IMG/VR virus record: IMGVR_UViG_3300046028_000962
Span: 1-38,187 of that record
Reading direction: 5' to 3' (one strand)
Source of the DNA: a virus
Length of the DNA: 38,187 bases
A program made the translations under genes and the position numbers. The notes under the pieces were generated by a model. The model saw only the letters and a program-made list of their open reading frames with translations, was not told the origin of the DNA and did no database searches. This document shows, piece by piece, positions 1 through 38,187 of the stretch (positions are counted from its first letter, which is position 1; the number at the start of each line of letters is the position of its first letter).

Positions 1-970
1 CTTGACCATCTTTCAGCTTACGAACAGCAGCCAACACGCTGTCGTTCATCATAATGGCGGTCGAAGGCGACGAACGATAGGCGGGATCAACGGAGTGGAT
101 CAGGTCGATGATTTCATCCGCAGTCACAGCAGCAACGGCAGCGGCGGTTTTGCCAGCGGTCGAGTTGGTCACGATGCCTTCAACGTCAGACGAACCCGAA
201 CCAGTGGTCAACTTCGAGTTCGCAATGCGACCAAGACGCTCACCAAGCAGTTCGCCAAGCAGCGATTCCATGTTCAAAATGGAGTCGTTTGCAAGTTCGT
301 AGGACCAACGAACCCATTCAGTGTCAAACGCATATGCGCCCAACGAAGCCTGACCGAAGGTAACGTCCGAACCGCCATCGTCAGTGACAGTGCCGCCTTC
401 TGTATGTGCAACAGCGACAGAAGCCGTGTCGTTTATAGTCGGGATGTTGAAGGTGTTGCCGCCAGTGGTGTTGATGACAGTGAACAAGTTGGAGTCATAC
501 ATCGGGCCAGAAGCAATCATGGCCTTGTCGATAAACGCAGCCAGTTCAACAGGAACAGTGTAGCCACCAGCGGAGTTCGTGCCAGCAGTTTGTGTGCGAA
601 CTTCAGCATTACGCAGAACGGCGCGATGCTCGTTGTCCAAGCCAGCGATACCGCCGTTGGCGATCATGGCATAGAACGCGGTGCGATAGTCAACCTTTGC
701 GCCGTCATCAACAGCAGCAACCGAAGTGCGCTCTGCAACAGGACGCTTTGACAAGTCAATGCCTTGGGCAGCGCGAACAGCAGCGTCCACTTTTTCCATG
801 CGCTTGGCAACGCCGTCAAGGCGATCATGCTCAACCATCATGGCGTCAAATTCGCGCTCAATTTCAGCGGCGCGGGCTTCGTTGGTTTTATCGGTAGCTT
901 CCGACAACTTGGAACGGGCCTCTGTGGCGATACGCGCCATTTGCTCCCGCAAGGTCTTTAGATCAGCCAT
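1..970 (-). CDS. Major capsid protein, HK97 gp5-like, left allele (C-terminus cut by window edge)
   Basis: The frame opens at an ATG ending at 970 and runs off the left edge, giving about 323 codons of a protein that is 417 residues in the right-hand allele. It starts MADLKTLREQ, followed by a long charged, alpha-helical N-terminal region (about residues 1-90) typical of the HK97 delta/scaffolding domain, then the capsid fold region. In this family the protein forms the icosahedral shell after cleavage by the adjacent protease. A strong ribosome site, GGAGGCCAT, sits just before the ATG and is shared with the major tail protein. It differs from the right allele in scattered residues, for example a GGTVTDDGG stretch where the other has GTQPTDDSG. 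The frame is intact as far as it can be read. Confidence 0.93.
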   Translation of the reverse strand, partial: MADLKTLREQMARIATEARSKLSEATDKTNEARAAEIEREFDAMMVEHDRLDGVAKRMEKVDAAVRAAQGIDLSKRPVAERTSVAAVDDGAKVDYRTAFYAMIANGGIAGLDNEHRAVLRNAEVRTQTAGTNSAGGYTVPVELAAFIDKAMIASGPMYDSNLFTVINTTGGNTFNIPTINDTASVAVAHTEGGTVTDDGGSDVTFGQASLGAYAFDTEWVRWSYELANDSILNMESLLGELLGERLGRIANSKLTTGSGSSDVEGIVTNSTAGKTAAAVAAVTADEIIDLIHSVDPAYRSSPSTAIMMNDSVLAAVRKLKDGQ

Positions 971-993
971 TATGGCCTCCTACAATGTGCCTT

Positions 994-1015
994 GCCCAAG
1001 GGCTGGGGATTGGGC
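994..1015 (-). other. Intercistronic hairpin between capsid and protease genes
   Basis: The 64-bp gap between protease stop and capsid start contains GCCCAA and TTGGGC arms around a 10-base loop. The same arms survive in the right allele (about 34258-34280) despite loop-length change by one base. There is no T-run, so it is not a typical intrinsic terminator. It may affect message processing or stability between the low-expressed protease and the highly expressed capsid gene; that role is inference. Confidence 0.45.
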
Positions 1016-1034
1016 CAACAGCGGGAGTCCGCCG

Positions 1035-2030
1035 TTATTCGTCAGCTACGAAATCCTTGCGTTCCCATGCTTGGCAAACGCGCAGACTTGCAGCAATGAA
1101 ATCTAGCTTTCCGCACCATCCACGAACACCGCCGTCTTGCAGTGGGGTCAACGGAACGTCTTCGATTGCTTTAAGCATTTCAGGCGTATTATTGAAATAC
1201 GCGCAATTTCCGCACAATTGGCGGCGGGCTTCAGCCTCGTTGATGCTCCAAACATCAGCCATCTTCGCCCAATATTCTGGATTGGCGGCTGGGTCAGACG
1301 AAGGAACTTCTGGCCCAAGATTCCAATTCTCAACAGCGTTCTGCATATTGATTGCGTTCATGCTGCCAGAAACAATCTCAGGCTGTTCAACTTCTGGCAA
1401 AAGATACTCATTGCGAACATCAATGCCAGCGGCCTTGGCCTTCATCCGCATACGGCGCACAGCCTGAGACTTAACCTGTTCTTCGCGGTGCTTTTGCAGC
1501 GACCGCAAAGCAATCTCTGTGCCATCGTAAGCTGGGGTGGTCACGATGCTGACATCAAACAATTGCGCTTCTTGGATCATGCGTTTCGGCATCTTAGAGT
1601 TGTCATCCCACTTCTGACGCACAGGCCGAAATGCAAATGACATTTTATCAAGATCACCGCGCTTCATCTTCGGCACGATGCTGCGAACGTCAGGGTCTGT
1701 TTGATCAAGCATGGCTTCCATATATAGGCCACGTTCATCTTCAACCAAGGTCAAAGTGCCAGAACGAGTGCGGGCCAGCGGCAAGCCTTCATGGTTAATC
1801 AGGAAAACCACATCATCCCGACCGATGGCATTGGTAAAAGCGCCGCGCATGATGACTTCGGTGAACATTCCACCGATGTTTGTTTCTTCGTTAAACACTG
1901 CGGCATAGCCAGCAACGCGCACTTCGCCATCTTCACCCTCACGGATTTCGACAGGAACACCACGGCGGATTTCTTTTTCAGACATTTCTGACCCCGTTTG
2001 ATGTTTTGAGTGTATCACATTACCCGCCAT
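1035..2030 (-). CDS. HK97-family prohead protease, short allele
   Basis: 331 residues. A serine protease of the HK97 prohead family (S78) that matures the capsid by cutting the capsid protein's N-terminal domain. Visible are the core VAGYAAVFN near residue 40, a likely catalytic His80 in FLINHEGLPLART and Ser131 in KMSFAFRP. After about residue 200 comes an extra C-terminal domain with four cysteines (C273, C276, C306, C319). The ATG ending at 2030 overlaps the portal stop by 11 bp; an internal ATG at 1985 (MSEKEIRRG) is an alternative start. Compared with the right allele it lacks about 189 N-terminal codons, with the homology breaking near 2022. Protease and fold calls are firm; the C-terminal domain is unassigned. 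Confidence 0.9.
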   Translation of the reverse strand: MAGNVIHSKHQTGSEMSEKEIRRGVPVEIREGEDGEVRVAGYAAVFNEETNIGGMFTEVIMRGAFTNAIGRDDVVFLINHEGLPLARTRSGTLTLVEDERGLYMEAMLDQTDPDVRSIVPKMKRGDLDKMSFAFRPVRQKWDDNSKMPKRMIQEAQLFDVSIVTTPAYDGTEIALRSLQKHREEQVKSQAVRRMRMKAKAAGIDVRNEYLLPEVEQPEIVSGSMNAINMQNAVENWNLGPEVPSSDPAANPEYWAKMADVWSINEAEARRQLCGNCAYFNNTPEMLKAIEDVPLTPLQDGGVRGWCGKLDFIAASLRVCQAWERKDFVADE

Positions 2031-3246
2031 TTACACCACCCACTTTAGGCTGACTGCCCAAAGGCACAGTTGCGCCTTGAATCAGCAGTTCCGTTGCACC
2101 CTTAGCTGGCAGATTTTCGATTGCACGAATTTCATCAGGTGTGCGGATAGCGTTCTGGATCGACACCGCATAGGCTTCCATGCGTGACTTCAGATCACCG
2201 CGCAGCAAGCCATCTACGTTAAATTCAACGTAGAAATCTGACCCACGACCAAAAAACTTCAGGTTCATTTCCTGTTCAAACTGTTCCACCCAGCGTTTGA
2301 CAGTGTGCTTAACGAAATGCAAATCCTGCTGTTCGGTATTACTGAACGTGCCGTGGGTCAGGTCTTGCAAGAATACAGGTGGCAACGAATAGATGCGGGC
2401 GATCTGTTCAATGCTAAACCGCTGCAATTCCAGAAGCTGCATATTCTCAGGGGATAGGCCGATGGTCTTTAGTTCATGGCCCAACGGCAAAGCCATAATC
2501 GGTCGGCCTTCCTTAGCCAGCTTCAAAGTCGTTGCAGCCACATCTTCGGATGCGCGATTAGCTGCCGCGCCAGATGCAAACGGCCCTTGCAGGACGGCAG
2601 GGGGGATGCCACCAGATTGGAACGCCTTCGATCCGTAGCGGCTGGCAGCGATAGCCATGCCGATGGCATCTTTGTTTTGCGAGATTGGCCCACGCGAATC
2701 CGTCAGGTTTGCTTTAAGCATAAATGGCAGATCAAGGATTTCGGTGGATTCATAAACCCGCGAACTGGCGCGATAGATTTTGCGCCCATCGATCAGACGT
2801 TCAACCCGCACCTTTGTGGGATCAAGCGGATACAGATTTACAATCTCGCCAAGGTTGTTGCGCTCAATGTAAGTAACAGCCCGACCGCCAGTTAGCGTCT
2901 GTTCAAACGAATATTTCCGCCATTCAAAGCTGGACATATCCTCGTTGATGGCATCGTGCAGGATTGTTGATAGGCCAATATCAGCCTTTTCACGCCCACC
3001 ATCAGCAGCTTTGCGATAGACTTGCAGTGGTAAACCAGCGATTGTGCCAGCAATAAAGTTAACTGCAGCCCAAACAGCAGGGACACCAAGTGCTGTATCC
3101 ACATTTACAGTTACTCCAGACGATGCGTAAAGGTCGCCCCAGCCCATAATTTGCAAGAAATCATTGGCAGAAACAGGTGCTGTCGGGTTTTCCAGATTGC
3201 GCTTTTCCGTCTTACGGAAACGATCAAAGAGTGCCATCTGTTCCAA
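2020..3246 (-). CDS. Portal protein, HK97 family, left allele
   Basis: 408 residues. The dodecameric portal sits at one capsid vertex, is the channel for DNA entry and docks the terminase. Family signs include GVPAVWAAVNFIAGTIAGLPLQVY (about residues 54-77, spaced by a few changes in relatives), the RRSIEQIARIYSLPP-like segment near residue 275 and NLKFFGRGSDFYVEFN further on. The length is normal for the family. It lies between large terminase (32 bp upstream) and protease (11 bp overlap), the usual order. Residues about 78-102 and the last ten residues differ from the right allele much more than the rest of the protein does. Confidence 0.95.
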   Translation of the reverse strand: MEQMALFDRFRKTEKRNLENPTAPVSANDFLQIMGWGDLYASSGVTVNVDTALGVPAVWAAVNFIAGTIAGLPLQVYRKAADGGREKADIGLSTILHDAINEDMSSFEWRKYSFEQTLTGGRAVTYIERNNLGEIVNLYPLDPTKVRVERLIDGRKIYRASSRVYESTEILDLPFMLKANLTDSRGPISQNKDAIGMAIAASRYGSKAFQSGGIPPAVLQGPFASGAAANRASEDVAATTLKLAKEGRPIMALPLGHELKTIGLSPENMQLLELQRFSIEQIARIYSLPPVFLQDLTHGTFSNTEQQDLHFVKHTVKRWVEQFEQEMNLKFFGRGSDFYVEFNVDGLLRGDLKSRMEAYAVSIQNAIRTPDEIRAIENLPAKGATELLIQGATVPLGSQPKVGGVNGG

Positions 3247-3278
3247 TCCATGCTGGATGTTTGAGAAAACATATCACA

Positions 3279-5003
3279 TCAACCGCCAAGTGTAAACGTG
3301 GGGTCATCCCAAGGCGATGATGGTGGCTTTGTTGCTTCGCCAACCATAGCAGCGCCGATAGCCATTGTTGCCGCCAAGGCCATGTCAATGCGGCCCGTTG
3401 CCCGCTGCTTTTCAAAACGGCGAAGGCCAGCAGGGCTAGTCCAAAAGCAAGCAGACGCAACCGCCGATCTAAGGGCTGGGTTGACCTCAATACGAATGCG
3501 CTTTTCCAAAATCAAATCCTCAAACTGATTGACGGATTGCGGCATCCAAAGTGGTGTGTCCTTGCGCTGGTTAGTTCCCTGCGGATGTTCCATCAAAGGC
3601 AACACGCCGCCAATTTCATCCAGTGCATTTTCAAAAGTTTTGATTAGCCAGCGGTCATATGACACGGCCTGAACGTCAAACTTTGCCGCAGCGTCAACGA
3701 TGTCATAAGCCAAATGGTCATAGCGAATGACTTTGCCAGGTGGTGCAATCAACCAACCATCGCGCACCCACACAGAATAGGGTGCTTTGTCCATCATCTC
3801 GCGCTGATCTACTGTGTCGGCTGGCGTATAGCCCCGCGCAAACAATGCAAACTTCGGTCGTCCATCTTCTGTTTGCCCATCTGGGAAAACATAAGCCACA
3901 CCCGTGATGTCCTTGGTTGCAGATAGGTCCAAGCCTATAAAACACGGCTTTTCAGCGAAATCATCCAGCGTCATAGACGGATCTTCGCAATCTTCCCATG
4001 CTTTTCGGCTGATCCAAGCTGCATCGGCATCGGTCCAGACGCAAAAGTGCAGCCTCAGAATGCTGTTCATCTTGCCCGGGATAGCTTTTGCCTGATCGAC
4101 CACGCCCTGCAAATAGCTTTCTTTCAGGATTACGCCCAACAATGGGTTCACTTTTGACCAGCAAGACGGGTCATTTAGTGGATCATCGCCCTCGTCCAAA
4201 GCGCAGACATAAGCAAATGTGGTGTCATCCTGCACATCACCAGCTGCGACAGCGCAAGCGTGTTCATGTTCTTCCCAACAAACGCTGTTTCTATCTGATC
4301 CGCTGTTGGTAATCATCAACATCAACGGCTGGTTGCGGAATTTAAAACCGCGCTCCAGCATTTCCATAATGCCGCGATCTGGATGCTCATGCACCTCGTC
4401 GCACAAAGCAAAGTGCGGGCGTGGGCCAGATCCACTCTTGCCACTGTCACGGCTAATCGGGCGAAAGAATGATCCAGTGCTGATGTAGGCAAGGTTCCAG
4501 ACAGGGTTGACCCCAGAAGGCGTTATGCGCTTTTCCAACGCCGGAGATTGGCGCACCATCTTCACGGCATCCTGAAACAAGATCATCGCCTGATCTTTTT
4601 TTGCAGCCGCAGCGTAAATCTGAGCCCCAGCTTCGCCGTCAGCCATCAAACCATATAGGCCGATGCCACCAGCAAGAGGTGATTTGCCATTGCCCTTGCC
4701 CATCTCAATGTAGCAACGTCGGAACCTCCGAAAGCCATCTGGCTTTTTCCAACCAAAGATTGATCCAACGATGAATGCTTGGCTGATGTGCAGATGAAAC
4801 GGCACACCTTCGAACTGACCTTCGCTAAGTTTCAGCGCATTATGAAAAAAACCGATGGCGCGATCAGCTGCGGTTTCGTCAAAATAAATGTCGGTGCGCT
4901 TGAGATCAGTCAGATGTCTACGGCATTGGTTGCGAACGTGCGGACCAGCAGAAATTTCACCAGCCATAACCTGTTCCGCATACTGATGGACAATGTGGGT
5001 CAT
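3279..5003 (-). CDS. Terminase large subunit (complete)
   Basis: 574 residues from the ATG ending at 5003. The frame stays open further upstream, but this ATG forms an ATGA overlap with the small-terminase stop, and the region beyond reads as the small subunit in another frame. Walker A-like GKGNGKS lies at about residues 102-108, Walker B FALCDEVHEH at about 198-207, and the nuclease-domain GLDLSATKD at about 357-365. The enzyme cuts concatemeric DNA and pumps it into proheads with ATP. It belongs to the HK97-like Terminase_1 group by overall pattern. The right allele covers residues 217-574 and differs by only a few residues. Confidence 0.95.
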   Translation of the reverse strand: MTHIVHQYAEQVMAGEISAGPHVRNQCRRHLTDLKRTDIYFDETAADRAIGFFHNALKLSEGQFEGVPFHLHISQAFIVGSIFGWKKPDGFRRFRRCYIEMGKGNGKSPLAGGIGLYGLMADGEAGAQIYAAAAKKDQAMILFQDAVKMVRQSPALEKRITPSGVNPVWNLAYISTGSFFRPISRDSGKSGSGPRPHFALCDEVHEHPDRGIMEMLERGFKFRNQPLMLMITNSGSDRNSVCWEEHEHACAVAAGDVQDDTTFAYVCALDEGDDPLNDPSCWSKVNPLLGVILKESYLQGVVDQAKAIPGKMNSILRLHFCVWTDADAAWISRKAWEDCEDPSMTLDDFAEKPCFIGLDLSATKDITGVAYVFPDGQTEDGRPKFALFARGYTPADTVDQREMMDKAPYSVWVRDGWLIAPPGKVIRYDHLAYDIVDAAAKFDVQAVSYDRWLIKTFENALDEIGGVLPLMEHPQGTNQRKDTPLWMPQSVNQFEDLILEKRIRIEVNPALRSAVASACFWTSPAGLRRFEKQRATGRIDMALAATMAIGAAMVGEATKPPSSPWDDPTFTLGG

Positions 5004-5494
5004 GTGAAATACTGCGCTGTCGGGTCGTTGTCCTGCGCTTTGTCTGCTTCGATGCCAAGGCGAACACGGCTGGAAGGTGTTAGGCCATATTCTGCCGCAT
5101 ACTTCATGGCGTCTCTCATGGCTGTGTTTGCTGTCCCGACCATCGGATTTTGCACAACATTTCCGTTTGTAGTTTGCATGATCAACCCACCACTTGCAGG
5201 GTTTTTCTTTGCCATTAGTTGAATTGCTTCTTCTGCCTTGCGCCAACGACCATAGGCCTGACAATACATTGCTAACCCACGCCCATCTATTTCAGTCAAG
5301 ATGCCGCATCGAAACAAAGCACCACAAATATGGTTCCATTCTTCCATTGCATACTCGTCAAGATGATCTGGCGGCTGCGGAATGTCAGGCATAACCATTA
5401 CAGGTTTAGGTTCGTTCCGCGCACGATTGCGCGAACGATTTTGATCAGTGATTAACTTGATTGCGGTTGGCTTTGGTTTTCTGCCTCTAGTCAT
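5000..5494 (-). CDS. Terminase small subunit, P27 family
   Basis: 164 residues from the ATG ending at 5494. The N-terminus MTRGRKPKPTAIKL is a P27-family hallmark, and MQTTNGNVVQNPMVGTANTA in the second half is also typical. The open frame continues upstream into the divergent intergenic region, so the longer form is rejected. Small terminase recognises the packaging site and hands DNA to the large subunit, whose start overlaps this stop by 4 bp. It is the first gene of the leftward packaging and head transcript at this end; its promoter should lie in 5495-5560. Confidence 0.92.
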   Translation of the reverse strand: MTRGRKPKPTAIKLITDQNRSRNRARNEPKPVMVMPDIPQPPDHLDEYAMEEWNHICGALFRCGILTEIDGRGLAMYCQAYGRWRKAEEAIQLMAKKNPASGGLIMQTTNGNVVQNPMVGTANTAMRDAMKYAAEYGLTPSSRVRLGIEADKAQDNDPTAQYFT

Positions 5495-5564
5495 GGTTTT
5501 TGTCTTTACTTTTTTTGTGGTTAATTTTACACATATTCTTGTAACAATAATATGGAGACAAAAA
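5495..5564. promoter_or_regulatory. Divergent AT-rich promoter region between small terminase and plus-strand genes
   Basis: About 70 bp, very AT-rich, lie between the small-terminase start and the plus-strand gene at 5565. On the plus strand TTTACA (5526-5531) and TAATAT (5548-5553) are separated by 16 bp, a good sigma70-like pair. A start near 5560 would leave almost no leader and fall beside the GGAG ribosome site at 5554, so the true -10 may be elsewhere. No convincing minus-strand promoter was resolved. Confidence 0.45.
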
Positions 5565-5765
5565 ATGACCGCATATGAACAAATGTGCTTTGACGCTGCT
5601 GTTGTGTTTGCCGCCGTGCGTGGCGCAAAACCTAATACACGCATTCGTCAAGAATTTGCAAATTTTGCTGACGCGCAAAGTTATGCTGCTACATTTGGCG
5701 ACAAGAAAACCATGATCTATGCAATCACCGCGCAAGGCAATAACGCCCACATCTGCAACGCATAA
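5565..5765 (+). CDS. Small phage protein of unknown function
   Basis: 66 residues from ATG at 5565, preceded by GGAG at 5554-5557. The protein starts MTAYEQMCFDAAVVFAAVRG and has no transmembrane segment or recognised motif. It reads as a small soluble alpha/beta protein. An open frame extends upstream of this ATG, but the ribosome site and divergent promoter argue for the short form. It is followed 12 bp later by another small plus-strand gene, and both end at the terminator at 6064-6090. Its plus orientation is unlike all neighbouring packaging genes, suggesting an independent cargo transcript. Confidence 0.75.
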   Translation: MTAYEQMCFDAAVVFAAVRGAKPNTRIRQEFANFADAQSYAATFGDKKTMIYAITAQGNNAHICNA

Positions 5766-5777
5766 AGGAGAACAACA

Positions 5778-6050
5778 ATGCGTATCAGCAAAACAATGCT
5801 GCAAAAGAAAATCGACATCATCAACGAAATGACAAACAGCCCTATGGAATACGCAACCAAAACTGATCAAGGTTTTCGTTGCAATGTGGGTCACTTCCAT
5901 CTGTCGCAAGCGTATGGCGGCTATTGTTTGCAGCGCACTGTAGGCGAAGGTGGTGGGTGTCAAACACCTATCGGCCTTGGACACATAACAGGCAAAGAAA
6001 TCTGTCATCAACTGGATGGTTTTATTGCTGCTTTGCGATTTAAAAAATAA
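5778..6050 (+). CDS. Conserved small phage protein (NVGxFxLxxxYGG type), function unknown
   Basis: 90 residues; the start is set by AAAGGAG ending 7 bases before ATG 5778. It begins MRISKTMLQKKIDIINEM and has a central NVGHFHLSQAYGGYCLQR segment, then GEGGG and a C-terminal helix (QLDGFIAALRF). Proteins of this layout are widespread in phages with no known function. The protein at 12842-13141 shares the same pattern (RIT..L..KV..LN, NVGTFVL, GG, FITG), so the two may be distant paralogues. It is second in a two-gene plus-strand unit. Confidence 0.8.
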   Translation: MRISKTMLQKKIDIINEMTNSPMEYATKTDQGFRCNVGHFHLSQAYGGYCLQRTVGEGGGCQTPIGLGHITGKEICHQLDGFIAALRFKK

Positions 6051-6057
6051 CATTGCA

Positions 6058-7191
6058 TCAATCAAGGTCGCACTTTTGTGCGGCCTTTTTCCCAATAAAT
6101 TTAAACGAAAAAGTTTTTGTTGCTTGTCGCATTCCACCTTTTCTCATCATGTTTCCGCCGGGATTATATTGAGCATCATGAGTATTGTTTGATACACTTT
6201 TTAAAACCCAATTTTTGTTTTTAATCATGGATTGATAAACTGGAATGCTGCTGAATTTAGCTTGAACATCAAAACCTCTATCCACCATTATTTGTGAGGT
6301 CAAATCAATTACTTTAATGCCGAGACCAAACCCAACATAATCAGGATGAACAACAGTTCTGTTGCTGTGCATTATTCTTTTGGTTCCTTTTCGATGTGGA
6401 ACGTAATTTGCAAAACATTGAAAGCCAATTTGCTTTCCATCAAGATATATTCCGAATGTTTCTATGTGACCTCCCGGTAAATTTTTGCTTAAATAGTGAT
6501 ATTTGCTAAAATTTTTCCACGTATTTCTGTCGCATTCAGCAATGACAAATTCAAATTTTTCTTGTCTGACTGAGCTTCGCCAAAGACACCTCCGGTTTGT
6601 ATATTTTGCTGCATTACAATCAATAATCCAATCTGGATTTAACCATTCTGCAACATCATAGTGACAAGAAATTAACGTTATTTTCTTGTTGAATTTTCTA
6701 GCAAACTTTTGAACACAATGCGCCATAACTTTTGCAACATTTCTGTCAACAACCGATGTAAATTCATCTATGACAACAAATGGTCGCAAAGAACACATTT
6801 GAAGTGCAGCTTCCGCTCTTGCTTTTTGGCCGTTTGATAAAGCACCAGCTGGTTTGACCCAACACGCAACTTGTGACAAACCAATTCCAGTTAAAGCGGC
6901 TGCACATTCGTCATAACTCATAGATGACATAAATTGTTCAATAACTGGTTTTTTTAAATCAAGCAATGTATCAAAACACGCAGGACCAAAAATTTCTGTG
7001 GCCAAAGTTGTTTTTCCCGACCCAGATGCGCCAATTATTAAACCAACATTAAAATCACTTGTTACATCTGCAGAAATTTCCATGTGATGAGTCAATTTTT
7101 CATCAATGTTCAAATCAACAGATTGCGCCGCTTTGACACTACGAAAGCCATTTGGCGGTGGTGATTGAAGATTTACTACAAAAGTTTGCAT
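6058..7191 (-). CDS. ABC-type ATPase fused to GNAT acyltransferase domain; candidate DNA-modifying enzyme
   Basis: 377 residues. The N-terminal half is a single soluble ABC ATPase: Walker A GASGSGKTT (54-62), ABC signature LSNGQKARAE (118-127), Walker B FVVIDEF (138-144) and switch His177 in LISCHYD. No transmembrane segment is present, so it is not a transporter. The C-terminal half (about 212-340) looks like a GNAT acyltransferase with FGIYLDGKQIGFQ (246-258) and VHPDYVGFGLG (281-291), the acyl-CoA loop, although the usual Arg of that loop is replaced. The architecture resembles COG2401 (ABC ATPase fused to an acetyltransferase). It overlaps the ParB-like gene by 16 bp. By analogy with Mu Mom, a GNAT-fold enzyme acting on adenine in DNA, it may modify phage DNA; that is inference. 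The gene is visibly AT-richer than its neighbours, suggesting acquisition. Confidence 0.82.
   Translation of the reverse strand: MQTFVVNLQSPPPNGFRSVKAAQSVDLNIDEKLTHHMEISADVTSDFNVGLIIGASGSGKTTLATEIFGPACFDTLLDLKKPVIEQFMSSMSYDECAAALTGIGLSQVACWVKPAGALSNGQKARAEAALQMCSLRPFVVIDEFTSVVDRNVAKVMAHCVQKFARKFNKKITLISCHYDVAEWLNPDWIIDCNAAKYTNRRCLWRSSVRQEKFEFVIAECDRNTWKNFSKYHYLSKNLPGGHIETFGIYLDGKQIGFQCFANYVPHRKGTKRIMHSNRTVVHPDYVGFGLGIKVIDLTSQIMVDRGFDVQAKFSSIPVYQSMIKNKNWVLKSVSNNTHDAQYNPGGNMMRKGGMRQATKTFSFKFIGKKAAQKCDLD
6064..6090 (+). terminator. Intrinsic terminator of the 5565-6050 unit
   Basis: AAGGTCGCAC (6064-6073) pairs with GTGCGGCCTT (6078-6087) around a TTTT loop, with one G-T wobble, and a T-run reaches 6090. 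The hairpin lies 14 bp after the stop of the plus-strand gene. It sits inside the 3' end of the opposing ABC-GNAT gene, encoding that protein's last residues. The strong T-run is on the plus strand only. Confidence 0.85.
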
Positions 7192-7736
7192 TCTATGCCC
7201 TCATTTTGTGCGCGTTCATACCATTCTTGCAATAAAAATTCCGTTTCAAACGTCAACAACATTTGATTTTCTGGAACTTCTACATTTTTTGTTGCTTCTT
7301 CTTTTTCTTCCGCATCAACATCAAACAAATCAGCCAATTCACCCAAATCAAAACCTGTCAATTCAAGATCAAAACCCATGTCATCAAGGTTTTTCATTTC
7401 GATTGCCAACATGGCGTTATCCCAGCCAGCATTTATAGCCAACTTGTTATCCGCAATAACGTAGGCTTTTTTCTGAGCATCAGTCCAACCAGTGGCTGTC
7501 ATGGTTGGTACTTCTTCTAAACCTAGTTTCTGCGCAGCCAGCAAACGCCCATGCCCAGCGATGATTTGCCCATCCGTGTCAACCAAGATGGGCGTGGTAA
7601 ACCCCCATTCTTTGATGGACGCTGCGATCTGGTCAATCTGTTCTTTGCTGTGCGTTCTGCTGTTGCGAGCGTAAGGCACAAGCGCAGACACCTTGCGGCG
7701 CATCACGTTATCAGCGGGCCATTGGTTTTTTGTCAT
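7176..7736 (-). CDS. ParB/sulfiredoxin-fold protein paired with ABC-GNAT gene
   Basis: 186 residues from ATG 7736, chosen because GGAG lies 7 bases upstream; a TTG 21 bases earlier is less likely. The N-terminal domain (about 12-110) has VPYARNSRTHSKEQIDQIA and the signature IIAGHGRLLAA (58-68), followed by AYVIADNKLAINAGWD. This layout closely resembles the ParB-like half of phage proteins in which the domain is fused to an N6-adenine or other DNA methyltransferase; here no methyltransferase follows and the next gene is the ABC-GNAT fusion. A conserved acidic tail (DVDAEEKEE) precedes a C-terminal beta/alpha segment. The fold can act as an NTPase or CTP switch, nuclease or DNA clamp in relatives; the biochemical role here is not known. 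Translational coupling with its partner points to one functional unit. Confidence 0.85.
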   Translation of the reverse strand: MTKNQWPADNVMRRKVSALVPYARNSRTHSKEQIDQIAASIKEWGFTTPILVDTDGQIIAGHGRLLAAQKLGLEEVPTMTATGWTDAQKKAYVIADNKLAINAGWDNAMLAIEMKNLDDMGFDLELTGFDLGELADLFDVDAEEKEEATKNVEVPENQMLLTFETEFLLQEWYERAQNEGIECKLL

Positions 7737-7860
7737 GTTTTGCTCCAGTTTTATCAACTGAAACCACTTTTGACCCCCGATGTCAATTTAGGCTTTGTCA
7801 AAAGAAGATTTGTGTGCAGGTTTGGGTGTTTTGCCTATAGGGATCGCATATACCCCCCCC
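7737..7860. promoter_or_regulatory. Upstream region of the ParB/ABC-GNAT pair with nested inverted repeats
   Basis: The gap holds CTTTTGAC (7767-7774) and its exact inverse GTCAAAAG (7797-7804), with another GTCAA at 7782-7786 that also pairs with TTGAC. Three half-sites in 38 bp look operator-like. TTGACA occurs twice on the minus strand here but no well-spaced -10 was found. A CCTATAGG palindrome (7834-7841) and a run of nine C (7853-7861) abut the stop of the upstream gene. Confidence 0.4.
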
Positions 7861-8664
7861 CTATGGATAGCTTTCTGCCTCTAGGAAAATGATCTCCATA
7901 TCGACGCTTACAGCACCTGTGCCGCTTGTCACCTTGGCAAGAACACCAATGTCGGTCAGTTCTGGCATTACCAATGGCATATCAAAAGTAATCTCAAAGT
8001 TTGAATCCATGCCGATAACTTCCTGTACCTTCACGATTGGCTTGTATGGCGCTGTTGTCTGCAAAACGCCTTCACGCTTTAGGAGCAACACATCGGTTGT
8101 CTTGTTGGCTTGTATTTCAGGATTGATCTGGATTGATGTAATCAGCCCAACGTGGTTGCGTGGAACAGTGATTGATCCAATGCCTGAAGTGCCGCTTGGG
8201 AAACCATTTAACTGAATCTGCGCCCAGTCTTCTGTACCTGCCGCGTTCTGTATGGTGATGTTGCCAAGGTGTGACCCGGCTGTCGCTGTGCCATATGTTC
8301 CGCTCTCATAGACCTCGACCAGATATAGGCGAATGAATGTCACAGCGGTTGCTGATGATGCTGACGCGCCATTGGTTGCTAAGACGGCGGTAATCTCATC
8401 CCCATTGGCATTCATGCCCCATAACTTCACAGATCGCGCACCAGCGCCACTGGCTGTATCACCAGCGTTGCCACCCGCCTTAATGCGAAGTGCTGTCGCA
8501 GCGGCTGGCTGTGGCGTCCTGTATAGGCCTGTGTCTGACACAGGTGTATACGTTGTATTTAGCAAGACATTGCGCCCAAACTGGTGATGCACATGGGCTT
8601 GGTTCATGTTGCCGATCGCAAGGTGATGCGACCACGGCAAACTGTTTTTCTGGCGAATTTCCAT
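7861..8664 (-). CDS. Beta-rich virion-associated protein (putative)
   Basis: 267 residues, rich in Gly, Ala, Thr and Ser with alternating hydrophobic residues, as in beta-sandwich decoration or fibre proteins. Recognisable parts are VEVYESGTYGTATAGSHLG near the middle and a C-terminal VSVDMEIIFLEAE strand. Similar proteins occur in many environmental phages without assigned role. The ATG ending at 8664 overlaps the HNH gene stop by 1 bp (TAATG). It lies between the HNH nuclease and the AT-rich island, far from the main virion module. No transmembrane segment or signal peptide is seen. A capsid decoration or head fibre role is inference. Confidence 0.65.
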   Translation of the reverse strand: MEIRQKNSLPWSHHLAIGNMNQAHVHHQFGRNVLLNTTYTPVSDTGLYRTPQPAAATALRIKAGGNAGDTASGAGARSVKLWGMNANGDEITAVLATNGASASSATAVTFIRLYLVEVYESGTYGTATAGSHLGNITIQNAAGTEDWAQIQLNGFPSGTSGIGSITVPRNHVGLITSIQINPEIQANKTTDVLLLKREGVLQTTAPYKPIVKVQEVIGMDSNFEITFDMPLVMPELTDIGVLAKVTSGTGAVSVDMEIIFLEAESYP

Positions 8665-9023
8665 TAGCGGTTGCCCCTGTGTCGCGGGTCAACGGGCCAG
8701 CCGTCATCCCCTATGGATAGATCAAACCCGTGGTATTCAGCCTGTTGGATGTCGCCTGAGTGGCAGGCCCAGCATACCGCTTGGAGATTGTTATAGTCGA
8801 AAAACAAATCCAAGTCACCCTTATGTGCAATGATATGGTGAACAACTGCCGATTTAGCATCTGTCCTGCCACGCTTTAGAAGCGCACCACATTGCTTGTG
8901 CTGGCATCTGTAGCCATCCCTTAGCAGCACACGGCGGCGAAGTTGTTGCCACTGCTTCGTTTGGTATAGCTTGCGATACTCAGTGGCTTCGGGTGTACGC
9001 CACCTGTCCAGCACTTTGCTCAA
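8664..9023 (-). CDS. HNH endonuclease near the packaging genes
   Basis: 119 residues with an HNH fold: paired cysteines in CQHKQCG (about 41-47), the catalytic-type VVHHIIAHKGD (about 60-71), NNLQAVCWACH (about 79-89). HNH proteins located next to terminases are known in HK97-like phages to work with the large subunit in DNA cutting during packaging. Here that link is interrupted by the virion-like gene and the AT-rich island, but the order HNH, then terminases, is kept. The only start giving the full frame is TTG at 9023 (or GTG at 9014); no ATG is available, and the start overlaps the preceding gene. A free-standing homing role is the alternative. Confidence 0.8.
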   Translation of the reverse strand: MSKVLDRWRTPEATEYRKLYQTKQWQQLRRRVLLRDGYRCQHKQCGALLKRGRTDAKSAVVHHIIAHKGDLDLFFDYNNLQAVCWACHSGDIQQAEYHGFDLSIGDDGWPVDPRHRGNR

Positions 9024-9177
9024 TCATTATCTCCATCACAATGCCAAGCGACACGACCATATCCAAGATGCTGACGCCTTCGTCATGTATATCAGCAAAA
9101 AAAAGCAGGATGTCATTGGCAACCTCATGTGCCACTTTCTGATCGACCTTACTCATATCTACTTCAATTTCTGGCAT
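8980..9177 (-). CDS. Small acidic protein of unknown function
   Basis: 65 residues from ATG 9177, two bases after the stop of the upstream HTH gene and overlapping the HNH gene by 44 bp. The sequence begins MPEIEVDMSKVDQKVAHEVA and has a hydrophobic, methionine-rich helix (SLGIVMEIMIEQ) near the C-terminus. The tight spacing supports translation. No family was recognised. Confidence 0.55.
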   Translation of the reverse strand: MPEIEVDMSKVDQKVAHEVANDILLFFADIHDEGVSILDMVVSLGIVMEIMIEQSAGQVAYTRSH

Positions 9178-9179
9178 AT

Positions 9180-9473
9180 TCAGGATTGTAGTTCATTTTG
9201 TTCAGCAATGGTATCAAGAATTGATAGCGCAAATTTAGACGTTGGATCAAACCACCATAGCGGCTTTTGGCTGCTGTCTTTGTTATCTGAGTTCCTGATG
9301 ATGCTATGGACGCCTGTAGGTTCATTACGCACCCGTGCAATGGCCCCGATGCAGGCGTTTTTGGTCATGCCAACTATGTCGCCAGCTTGCTTGTGACTTA
9401 GGCCCATGTTCTCGACAAGGTGCAGCGCCATCAGAATTTGCTCGTCGCGTTGGCGGTCTAGCGTTCCATACAT
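9180..9473 (-). CDS. Helix-turn-helix protein, possible regulator
   Basis: 97 residues. The region GLSHKQAGDIVGMTKNACIGAIARV (in parts, about residues 24-48) is a helix-turn-helix whose recognition helix resembles that of GcrA-type proteins (TRNAVIGKVHRL). The second half carries a Trp pair (PLWWFDP) and a helix. Its start lies inside the end of the DUF6378 gene, 16 bp overlap, so the two are coupled. A sigma-region-4-like or repressor role is equally possible. GcrA works with DNA methylation in alphaproteobacteria, but that link here is speculative. Confidence 0.65.
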   Translation of the reverse strand: MYGTLDRQRDEQILMALHLVENMGLSHKQAGDIVGMTKNACIGAIARVRNEPTGVHSIIRNSDNKDSSQKPLWWFDPTSKFALSILDTIAEQNELQS

Positions 9474-9739
9474 TGGATTTCCCCTGCTAGTGCTAGATAT
9501 CCAGCGGCATCGATGTACGAATCGATGTGATCTGGGTTGCCTTTGATGCGGGCGATCTTGAACAGCGTCATCATCATGGCAACGTCAAAATCGTTGAAGG
9601 TCGGGGTTTCTCGCCCTACCATCCACCAGCCCCACAAATCGCCAATGTTTGAGAACGTGTCTTCCGCATTTCCGTGCGTGGCGGCTCGGTCCTTTGTGAT
9701 GTATTGGGTCGCGGTGCTTAAAATCTGTTCGCGGTTCAT
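9458..9739 (-). CDS. DUF6378-type phage protein
   Basis: 93 residues: MNREQILSTATQYITKDRAATHG at the N-terminus, then FDVAMMMTLFKIARIKGNPDHIDSYIDAAGY (split by normal variation) and a GEIQ end. The pattern of an ITxDRA-HG start, a central Trp-rich segment (LWGWWM) and a DSYIDAAGYLALAGE end matches the DUF6378 group common in phages. The fold is probably all-helical, MazG-like in feel, but activity is unknown. Start and stop overlap neighbours by 4 and 16 bp. Confidence is high for being a gene, moderate for the family name. Confidence 0.8.
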   Translation of the reverse strand: MNREQILSTATQYITKDRAATHGNAEDTFSNIGDLWGWWMVGRETPTFNDFDVAMMMTLFKIARIKGNPDHIDSYIDAAGYLALAGEIQCMER

Positions 9740-10140
9740 TTTTTCCTCTCTGGGCAGTCACGCCCTTCGTTGCAGTTGTGGTTACAGGGTGGGCAAATCT
9801 TACGCTCCAGTGATTTCTTATGCAGGTCTGTAAAGCTATTGTATAGACGCGCCCCTGTTTTCTCGCGGCTTAACTGATACTGCAAATACTGGCCCATGCG
9901 GTCGAACAGGATTGCTCGCCTTAGATATGTCAGATCAACGTGCAGTTCGCGTGCCGCCTGCTTTACGTTTGCAAACGTCTTGCCGTAGATCACGACCTTC
10001 TGCCCTGCCCCGGTGAAGTCTTTATCACCGTCAGCCGTTTCCCACGGCGCGGCAGGCATCGTTACAAATTGCGGAATTGATGGACCTGATACTACAGAGT
10101 TGCGATCCACAACGGCTATTGTTCTCGTGCGCATGTTCAT
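9736..10140 (-). CDS. Phage protein with C-terminal cysteine cluster
   Basis: 134 residues from ATG 10140, which forms an ATGA overlap with the upstream stop; a GTG two codons earlier is possible. The middle (about 65-90) KTFANVKQAARELHVDLTYL looks like a NUMOD1-type DNA-binding helix, echoing the gene upstream. The C-terminus CPPCNHNCNEGRDCPE holds four closely spaced cysteines plus His, suggesting a bound metal; this tail is common in small phage proteins. Function unknown. Confidence 0.7.
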   Translation of the reverse strand: MNMRTRTIAVVDRNSVVSGPSIPQFVTMPAAPWETADGDKDFTGAGQKVVIYGKTFANVKQAARELHVDLTYLRRAILFDRMGQYLQYQLSREKTGARLYNSFTDLHKKSLERKICPPCNHNCNEGRDCPERKK

Positions 10141-10448
10141 CCACACATTTCTTTGTTTTGCTTGTAACGGTTGATAGCTTGCTCCAAACGCGCTTTTGCA
10201 ACCGCAGAGTTGGTTGCGATAGCATAGCGCACGAAGGATCGATTAAAACCAAGCGCTTTGCTTGCTGCTCCAAGCGATGGAAAGTTTAGCCCATCAAGAT
10301 TGATCGGCTGGCGCTGCGTGTTTCCCAGTCCCACGGCGTCCATGTTGCCACGCTTCAAGGCGCTATAGATTGCGTCCATTGCTATGCCAAGAGTTTCTGA
10401 GGCATTGCGCACGCTTGGGTATGTAATGCCGCGAATTTCGATTATCAT
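10137..10448 (-). CDS. Double NUMOD1-like DNA-binding repeat protein
   Basis: 103 residues with two copies of the same unit: ITYPSVRNASETLGIAMDAI (about 8-27) and LNFPSLGAASKALGFNRSFV (about 54-73). Each reads as the short strand plus helix-turn-helix of NUMOD1 modules from homing endonucleases, where they hold DNA. No nuclease domain is attached. A third related unit occurs in the downstream neighbour. The gene overlaps both neighbours by 4 bp. A DNA-binding role is likely; target unknown. Confidence 0.7.
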   Translation of the reverse strand: MIIEIRGITYPSVRNASETLGIAMDAIYSALKRGNMDAVGLGNTQRQPINLDGLNFPSLGAASKALGFNRSFVRYAIATNSAVAKARLEQAINRYKQNKEMCG

Positions 10449-10723
10449 CCTTTCCCCTCCAGTTCACGCACTGCACGAATGTGTTTCACCATCTCAATTT
10501 CAGTGACAGCATTGCAGCTTGCCGTGATGTGCGCAGCCCTGATCCTAATTTCTTCGACGCTGCATAGTGCGCGATCCTCAATGGCATTAATCATAAGATC
10601 AAAAACCTCGTAGTATGACAGTTGCATTGCCAGCTTTGTGGCAAGCTGTTGCACATACCCCTCTGCCCGTTTGCGCTGCTCGGCGATGTGGTCAATGCGC
10701 GCTTGTCCTCTGAGGCTTTTCAT
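10445..10723 (-). CDS. Small helical phage protein, unknown
   Basis: 92 residues, predicted mostly helical: an Arg/Gln-rich N-terminal helix (RGQARIDHIAEQRKRAE), a central YYEVFDLMINAI segment and a C-terminal HIRAVRELEG helix. No motif recognised. It overlaps the Lar-like gene upstream and the NUMOD1-like gene downstream by 4 bp each. Several genes in this string end in a shared LEGKE/ELEGKG sequence whose DNA also supplies the next ribosome site. Confidence 0.65.
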   Translation of the reverse strand: MKSLRGQARIDHIAEQRKRAEGYVQQLATKLAMQLSYYEVFDLMINAIEDRALCSVEEIRIRAAHITASCNAVTEIEMVKHIRAVRELEGKG

Positions 10724-11157
10724 TCTTTTCCCTCCAGTTCAGCCAGCACGGCTTGGGCATCAGTCAATGCGCGCGTGATGCAGATGTTGGCTTCTGGCAC
10801 AGTGGTAGCCTCAATAAGAAACCGCAGCGCCTCCACAGCTTTGGCGAGTTTGGCTCGGTTTTCTTGGTTCTTTACTGACATCTCACGGGTTGCTTTTGCC
10901 CAGAAACGCCAAAGATTTCCCCCAGAACAAAGGCCCTCATTTTCAGCCTCAGAGATAGCTGCGGCCATTTCAGCGTTCTCACGCTCCAACTGTTCGATGC
11001 GTTTGACGTCTGCACGGGTGTTCCATGCTGCGATGGCTTCGGTTAGATGTACAGGGCCATCTGCCCCGCATTCACCGCAAAAAACATAACTTCCAATCGT
11101 ATTGACTGGTAGTGGAACTACCCCACAAAACGGGCATGGTTTCAGATCGTCACTCAT
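10720..11157 (-). CDS. Lar-like restriction alleviation protein with C-terminal helix
   Basis: 145 residues. The N-terminus has KPCPFCG (6-12), a second pair FCGECG (27-32) and AIAAWNTR (about 40-48): the zinc-ribbon pattern of Lar-family proteins. Lar of the Rac prophage eases type I restriction by promoting modification. The remainder (about 52-145) is a long coiled-coil-like helix (RIEQLERENAEMAAAISEA), longer than simple Lar proteins. Many phage proteins with this ribbon have no proven anti-restriction role, so the activity is an inference from the family. Confidence 0.75.
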   Translation of the reverse strand: MSDDLKPCPFCGVVPLPVNTIGSYVFCGECGADGPVHLTEAIAAWNTRADVKRIEQLERENAEMAAAISEAENEGLCSGGNLWRFWAKATREMSVKNQENRAKLAKAVEALRFLIEATTVPEANICITRALTDAQAVLAELEGKE

Positions 11158-11408
11158 TCTTTCCCCTCCAGTTCATAAGTCTGCTCAAAAATCTCTGGCT
11201 TGCAGGGGTAAAACTCCCCAGCGACACCCTTGATTATCCAGTCACCGACCCGCGCCAAATGGTTGCCTTCGAGTGTTGGGATGGTGATACCTTCAGGCCC
11301 CCACGAAGCGCTCGTTCCTTGTAGAAATTCAGTCAGTTCTAAGGTTGGGGCGGTATAGGGGCCATACTGAATGGCGTCGATTACAACTGGCTTTTTGCGA
11401 TATTTCAT
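11154..11408 (-). CDS. Conserved small phage protein (MKYRKKPVVIDA type)
   Basis: 84 residues from ATG 11408, which gives a 4-bp overlap with the upstream stop; the longer frame is not needed. It begins MKYRKKPVVIDAIQYG and has EGNHLARVGDWIIKGVAGEF followed by YPCKPEIFEQTYE. This layout is very common in phages and is unassigned. It appears a small beta-rich soluble protein. High confidence it is a gene, none on function. Confidence 0.8.
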   Translation of the reverse strand: MKYRKKPVVIDAIQYGPYTAPTLELTEFLQGTSASWGPEGITIPTLEGNHLARVGDWIIKGVAGEFYPCKPEIFEQTYELEGKE

Positions 11409-11647
11409 TTCTGTTTCTCCGTCTCCCACAGGGTTTTGATTTTTGCTTTGAGTGCATTGCGCCGACTCTCCGGCCAAGTCGCAATGAAGTCCCGTCTTGC
11501 CTCAACTGTCCTTAGTTCCATTGCATATCGCGCAGCGCTGTCTAGCAGTTCCTCGTTGCAGGCTGCGCTGTAGGCTTCCTTGCTGTCTCTGCTCGGCAAG
11601 TAGACCTCGCCCATCCTCACTGGATCACCCACTTGCCAAACCCTCAC
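11405..11647 (-). CDS. Small helical phage protein, unknown
   Basis: 80 residues with a GTG start whose bases overlap the upstream stop (GTGA). It opens MRVWQVGDPVRMGEVYLPSR; an internal ATG at 11614 is an alternative. The second half is helical (AARYAMELRTVEARRDFIA, then an Arg/Lys-rich end). It resembles small phage proteins such as DUF7696 only loosely. No catalytic motif. Confidence 0.65.
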   Translation of the reverse strand: MRVWQVGDPVRMGEVYLPSRDSKEAYSAACNEELLDSAARYAMELRTVEARRDFIATWPESRRNALKAKIKTLWETEKQK

Positions 11648-11865
11648 GGTTTCAAAGGTTTGCGGGCGATGTAGGCAAACTTACCATCGCCCAACTTGCG
11701 CTGGTAAAGGATGCACTTGCCTTGATTGTAGAGTTCCATCGCATCGGCCTTGTGCTTGCCTGCGGCGTATTCACCTATGTGATATACCACCTCGTCGCCG
11801 CGCTTCATTGAGTCCAGCATGGTGTGCAGGACACCGCGCTGGTCTTTAACAATGTTATATTCCAT
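11644..11865 (-). CDS. Small phage protein, unknown
   Basis: 73 residues from ATG 11865; a TTG start at 11877 would overlap the SSB stop. Begins MEYNIVKDQRGVLHTMLDSM and ends YIARKPLKP. Likely a compact alpha/beta protein. It sits directly after the single-stranded DNA binding protein, so a replication accessory role is possible but unsupported by motifs. Confidence 0.65.
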   Translation of the reverse strand: MEYNIVKDQRGVLHTMLDSMKRGDEVVYHIGEYAAGKHKADAMELYNQGKCILYQRKLGDGKFAYIARKPLKP

Positions 11866-11873
11866 GCGCTCGC

Positions 11874-12242
11874 TCAAAATGGGATCTCATCATCCAGATC
11901 GGCGCGGCTGCTAGTCTGCGGTTCTTGTTCGTTGCGTTCCTTCGTGCCGCCCATAAACGTCAGGTCTTGCACCGATAGCGTCAGACGGCCTTTGCCTTCG
12001 TAGACATCCACGCCGGGGCGACCAGACACCACCAGCTTTGTGCCTTTGACGATGTGGCTGCTTAGGCTGTCAGCCCGCTTGCCCCAGATGCTGCATTGCA
12101 CCCAAGTGCTGTCGCGCTTCTGGCCGTTCTTGTCTTTGCCGTTGTCGATGGCGATTGAGAAGCCCAGCACTGGGTCGCCGCCCTGCGTGGTTCGCAGCTG
12201 GGCATCCTTGCCTACGTTGCCAGCGATTGTCATGGTTAGCAT
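11874..12242 (-). CDS. ssb: Single-stranded DNA-binding protein
   Basis: 122 residues from ATG 12242 (AAGGGA upstream); a later ATG at 12233 is in frame. An OB-fold SSB: TIAGNVGKDAQLRTTQGG (about 4-21), WVQCSIWGKRAD (about 45-56), LVVSGRPGVDVYEGKGRL (about 69-86). The acidic tail ends DLDDEIPF, the standard tip that recruits replication and repair partners. It coats single strands during phage replication and recombination and would serve the ERF/YqaJ system. It is preceded by a hairpin-bearing gap. Confidence 0.93.
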   Translation of the reverse strand: MLTMTIAGNVGKDAQLRTTQGGDPVLGFSIAIDNGKDKNGQKRDSTWVQCSIWGKRADSLSSHIVKGTKLVVSGRPGVDVYEGKGRLTLSVQDLTFMGGTKERNEQEPQTSSRADLDDEIPF

Positions 12243-12265
12243 TTTGTCATTCCCTTGTTGATGAT

Positions 12266-12281
12266 GGCCCCGCAAGGCTGG
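12266..12281. other. Hairpin-like motif before ssb
   Basis: In the 53-bp gap before ssb, GGCCCCGCAAGGCTGG resembles the perfect hairpin at 13171-13188 (same CCGCA core). Here the stem is shortened to about three pairs. Both stand 25-45 bp before a start codon on the minus strand. On the plus strand a short T-run follows. Significance unclear. Confidence 0.3.
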
Positions 12282-12295
12282 TTTTTCTAATTGCC

Positions 12296-12688
12296 TTAAA
12301 AGTCTACCACTTCGCAGCCAATGTTGCGCAGCATGTTCAGCAGCATTTCGGCCTTTGCCTTTGCGTTTTCAGGCACCGAAATCAAAAACATAGATGCCAA
12401 CTTTGTCGCAGGAGCTGGTTCCATCGCTGGCAATGACGGCTGATCGTTTGCAAGCCGCCATAAGTATGCTGCGGCACGACGCTCAGACCCCATGCCCGGG
12501 ACATTGTTTCCACGAATCCATTTAATCGAGCAGCCTCCGCCCAATGAACCGACAGCATCGTCCATTTGCGCTACCGTCCGAACAATCTGTGACAGCGCAA
12601 AAATGTTTGGAAAGCGGTTTTTAAGCGTATCAAACACCACGTGGTGCTGCTGATACAGAGTCAGATTTTTTTCGGTCGTGTCCATCAT
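12296..12688 (-). CDS. Phage protein of unknown function
   Basis: 130 residues from ATG 12688, seven bases after AGGGAG; the next codon is also ATG. The N-terminal part (TLYQQHHVVFDTLKNRFP) is helical, the centre has GGGCSIKWIRGNNVPGMGSE and AAYLWRLAND, and the end is a ferredoxin-like strand (LLNMLRNIGCEVVDF). No family recognised. The stop of the interrupted small gene upstream overlaps its start, so they may be coupled. Confidence 0.65.
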   Translation of the reverse strand: MMDTTEKNLTLYQQHHVVFDTLKNRFPNIFALSQIVRTVAQMDDAVGSLGGGCSIKWIRGNNVPGMGSERRAAAYLWRLANDQPSLPAMEPAPATKLASMFLISVPENAKAKAEMLLNMLRNIGCEVVDF

Positions 12689-12840
12689 TTTGTTGCTCCC
12701 TGTTGCGTTGTGTTTTTGCCGTTGAAGATTGCCATGATCCACCCTTCAGAGGCTGGCATTTTGGCGTCAGAAGTTTCTGCGTCATATCATTTGCGGATCA
12801 TTTCTTCCGTCTCACGTTGCTGTTTTTCAAAGGTGGTCAT
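12685..12840 (-). pseudogene. 51-codon gene interrupted by one in-frame TGA
   Basis: Starting at ATG 12840, one base after the upstream stop and with GGGGAG before it, the frame reads 17 codons (MTTFEKQQRETEEMIRK), then TGA at 12787-12789, then continues without another stop for 33 codons (ending FNGKNTTQQGATK) to TGA 12685-12687, which overlaps the next ATG. Both boundaries fit a normal gene in this tightly packed string. A single change TGA to TGG would restore it. Mutation, base-call error or readthrough are all possible. Confidence 0.45.
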
Positions 12841-12841
12841 T

Positions 12842-13141
12842 TCAGTTCTCCCCTGTCATGGCGCTTTTCATATACTGAGCACCAGTGATAAATGCTCCGA
12901 TAGCCTCGTAGGTTTGACGCGCAGTACCTCTAAGAGTTAAATCACGCTGTCCGCCCTGCGGCCCGATCATTTGGCACAAGCGAGAACCCTGCCCGTTTAC
13001 ATCTAACACAAAAGTTCCAACGTTGATGGTAGGGCGTCCATCTTCTCCCCTTGGCCCATAAGGTTCTGATTCATATCCAAACAAATTATTCAGGGTTTGC
13101 ACCTTGCTGTCTAGTTGATTTATGGTGATGCGATTAGTCAT
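12842..13141 (-). CDS. Conserved small phage protein, possible paralogue of the 5778-6050 product
   Basis: 99 residues from ATG 13141, set by GGGAGAA upstream; the longer frame is not supported. It begins MTNRITINQLDSKVQTLNN and has TINVGTFVLDVNGQGSRL, then QGGQRDLTLRGTARQTYEAI and FITG. The order of features matches the plus-strand protein at 5778. Function unknown. A perfect 7-bp hairpin lies 30 bp upstream of the start. Confidence 0.75.
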   Translation of the reverse strand: MTNRITINQLDSKVQTLNNLFGYESEPYGPRGEDGRPTINVGTFVLDVNGQGSRLCQMIGPQGGQRDLTLRGTARQTYEAIGAFITGAQYMKSAMTGEN

Positions 13142-13170
13142 TTTTGTTCTCCCGATGATTGTTGATGGCG

Positions 13171-13188
13171 CCAGCCCCGCAGGGCTGG
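13171..13188 (-). other. Perfect hairpin in the leader of the 12842-13141 gene
   Basis: CCAGCCC (13171-13177) pairs with GGGCTGG (13182-13188) around a four-base loop. No T-run follows on the minus strand, so termination is unlikely. It may insulate or stabilise the downstream message. A weaker version precedes ssb. Confidence 0.45.
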
Positions 13189-13199
13189 TCACTTTTGTG

Positions 13200-13415
13200 T
13201 CAGTTGTTGAGGTAAGCCTCAGTGCTAAAGAACCGCTCTTGGTATTCGTATTGCGCCAGAGTGCGTCCATCTGCATCAAGAACAACTGCGGTGTCTCCGC
13301 CATTGTTGTATCCGATAGTCTCGCCGAATTTGCGCTTAGCCAAGCGATTTACGCTTTCGCATGTCACAGTCTCTGGGTAGACGCGGCTAGTGTTGTTGGC
13401 GGCGATCTTGTACAT
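13200..13415 (-). CDS. Small phage protein, unknown
   Basis: 71 residues from ATG 13415, preceded by AAAGGAAG. MYKIAANNTSRVYPETVTCE opens the protein, and TIGYNNGGDTAVVLDADGRT suggests a small beta-sheet fold. It is the first gene after the regulatory gap 13416-13508 and so likely heads the leftward small-gene transcript that includes ssb. No family recognised. Confidence 0.65.
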   Translation of the reverse strand: MYKIAANNTSRVYPETVTCESVNRLAKRKFGETIGYNNGGDTAVVLDADGRTLAQYEYQERFFSTEAYLNN

Positions 13416-13508
13416 GGTGGCTTCCTTTGCTGTTGCGGTGTTCTTGTAGACACCTTACAACATCCACAAACGCTGTAAACATCTTTATTGCACTTAGCGC
13501 AATTATTT
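13416..13508 (-). promoter_or_regulatory. Promoter region with TTGCGC-NNN-RTGCAA inverted repeat
   Basis: On the minus strand TTGCGCTAAGTGCAA (13502-13488) is an imperfect inverted repeat. Eight bases later comes TTTACA, with TAAGGT about 16 bp beyond as a possible -10. The same arrangement (repeat, 7-8 bases, TTTACA) occurs on the plus strand at 15375-15402. A binding site for the XRE protein or a host activator is the natural reading. It would drive 13415 leftward. Confidence 0.5.
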
Positions 13509-13895
13509 TCATTCCATCCGCTTCACGCCAAAGCCAACATCCCGCATAATTTCCGCAGCGCGATCTGCTGTCAGCCGTTCACGCGGTTCTGGCTTATGCT
13601 CTGCGCCGCGCTGCTTCATCTCTAGCACCTTAGACGCTGATGCCACGCCGTCCATCTCAACCCTACACCGAGCCACGATGTCACCCTCTAGCGGGCGTTT
13701 CCGGCGGTCTGTGTTGGCATCTGACTTCCACCAGCGCACCGACCTCTCGATCGCCCACTGAGGAAAGCCGCTTAGAGCCTGTTCCCAGTCTTCTGCTTCC
13801 ATTTTCCGCACGGCCTGTGGAATGTCTTTTTCGTAATACGGGCTAAGAAGCGCAGCGACCCTAGCTGAGATCCACACCCCAGAGGCTGATGTCAT
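13509..13895 (-). CDS. Phage protein of the replication region, unknown
   Basis: 128 residues from ATG 13895, chosen to limit the overlap with the replication gene to 35 bp; the open frame extends 75 codons further but that region codes for the replication protein in another frame. It has VAALLSPYYEKDIPQAVRKM, FPQWAIERSVRWWKSDANTD (about 46-65) and RRKRPLEGDIVARC. Similar proteins accompany replication initiators in Rhodobacter-type phages. A helicase-loader or primosome role is plausible from position only. Confidence 0.65.
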   Translation of the reverse strand: MTSASGVWISARVAALLSPYYEKDIPQAVRKMEAEDWEQALSGFPQWAIERSVRWWKSDANTDRRKRPLEGDIVARCRVEMDGVASASKVLEMKQRGAEHKPEPRERLTADRAAEIMRDVGFGVKRME

Positions 13896-14613
13896 CAGTG
13901 CGCTCTGGATTCGCAGCACGGTTTCTTTCTCTGGCAGCGCAGTCGGCTGCAACGCTGGCAAACGCCGCAGCCATGCCAGACCCCGCTCCACCTTTTCCTC
14001 GCTGAGTGTTTCCAAATTTCCGCGCATTGCCGAGCCAGGTGCGCCAAGCTGCGTCCCAGTCGCGGAAGCGGTTTTGCTTGGAGCGGTGGAAGTTTCCGAA
14101 TCGATCTGCTTCATCTTCAATCTCCTGCTGTGAGAAACCGCGATCTAGCGCGTCTTGAACATTCTTGTCATTTGGAATCCACCCATCGGGCAGATCAATC
14201 TCAGGCTTGCGTTGCTTCGGTGCTTTTGCACCCAATACTTCTTCTGGTTTACTATCTGTGTTTACAACTGGTATAGGTTTGCCCTCAGTGGCCAATTCAT
14301 TTGCCTTGGCGGGCAAATGGGATGGGCTTGCAGGGCAAAACCACTTGGTTCTGTCATAAGCAGATTTATTGTATGACCCAGACAAGATCATGCCATCAGC
14401 CTCAAGGCGTTCCAGCGATGTCCTGATCTGCTTAAGCGTCATGTATGGGAAAAGTTCAGACCATGCCCGGACGCTGTTATAGGTCCAATGATGGCCATCA
14501 TGCTGGTTGTGCCCGTTGGCTGCGTTCTTAGCGCACCACCAAACGATGTTTTGATAAAGCACAGCGGCATGGACGCCAACGCGCTTTGCTATGTCTGGAT
14601 CGAAACTGTGCAT
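13861..14613 (-). CDS. Replication initiation protein, winged helix plus DnaT-like C-terminus
   Basis: 250 residues with an ideal AAGGAG seven bases before ATG 14613. The N-terminal domain (about 1-95) is a winged helix of the phage replication type: FDPDIAKRVGVHAAVLYQNI, then the YMTLKQIRTSLERLEADGMI wing. A linker with Lys/Pro follows, then NFHRSKQNRFRDWDAAWRTW (about 174-193), the W/H pattern of DnaT-like C-terminal domains that load helicase. It should act at the phage origin. The structured 188-bp gap directly upstream is a candidate origin or regulatory RNA. Confidence 0.8.
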   Translation of the reverse strand: MHSFDPDIAKRVGVHAAVLYQNIVWWCAKNAANGHNQHDGHHWTYNSVRAWSELFPYMTLKQIRTSLERLEADGMILSGSYNKSAYDRTKWFCPASPSHLPAKANELATEGKPIPVVNTDSKPEEVLGAKAPKQRKPEIDLPDGWIPNDKNVQDALDRGFSQQEIEDEADRFGNFHRSKQNRFRDWDAAWRTWLGNARKFGNTQRGKGGAGSGMAAAFASVAADCAARERNRAANPERTDDISLWGVDLS

Positions 14614-14639
14614 CTTGGCACTCCTTGGGTTGTGGAGTT

Positions 14640-14771
14640 GCCAATCGCGGTGTAAACCACGATCAGCACATCCGGTTCATGTGCTTGCCGATCTCAGCGG
14701 ACTTCTCCCCCGCTGCGGCTTACTTAGGGCAGGTTGAACGTTTCCGCGTTCCCTGCCCATTTCTTTTTTTA
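14640..14771 (+). ncRNA. Candidate plus-strand small RNA ending in an intrinsic terminator, or structured origin
   Basis: The 188-bp gap 14614-14801 holds three hairpins: AGCACAT/ATGTGCT (14665-14671 with 14679-14685), CAGCGG/CCGCTG (14695-14700 with 14710-14715), and a long one with GGGCAGG plus GAACG pairing with CGTTC plus CCTGCCC (14727-14758). The last is followed by ATTTCTTTTTTTA, a strong plus-strand terminator. No plus-strand protein gene lies near. TTGTGG (14630) and TAAACC (14653), 17 bp apart, could be a weak promoter starting at about 14665. The alternative is a hairpin-rich replication origin or leader of the replication gene. Confidence 0.35.
14727..14771 (+). terminator. Orphan intrinsic terminator on the plus strand
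   Basis: A 12-bp stem with a 2-base bulge (14727-14740 with 14747-14758) and a six-base loop precedes a T-rich tract. Orientation is clear because the other strand has no U-run after the stem. No known plus-strand gene ends here. Confidence 0.7.
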
Positions 14772-14801
14772 TACCCGTTCCAAGATCAAATAAAGCGTTT
14801 T

Positions 14802-15158
14802 TTATGTCACCCGCAGATTTAATCCCATCGCAATGGCGACCGCATAGCGCACCTCAAAGTCACGAGTCCACATCCCCTTGGCATCCTCAAGCACCTCTAC
14901 GCCATCTTCGATGTAGGCAAAGTCCACTGTCAGCCGCATCTTGCGCCCTGTGCGGGTGTACATAGGTCTGTACTGACCGATGAGGTCGATCTTAACCTGT
15001 CGGCGCAGATCGGTGATCTCCCCTGCGCGTTCCAAAAGCTGCAATTCCATGTAGCGCTGGGCTTCCTTCTTGCTGTCGAACGTGACCTCGCCGACCTGCG
15101 TTTTTTTGGCGCCATACTTGTTGCGGGTCTTGCGGGCAAGGCTGGGTTGGATTTTCAT
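14802..15158 (-). CDS. DUF1064-type nuclease-like protein
   Basis: 118 residues: NKYGAKKTQVGEVTFDSKKE (13-32), EAQRYMELQLLERAGEITDL (about 32-51), then DFAYIEDGVEVLEDAKGMWT (79-98). This is the DUF1064 layout, considered a restriction-endonuclease-like fold with the E/D-x-K core (VLEDAKG) present; related phage proteins are proposed to process recombination junctions. The ATGA overlap with the XRE gene fixes the junction. It lies at the start of the leftward replication transcript. Confidence 0.8.
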   Translation of the reverse strand: MKIQPSLARKTRNKYGAKKTQVGEVTFDSKKEAQRYMELQLLERAGEITDLRRQVKIDLIGQYRPMYTRTGRKMRLTVDFAYIEDGVEVLEDAKGMWTRDFEVRYAVAIAMGLNLRVT

Positions 15159-15355
15159 TGCCAGCCATCCGATGCAACAGCGCGGTTGGTCGCGAACTCC
15201 ACAAACTTGCGTGACAGGCGATCGGGCACAACCGCGCCAGACAACCAGCGCGAAAGCTGCGATGCGCTAACCCCAAGCATTGCAGCAAACTCTTTCTTTT
15301 TCATTTTTTCGGCCTTGATGTGCTGGGCCAGAGCGATGCGTGATGTGTTTTCCAT
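15155..15355 (-). CDS. XRE-family repressor/Cro-like regulator
   Basis: 66 residues, ATG 15355 with AAGGTGG upstream. A short helix-turn-helix protein: MKKKEFAAMLGVSASQLSRW (18-37) is a classic Cro/XRE recognition region. It lacks a dimerisation or cleavage domain, so it is Cro-sized and not CI-sized. Its gene faces the plus-strand recombination operon across a 108-bp gap containing an inverted repeat, the normal position for a switch regulator. Without an integrase in the window, a role in early-late timing is more likely than lysogeny control, though not proven. Confidence 0.85.
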   Translation of the reverse strand: MENTSRIALAQHIKAEKMKKKEFAAMLGVSASQLSRWLSGAVVPDRLSRKFVEFATNRAVASDGWQ

Positions 15356-15463
15356 AGATCCACCTTACATAAAGTTGCGCCTGATGCAAATAGTTGTTTA
15401 CATCGACGAACAAGATCGTTAGACCATTGTTAGACGGACAACGCAAGAATGGGAGAAAAGACC
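15356..15463. promoter_or_regulatory. Divergent regulatory region with operator-like inverted repeat
   Basis: TTGCGCCTGATGCAA (15375-15389) lies seven bases before TTTACA (15397-15402) on the plus strand; TTAGAC about 16 bp later is a weak -10. GTTAGAC is repeated directly at 15418-15424 and 15429-15435. The repeat matches that at 13488-13502 in half-sites and spacing. A sound GGGAG ribosome site then precedes ATG 15464. Confidence 0.5.
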
Positions 15464-15688
15464 ATGCAAGCATACTACAAGGGTGAAGAAATCAAGGTGC
15501 GCTTTGTCGCAGAAAGCGTTCTCACAGACTTCGGTGTGCCGAGTTCGCCGACATGGGATGAAGTCGACATGAACACGATTGAGGTTGATCAGCTGTTCAT
15601 TCTGGACACGCCGTTCGACATCAAAGAATTGCCGCAAGCGTTGCAGGACGCAATCCTGTCTCTTTGGAACGAAGTGGAGTTTTACTAA
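15464..15688 (+). CDS. Small acidic phage protein, first gene of recombination operon
   Basis: 74 residues from ATG 15464, chosen because the earlier in-frame ATG (15449) overlaps the GGGAG ribosome site. MQAYYKGEEIKVRFVAESVL suggests a small beta barrel; the C-terminal half is acidic and helical (ELPQALQDAILSLWNEVEFY). Acidic first-operon proteins in phages are often host-takeover or DNA-mimic factors, but no specific family was recognised. Confidence 0.75.
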   Translation: MQAYYKGEEIKVRFVAESVLTDFGVPSSPTWDEVDMNTIEVDQLFILDTPFDIKELPQALQDAILSLWNEVEFY

Positions 15689-15780
15689 TGCGCGAATGGA
15701 TCGAAGACGCAGTTGGGGCTGTGATGCTCTTTGCAATGGCCTATGGCCTGTTCTTCTTGGGTTATGGATTGGGGTTCTGA
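15688..15780 (+). CDS. 30-residue single-span membrane peptide
   Basis: ATG at 15688 overlaps the upstream stop (TAATG). The product starts MREWIEDAVGAVMLFAMAYG and ends FFLGYGLGF: a short acidic head and one hydrophobic helix of about 20 residues. The stop at 15778-15780 is one base before the ERF start. The perfect fit between two genes supports translation. Function unknown. Confidence 0.65.
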   Translation: MREWIEDAVGAVMLFAMAYGLFFLGYGLGF

Positions 15781-15781
15781 A

Positions 15782-16381
15782 ATGACCGAACACAAAAACA
15801 TCTACATGGCTTTGTGCGCAGCACAGGCTGGCATGGGCAAGGTTGTGAAAGGCGCAACCAACCCCGCGTTTAAATCCAAGTATGCGGATCTGGCCGATGT
15901 GGTTTCCGTTGCTGTGCCTGCCTTAAACGAGCAAGGCATTGCGATGTTTCACTATATGGTGCGGGATGAACAGGGCGCGGTGATGCGCACGACCTTGGTG
16001 CATGGCGCAAGCGGCACTGAGATTTCCTGTGACGTTCCCCTGATCATCAACAAGAATGATATGCAGGGGATGAAGTCTGCCACGACCTATGCCAAGCGGA
16101 TCGGCCTTGAGAGCCTCACAGGCATTGCCCCAGAAGATGACGATGGCAACGCAGCTGCGAAAGCCGCGCCCAAGGCCGAGGCGATCCGCTTGATCGGCGC
16201 AGAGCAGTTTCAGGAAATCAACGAACTGATCTTTGACACCGAAACCGACGAAGTGAAGTTCTGCACTTACTGGAAGGTGAAGACGCTCGAAGACCTGACC
16301 GAGAAGCAAGGCATCGACGCAATCGCCATGCTCAAGAAAAAAGCAGCACAAGCGGGGGTGGCAAATGGAACAGCGCAGTGA
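15782..16381 (+). CDS. ERF-family single-strand annealing recombinase
   Basis: 199 residues from ATG 15782, one base after the membrane peptide stop. The ERF signature reads AAQAGMGKVVKGATNPAFKS (14-33), KYADLADVVSVAVPALNEQG (34-53) and MQGMKSATTYAKRIGLESL in the middle (about 95-113). ERF proteins anneal complementary single strands in phage recombination and genome circularisation. The C-terminal third (about 135-199) is a variable tail with a helical coil. It overlaps the exonuclease gene by 17 bp, a classic annealase-exonuclease pair. Confidence 0.93.
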   Translation: MTEHKNIYMALCAAQAGMGKVVKGATNPAFKSKYADLADVVSVAVPALNEQGIAMFHYMVRDEQGAVMRTTLVHGASGTEISCDVPLIINKNDMQGMKSATTYAKRIGLESLTGIAPEDDDGNAAAKAAPKAEAIRLIGAEQFQEINELIFDTETDEVKFCTYWKVKTLEDLTEKQGIDAIAMLKKKAAQAGVANGTAQ

Positions 16382-16979
16382 AGAATGGTTCGCAGCGCGG
16401 TTGGGATGTGTCACAGCATCCCGCACTGCCGATGTGATGGCGACCACAAAGACGGGTTACAGCGCCAGCCGGGCTAACTACATGGCCCAGCTTATCACCG
16501 AACGTCTCACGCAGACGCCCACAGAGGGCTTTTCTAGCCCCGCCATGCAGTGGGGAACGGATACGGAGCCACAGGCCCGCATGGCCTACGAGTTGATGAC
16601 AGGCGAGGCTGTGGTGGAGACAGGCTTCATTCCACACCCGACCATCGCGGGCTTCGGCGCATCACCTGACGGGCTGGTTGGGTCTGATGGGCTGATCGAA
16701 ATCAAATGCCCAAACTCTGCCACCCACATCGAGACGCTTCTGGATGGCAAGGTTCCATCCAAATACATGATCCAGATGCAAGTGCAGATGATGTGCTGCG
16801 GGCGGGAATGGTGCGATTTCGTCAGCTTCGATCCGCGAATGCCGGGCGATATGAATTTCTGGATGCAGAGGGTCTTTGCTGATCCTGTCATGCAAGAAAA
16901 CATTATGGCCGAGGTAATCAAGTTCTTGGGCGATCTGGACATGAAACTCCAGCAGCTGCGGGAGAAGTTCAATGCTTGA
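16365..16979 (+). CDS. YqaJ-family recombination exonuclease
   Basis: 204 residues, lambda-exonuclease fold: QRSEEWFAARLGCVTASRTA (3-22) at the start, AMQWGTDTEPQARMAYELMT (59-78), then the catalytic GASPDGLVG (about 98-106) and IEIKCP (about 111-116, the E-x-K). HIETLLDGKVPSKYMIQMQV follows. It degrades one strand at duplex ends and feeds the ERF annealase. All active-site elements are present and length is typical. Confidence 0.93.
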   Translation: MEQRSEEWFAARLGCVTASRTADVMATTKTGYSASRANYMAQLITERLTQTPTEGFSSPAMQWGTDTEPQARMAYELMTGEAVVETGFIPHPTIAGFGASPDGLVGSDGLIEIKCPNSATHIETLLDGKVPSKYMIQMQVQMMCCGREWCDFVSFDPRMPGDMNFWMQRVFADPVMQENIMAEVIKFLGDLDMKLQQLREKFNA

Positions 16980-17148
16980 TCGGAAGCTAATCGTTAAGAC
17001 CTTTTACCGCCTTGAAGAAGAAGCGGGCGGCATATGGCATGCCGTAGCATCGTTGACGATGGACAAGGTGGCGAAGGAACTGGACATACCCCGCGATGAG
17101 GTCAGCGAAGTGATGGTTTCATACTGGACAAATCAGGGCGCAGGCTGA
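16972..17148 (+). CDS. Small helix-turn-helix-like protein
   Basis: 58 residues from ATG 16972, inside the end of the exonuclease gene (8-bp overlap), ending in TGATG shared with ninB. MLDRKLIVKTFYRLEEEAGG opens it; SLTMDKVAKELDIPRDEVSE is a clear helix-turn-helix. Too short for a full repressor, it may be a small DNA-binding accessory protein of the recombination operon. Confidence 0.7.
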   Translation: MLDRKLIVKTFYRLEEEAGGIWHAVASLTMDKVAKELDIPRDEVSEVMVSYWTNQGAG

Positions 17149-17534
17149 TGCCATACAAGGTCCGCCTTACAGGCCCACGGCAGCGCCTCTATGCCCACCA
17201 GCTTATAGACGCAGCGCCAGATTATTCGACAGTGACAATCGCGGGCGGTGATCGGACCTTGGAGCAAAACGACAAGATGTGGGCCATGCTGACCGATGTG
17301 GCAATGGCCCGCCCAGAAGGCCGCAGATGGACGCCTGAGACTTGGAAATGCGCCTTCCTGCATTCTCTAGGCCATCAGGTGGCATTCGCAGAAGGCTTGG
17401 ATGGATCAGGTCCATTTCCGCTAGGGTTCAGGTCTTCAAAACTGACCAAGCCGCAGATGTCTGACCTGATTGAAACGATATATGAATATGGCGCACGACA
17501 TGGTGTCGTGTGGTCTGAAAAGGAGAGCAAATGA
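17148..17534 (+). CDS. ninB: NinB-like recombination protein
   Basis: 128 residues with the NinB pattern: DRTLEQNDKMWAMLTDVAMA (35-54), WTPETWKCAFLH (about 61-72), SSKLTKPQMSDLIETIYEYG and a final HGVVW. In lambda NinB (Orf) binds single-stranded DNA and SSB and can replace RecFOR functions. It follows the ERF and YqaJ genes and completes a lambda-Red-like set. It shares ATGA with the following gene. Confidence 0.88.
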   Translation: MPYKVRLTGPRQRLYAHQLIDAAPDYSTVTIAGGDRTLEQNDKMWAMLTDVAMARPEGRRWTPETWKCAFLHSLGHQVAFAEGLDGSGPFPLGFRSSKLTKPQMSDLIETIYEYGARHGVVWSEKESK

Positions 17535-17791
17535 AACCAAGACTAAACGCCACGAGGTGGCAAGCGCTCAAAGATATTGAGCAATATGGGCAAGAAGTCT
17601 TCACATCAATTCACAGCAATGTTCATGGCGCAGCGCTTTACAGCCTTGAACTAGTCGGATGGGCTGAACGTGTAGATGCTCCAGATGACAGCCCATTTTT
17701 TACGGTTGAAACTGTGGGCAACCATTGGCGATTGACTGACGAAGGCAAAGCCGTGCTCAAAGCTCTTCCAACAACCAAACCGAGGAACTGA
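17531..17791 (+). CDS. Small winged-helix-like protein, unknown
   Basis: 86 residues. NATRWQALKDIEQYGQEVFT and LELVGWAERVDAPDDSPFFT followed by HWRLTDEGKAVLKAL resemble a winged-helix fold with the typical final LTDEGKAVL helix. Likely a DNA-binding accessory factor. Start overlaps ninB by 4 bp. Confidence 0.65.
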   Translation: MKPRLNATRWQALKDIEQYGQEVFTSIHSNVHGAALYSLELVGWAERVDAPDDSPFFTVETVGNHWRLTDEGKAVLKALPTTKPRN

Positions 17792-17792
17792 C

Positions 17793-18023
17793 ATGCAAGA
17801 CATCAACCAAGAACTGCTTCAGATTGTGGAACGCATCGAAGCGCAGAATGCAACAATCTTAGACGAAACTGAGGTGAGAAAAACAATCTATGCCGATGCC
17901 AAATCATCAGGCTTTGATGTGAAAGTTTTACGCAAGGTCGTGGCGCTGCGGAAGAAACGCGCTGATGAAGTAGCTGAAGAAGAAGCCATTGAAATGACGT
18001 ATCGCGCAGCGTTGGGGATGTAA
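17793..18023 (+). CDS. GapR-like DUF2312 nucleoid protein
   Basis: 76 residues: QELLQIVERIEAQNATILDE (6-25), then IYADAKSSGFDVKVLRKVVA (32-51), LRKKRADEVAEEEAIEMTYR and ALGM at the end. This is the DUF2312/GapR layout, restricted largely to alphaproteobacteria; Caulobacter GapR binds overtwisted, AT-rich DNA ahead of replication forks and aids topoisomerases. The cellular protein usually has similar size. A phage copy in the recombination operon may stabilise replicating DNA or compete with host GapR. Confidence 0.85.
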   Translation: MQDINQELLQIVERIEAQNATILDETEVRKTIYADAKSSGFDVKVLRKVVALRKKRADEVAEEEAIEMTYRAALGM

Positions 18024-18025
18024 TC

Positions 18026-18217
18026 ATGCACTGGATACTCAAGCCGTTTATGAGAACCGCCGCCTATGCCCAACTGCCGCCGCTGTATGAAGAAAAAGAC
18101 CGCATCGAAGCGGAAATAGCACGGGCAAAAAAGTCAAAGGCAAGGGTTGCTCACCTTTATGAAATGGCGCAGAAAAACAATGTGCAATGCTTGAAGTGGG
18201 AAAGATGGCTGACCTAG
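18026..18217 (+). CDS. Small basic coiled protein, unknown
   Basis: 63 residues. A short hydrophobic N-terminus (MHWILKPFMRTAAYAQLPPL) leads to a charged helix (YEEKDRIEAEIARAKKSKAR). It overlaps the HNH gene start by 13 bp. No family. Confidence 0.55.
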   Translation: MHWILKPFMRTAAYAQLPPLYEEKDRIEAEIARAKKSKARVAHLYEMAQKNNVQCLKWERWLT

Positions 18218-18525
18218 GACAACGCGGCCCACTGGGTCAGAAGAAACCCAAGGCCGAACGTGGGACAGCTAAGGCGCGGGCGCACATTGCCCGCGTCAAA
18301 CAACTGCCTTGCGTCATCTGCTTGAAGCACGGGCCAAGTGATGCCCACCATGTGATCTGCGGGCGCTACGGGTCTGCCAAGGCCAGCGACATGGATGTGA
18401 TACCACTTTGCAGGGCGCACCATCAAGACGGCCTAGATGCGATCCACAACGGGAAAGCATCGTGGGTGGAGAAATACGGCGAAGACCACAAATATTTGCC
18501 GTTGATCGAACAGTGGTTGAAGTAA
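18205..18525 (+). CDS. HNH nuclease, DUF968/Ref-like
   Basis: 106 residues from ATG 18205. A basic N-terminus rich in Lys/Pro (QKKPKAERGTAKARAHIARV) is followed by LPCVICLKHGPSDAHHVICG (about 36-55), with a CxxC pair and the His pair, then MDVIPLCRAHHQDGLDAIHN (about 63-82), the second metal site. This resembles Ref/DUF968 proteins; P1 Ref is a RecA-dependent nuclease. The place at the end of a recombination operon fits. It ends at a bidirectional hairpin. Confidence 0.8.
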   Translation: MADLGQRGPLGQKKPKAERGTAKARAHIARVKQLPCVICLKHGPSDAHHVICGRYGSAKASDMDVIPLCRAHHQDGLDAIHNGKASWVEKYGEDHKYLPLIEQWLK

Positions 18526-18539
18526 TGCAAACGCATTAC
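18522..18539. terminator. Bidirectional hairpin between convergent genes
   Basis: GTAATGC (18522-18528) and GCATTAC (18533-18539) form a perfect 7-bp stem around AAAC, and the arms contain the TAA stops of both the plus-strand HNH gene and the minus-strand phosphoesterase. The following T-content is weak, so efficiency is uncertain. Confidence 0.6.
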
Positions 18540-19675
18540 CCTATTCTGTCAATTGGGTCTAATGCCCGAAGCACTAGGCCGTCTGCTTTATGAAATGTCA
18601 TGGATTGCAAGGCGCGTCTGCCGCCGTAACCCATACTAGCCGCATAGGCGTCTGGGGGGCAAAATGCGCGAAGGCTTTCATGTCGCAAGGGGCCAATGTC
18701 CTTGGCCTGATCGTGGTGTATATGGCCCGTCAGGTAATGCCGATGGCGTGTGTCTGACCAGAATGGGCAAACATCCGACAGATACATCGCCATCTGCTGC
18801 GGTTTGCTTTTATCGCCGTGATGAGCAAAAATGGCGCACTTGCCCCACTGCATCATAAACAAATCGCGGGGGTTCTTCTCAATCGTAACCCGTGGCTCGT
18901 CCCGATAGCGTTCGGCCAAAGCGAAGTTAAGCGTCATGCTGGAATGTGGATCGTGGTTGCCCCGCAGCACGCGCACATGAATGCGGGCGTGTTTCTGCAA
19001 GAGACGCAAAATCGTCTCAGCGATAATTGCTATACCGACATCAAGCACCTTCCAAAACCGCCCGTCAACATCGAGTTTGTGGCGGTTTGCTGGTGTTTCG
19101 GCGAGAGTGTCATCGCTGTGAAAGTAATCCCCGCCGATAATTAATATCGCTTGCTCGGCGGCAGGCGTAAGCGCAAGCACCTTGGCAAAAGCGTGCCTCA
19201 TGTCTTTGGCCGCGTGGTCAAGGTCATAATCCTGCGATCCAGTTTCGCGGCCCCACGCCATCATCCCAACGTGGGCGTCCATGAGCGGATAGACAGCGCA
19301 CAGATCGGCCATCACGCTTTCAGAGGCCACCACAGGCTCGGCAGGCACCATGCCTTCCAGCGCCTCGCGTATGCGCTCTGCAACGGCTTCTGGCGGTTCG
19401 GCTTCGGGCCGGAGCATAAGCGAATAGCCAATCTCGCCATCCTTCGGCGGAATCTTGGCCCACGCCAACGCGGGAACCATGCGCGTGCCAATGGCTTCCA
19501 TGCCATTTTTGATCGCTGGGTCCAAACGATAATCTGTTCGAGCATCTGCCGTCATTCCGGCGCGGTCTAGCAGACGCTTAAAGCCGCGCTCTTCAAGGCA
19601 CATTTCCCGCGCTGCTTTAGCCACGCTGCCTGTGCGCTTAAAGGCTGCAACGGCTTCTGCCTGTTTGGGCGTCAC
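18536..19675 (-). CDS. Metallophosphoesterase with N-terminal helix-turn-helix
   Basis: 379 residues. The N-terminus (about 1-40) is a helix-turn-helix (TGSVAKAAREM). The calcineurin-like core begins around residue 128: DAHVG, GGDYFHSDD, RGNHDPHS, AHHGDKSK and TGHIHHD give all five metal-binding motifs. Members cut phosphodiesters; phage copies are often near lysis or replication genes and may act on nucleic acid. The start is GTG 19675 (GTGA overlap with the spanin stop). The combination with a DNA-binding N-terminus suggests a DNA-directed enzyme. Complete motifs make activity likely; substrate unknown. Confidence 0.88.
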   Translation of the reverse strand: MTPKQAEAVAAFKRTGSVAKAAREMCLEERGFKRLLDRAGMTADARTDYRLDPAIKNGMEAIGTRMVPALAWAKIPPKDGEIGYSLMLRPEAEPPEAVAERIREALEGMVPAEPVVASESVMADLCAVYPLMDAHVGMMAWGRETGSQDYDLDHAAKDMRHAFAKVLALTPAAEQAILIIGGDYFHSDDTLAETPANRHKLDVDGRFWKVLDVGIAIIAETILRLLQKHARIHVRVLRGNHDPHSSMTLNFALAERYRDEPRVTIEKNPRDLFMMQWGKCAIFAHHGDKSKPQQMAMYLSDVCPFWSDTRHRHYLTGHIHHDQAKDIGPLRHESLRAFCPPDAYAASMGYGGRRALQSMTFHKADGLVLRALDPIDRIG

Positions 19676-19890
19676 TTGCTACACCCAGCGTCGATCTGTT
19701 GGATCAGTAACGCGCCCGTGACCAGCGAAAGCGGCCCACCATCCGCCGCCAGTGACGCCGCATGGTTCGTCCTGCTTTGGATCGTGCCATCGCAGATTGC
19801 GTTAGTGCTTGGCGCGGTCGCGCAAGAAATCAGCAGCAGCAGCGGCATCAGTAGGACCAACATTGTCGATCCGTTTGGAAGTTTCGGCAT
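19672..19890 (-). CDS. Rz1-like outer-membrane spanin lipoprotein
   Basis: 72 residues from ATG 19890. MPKLPNGSTMLVLLMPLLLL is a signal peptide and LLISC a lipobox, predicting a lipoprotein with mature N-terminus at Cys. The remaining part is small and hydrophilic. The gene starts inside the Rz-like gene in another frame (89-bp overlap), the nested spanin architecture of lambda. Together they would fuse inner and outer membranes in the last step of lysis of a Gram-negative host. Confidence 0.75.
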   Translation of the reverse strand: MPKLPNGSTMLVLLMPLLLLISCATAPSTNAICDGTIQSRTNHAASLAADGGPLSLVTGALLIQQIDAGCSK

Positions 19891-20002
19891 AGGCTTGCAA
19901 CTCCTCAATCTTGGCTGCGTCTCTGCCAGCCTTCTTGCCGCCAAACCAAGCCGCTAGAAGAACCAGCACAGGCTTCAGGAGAGAGGCAAGGAAGGCGCTC
20001 AT
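19802..20002 (-). CDS. Rz-like inner-membrane spanin
   Basis: 66 residues from ATG 20002. MSAFLASLLKPVLVLLAAWF is an N-terminal membrane anchor, followed by a charged helix (GKKAGRDAAKIEELQAYAET) and an Asp/Ala-rich end. This matches an i-spanin but is short for the family (lambda Rz is about 153). It overlaps the holin stop (ATGA) and the lipoprotein gene. The overlapping position supports the role more than the sequence alone. Confidence 0.7.
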   Translation of the reverse strand: MSAFLASLLKPVLVLLAAWFGGKKAGRDAAKIEELQAYAETSKRIDNVGPTDAAAAADFLRDRAKH

Positions 20003-20166
20003 GCTTTGCGCTTGGTGATGACTGACCAAACCGCAACGATGATCGTAGCAGCCGCGCCACCGACTGTGGTGGCCGTTTCGCTGTCAATAAGACCCTTGCC
20101 GACCAGATAGCCGCCGAGAGCCGCTGCAAGTGCGCGGGCGATGCCGCCGATTTCCGTTGCCGTCAT
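19999..20166 (-). CDS. Holin, Pam3-gp28-like
   Basis: 55 residues from ATG 20166. The protein begins MTATEIGGIARALAAALGGY, continues LVGKGLIDSETATTVGGAAA and ends in a hydrophobic helix (TIIVAVWSVI) followed by KRKA. The GGYLVGKGLID...TIGGA pattern is that of the Pam3-gp28 putative holin family. Two short hydrophobic segments and a basic tail fit a holin that permits endolysin release. It shares ATGA with both neighbours. Confidence 0.75.
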   Translation of the reverse strand: MTATEIGGIARALAAALGGYLVGKGLIDSETATTVGGAAATIIVAVWSVITKRKA

Positions 20167-20714
20167 TTTTTTATTCCCTGAAACATTGCCAGAATGGCGT
20201 TGAAGATTGCAGCAAGCGTAGAGTTTGCTTTGTCCTTCTCGCTCTCAACCGTGTGCATATCCGCGGTTACGGGTGTCAAGAACAGTGTTACTTCTGCATT
20301 GCGACGATTGACTAGCCCCTGCACAACCTCACCGCCAGCCTTGTTCCACATCTTGAATGCGGCAGCGGCACGGTCTTTGTTGCCAGCATTGAGTTCACGC
20401 AAAACAGTGGACTTGGCAAACGCTGTCGGGCCGATATTATATGCTAGGCTCACACACCCGCCGAACTCGTTAGCATTCACCTTGGCTGTGATCAGCGCAT
20501 CAACTGTGGCCGCGAATTTATCAACGCCCATCCGCAACAAATCTTCAGCCCGATCCTGCGTGATGGTCATGCCTTTGGCTGGCACTATGCCAACATCAGC
20601 CATCGCGGTTGTGCCATAGCCGATTGTCCAGATGCCCACGATGTCTTTGTAGGCCGTGAGCTTGCAGCCCTCGAAGCGCTTGATCAAATCCAGAGTTGCT
20701 TTGTTCACGCTCAT
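20163..20714 (-). CDS. Endolysin, T4/P22-type lysozyme (GH24)
   Basis: 183 residues. LIKRFEGCKLTAYKD (10-24) contains the catalytic Glu15 region, and IVGIWTIGYGTT (25-36) the active-site Thr and Gly-Tyr-Gly. FGGCVSLAYNIGPTAFAKST follows in the middle and the core ends at about 145. It hydrolyses the glycan of the cell wall. There is no N-terminal signal, so the holin is needed for release. A C-terminal extension (about 150-183) is amphipathic and may touch membranes, unusual for plain T4-type lysozymes. Confidence 0.93.
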   Translation of the reverse strand: MSVNKATLDLIKRFEGCKLTAYKDIVGIWTIGYGTTAMADVGIVPAKGMTITQDRAEDLLRMGVDKFAATVDALITAKVNANEFGGCVSLAYNIGPTAFAKSTVLRELNAGNKDRAAAAFKMWNKAGGEVVQGLVNRRNAEVTLFLTPVTADMHTVESEKDKANSTLAAIFNAILAMFQGIKK

Positions 20715-20935
20715 TTGCGCATATCTCTCTGGATTTCATCCAACTTTTTTAGGACGTTTGTAAAGCCATCCTTGATCTCTTTGAGTTCGCGGTCGTGGTT
20801 TTCTTTAGTCAGCGCAAACTCGGTTTTTATGACAGCGATCTCAACAGCATGACCTTGGGTCATTTTATAATGCGCCCACATGAACGCAACAATCGGCAGC
20901 ACTGCGAATTGCAGCAGGAGTTTCGCCAGTTCCAT
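20711..20935 (-). CDS. Membrane-anchored coiled-coil protein of the lysis cassette
   Basis: 74 residues from ATG 20935, eight bases after AGGAG (ATGs at 20944 and 20956 are alternatives). A membrane span (LLLQFAVLPIVAFMWAHYKM) precedes a charged coiled coil (ENHDRELKEIKDGFTNVLKK). The layout is that of XhlA-like holin partners or a second i-spanin. It overlaps the endolysin start by 4 bp. Confidence 0.65.
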   Translation of the reverse strand: MELAKLLLQFAVLPIVAFMWAHYKMTQGHAVEIAVIKTEFALTKENHDRELKEIKDGFTNVLKKLDEIQRDMRK

Positions 20936-20962
20936 CAGGTCCATCTCCTGCTGCATGATGTT

Positions 20963-21262
20963 TTACCACGGCAATCCGTTAAGGGTGACGGGGTTCTTCT
21001 GGGCCGCGATCTGCTGTGCCAGCGAGGCTTCTGCCGCATCCTTGTCCACGCCGCTTGCCCAGACCCATGCCAGCACGTCAGCTTGTGTCAGTTGGTCGTA
21101 AGGCTTAAAGTCTGGTGCGCTGGCGTCAGGCGTAAACCCTGCCGTGCCGTATGCCGATGCGGCATAATCCCCGTCAACTGCGCTCACGTTCCAATGGGCC
21201 GTGGTTACGCCGCCGTTAGCAGCGTTGCGGTCCATTTGGCTGATGCTCCAAGTAATCGTCAT
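20963..21262 (-). CDS. Conserved phage protein, DUF7936-like
   Basis: 99 residues: MTITWSISQMDRNAANGGVT (1-20), TAHWNVSAVDGDYAASAYGT (20-39), DQLTQADVLAWVW (about 56-68) and a closing QQIAAQKNPVTLNGLPW. This pattern is frequent in cyanophages and marine phages next to tail fibre genes. It may be a fibre chaperone or virion piece; function not assigned. It follows the fibre gene by 12 bp. Confidence 0.75.
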   Translation of the reverse strand: MTITWSISQMDRNAANGGVTTAHWNVSAVDGDYAASAYGTAGFTPDASAPDFKPYDQLTQADVLAWVWASGVDKDAAEASLAQQIAAQKNPVTLNGLPW

Positions 21263-21274
21263 TTGTCAGTGTCC

Positions 21275-22480
21275 TTAAGAAATGCGGTAAACGGTATAGG
21301 TATTTGCGGCAGTCTTGCGGAACCGAAGTATGCCGGACGTTAGCGTTGCGACAGTCATGGTTCCCACCAAGGTCAGGTTAGTTGCCGTGCCGATGGTTAG
21401 CAGTGCAGCCCCCGTGTTGATGAAGGACACATCGAACGACATATCTGTCGGGAATGTAGCGGGTAGGCCACCTTCAATCAGCGTTCCTGTCGGCAGGGTT
21501 AGCGTAGCAGCCGCACCCGTGTATTGGACGATGCCAGTGAGAAGTTCTGCAATAGTCAGGGTTGCAGCAGCGGCCTTTGATGTCTGTGCTGGCTGTGCTT
21601 TATAAACAACGCCAGTGGTCATTGATGCGCCAGTGACATGGAGAGGTGTTACGGGGGCAGTGTTACCAATCCCCACGTTGCCATTGCGGTCAACACGCAT
21701 ACGCTCAATTGGCGTCCCTGTTAGCAAGTCTGTGCTAAATGCAATTCCGCCGCCGGGGTTTCCAACTTCCGCAATACCTGTGATTGATGCTTTTACTCCA
21801 GCCCCGGGTGCAGAGTTATCGGCTGAGTAAAACTCAATTTTGCCAAGTTCTTGCGGGCCTGTTGCGCTAAGGTCTGTATCAGTAAATCGCAGGACATTGA
21901 GAGCAGTGCCAGCGGTGTTGTTTGCCGCAAGATCAAGTTGGGCTGCAGGCGAAGTCGTGCCAATCCCTACGTTGCCGCTGCTATCCACACGCACACGCTC
22001 AGTGCCAGATGTAGACACAGCCACGGTATCCGCAGCAGGAAAGAACAAACCAGCGTTGAGGTCGCCAGTGTGGGCAATGGATGGTGCGGCTGCGGAGCCG
22101 TCTGCGAAGGATGCTTGGCCTGTAAATGCTGGGGCAGCAGACGGAGCGGCACCAAGATTTGTGCGGGCGGTTGCTGCGTTAGATGCGCCTGTCCCACCAT
22201 CTGCAACGGCAAGATCAGTAATGCCCGTAATCGTGCCGCCGTTGATCGTGGCTGATGTGATGGTCAAAGCCGCTACGGTATTCCCCGTTAGCGCCGCATT
22301 CAGGTTCGCGTCAGATACGTTAGCCAGATCAGCCCGCGCCGCTTCCACACCGCCAGCCGTTACGCCGTCATGCACATGAACCGACTTGTTCGTCGTGTTA
22401 ACACTGATCTCACCATCTGCACCTGTGAAGCTGGTGTGCTGTGTGGATGTCCCACGGCGGCGCTGAACTTGCTTAGTCAT
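21275..22480 (-). CDS. Tail fibre / receptor-binding protein
   Basis: 401 residues. The N-terminus MTKQVQRRRGTSTQHTSFTG with GEISVNTTNKSVHVHDG (1-40) is the hyaluronidase-like or major-tropism-determinant attachment domain. The middle has repeated GNVGIGTTSPAAQLDL and GNVGIGNTAPVTPLHV motifs (about 170-185 and 268-283), typical of trimeric beta fibre shafts, and the end is a beta-rich tip (SFINTGAALLTIGTATNLTL). It probably contacts the host surface. No chaperone peptidase domain is seen. Confidence 0.85.
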   Translation of the reverse strand: MTKQVQRRRGTSTQHTSFTGADGEISVNTTNKSVHVHDGVTAGGVEAARADLANVSDANLNAALTGNTVAALTITSATINGGTITGITDLAVADGGTGASNAATARTNLGAAPSAAPAFTGQASFADGSAAAPSIAHTGDLNAGLFFPAADTVAVSTSGTERVRVDSSGNVGIGTTSPAAQLDLAANNTAGTALNVLRFTDTDLSATGPQELGKIEFYSADNSAPGAGVKASITGIAEVGNPGGGIAFSTDLLTGTPIERMRVDRNGNVGIGNTAPVTPLHVTGASMTTGVVYKAQPAQTSKAAAATLTIAELLTGIVQYTGAAATLTLPTGTLIEGGLPATFPTDMSFDVSFINTGAALLTIGTATNLTLVGTMTVATLTSGILRFRKTAANTYTVYRIS

Positions 22481-22535
22481 AGGTTCACCTCAGATGTGTT
22501 GCGTGGACTATATCATGATTTCATTTGCATTGTAA

Positions 22536-22712
22536 TCAGTCAGAAAGACCATGCAAGACAGCTAATGCCCATGCAAAATTTGGATCGCTTGGTGGATAGA
22601 AGTCAAACCCAATACCACATAGTTCACCCTCTATGCTTGTGATCACATGAAGCGTAATGCCGTCTTGTGATTGTTGTCCCCCAACTATCTTCCCAACAGA
22701 TAAGCCTTCCAT
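22536..22712 (-). CDS. 58-residue phage protein between tail tip and fibre
   Basis: ATG 22712 lies one base after the tail-tip stop, with AAGGTGA as ribosome site. It reads MEGLSVGKIVGGQQSQDGIT, then LHVITSIEGELCGIGFDFYP and AWALAVLHGLSD. The pattern is of a small beta-rich protein. Position suggests a tail component or fibre helper. A 55-bp gap (22481-22535) before the fibre gene holds nothing recognised. Confidence 0.65.
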   Translation of the reverse strand: MEGLSVGKIVGGQQSQDGITLHVITSIEGELCGIGFDFYPPSDPNFAWALAVLHGLSD

Positions 22713-22713
22713 A

Positions 22714-25700
22714 TCATGTCACCTTTATCAACTTCCAACGTAACTGAAAGTTTTCGATTCTGTCTACAAGTCTAGTGTATAGTTCGACCTTGATCCACAA
22801 TCTTTGGTTTCCAGACCATCTTGTTAGTGGCAGAACCTGACCTTCCCAACCCCATTGAATATTCGCTGGTTGACTAGAAATATTGCTATTCAAAGCATAA
22901 ACAGTTCCAGTGCCAACACCGTTGCCTTCTTGTCCAATCAAAGCCATATAGGTTTCTTTTACTCCGGTCCATGCAGAAGAAGCCGTATTTGTTTCGATGA
23001 AATATGTAGCCAACAAATCCAATGTATTGCTGTTGTTATCACTAATGGTAGACGGAAGCGTATATACTCCAGTATCGACTTCAAGCTGGCGAGAAACAAC
23101 AACGCCATTAAACTCAGCAGACCCACCTTTCAGAATTTGCCAGCCGCTCACACCAGTCACAAAGGCATCTGATTGGATAGTGTTTCCAATCTTAGCGTTT
23201 GTGATGATGCCATCCGTTATCTGGGCTGAAGTGGTAACAACATTGTTGGCAGCCAGCGTTGCTGCCGTAACAGCACCGACAGCAATCTTTGAGGTGATGA
23301 TAGACCCAGCCAAAATCTTGTCAGCCGTTATGGCATCTGTGGCAATCTTGTCAGCAGTGATTTGACCAGCGGCAATCTTGGCGCTGACAATGGCGTTGGC
23401 AGCGATCTGATTTGCGTTAACCGCACCAGCCGCAATTTTGCCAGCGACAACACTGTTGGCGGCAAGTTTGTCAGCTTCGACCGATCCAGCAGCGATCTTT
23501 GCCGCCGTTACCGAGTTTGCCAAAATCTTGTCAGCGGTGACCGCATTGGCTGCAATCTTGTCAGCGGATACGGCACCAGCGGTGATCTTTTCAGCCGTGA
23601 TAGCTCCAGCCACGATCTGCCCAGCTTCGATGGAGCCAGCCGCAATCTTTGTTGTCGTGATGGCATTATCTGTGATCTGGGTGCCAGTAATTTGGCCTGT
23701 CAAATCTGTGGCAGGAACAGCCGCAGTCCATGCCGATCCAGTATAGCGATACATCTTGTTGTCTGATGTCAGCAAAACAATGCGACCTTGGTATAGGTCG
23801 ACCACAGGCAAGGATGCGACAACTTCAACGGGCCGTAGACCTGATGGGAACAAGTTAGCCCCAAGTGTTCCATTGATGTCAGATGTGCTAACAGCAGCGG
23901 TCCAAGCGCCGCTTACAAGGCGATACAGCTTGCCATCTGTGGTTAGCACGACAACCTGTGGGCCAGTGTAACCAGCCACCGTTGGTAGTGTGGTGACAAC
24001 GCCTACAGGTTCAATGCCAGCCGCGAATGATGCAAATGTAAGCGATCCAGCTTCTACCGACGAAGCGGTGTAAATGTCGGTTGACCATGCCGATGTCGTT
24101 GCATCCCAGCGATAGATGGTAATTTCTGGAAGCAGTAAAACCAGTTGCCCATCAAAATCCCCAGACGCTGGCAGTGAAGAAACTGGCTCAACCCCGAATG
24201 CCCCAGCCTCTACAAACAAAGCATTTACAGCAGCATTGAAATCTACAGGAGCAATCAGGATTGTTGTGGCATTGACAGATGAAGTGAACGGCGATTTGTT
24301 CAAAGAATAGTCAACGGCCCTTACCCAGAAGTATAGAGTAACCTCATTGCCCAAGTTCCCGCGAACAAAGTTTGACCCAGACGAAATGCCAGTCAAAGAA
24401 GCTGTTGCAAGGTTGTTCGTCGTGTTTTCCCAGACTTCGACATAATTGAAATCTTGATCAGCAGGATTGATCCAACGCAATTCTAGATATTTTAGACCAG
24501 CCGATGCCGTCAAGTTTGATGGTGTGCTTGGTGGGGTTGTGTCTCCAACAGATGAGATGGACGAAGAAAGAAAGTTGGACCGAACGCCCATGCTGTTGAT
24601 GGCGCGGACCCTGATTTGATAGTCATATCCATTCAGCACTGGTTGAATGGTGAAACTGTTTGATGTGCCAAGAACAGATGAATATTCAGCATCTGGTGTC
24701 AGAATTGGCTCGTTGGTTAAGCCATAATCTGCACTGGTTGTCGCGGCAACTGTGATGCTGCCCCAATCTTCGCTTTCCGTTTGCGCTGCGGCAATGGTTC
24801 CATAGTCTTCTTCACCACCAAGTCGCTTGTATTGGACTTCGTAATATTGGACAAAACTATCTATAGAAGCTGTCCATGATGCGCGAATGGCAGGAATAGC
24901 AATGCCATCGTCATTCAAAACAGTTGTGGCTGTTAGGACTAAGTTTGACGGCGCTGTAACTGTATTGAAAACAGGCAATGCAGTGTTGTTGCCGATGATT
25001 GCAGTTTCGTCGGCATCCCAATCAAAGGCTGCTTCAGATGTTTCACGCAACGTCAGCTTGACCCGCAGATCGCCAGCATCATTGTTAGCAAAGAAACTCC
25101 AGCCTACAACTTCAAATTCTTTTGCTGTCCATCCATATCTGCTGTTCGTCAGGGCAACGATGTCGCCAACCTGCACCTTAAATGCTTCCATGCCAAAATC
25201 AGCAGATAGCGTCATCTGCTCACGGCCACGGTTTAGGGTCAGTGCGCCGATCCTTTGTGCGCTTGCCGCCGATGTCGTGAACGGCAGCGTCAGGTCAATC
25301 GGCGTTTCAACATTGTTGTCTTCAATCAGATAAGCGGCGCTTGTTATTTCAGGATAATCGACAACGATGTATCCTTGGGCCTTATCTACAAAAGTTCCGC
25401 GCACCACGTTAAATACATCAGACATCGATTGTCGCGTTTGCAACTGGATGGAACTGCGTAGATCATCAAGCGTAAATGTTTTAACTGGGTTGGTGTAATA
25501 CGCTGGCTTTAGCTGCCAGCTTCCTTGGCCCCAAAACAACATTCCAGCGCAAGATGTCATCATGTCTTGCAGAACAGAACCTGGGGTTTGATCTGCTCGA
25601 ATAACGCCGTTCATCGTATAGCGTTTTTCATCACCGCCAACGGCTAGTGGAACATTTTCATCAGATACGTTGGCAGCAGTCGCAAACATAGTTTCATCAA

Positions 25701-26460
25701 CGCCAACATCCCCCAAGCCATAATCTGCCATGAGATAATCGCGGATGCACAAAGCAGCATTGGCTGAATGCAAAGTTTGTGCGCTGCGTGGATCGTAAAC
25801 TTTCTTGCCGTTGACGATAGCAGTGAACAAAGGAATGCCGTTTGGGAAAACGTCCTGATCGTATTGCAACCTGATGTATAAATAGGCTAGGCCATTCCCG
25901 ACAAACGTGCCGTTGATCTGATTGCTCTCAGCCAAAAGCAATGCTGGAGCGGTGGTTTGGCTTCCTGTATATTTGACAATGCGGATTTTGCTGTTCCAGT
26001 TTTGGCTCGTAACAAATCCGCTGCCGTTAAGCGTAACGATGTCATCATCAATATATATGCTGCCGATGGACGCTACTTCATGCCCAGCCAGCGTTAGGAT
26101 CATGTGAAGATATTTGTTCTCACTCCCCGTTGATTCTAAATATGTAATCGTTCCGCCTTTGCGGATCGTTCCATAAACGTAATCTTGCGGCGCTGCTGCT
26201 TCGCGTGAGTTTACCAACGTGCCTGTCATTCCTGACATACTCGGTGGCTTGGGCGACAATGCTTTCACAGCCCACGAGGTCACCAGTGTGGTGGCGATAT
26301 AGCCGACACCATAAGCTAGGATTGCACCGCCGATCCCTGCGCCCACAGTGATGCCAACCGCGCCAAGGATAGCTGCCCCAACAACCTGTGGCATACGCGG
26401 GGCCACGTTCCACATCGACAGACCAGTTGAGCCAGTAAGCAGCTTTTTTAGAGGTGTCAT
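22714..26460 (-). CDS. Tail tip / host-specificity protein (lambda J-like)
   Basis: 1248 residues. A hydrophobic glycine-rich N-terminal segment (about 25-65) may be membrane-active. The J-like core (about 85-500) includes GGTITYLESTGSENKYLHMI, VDETMFATAANVSD and TPGSVLQDMMTSCAGMLFWG. Fibronectin-III-like regions follow (about 500-720, IPAIRASWTASIDSFVQYYE; LKYLELRWINPADQDFNYVE). From about 923 to 1097 come repeats of the xKIAAGxVxADKI type. The C-terminus is beta-rich. It sits at the tail tip, receives the tape measure end and binds receptors. It shares ATGA with the upstream DUF6950-like gene. Confidence 0.9.
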   Translation of the reverse strand: MTPLKKLLTGSTGLSMWNVAPRMPQVVGAAILGAVGITVGAGIGGAILAYGVGYIATTLVTSWAVKALSPKPPSMSGMTGTLVNSREAAAPQDYVYGTIRKGGTITYLESTGSENKYLHMILTLAGHEVASIGSIYIDDDIVTLNGSGFVTSQNWNSKIRIVKYTGSQTTAPALLLAESNQINGTFVGNGLAYLYIRLQYDQDVFPNGIPLFTAIVNGKKVYDPRSAQTLHSANAALCIRDYLMADYGLGDVGVDETMFATAANVSDENVPLAVGGDEKRYTMNGVIRADQTPGSVLQDMMTSCAGMLFWGQGSWQLKPAYYTNPVKTFTLDDLRSSIQLQTRQSMSDVFNVVRGTFVDKAQGYIVVDYPEITSAAYLIEDNNVETPIDLTLPFTTSAASAQRIGALTLNRGREQMTLSADFGMEAFKVQVGDIVALTNSRYGWTAKEFEVVGWSFFANNDAGDLRVKLTLRETSEAAFDWDADETAIIGNNTALPVFNTVTAPSNLVLTATTVLNDDGIAIPAIRASWTASIDSFVQYYEVQYKRLGGEEDYGTIAAAQTESEDWGSITVAATTSADYGLTNEPILTPDAEYSSVLGTSNSFTIQPVLNGYDYQIRVRAINSMGVRSNFLSSSISSVGDTTPPSTPSNLTASAGLKYLELRWINPADQDFNYVEVWENTTNNLATASLTGISSGSNFVRGNLGNEVTLYFWVRAVDYSLNKSPFTSSVNATTILIAPVDFNAAVNALFVEAGAFGVEPVSSLPASGDFDGQLVLLLPEITIYRWDATTSAWSTDIYTASSVEAGSLTFASFAAGIEPVGVVTTLPTVAGYTGPQVVVLTTDGKLYRLVSGAWTAAVSTSDINGTLGANLFPSGLRPVEVVASLPVVDLYQGRIVLLTSDNKMYRYTGSAWTAAVPATDLTGQITGTQITDNAITTTKIAAGSIEAGQIVAGAITAEKITAGAVSADKIAANAVTADKILANSVTAAKIAAGSVEADKLAANSVVAGKIAAGAVNANQIAANAIVSAKIAAGQITADKIATDAITADKILAGSIITSKIAVGAVTAATLAANNVVTTSAQITDGIITNAKIGNTIQSDAFVTGVSGWQILKGGSAEFNGVVVSRQLEVDTGVYTLPSTISDNNSNTLDLLATYFIETNTASSAWTGVKETYMALIGQEGNGVGTGTVYALNSNISSQPANIQWGWEGQVLPLTRWSGNQRLWIKVELYTRLVDRIENFQLRWKLIKVT
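23170..23700 (-). repeat. Coding tandem repeats in the tail-tip gene
   Basis: About twelve imperfect copies of a 14-16-residue unit such as ITAEKITAGAVSADKIAANA, each about 45 bp, span this stretch. DNA shows recurring GCAATCTTGTCAGC. The unit pattern (hydrophobic at fixed spacing) suggests a triple coiled stalk. Copy number could vary by slipped recombination. Confidence 0.8.
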
Positions 26461-26867
26461 TGTCTAACCCACGCGCTGTCGATGTATTCGATGGGGTAAT
26501 ATACCACACCCGCGCCGGAAAGGAACGCCGCGCTTGACCCTACGGATATTCCAAAGCCTGATCCTAAATATCCAGCATTTAAGAACGTCTGGCTTGATGT
26601 CACAAGCGCACCCCGTGGTGGCACATCATACGACCTTTCTAGACGATCTTTCAGCATATCGTCCAGACTTTCATAGCCATATTCTTGTCTGATCTGCACC
26701 CGTGTCATGGGCTTCCCGCCGTCCATGTATCGGTTCAACAGATCGTCGGCCCAGCCCTGACCGTGCATCCTACGAAATGCTTCGTTCGTAAAGATAAGGC
26801 AGTCCCAAATGCCCCATTCAAATGGCCTATCGGCAACCTCACGCAAAAAGGCATGAAGTTCTTTCAT
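26457..26867 (-). CDS. Tail protein with NlpC/P60-like or DUF6950 layout
   Basis: 136 residues from ATG 26867 (AAGGAAGC upstream, ATGA overlap). RPFEWGIWDCLIFTNEAF (about 14-31) has the Cys of a papain-like peptidase core, then GALVTSSQTFLNAGYLGSGF and a final hydrophobic strand. DUF6950 proteins occupy this place in many siphoviruses; the Cys is present but a clear catalytic His was not identified, so peptidase activity is uncertain. In the gene order it replaces lambda K. Confidence 0.7.
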   Translation of the reverse strand: MKELHAFLREVADRPFEWGIWDCLIFTNEAFRRMHGQGWADDLLNRYMDGGKPMTRVQIRQEYGYESLDDMLKDRLERSYDVPPRGALVTSSQTFLNAGYLGSGFGISVGSSAAFLSGAGVVYYPIEYIDSAWVRQ

Positions 26868-27415
26868 GCTTCCTTGCGGCCCCACACAATAGACTTGTCC
26901 TGAAGGTCTGCAACATAGCTAAAGAACGTATCCCCAGCGTAACGAGATTGATGGCTTTCGTGGGTATAGCGACGAACCCGCGCCCTGTTCAGTTCAACGA
27001 GTTTGCTTTCAATAGCCAAAGAAATAACAGATGTTTCGCCACTGTCTTCAATGGTCATTACGTTCATATAACCAGAGAAAACCTCAACAATGTCTGCTGA
27101 TCCTGTTACGCCAAAGTAAATGCGACAAATTCGGCGCTGGTATGGCTCTGCTAATGCCAATGAAACAATGGCGTTATCAATGCCACTCATCGTTATGGAT
27201 GCAGATTTTGCTGACAAGTCGCCAGCTTCATCAAGACCGCTAATGATCATAAGGGTGCCAACGCCGAGGTATGTGTTGATCCCGATTAGCCTATCACCGT
27301 AGCCAGTCCAAAGCCGCAGCGGTGCGGTGTCAAACATCATTTCAACTGCATAAAACGGGCTTACGTCAGGTTGGCTTAGTGCCGTAAGGATTGAATTTGG
27401 AATTGAACGTGCCAT
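26864..27415 (-). CDS. Distal tail / baseplate hub protein (DUF2163-like position)
   Basis: 183 residues. MARSIPNSILTALSQPDVSP opens it, FYAVEMMFDTAPLRLWTGYG follows, and VEVFSGYMNVMTIEDSGETS (about 110-129) is a hallmark of small tail-hub proteins in alphaproteobacterial phages. RARVRRYTHESHQSRYAGDT closes the core. Placement between the tape measure neighbour and the tail-tip gene supports a hub role. Exact family uncertain. Confidence 0.75.
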   Translation of the reverse strand: MARSIPNSILTALSQPDVSPFYAVEMMFDTAPLRLWTGYGDRLIGINTYLGVGTLMIISGLDEAGDLSAKSASITMSGIDNAIVSLALAEPYQRRICRIYFGVTGSADIVEVFSGYMNVMTIEDSGETSVISLAIESKLVELNRARVRRYTHESHQSRYAGDTFFSYVADLQDKSIVWGRKEA

Positions 27416-28038
27416 CAGACAGCCTCCATCGCAGCGAATGTCATGCCGTATATAGCCGATTCATTGATTGAAAAGCCTTGATCGTTGCTAGATAACCTGA
27501 ATAGCCCTTTGGCATCGCTCACAGTGACAGCGGCATTGTCTGCTGGTGCAACACGGATGTGGGGCCAGATGTCTAGCGTGACAGCCCCGCCCGCGCTGCT
27601 GTTAGCGTCTGTCAGCACCTTATGAAGCCGTGCGGTCACTCCGCTGCCCAGTTGAATATAGTCACCAGCCTTCAGCCAGCCCGTTGTGCTGCTTGTCGCG
27701 CCGTCGATTACAAGCGATCCACCAGTTTGGCTTGCGCCGTTAACGAGCGGTGTGCCTGTTGCATCGCCTCTAGCAGTTGCGCCCATCGGATCACCCATTA
27801 GGAAAGTGCCAAGCTGCCCACGCAGACTGAGTAGCCACGCGTTCCACTGTTCAGCATCGGCCCGTTTCATTGGCTTTAAGGTGACATCGGCTGTCCACAT
27901 CTGACCAGAATAGGCGAAAGCCTGACCCGCAAAGGTGAACGGCGATCTGCTATAGGCAACCGCGTTGATTGCCCTGATTTCGATAGACTGGATGGCCTTT
28001 GTCGCAACTGGCAAAGACAATGGGTAGGAAATCGTCAT
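27415..28038 (-). CDS. Distal tail protein (putative)
   Basis: 207 residues. MTISYPLSLPVATKAIQSIE, SPFTFAGQAFAYSGQMWTAD (32-51) and the AEQWNAWLLSLRGQLGTFLM segment (62-81) are typical of a beta-rich tail protein that follows the tape measure in this kind of phage. It ends on the base that starts the next gene and begins at the tape measure stop. Likely part of the tail-tip ring. Confidence 0.75.
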   Translation of the reverse strand: MTISYPLSLPVATKAIQSIEIRAINAVAYSRSPFTFAGQAFAYSGQMWTADVTLKPMKRADAEQWNAWLLSLRGQLGTFLMGDPMGATARGDATGTPLVNGASQTGGSLVIDGATSSTTGWLKAGDYIQLGSGVTARLHKVLTDANSSAGGAVTLDIWPHIRVAPADNAAVTVSDAKGLFRLSSNDQGFSINESAIYGMTFAAMEAV

Positions 28039-29993
28039 CAGAATGCACTCCCATAGCTTCCACCGCGTCTGCGAGCATCCAGAACAGCAGCCTTGGCGCT
28101 GTCGGCGATCTGCGGCATTAACGATTTAATCTCTGCGCGAACAGTTTGCTGAACACCAGTGCCGACATTGATGGTCTGCATTACTGTAACGCTGCCGCCA
28201 CCGCCGACAGCGGCCTTGGATTGCGGCACAGACAGCACACGGCCAGCGCTGGATGGCACAAACAGTTCGCGCCCATGTTCGCCCACCACAGAAGGCTGAC
28301 CAGCCTGTAGCGGCCCGCCAGCGGCGCTGCCAGTGATGCCAAGCGCACCGCCGATAAAACCAAGGATGCCAGAGCCAGCTTTTCCCGCAGTTGCCAACTG
28401 CCCAACCATCCGCTGCACGACCAGAACTCGATACAATTCTTTGATGATGTCAGCCGCCATGCTTTTGAAAGCATCCTTGGCACTTGTGGTTCCATCCACG
28501 ATGCCCATAAATGCACCTTCCATAGACGATTGGATCGTGCCTGAAATGGTTTCAAATTCGCTCATGGTCAGGCCAAGGTTTTGCACCTGTGCTTGATAAA
28601 CTGCCAGCGCGTCTTTTGTCTTGAGTGCAATGATGGCGGCATCGCTCATTCCTTTATTTGCGCCAGTTTGGGCGATCTTGCCCATCTCATTTGCAATGGT
28701 TAGCTGCTCTTGCTGTGTTGCAAGATCCAGAATGCTTAGGCGTTGTGTTTCCGAAACTTTGCCATTTGCAGCCATCGCTTGCGTCATCAGCGTTTCAACC
28801 AATGCAGCCTTTTCAACCGCCGCGTTCTTTTTGATCTGTTCTTCTTTGCTTAGGCCAAGCAAAGCAATTTCAGTTTGCAATTCTGAGTTTTTGTCAGACA
28901 CAGATTGAACGGATGCACTATAGGTTGCATCCAGTTTTTTCTCTGCGGCCTCTCTATCAACAGCGGCAACAACCAAAGCCCTGTTAACTTCAACTTCAAG
29001 TTCTGCAACTCTTAAAGCATCTGCCCTATCTTGCCCTAATCTTGCGTCAAAAATTGGAGCATCCGTATTCAAAGAATTTACTTTATTGACGGCTGCTCCA
29101 TATGCCAGATAAGCATCACGAACTTCGCCAGTAGCCGTAGCCGCATAAGCCAGCGCATTATTTGATGTGACTTGGCGCTGTGTGCCAGCAAACAGAAATT
29201 CATTTACAGCGTCTGCAAGGCTGGCAATGCCCTGCGCTGCAGAAATGATAAACGGCATCAAGTTCACAAGCGCAGATGTCAGGTTCGCACTAACGACCAT
29301 CGACATTGCATCAAGTTTGTCAGCGGCCTCTGCGGCATTATAGATAACATCGCGGTTAATAACGACCCCAAGGCTTTGCGCCTCAGCAGCCATTGCTTCC
29401 AAACCAGCCGAACCATCAGCCAGCATATTGACCATTGCCAAACCGCTTTTGCCGAACAGATCAGTGGCAAGTGTGGCGCGTTGTGCTGGATTTTCAACCG
29501 CTGACAGTTTGTCGGCAATCTTAGCCAATGCTTGGTCTAGCGGTATCGTCGACAACTCAGAGCCAGACAGGCCAAGTTCGTCCAGCGATTTTTTGGCAGA
29601 TGTGCCACCCATCGCGGCATCGCCAAGGTTCTTGGTTAACTTTTGCAAAGACCCTTGAAGCACATCAGCCGAAACACCGCTGAGTTGTGCCGCATATTGC
29701 AATTCTTGCAAAGCATCTGTGGTTATGCCGATCACTTCAGACGCATCTTTCAGGTCGCCAAGTTTATTTGCGGCATCCCGAACAGCCACGCCAAGCTGTT
29801 GAATTGCAGCAACGCTTAGAAATGCAGCCGCAGCACCGCCCAGCTTATCAAAGCCCATGCTGACAACGCTTAGGTCTTTGTTTGCAGTCTTGGCAAAGCT
29901 GGCAATCCGCTTGGCGTTCTTATCCATCGCGGAGGCAAACGCTTTATCCTTGGCGGTCAGGATGATGTTTAGCTGTTCTGCACTAATTGCCAT
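28038..29993 (-). CDS. Tape measure protein
   Basis: 651 residues from ATG 29993 (the longer frame is not supported). The N-terminal region (about 1-60) is helical and Lys/Ala-rich, followed by PhageMin-type helices and long coiled coil (about 300-480). The C-terminal GSAAGGPLQAGQPSVVGEHG and RELFVPSSAGRVL are the standard tape-measure end. It sets tail length; by the usual relation of about 1.5 angstrom per residue, 651 residues suggest a tail near 100 nm. The -1 chaperone frame stops inside its first codons. Confidence 0.9.
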   Translation of the reverse strand: MAISAEQLNIILTAKDKAFASAMDKNAKRIASFAKTANKDLSVVSMGFDKLGGAAAAFLSVAAIQQLGVAVRDAANKLGDLKDASEVIGITTDALQELQYAAQLSGVSADVLQGSLQKLTKNLGDAAMGGTSAKKSLDELGLSGSELSTIPLDQALAKIADKLSAVENPAQRATLATDLFGKSGLAMVNMLADGSAGLEAMAAEAQSLGVVINRDVIYNAAEAADKLDAMSMVVSANLTSALVNLMPFIISAAQGIASLADAVNEFLFAGTQRQVTSNNALAYAATATGEVRDAYLAYGAAVNKVNSLNTDAPIFDARLGQDRADALRVAELEVEVNRALVVAAVDREAAEKKLDATYSASVQSVSDKNSELQTEIALLGLSKEEQIKKNAAVEKAALVETLMTQAMAANGKVSETQRLSILDLATQQEQLTIANEMGKIAQTGANKGMSDAAIIALKTKDALAVYQAQVQNLGLTMSEFETISGTIQSSMEGAFMGIVDGTTSAKDAFKSMAADIIKELYRVLVVQRMVGQLATAGKAGSGILGFIGGALGITGSAAGGPLQAGQPSVVGEHGRELFVPSSAGRVLSVPQSKAAVGGGGSVTVMQTINVGTGVQQTVRAEIKSLMPQIADSAKAAVLDARRRGGSYGSAF

Positions 29994-30210
29994 CAACTTG
30001 CTCCACAAGTGCGCGATACTGTTCAGCCGTCATTGCGGTCGATCCAGCTTTTTTAGGTGCGTGGGCATCATGCCAACCTTGGAACACAAGCCACGCATCC
30101 AGCGGGATCATATCACGGATTTCTTCAGGACGTAACCCAATGACAATTCCGTTTTTTAACATGCCGCGAACATTTAATCGGCTAGGTTTTGCTCCGCCGT
30201 GGTCTTTTTT
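29983..30210 (-). CDS. Tail chaperone extension made by -1 frameshift (gpGT-like T part)
   Basis: Read in the -1 frame after the slippery site, an uninterrupted 73-codon extension runs DHGGAKPSRLNVRGMLKNGI, VIGLRPEEIRDMIPLDAWLV, FQGWHDAHAPKKAGSTAMTA and ends EQVDGN at TAG 29983-29985, overlapping the tape-measure start by 11 bp. The fused protein would have about 189 residues. Independent translation from the internal ATG near 30162 is possible, but no strong ribosome site precedes it. The G/GT chaperone pair of lambda gives the functional precedent. Confidence 0.75.
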   Translation of the reverse strand, partial: KKDHGGAKPSRLNVRGMLKNGIVIGLRPEEIRDMIPLDAWLVFQGWHDAHAPKKAGSTAMTAEQYRALVEQVDGN

Positions 30211-30551
30211 TTTGATGCTTCATCCATTGCATCAGGCATAAAGGCCACGCCAACCACCGCTTGGGCGATCTGATACAGTCGCAACAAATCAGCGGGAGTT
30301 GCCGCCGCAATAACCTTGTCGGCTTCTGCGTCTTTCATCCCACCACCGACCAAGGCCAGCGCCAAAAGGTCACGGGTTTCTTTGCTGTTCAGCTTTGTGC
30401 CACGACCAAACAGGCCATCCCACACATCAAATATGCCGCGATGCTTGTCTTCAAACCGCTCAATCTCACGATTGCGTAGCAAGAAAACATAAGAGGTGTC
30501 GCCGATATATTCGGCAACACCCCCACGCGGCGCTTCAGCCGTTATACTCAT
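30174..30551 (-). CDS. Tail assembly chaperone, GTA-gp10-like (G part)
   Basis: 125 residues. YVFLLRNREIERFEDKHRGI (about 21-40), GLFGRGTKLNSKETRDLLAL (about 46-65) and LVGGGMKDAEADKVIAAATP (about 67-86) match the gene-transfer-agent TAC type found in alphaproteobacteria. These proteins coat the tape measure during tail assembly. The C-terminus carries the slippery run. It follows the major tail protein with 1-bp overlap. Confidence 0.85.
   Translation of the reverse strand: MSITAEAPRGGVAEYIGDTSYVFLLRNREIERFEDKHRGIFDVWDGLFGRGTKLNSKETRDLLALALVGGGMKDAEADKVIAAATPADLLRLYQIAQAVVGVAFMPDAMDEASKKKTTAEQNLAD
30204..30210 (-). promoter_or_regulatory. Programmed -1 ribosomal frameshift site A-AAA-AAG
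   Basis: The minus strand has nine A (30213-30205) followed by G, read TCA AAA AAA AAG in the chaperone frame. A-AAA-AAG is the dnaX-type heptamer, among the most efficient in bacteria. It lies nine codons before the 0-frame stop at 30174-30176. A downstream stem was not clearly resolved. Confidence 0.75.
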
Positions 30552-30976
30552 TAAACAGCCGTAAACGTAACAGCGCCACTGCTTGTCAGCGACAGTGAAT
30601 AGGTTACGCCGCCTTCAGTTTCGCCGCCAAATTCCAGCGACCCGATGTAGAATGTGCCAGCATACGTTCCGAATGCAGGAATAGTCACAGTGAAGTTGGC
30701 TTTAGGATCAGCCGCCATTGCGGCAGTGTTCATCCGCAATTCGGTAACGCTATCTTCAAAATAGCCGTCACCAGAGATGGTCACATTTTTTACGCCGTTC
30801 AGGCTTTCCGTCCACAACGCACCAGAAGGGGTGGTGCAATCAGGCGTAGTCACATCAATCAACGAGTTGTTCAGTGTGATTGCCTTGCTGTTAAGCCCGC
30901 AAAGGTTCGCAAACGCTTCAGTTGCAGCGCCATCGCCGATTTTGACAAGCAGGGCGCGTCCAAGTTGTTTAGCCAT
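30551..30976 (-). CDS. Major tail protein
   Basis: 141 residues from ATG 30976, set by GGAGG five bases upstream. MAKQLGRALLVKIGDGAATE (1-20), then DVTTPDCTTPSGALWTESLN (about 41-60) and GVKNVTISGDGYFEDS: the TP901-1/GTA-type major tail protein layout, with a final FGGETEGGVTYSLSLTSSGA. It stacks as hexamers to form the tail tube. Absence of a sheath gene nearby supports a siphovirus. Confidence 0.88.
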   Translation of the reverse strand: MAKQLGRALLVKIGDGAATEAFANLCGLNSKAITLNNSLIDVTTPDCTTPSGALWTESLNGVKNVTISGDGYFEDSVTELRMNTAAMAADPKANFTVTIPAFGTYAGTFYIGSLEFGGETEGGVTYSLSLTSSGAVTFTAV

Positions 30977-31020
30977 GATGGCCTCCATGTATAGGGCTTG
31001 CCCAAGGCCCGTTGCTAGGC

Positions 31021-31431
31021 TTATTCAAGCAATGCTTGAAGTGCGATTACAGCCGTATAACCACGACCATCAGTGTCTCTTGTAACCGAATACGTCTGGA
31101 AAATCAATTCTACCAGCGTAAAGCCCGTGACTGTTACGTTGGCCTCTTGCCGATGTAGGGCAGCACGAACAGCCTCAACCATCTGCACAGCCTCAACACG
31201 GCCCGATGCGGAACGGCTGTTGGCTTCAATCGTGATGTCCACAACCGATCCAAGTGTGCTGTCTGTGTCGAAAGCGTTTGCCGTGATCTGGTCAAACCGC
31301 AGATACGGAAATGTCACGGCTTGCGGCGGTTCGTCATAGACGCGGGTGGAAACAATCGCAGTCACGCCAGCGTTAGCCACAAGCCTAGCCCGTAAGCCTT
31401 TTTGGAGAGCAAGCGCAAAGCCATCAGCCAT
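31021..31431 (-). CDS. Tail completion / terminator protein, DUF3168
   Basis: 136 residues: FALALQKGLRARLVANAGVT (5-24), AIVSTRVYDEPPQAVTFPYL (25-44), then DITIEANSRSASGRVEAVQM (about 65-84) and a TDGRGYTAVIALQALLE end. DUF3168 proteins cap the tail tube or join it to the head, and occur in gene transfer agents as gp8. Placed exactly between the gp10-like and major tail genes. Confidence 0.88.
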   Translation of the reverse strand: MADGFALALQKGLRARLVANAGVTAIVSTRVYDEPPQAVTFPYLRFDQITANAFDTDSTLGSVVDITIEANSRSASGRVEAVQMVEAVRAALHRQEANVTVTGFTLVELIFQTYSVTRDTDGRGYTAVIALQALLE

Positions 31432-31813
31432 TGGTTGCTTCCTTCATTCCGCGATTAACAGCAGACTTAATGCTTTTGCCAAACTTCTTGCCCTGCAATT
31501 TTTGCGCCAAGCGAATGTAAGGTTGCGCCGCCGTTGTGCCGCGATTGCCTTTTTGACGCCCAAATTCGACAGCGTTTGCTTTGGTCTGCGCTTCTTTTGT
31601 TGGCGGTGCAGCTTCCACCGATGCAGTTAAGCCATCGGCTTCGTAAAGCGTATGAATCCACCCGCGCAGTTCGCCAGATTTGGTAGGAACCAAACGCCGC
31701 GCCATGTTTGCGGCTTGTTCAGTATTCAGTCGAATAGACTTAACCAAATTGCGCTCAACAGCCTTGGGCATTGACGCAAGTTGCTTGATGAGTTTTTCAG
31801 CATCCACCTTCAT
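31424..31813 (-). CDS. HK97 gp10-like tail-joining protein
   Basis: 129 residues: MKVDAEKLIKQLASMPKAVE, NTEQAANMARRLVPTKSGEL (30-49), then AVEFGRQKGNRGTTAAQPYI (81-100) with the EFG and QPY motifs of the HK97 gp10 family, and a basic C-terminus. It belongs to the head-tail interface. Overlaps its neighbours by 8 and 4 bp. Confidence 0.88.
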   Translation of the reverse strand: MKVDAEKLIKQLASMPKAVERNLVKSIRLNTEQAANMARRLVPTKSGELRGWIHTLYEADGLTASVEAAPPTKEAQTKANAVEFGRQKGNRGTTAAQPYIRLAQKLQGKKFGKSIKSAVNRGMKEATNG

Positions 31814-32148
31814 GTTGCTACCCCGCGTTCAAGCAGAAACTCAACCACAACATCTTTAGCATCAATATGGGTCACGTTTTTGACGGCCCAAGTGTAGCCA
31901 CGGATGATCACACGATCAGCCGCCGTCACAGTGTCTGTGAAGCTGTCGGCACGGCATCGCATGGTAGCCATAGCCACATCATTCAGTGCGCCGCCTTGAA
32001 TGGCCTCACGGCCCGTGCGCTCACGAAGGTCAGCCCAGCGCACACCGACCTGTGACCAACCAGTGTAGACGTTGCCATAAGCGTCAATGGCGCTCTGATC
32101 TAGGCGCTGGAAGGTAGCACGTTCACTGAATGCGCCAGCCCTAGCCAT
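31810..32148 (-). CDS. Head-tail adaptor / stopper protein
   Basis: 112 residues. FSERATFQRLDQSAIDAYGN (7-26), YTGWSQVGVRWADLRERTGR (28-47) and a closing beta-strand set match the head-tail joining (SPP1 gp16-like) family. It seals the portal channel. Eight bp overlap with the connector upstream. Confidence 0.85.
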   Translation of the reverse strand: MARAGAFSERATFQRLDQSAIDAYGNVYTGWSQVGVRWADLRERTGREAIQGGALNDVAMATMRCRADSFTDTVTAADRVIIRGYTWAVKNVTHIDAKDVVVEFLLERGVAT

Positions 32149-32734
32149 AGAACGAATTCCGTTCTGTTCCGATCATGTCGGTGAAGCCAAACGGCAAGTC
32201 ATACATCTGCTTTTCGGTCGATGTTTCGCGCATATCATACCAATGCGCCACCAGCATCATCAGCGCATGGCGCACAGTCTCAGGAACGCTGGCAGATGTT
32301 GACCCATAGCCGATGACGTATTCAATCTTGATGGCATCATCCCGCATTTGTGTGACGGGCCATGCCTTGCCAGATTTAGGCAAAACACTGATGCGGTTTG
32401 GCGTTCCAAAGACGTTGAAATCAGCCAAAGTCGCCGTCTGCAACGTGCCATCAACATCGTAATATTTGATTGCAGACACAGATTGCACAGGGCCAAGTGA
32501 CAGATAGATAGTGCTTGGATTTGGCGACAGCCATTGGCCCCAAGTCTGCGTAATCATGCCCTTGCCCAGCGCACCTTGCGCGTCAACAAAATTCACCGCA
32601 GCGTCAATTAAACGCTGAATGATTGTGTCATCGTCGCTGCTTTCAACCTTCATCTGTGCCTTCGCTTCCGCCAGCGAAATCGGTGCTGTGGCGGGTGCGG
32701 TAACGCGAACGAGTGAAAACTGCGGCGACAACAT
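32141..32734 (-). CDS. Head-tail connector, gp6/gp8-like
   Basis: 197 residues: LVRVTAPATAPISLAEAKAQ (8-27), MKVESSDDDTIIQRLIDAAV (28-47), QTWGQWL and LGPVQSVSAIKYYDVDGTLQ in the middle, and ALMMLVAHWYDMRE near the end. This is the phiE125 gp8 / HK97 gp6 type adaptor that forms a ring below the portal. Full-length and in the expected position. Confidence 0.88.
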   Translation of the reverse strand: MLSPQFSLVRVTAPATAPISLAEAKAQMKVESSDDDTIIQRLIDAAVNFVDAQGALGKGMITQTWGQWLSPNPSTIYLSLGPVQSVSAIKYYDVDGTLQTATLADFNVFGTPNRISVLPKSGKAWPVTQMRDDAIKIEYVIGYGSTSASVPETVRHALMMLVAHWYDMRETSTEKQMYDLPFGFTDMIGTERNSFYG

Positions 32735-32737
32735 CTG

Positions 32738-32926
32738 TTATTCCTTCACGGCTTTTTCGACCGCAACCTTTTTGACGGCGCGTTCAATCGGAGCCGATTC
32801 AACATTTTCAGCAATGCCAGCTTCGACGTAACGAACAGCTTCGGCATCAGTGACATCAATGATAGCGCCCTGATCATGCACAAAATCAGCACCAGCCATC
32901 GAAGTGAGCAAACGAACTTTAGCCAT
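32738..32926 (-). CDS. Small head-region protein
   Basis: 62 residues: MAKVRLLTSMAGADFVHDQG, AIIDVTDAEAVRYVEAGIAE, then an alternating Lys/Glu/Val C-terminal helix. Small proteins of this kind, with a short SH3-like N-terminus, commonly stand between capsid and connector genes. Its role is unassigned. Confidence 0.75.
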   Translation of the reverse strand: MAKVRLLTSMAGADFVHDQGAIIDVTDAEAVRYVEAGIAENVESAPIERAVKKVAVEKAVKE

Positions 32927-32948
32927 GATGGCCCCCTATGGTGATGGT

Positions 32949-32970
32949 GGGCAGGACCGAAGCCCTGCCC
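32949..32970 (-). other. Hairpin just downstream of the capsid gene
   Basis: GGGCAGG (32949-32955) and CCTGCCC (32964-32970) form a perfect 7-bp stem, ten bases after the capsid stop. On the minus strand no U-run follows, so partial attenuation or RNA protection is more likely than full termination. The same arms and the adjoining ATTT occur at 14727-14762. Confidence 0.5.
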
Positions 32971-32980
32971 ATTTGGTTTA

Positions 32981-34234
32981 TTAGGATGCAGCGTTCTTCA
33001 AGTGCTTGATAGCGGCGGTGTTAGCCAACACGCCATCAAAGCGGATGTAGCCCAAGATGCCGTAGTCGGGAGCAAAACGCTCACGGGCCACAAACAAGGT
33101 GGGTGCGCCAACTTTACGCACATAGAACTTGGACATATCGCCGAACAACATGATCTTGTTGGTAGCTGCTTGCGAAGCCATCGCTTGGTTTACAACCACG
33201 TTATAGCCCAAGATGTTTTGCGGAACAGCGGCCTGATAGTTGCCCATCTGCCAAAGGTAGTTGCCTTGACCATCTTTCAGCTTACGAACAGCAGCCAACA
33301 CGCTGTCGTTCATCATAATGGCGGTCGAAGGCGACGAACGATAGGCGGGATCAACGGAGTGGATCAGGTCGATGATTTCATCCGCAGTCACGGCAGCAAC
33401 GGCAGCGGCGGTTTTACCAGCGGTCGAGTTGGTAACAACACCTTCGACATCAGACGAACCCGAACCAGTGGTTAACTTCGAGTTCGCAATGCGACCCAAA
33501 CGCTCGCCAAGCAGTTCGCCCAGCAACGATTCCATGTTCAAGATGGAATCGTTTGCAAGTTCGTATGACCAGCGAACCCACTCAGTGTCAAACGCATATG
33601 CGCCCAACGAAGCCTGACCAAAAGTTACATCAGAACCGCTATCGTCTGTTGGCTGAGTCCCTTCTGTATGTGCAACAGCGACAGAAGCCGTGTCGTTTAC
33701 AGTCGGAATGTTGAACGTGTTTCCACCAGTGGTGTTAATCACAGTGAACAAGTTGGAGTCATACATCGGGCCAGAAGCAATCATGGCCTTGTCGATGAAC
33801 GCAGCAAGTTCAGTCGGAACAGTGTAACCACCAGCGGTCGTTGTGCCAGCAGTTTGTGTGCGAACTTCGGCATTACGCAAAACGGCGCGATGCTCGTTGT
33901 CCAAACCATCAACGCCGCCGTTGGCGATCATGGCAAAGAAAGCGGTGCGATAGTCAACCTTCGCGCCATCATCAACAGCAGCCACAGAGGTGCGCTCTGC
34001 GACAGGGCGCTTAGAAAAGTCGATGCCTTGCGAGGCACGAACAGCAGCGTCCACTTTTTCCATGCGCTTTGCCACGCCATCAAGGCGATCATGCTCAACC
34101 ATCATGGCGTCAAATTCGCGCTCGATTTCGGCAGCGCGGGCTTCGTTGGTTTTATCGGTAGCTTCCGACAGTTTGGAACGGGCCTCGGTGGCGATACGCG
34201 CCATTTGCTCCCGCAGGTCTTTAAGATCAGCCAT
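32981..34234 (-). CDS. Major capsid protein, HK97 gp5-like, right allele (complete)
   Basis: 417 residues. The helical delta domain covers about 1-90 (MADLKDLREQMARIATEARS), and the capsid fold follows: QTAGTTTAGGYTVPTELAAF (about 130-149), TVINTTGGNTFNIPTVNDTA, then DTEWVRWSYELANDSILNME and DSVLAAVRKLKDGQGNYLWQ. The C-terminal FAPDYGILGYIRFDGVLANT is typical. GGAGGCCAT before the ATG is a strong ribosome site. It supplies the C-terminus missing from the left allele. Confidence 0.95.
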   Translation of the reverse strand: MADLKDLREQMARIATEARSKLSEATDKTNEARAAEIEREFDAMMVEHDRLDGVAKRMEKVDAAVRASQGIDFSKRPVAERTSVAAVDDGAKVDYRTAFFAMIANGGVDGLDNEHRAVLRNAEVRTQTAGTTTAGGYTVPTELAAFIDKAMIASGPMYDSNLFTVINTTGGNTFNIPTVNDTASVAVAHTEGTQPTDDSGSDVTFGQASLGAYAFDTEWVRWSYELANDSILNMESLLGELLGERLGRIANSKLTTGSGSSDVEGVVTNSTAGKTAAAVAAVTADEIIDLIHSVDPAYRSSPSTAIMMNDSVLAAVRKLKDGQGNYLWQMGNYQAAVPQNILGYNVVVNQAMASQAATNKIMLFGDMSKFYVRKVGAPTLFVARERFAPDYGILGYIRFDGVLANTAAIKHLKNAAS

Positions 34235-34299
34235 AATGGCCTCCTACATTGTGCCTTGCCCAAGGGCTGGGGTTTTGGGCCAACAGCGGGAGACCGCCG

Positions 34300-35865
34300 T
34301 TATTCGTCAGCCACGAAGTCTTTGCGTTCCCATGCTTGGCAAGCACGCAGACTAGCAGCAATAAAATCTAGCTTTCCGCACCACCCGCGAACACCGCCGT
34401 CTTGCAGTGGCGTCAACGGAATATCCTCAATCGACTTCAGCATTTCAGGCGTATTGTTAAAATACGCGCAGTTTCCGCACACTTGGCGGCGGGCTTCAGC
34501 CTCGTTAATGCTCCAGACATCAGCCATCTTCGCCCAGTATTCGGGGTTTGCGGCTGGGTCAGACGAAGGAACCTCTGGCCCAAGGTTCCAGTTGTCATAA
34601 GCGTTTTGCATATTGATCGCATTAATGCTGCCAGAAACGATTTCGGGCTGCTCAATTTCCGGCAAAAGATACTCATTGCGCAAATCAATACCAGCGGCTT
34701 TGGCTTTCATGCGCATACGGCGCACAGCCTGAGACTTAACCTGTTCTTCGCGGTGCTTTTCCAGCGACCGCAGGGCGATCTCTGTGCCATCGTAGGCTGG
34801 AGTTGTAACGATGCTGACATCAAACAACTGCGCCTCTTGGATCATGCGCTTCGGCATCTTTGAGTTGTCATCCCACTTCTGACGCACAGGCCGAAATGCA
34901 AATGACATTTTGTCCAGATCACCGCGTTTCATCTTCGGCACGATGCTGCGAACATCAGGGTCAGTCTTATCAAGCATGGCTTCCATATACAGGCCACGTT
35001 CATCTTCAACCAAGGTCAAAGTGCCAGAACGAGTGCGGGCCAATGGCAGACCCTCATGGTTAATCAGGAAAACCACATCGTCACGACCGATGGCATTGGT
35101 AAATGCACCGCGCATGATTACTTCGGTGAACATTCCACCGATGTCTGCTTCTTCATTGAACACTGCGGCATAGCCAGCAACGCGAATTTCGCCGTCTTGA
35201 CCCTCACGGATTTCGACAGGAACACCACGGCGGATTTCTTTTTCAGACATTTCTGACCCCGTTTGATGTTTTGATTGTAGCATATTGCGGCTGGCTTCGT
35301 CCATCGGCACGGCATCTTCGAACAAGATAGGCTGAAAGTCGTTATCTTTCAGCCACTTCTTGGCCTGTTCTGGGGTAAACTTAGACGCATCAAAGCGAAT
35401 TGCTTGGATCACAAGCGGATCATTTCCTTTGATGCCATAAATGAAATCAATGCCATCGCCGCCTTGATCGTTCACACGGCTGAATTTATCAAACTCGCTT
35501 GGATCAACCAAACGCGCAGCGTGTTCGTTTGGATATGGTCTGGTTTCATATCCAAAACGACCTTCAGACGCGACAATTTTATCTGCCCAAGTCTGCCCAG
35601 CATCGCCGCCCCACAAAGCCCATGCGATGCGACCATTTGACGGGTATCCATCTTCACCAACACGAAAGCCTTGGGCTTCTTTGTCCACTTCGTGCCGTGC
35701 AAAATAGCTGACCATGCGCTGCACAGTATCCATCGACAAATCAACCTTGTTGGAAATATCCCTTGCGCGGGCAATGCCAACTTCTGTGCCGCCACGCCCA
35801 AATTCACGCCGCCAATCTAGGCCGCGCTGGGCTTCTTCTGCCATTGCGTCAGTTGGAACTGGCAT
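34300..35865 (-). CDS. HK97-family prohead protease, long allele with extra N-terminal domain
   Basis: 521 residues. Residues about 1-190 are absent from the left allele: AQRGLDWRREFGRGGTEVGI, YPSNGRIAWALWGGDAGQTW and SKFTPEQAKKWLKDNDFQPI are its landmarks. From QSKHQTGSEM on, it matches the short form, with catalytic-type His (LINHEGLPLART) and Ser (KMSFAF), then the same four-cysteine C-terminal domain. Such N-terminal segments occur in phage head proteins of other alphaproteobacteria. ATG 35865 overlaps the portal stop by 17 bp. Function of the extra domain is unknown; scaffold or delivery roles are possible. Confidence 0.9.
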   Translation of the reverse strand: MPVPTDAMAEEAQRGLDWRREFGRGGTEVGIARARDISNKVDLSMDTVQRMVSYFARHEVDKEAQGFRVGEDGYPSNGRIAWALWGGDAGQTWADKIVASEGRFGYETRPYPNEHAARLVDPSEFDKFSRVNDQGGDGIDFIYGIKGNDPLVIQAIRFDASKFTPEQAKKWLKDNDFQPILFEDAVPMDEASRNMLQSKHQTGSEMSEKEIRRGVPVEIREGQDGEIRVAGYAAVFNEEADIGGMFTEVIMRGAFTNAIGRDDVVFLINHEGLPLARTRSGTLTLVEDERGLYMEAMLDKTDPDVRSIVPKMKRGDLDKMSFAFRPVRQKWDDNSKMPKRMIQEAQLFDVSIVTTPAYDGTEIALRSLEKHREEQVKSQAVRRMRMKAKAAGIDLRNEYLLPEIEQPEIVSGSINAINMQNAYDNWNLGPEVPSSDPAANPEYWAKMADVWSINEAEARRQVCGNCAYFNNTPEMLKSIEDIPLTPLQDGGVRGWCGKLDFIAASLRACQAWERKDFVADE

Positions 35866-37078
35866 TTGGCTTCCCTATCGGCTGCGAACCAAGCGGAACA
35901 GTCGCGCCTTGGATCAGCAGATCATTCGCGCCCTTAGCGGGAAGGTTTTCAATTGCACGGATTTCATCAGGTGTGCGAATCGCATTCTGGATCGACACCG
36001 CATAGGCTTCCATGCGTGACTTAAGATCACCTCGCAGCAAGCCATCCACGTTAAATTCAACGTAGAAATCTGACCCACGACCAAAAAACTTCAGGTTCAT
36101 TTCCTGTTCAAACTGTTCCACCCAGCGTTTGACAGTGTGCTTAACGAAATGCAAATCCTGTTGTTCCGTATTGCTGAACGTGCCGTGCGTCAGGTCTTGC
36201 AGGAATACAGGCGGCAACGAATAGATGCGGGCGATCTGCTCAATGCTGAACCGCTGCAATTCCAAAAGCTGCATATTCTCAGGCGACAGGCCAATGGTCT
36301 TCAACTCATGGCCCAACGGCAGGGCCATAATCGGTCGGCCTTCCTTAGCCAGCTTCAAGGTGGTTGCAGCCACATCTTCGGATGCGCGATTAGCTGCCGC
36401 GCCAGATGCAAACGGCCCTTGCAGCACAGCGGGGGGGATGCCACCAGATTGGAACGCCTTCGATCCGTAGCGGCTGGCAGCGATAGCCATTCCGATGGCA
36501 TCTTTATTTTGCGAGATTGGCCCACGCGAATCCGTCATGTTTGCTTTAAGCATAAATGGCAGATCAAGGATTTCGGTGGATTCATAAACCCGCGAACTGG
36601 CGCGAAAGATTTTGCGCCCATCAATCAGTCGCTCGACCCGCACTTTGGTAGGATCAAGCGGATATAGGTTTACAATCTCGCCGCTGTTGTTGCGCTCGAT
36701 GTAAGTGACAGCACGACCACCCGTTAGCGTCTGTTCAAAGGAGTATTTCCGCCATTCAAAGCTGCTCATATCGTTGTTTATGGCATCGTGCAGCATCGTA
36801 GAAAGGCCAGATTTGACCTTTTCGCGGCTTCCATCAGGCGACTTTTGATAGACTTGCAGCGGCAAACCAGCGATTGTGCCAGCGATAAAGTTGACAGCAG
36901 CCCACACCGCAGGAACGCCAAGCGCCGTGTCGACGTTTACAGTGACGCCAGAAGATGCGTAAAGGTCGCCCCAACCCATGATTTGCAAGAAATCATTGGC
37001 AGAAACAGGCGCAGTTGGGTTTTCTAGATTGCGTTTTTCCGTTTTACGGAACCGATCAAAGAGTGCCATCTGTTCCAA
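35849..37078 (-). CDS. Portal protein, HK97 family, right allele
   Basis: 409 residues, nearly identical to the left copy apart from a patch at about 78-102 (QKSPDGSREKVKSGL against RKAADGGREKADIGL) and the last dozen residues (IGKPNASSN against KVGGVNGG). The C-terminal switch coincides with the site where the extra protease domain begins, so one recombination event may explain both. The rest is conserved. Confidence 0.95.
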   Translation of the reverse strand: MEQMALFDRFRKTEKRNLENPTAPVSANDFLQIMGWGDLYASSGVTVNVDTALGVPAVWAAVNFIAGTIAGLPLQVYQKSPDGSREKVKSGLSTMLHDAINNDMSSFEWRKYSFEQTLTGGRAVTYIERNNSGEIVNLYPLDPTKVRVERLIDGRKIFRASSRVYESTEILDLPFMLKANMTDSRGPISQNKDAIGMAIAASRYGSKAFQSGGIPPAVLQGPFASGAAANRASEDVAATTLKLAKEGRPIMALPLGHELKTIGLSPENMQLLELQRFSIEQIARIYSLPPVFLQDLTHGTFSNTEQQDLHFVKHTVKRWVEQFEQEMNLKFFGRGSDFYVEFNVDGLLRGDLKSRMEAYAVSIQNAIRTPDEIRAIENLPAKGANDLLIQGATVPLGSQPIGKPNASSN

Positions 37079-37110
37079 TCCATAATGGATGCTTCCGAGA
37101 ACATATCAGA

Positions 37111-38187
37111 TTAGGCACCTAGTGTAAATGTTGGATCATCCCAAGGTGAAGACGGCGGCTTTGTTGCTTCACCAGCCATTGCAGCACCTATCGCCATTGT
37201 GGCAGCTAACGCCATGTCGATGCGCCCTGTTGCCCGTTGCTTTTCAAATCGACGAAGGCCGGCAGGGCTTGTCCAGAAGCAAGCGGACGCAACCGCAGAT
37301 CTAAGCGCGGGATTGACTTCGATCCTGATGCGCTTTTCCAAGATCAAATCTTCAAACTGACTGACAGATTGCGGCATCCACAGCGGTGTGTCTTTGCGTT
37401 GGTTCGTTCCCTGCGGGTGTTCAATCAGTGGCAACACGCCGCCGATCTCATCCAAGGCATTTTCGAATGTTTTAATCAGCCATCGGTCATATGAAACTGC
37501 TTGAACGTCAAACTTTGCCGCAGCGTCAACGATGTCATAAGCCAAATGGTCATAGCGAATGACTTTGCCAGGTGGTGCAATCAACCAACCATCGCGCACC
37601 CACACAGAATAGGGTGCTTTGTCCATCATCTCGCGCTGATCTACTGTGTCGGCTGGGGTATAGCCACGCGCAAACAATGCAAACTTTGGTCGTCCATCTT
37701 CTGTCTGACCATCTGGGAAAACATAGGCAACGCCAGTGATGTCCTTGGTTGCAGATAGGTCCAAACCTATAAAGCACGGCTTTTCAGCGAAATCATCTAG
37801 CGTCATAGACGGATCTTCGCAATCTTCCCATGCTTTTCGGCTGATCCAAGCTGCATCGGCATCGGTCCAGACGCAAAAGTGCAGCCGCAGAATGCTGTTC
37901 ATTTTGCCCGGGATAGCTTTTGCCTGATCGACCACGCCCTGCAAATAGCTTTCTTTCAGGATTACGCCCAACAATGGGTTCACTTTTGACCAGCAAGACG
38001 GGTCATTTAGTGGATCGTCACCCTCATCTAACGCACAGACATAAGCAAAAGTGGTGTCATCTTGCACATCACCAGCTGCGACAGCACAAGCGTGTTCGTG
38101 TTCCTCCCAGCAAACGCTGTTTCGATCCGACCCGCTGTTTGTAATCATTAGCATCAACGGCTGGTTGCGAAACTTAAAACCGCGTTC
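37111..38187 (-). CDS. Terminase large subunit, right allele (N-terminus beyond the window)
   Basis: The frame runs uncut to the last base and covers residues 217-574 of the left copy, starting ERGFKFRNQP. The nuclease-domain motif GLDLSATKD is present; the ATPase motifs lie outside the window. Few amino-acid changes from the left copy are seen (for example LIEHPQ for LMEHPQ, SVSQF for SVNQF) despite many silent ones. Confidence 0.93.
   Translation of the reverse strand, partial: ERGFKFRNQPLMLMITNSGSDRNSVCWEEHEHACAVAAGDVQDDTTFAYVCALDEGDDPLNDPSCWSKVNPLLGVILKESYLQGVVDQAKAIPGKMNSILRLHFCVWTDADAAWISRKAWEDCEDPSMTLDDFAEKPCFIGLDLSATKDITGVAYVFPDGQTEDGRPKFALFARGYTPADTVDQREMMDKAPYSVWVRDGWLIAPPGKVIRYDHLAYDIVDAAAKFDVQAVSYDRWLIKTFENALDEIGGVLPLIEHPQGTNQRKDTPLWMPQSVSQFEDLILEKRIRIEVNPALRSAVASACFWTSPAGLRRFEKQRATGRIDMALAATMAIGAAMAGEATKPPSSPWDDPTFTLGA

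Follow-up and report, generated by a model that had tools for sequence, protein, structure and literature searches.

Phage proteins that join an ABC ATPase to a GNAT domain have been described before. For the protein of Tenacibaculum phage pT24, an uncharacterised acylation of DNA bases was predicted by Iyer et al. in 2013, as cited in a later account (PMC7824862), and the protein analysed here, which we call ABC-GNAT, belongs by its sequence with these published proteins: family, domains and predicted role are the same, and the family itself is not new. The frameshift signal, the constant mini-domain partner and the replacement of mom described below are absent from the passage of that account on such proteins. 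Mom of phage Mu has a GNAT fold, as ABC-GNAT has, with an HY motif to which HYL of ABC-GNAT may correspond, and occupies the same slot in sibling phages, but carries no ABC domain. The tRNA(Met) cytidine acetyltransferase TmcA (2zpa) combines an ATPase, of another class than ABC, with a GNAT domain that acetylates a nucleobase; it is the top fold match of the full-length ABC-GNAT model (E 7.8e-7), although the match is weak (TM-score 0.29, rmsd 13.7) and the substrate of TmcA is RNA.

Two further systems resemble the way in which the ABC-GNAT gene appears to be read. The +1 frameshift cassette of prfB has, to our knowledge, been regarded as specific to release factor 2; it has in common with ABC-GNAT a Shine-Dalgarno (SD)-like hexamer, a spacer of exactly 3 nt and CUU followed by U or C, but prfB has UGA after CUU and ABC-GNAT has not, and in ABC-GNAT the +1 reading would give the short form and the zero frame the long one. 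The dnaX gene (tau/gamma) is likewise a single ATPase gene with two products that have the ATPase core in common. Runs of nine A or T slip in transcription, dnaX uses either slippage or ribosomal frameshifting in different bacteria (PMC5009743), and the ABC-GNAT lineages appear to switch between the same devices. The dnaX protein is unrelated, and in ABC-GNAT the longer form adds an acyltransferase.

The window, by which we mean the whole stretch of DNA analysed, is a complete IMG/VR virus record of 38,187 nt. Its ABC-GNAT gene lies behind a partner gene with a ParB-like domain (Table 1). The initial annotation had reported that a ParB-like ORF with the motif IIAGHGRLLAA overlaps the ABC-GNAT ORF by 16 bp, and the coordinates agree (7176-7191); most relatives have the same arrangement. 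For the partner, an ATG at 7736, where the region first described ended, is a likelier start than the TTG at 7757. Upstream of the partner gene, the ORF at 7861-8664 matches phrog_8198, which has no assigned function, and has no Pfam match.

Table 1. Positions of the ABC-GNAT locus features in the window
Feature	Position	Strand	Remarks
Partner gene, ParB-like N-terminal domain and C-terminal mini-domain	7176..7757	(-)	TTG start
ParB_N domain, residues 30-88	7494..7670	(-)	PF02195, E 5.6e-8, above cut-off
C-terminal mini-domain, about residues 163-193	7179..7271	(-)	own HMM; no Pfam match
ABC-GNAT long form, 377 aa	6058..7191	(-)	ATG start; phrog_11143, E 1.4e-72, whole protein covered
ABC ATPase domain, residues 1-199	6595..7191	(-)	invariant Walker A, LSNGQ, Walker B, D-loop, H-loop
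CGGAGG, Shine-Dalgarno-like putative stimulator, codons 200-201	6589..6594	(-)	conserved synonymous sites
CTT, putative slip codon, codon 203, 3 nt behind CGGAGG, next base T	6583..6585	(-)	CTT conservation
+1-frame tail of predicted short form, overlaps GNAT coding start	6489..6581	(-)	stop TAA at 6489-6491
GNAT domain, residues 212-367	6091..6558	(-)	HYL (232-234); V-x-P-D-Y-x-G-x-G-x-G acetyl-CoA motif
Terminase small subunit, next gene downstream of ABC-GNAT	5000..5644	(-)	PF05119, E 6.7e-26
Terminase large subunit	3279..5264	(-)	PF20441, PF03354

The N-terminal part of ABC-GNAT had been described as a complete soluble ABC ATPase, and this description stands: the Walker A motif (GxSGSGKT), the signature, the joined Walker B and D-loop (DEFTSVVDR) and H177 are all present and unchanged in 14 relatives, and the AlphaFold2 model of this part resembles ABC nucleotide-binding domains. 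The ABC_tran match of the window protein is slightly below the Pfam cut-off (24 versus 25 bits). Looking for an ABC transporter, we found no membrane domain in the protein, in which the GNAT part follows the ABC part, and no permease among the neighbouring genes (HNH, unknown, ParB and terminase). By sequence profiles the GNAT part of the window protein is weak (E about 0.01-0.03), and Acetyltransf_7 is matched by 25 of 45 relatives. The AlphaFold2 models have a mean pLDDT of 88.8 for full-length ABC-GNAT and 87.5 for the GNAT part alone, and the best-scoring PDB matches listed for the latter are acyltransferases; the initial annotation had made a C-terminal GNAT fold a test of its reading, and the model bears it out.

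A total of 81 phage records match ABC-GNAT by tblastn and more than 80 viral contigs also carry it, so the pair is not a chance arrangement; the conserved neighbourhood that had been predicted for other phages is found in many of them as the same gene pair. The tblastn relatives include Pasteurella phage Pmp13 (55% identity), Leptospira phages LE3/LE4 (52%) and pT24 (35%, E 2e-38). In the pT24 record (LC168164, locus L040) an in-frame stop near 3631 lies within the GNAT part, and the annotation divides the protein into two ABC genes; the stop could stem from a sequencing error, from decay or from recoding. Frame breaks in loci L030 and L031, at positions other than the ABC/GNAT junction, were put down to assembly errors or decay and left out. 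Our first tblastn search counted six Klebsiella records. The Klebsiella phages KP27/KP15, which have an unexplained restriction resistance, were provisionally dropped as candidate carriers; no Klebsiella was among the matches listed for the PX29 query. We found no mention of COG2401 in the open-access literature searched, and ABC-GNAT is unmentioned in the available part of a ParB survey (PNAS 2025).

The partner of ABC-GNAT is more constant at its C terminus than in its ParB-like domain. By tblastn, a ParB homologue lies directly upstream in 72 of 86 loci (counted where at least 700 nt of upstream sequence was present, near copies included), with overlaps of mostly 16 or 19 nt; 12 of the remaining 14 loci have a divergent ORF at the same place, many of them recognisably ParB-like. 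The ParB_N domain is an optional module, missing from several relatives, and the window partner scores 34.3 bits against the full ParB model TIGR00180, below its cut-off of 58.45. We built an HMM for the last ~45 residues of the partner from 56 non-redundant seeds. This mini-domain HMM matches the ORF directly upstream of ABC-GNAT in almost all loci, including ORFs of about 40-70 aa that stand alone and have no ParB domain, as in Pseudomonas phage Komp_PAO1_1 (E 1.6e-5), a gut phage (5.7e-10), a Pirellulales contig (1.7e-8) and locus L109 (2e-10). In the sub-lineage of pT24, P12024S, VmeM32 and PX29, no mini-domain partner adjoins ABC-GNAT. Because it is found behind varied ParB-like domains or standing alone, the C-terminal mini-domain of ~40 aa is, on these profile matches, the constant partner, the ParB fold being common but optional. 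The suggestion that ParB gives the system its DNA targeting is therefore only partly upheld: a ParB-like gene is upstream in most loci, but the part that is constant is the mini-domain. We considered whether Komp_PAO1_1 and the Porphyromonas phages have a Mom-like Com zinc finger upstream of ABC-GNAT and rejected this, since the small ORFs there match the mini-domain instead (weakly in Porphyromonas). The annotated Porphyromonas 'acr candidate' (locus L137, 1370-1498, 42 aa) matches the mini-domain HMM at E 0.06 and is probably, judged from this weak match, not an anti-CRISPR but the mini-domain that accompanies ABC-GNAT.

Several comparisons connect the locus with DNA modification. In the Porphyromonas phages 014a and 008a, sequence identity is 86% as far as the last tail gene and 82% at the right end; the segment enclosed by these flanks holds a Mom homologue in one phage, and in the other a mini-ORF, ABC-GNAT and a formyltransferase-like gene. 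From this alignment the ABC-GNAT cassette exactly replaces mom, which is new support for the DNA-acylation prediction. Komp_PAO1_1 has the same trio. The ParB part of the window partner (residues 5-165) matches phrog_498 (E 2.2e-54), the ParB type that is fused to phage DNA methyltransferases, as the initial annotation had recognised; where phrog_498 domains carry the methyltransferase, the window ParB has the C-terminal mini-domain instead. In Microbacterium phage Appa a ParB-like gene overlaps a Mom homologue. Alignment of the GNAT and Mom profiles by hhalign gave a probability of 60%, with HYL aligned to HYS, a weak similarity. The proposed link to Mom is thus sustained by the cassette swap and by this profile similarity, but not by family membership, as the window GNAT scores 16.4 bits against the Mom family PF25680, under its cut-off of 27.1. 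Taken together, the mom swap, the methyltransferase-type ParB, the ParB/Mom pair of Appa and the GNAT/Mom alignment make DNA acylation the best-supported role, predicted with somewhat better than even confidence. The earlier suggestion of an ATP-driven acyltransferase acting on DNA gains from the GNAT fold, the Mom link and the shared ParB type; as an idea it was already in Iyer et al. 2013, according to PMC7824862.

The strongest competitor is a protein acetyltransferase, in which the target of the GNAT domain would be a protein of the host or the phage, for example a restriction, packaging or RNA polymerase factor, and the ABC part and the partner would recruit the domain to it. Most GNATs acylate amines of proteins or small molecules. 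Among the PDB matches listed, N-terminal, polyamine and protein acetyltransferases have the nearest GNAT folds, and phage GNATs acting on host RNA polymerase are known (PMC7824862). Against such a target stand the replacement of mom in the Porphyromonas phages, a ParB type held in common with DNA methyltransferases and the adjacency of ParB and Mom in Appa, and we consider it fairly unlikely.

Some neighbouring genes may bear on the chemistry. A Formyl_trans_N gene lies directly behind ABC-GNAT in the Pseudomonas phage and the Porphyromonas phages (L143, 6024-6641; L142, 5431-5904), and this formyltransferase-like gene may belong to the modification chemistry. In Streptococcus phages a gene for an ASCH domain lies directly behind the split ABC-GNAT (L131, 2491-2859; L042, 4129-4506); one ASCH protein, YqfB, hydrolyses N4-acetylcytidine. 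In phage Jace the gene directly behind ABC-GNAT encodes a PanD-like aspartate decarboxylase (L130, 2598-3023), a possible source of an acyl donor. In the LE3/LE4 paper the words modification, restriction and methyl are absent.

The pair is widespread and its usual place is just upstream of the terminase, which is the commonest annotated downstream neighbour of ABC-GNAT. This could suggest a function in packaging or genome maintenance, with an ABC clamp and its partner working with terminase and the GNAT domain accessory or regulatory. However, the annotated neighbours listed are not terminase genes in the transposable Porphyromonas phages or in Komp_PAO1_1, Jace, EastWest, P12024S, PX29 and pT24, and late-operon position alone accounts for the adjacency elsewhere, so that we regard this function as rather unlikely.

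The first reading of the sequence missed a probable programmed-frameshift signal at the ABC/GNAT junction; the first clue to it was that the ABC and GNAT parts are in different frames in several relatives. We surveyed the junction in about 100 loci and computed codon statistics on 53 relatives less than 85% identical. Most members, which are fused in frame like the window gene, carry [CA]GGAGG-NNN-CTT-Y, arranged as in the prfB +1 cassette; the window has CGGAGG-TGT-CTT-T. Of the 48 relatives with Arg at codon 200, 46 use CGG or AGG; codon 201 is AGG in 46 of 47, and codon 203 is CTT in all 39 with Leu, followed by T (25), C (13) or A (1). The amino acids at the site vary (RR, KE, RG, GR) while the purine hexamer and CTT are retained. 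Variants of the signal include AAGGAG-TGT-CTT in a Gordonia phage and CGGGGG-TGT-CTT in a planctomycete locus, and a few relatives lack CTT or have ATG in its place. The codon after CTT is UGG in the window and UGG, UGU, CGN or CAR in most relatives, and not the UGA of prfB. No other slip site of prfB comes near CUU_U in efficiency (PMC5009743).

Constraint extends to the other reading frame. Within the gene, synonymous constraint is strongest at the GGAGG and CTT codons and at codons 228-235, where the +1 stop lies, and codons 234-235 (mostly Leu-Ser) use only combinations that read TAA, TGA or (once) TAG in +1. In 53 of 53 relatives, +1 reading from the junction would meet its first stop at one fixed codon, against 7.8 expected from synonymous reshuffling with each gene's own codon use; the relatives are related by descent and do not count as independent trials, but they are diverse enough for amino acids at the site to have changed around a retained hexamer and CTT. 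In +2, only 1 of 53 is open. When stretches of 33 codons were scanned along the gene, +1 was open in 52 of 53 at codon 199 and elsewhere in a mean fraction of 0.14, at most 0.45. On this evidence the junction very probably carries a programmed-frameshift signal, and selection on both readings is well supported. The predicted products in the window are a 377-aa ABC-GNAT from the zero frame and a 233-aa ABC-short with the tail peptides NLNLSLLNATEIR and, at its end, GKILANITI. No report of recoding in ABC-GNAT was found in the open-access literature searched; the ABC clusters of the GeneTack recoding survey turned out to be transporters with translational coupling, not ABC-GNAT (PMC3711429).

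GGAGG is also a ribosome-binding site, and the junction might instead direct internal initiation of a separate GNAT or small protein, as one lineage (L081, L091-L093) with a GGAGG-like sequence followed by ATG could indicate. In the window, however, neither the GNAT frame nor the +1 frame offers a start codon at working distance after GGAGG, the conserved element is CTT and not a start codon, and split members run the ABC frame straight into the +1 tail, all of which makes initiation at this site quite improbable. In L081, L091, L092 and L093 it is ATG-GTT that replaces CTT after the SD-like hexamer, and the open +1 tail and its stop are kept.

Other lineages appear to obtain the two readings by other means. 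Some have an in-frame run of about ten T at the junction; others have A or T runs of 9-12 nt with the GNAT part in the -1 frame, and Firmicute phages (isolates P335, Vinitor-27, MismyG and Javan141) have a split arrangement without such a run. In the A/T-run and split lineages alike, the ABC frame runs on into the same short tail, with a C terminus of the type -[IT]-I-[IT]-stop; among the isolates examined the +1 stop is missing only in PX29. In 9 of 14 split members no start codon precedes the conserved GNAT core in the GNAT frame, and this missing start rules out a separate GNAT gene for most of them, an exclusion that does not cover L134, L136 and L110. Many loci are metagenomic contigs, in which homopolymer indels can mimic a split, but isolates from several laboratories are also split. 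A quick tree of the ABC domain, in which many branches are weak, implies at least six changes between fused and split and at least nine changes of signal type, and the SD-type signal occurs on both sides of its deepest split; by this tree the signal has turned over several times independently. Its replacement by other slippage devices where it was lost implies that the two products matter.

We favour, with a probability of about 0.6, a late-operon cassette that protects phage DNA, most likely through acylated bases, and whose ABC gene is read in two ways. Family, folds, coupled partner and selection on the frameshift signal and +1 tail are supported by sequence; frameshifting itself and its rate, an ABC dimer clamp on DNA, the role of the partner and DNA as the acyl acceptor are what we infer. 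Zero-frame reading would give ABC-GNAT, and a prfB-like +1 frameshift at CGGAGG-TGT-CTT-T would give the truncated ABC with its conserved C-terminal tail. Because ABC ATPases act as dimers, the mix of ABC-short and ABC-GNAT could set the number of GNAT arms on each ATP-driven DNA clamp, much as dnaX does for tau and gamma, mixed dimers carrying one arm or none, and the mini-domain, which in the window is joined to a ParB-like NTP-binding fold, would be the docking or loading partner. More tentatively, the prfB-type cassette might fix the ratio of ABC-short to ABC-GNAT, such that an asymmetric clamp with its mini-domain/ParB loader writes an acylated base, for example N4-acetylcytosine, the base that TmcA makes on tRNA; the ASCH neighbours in streptococcal phages may read or remove such a base. 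Soluble ABC ATPases are also found in defence systems, but exclusion of other phages by a prophage is very improbable here, given that the gene sits next to structural genes in the operon and occurs in the Leptospira phages LE3/LE4, which the title of their paper calls lytic.

The prfB layout is here retained in a candidate enzyme of DNA modification, in phages whose hosts span many bacterial phyla. A functional prediction made ten years ago gains handles in the two-product test, the mom-swap pair and an obligate partner of ~40 aa. Annotations can also be corrected, as many ABC-GNAT genes stand as two broken ORFs (iron-siderophore transporter, DNA polymerase, acr candidate). In the window itself, positions 1-4355 and 33264-38187 are direct repeats, 90-91% identical, and both copies include genes for the terminase large subunit, portal and head protease; either the assembler joined two variants of a single phage, or a circular genome was over-run in a mixed population.
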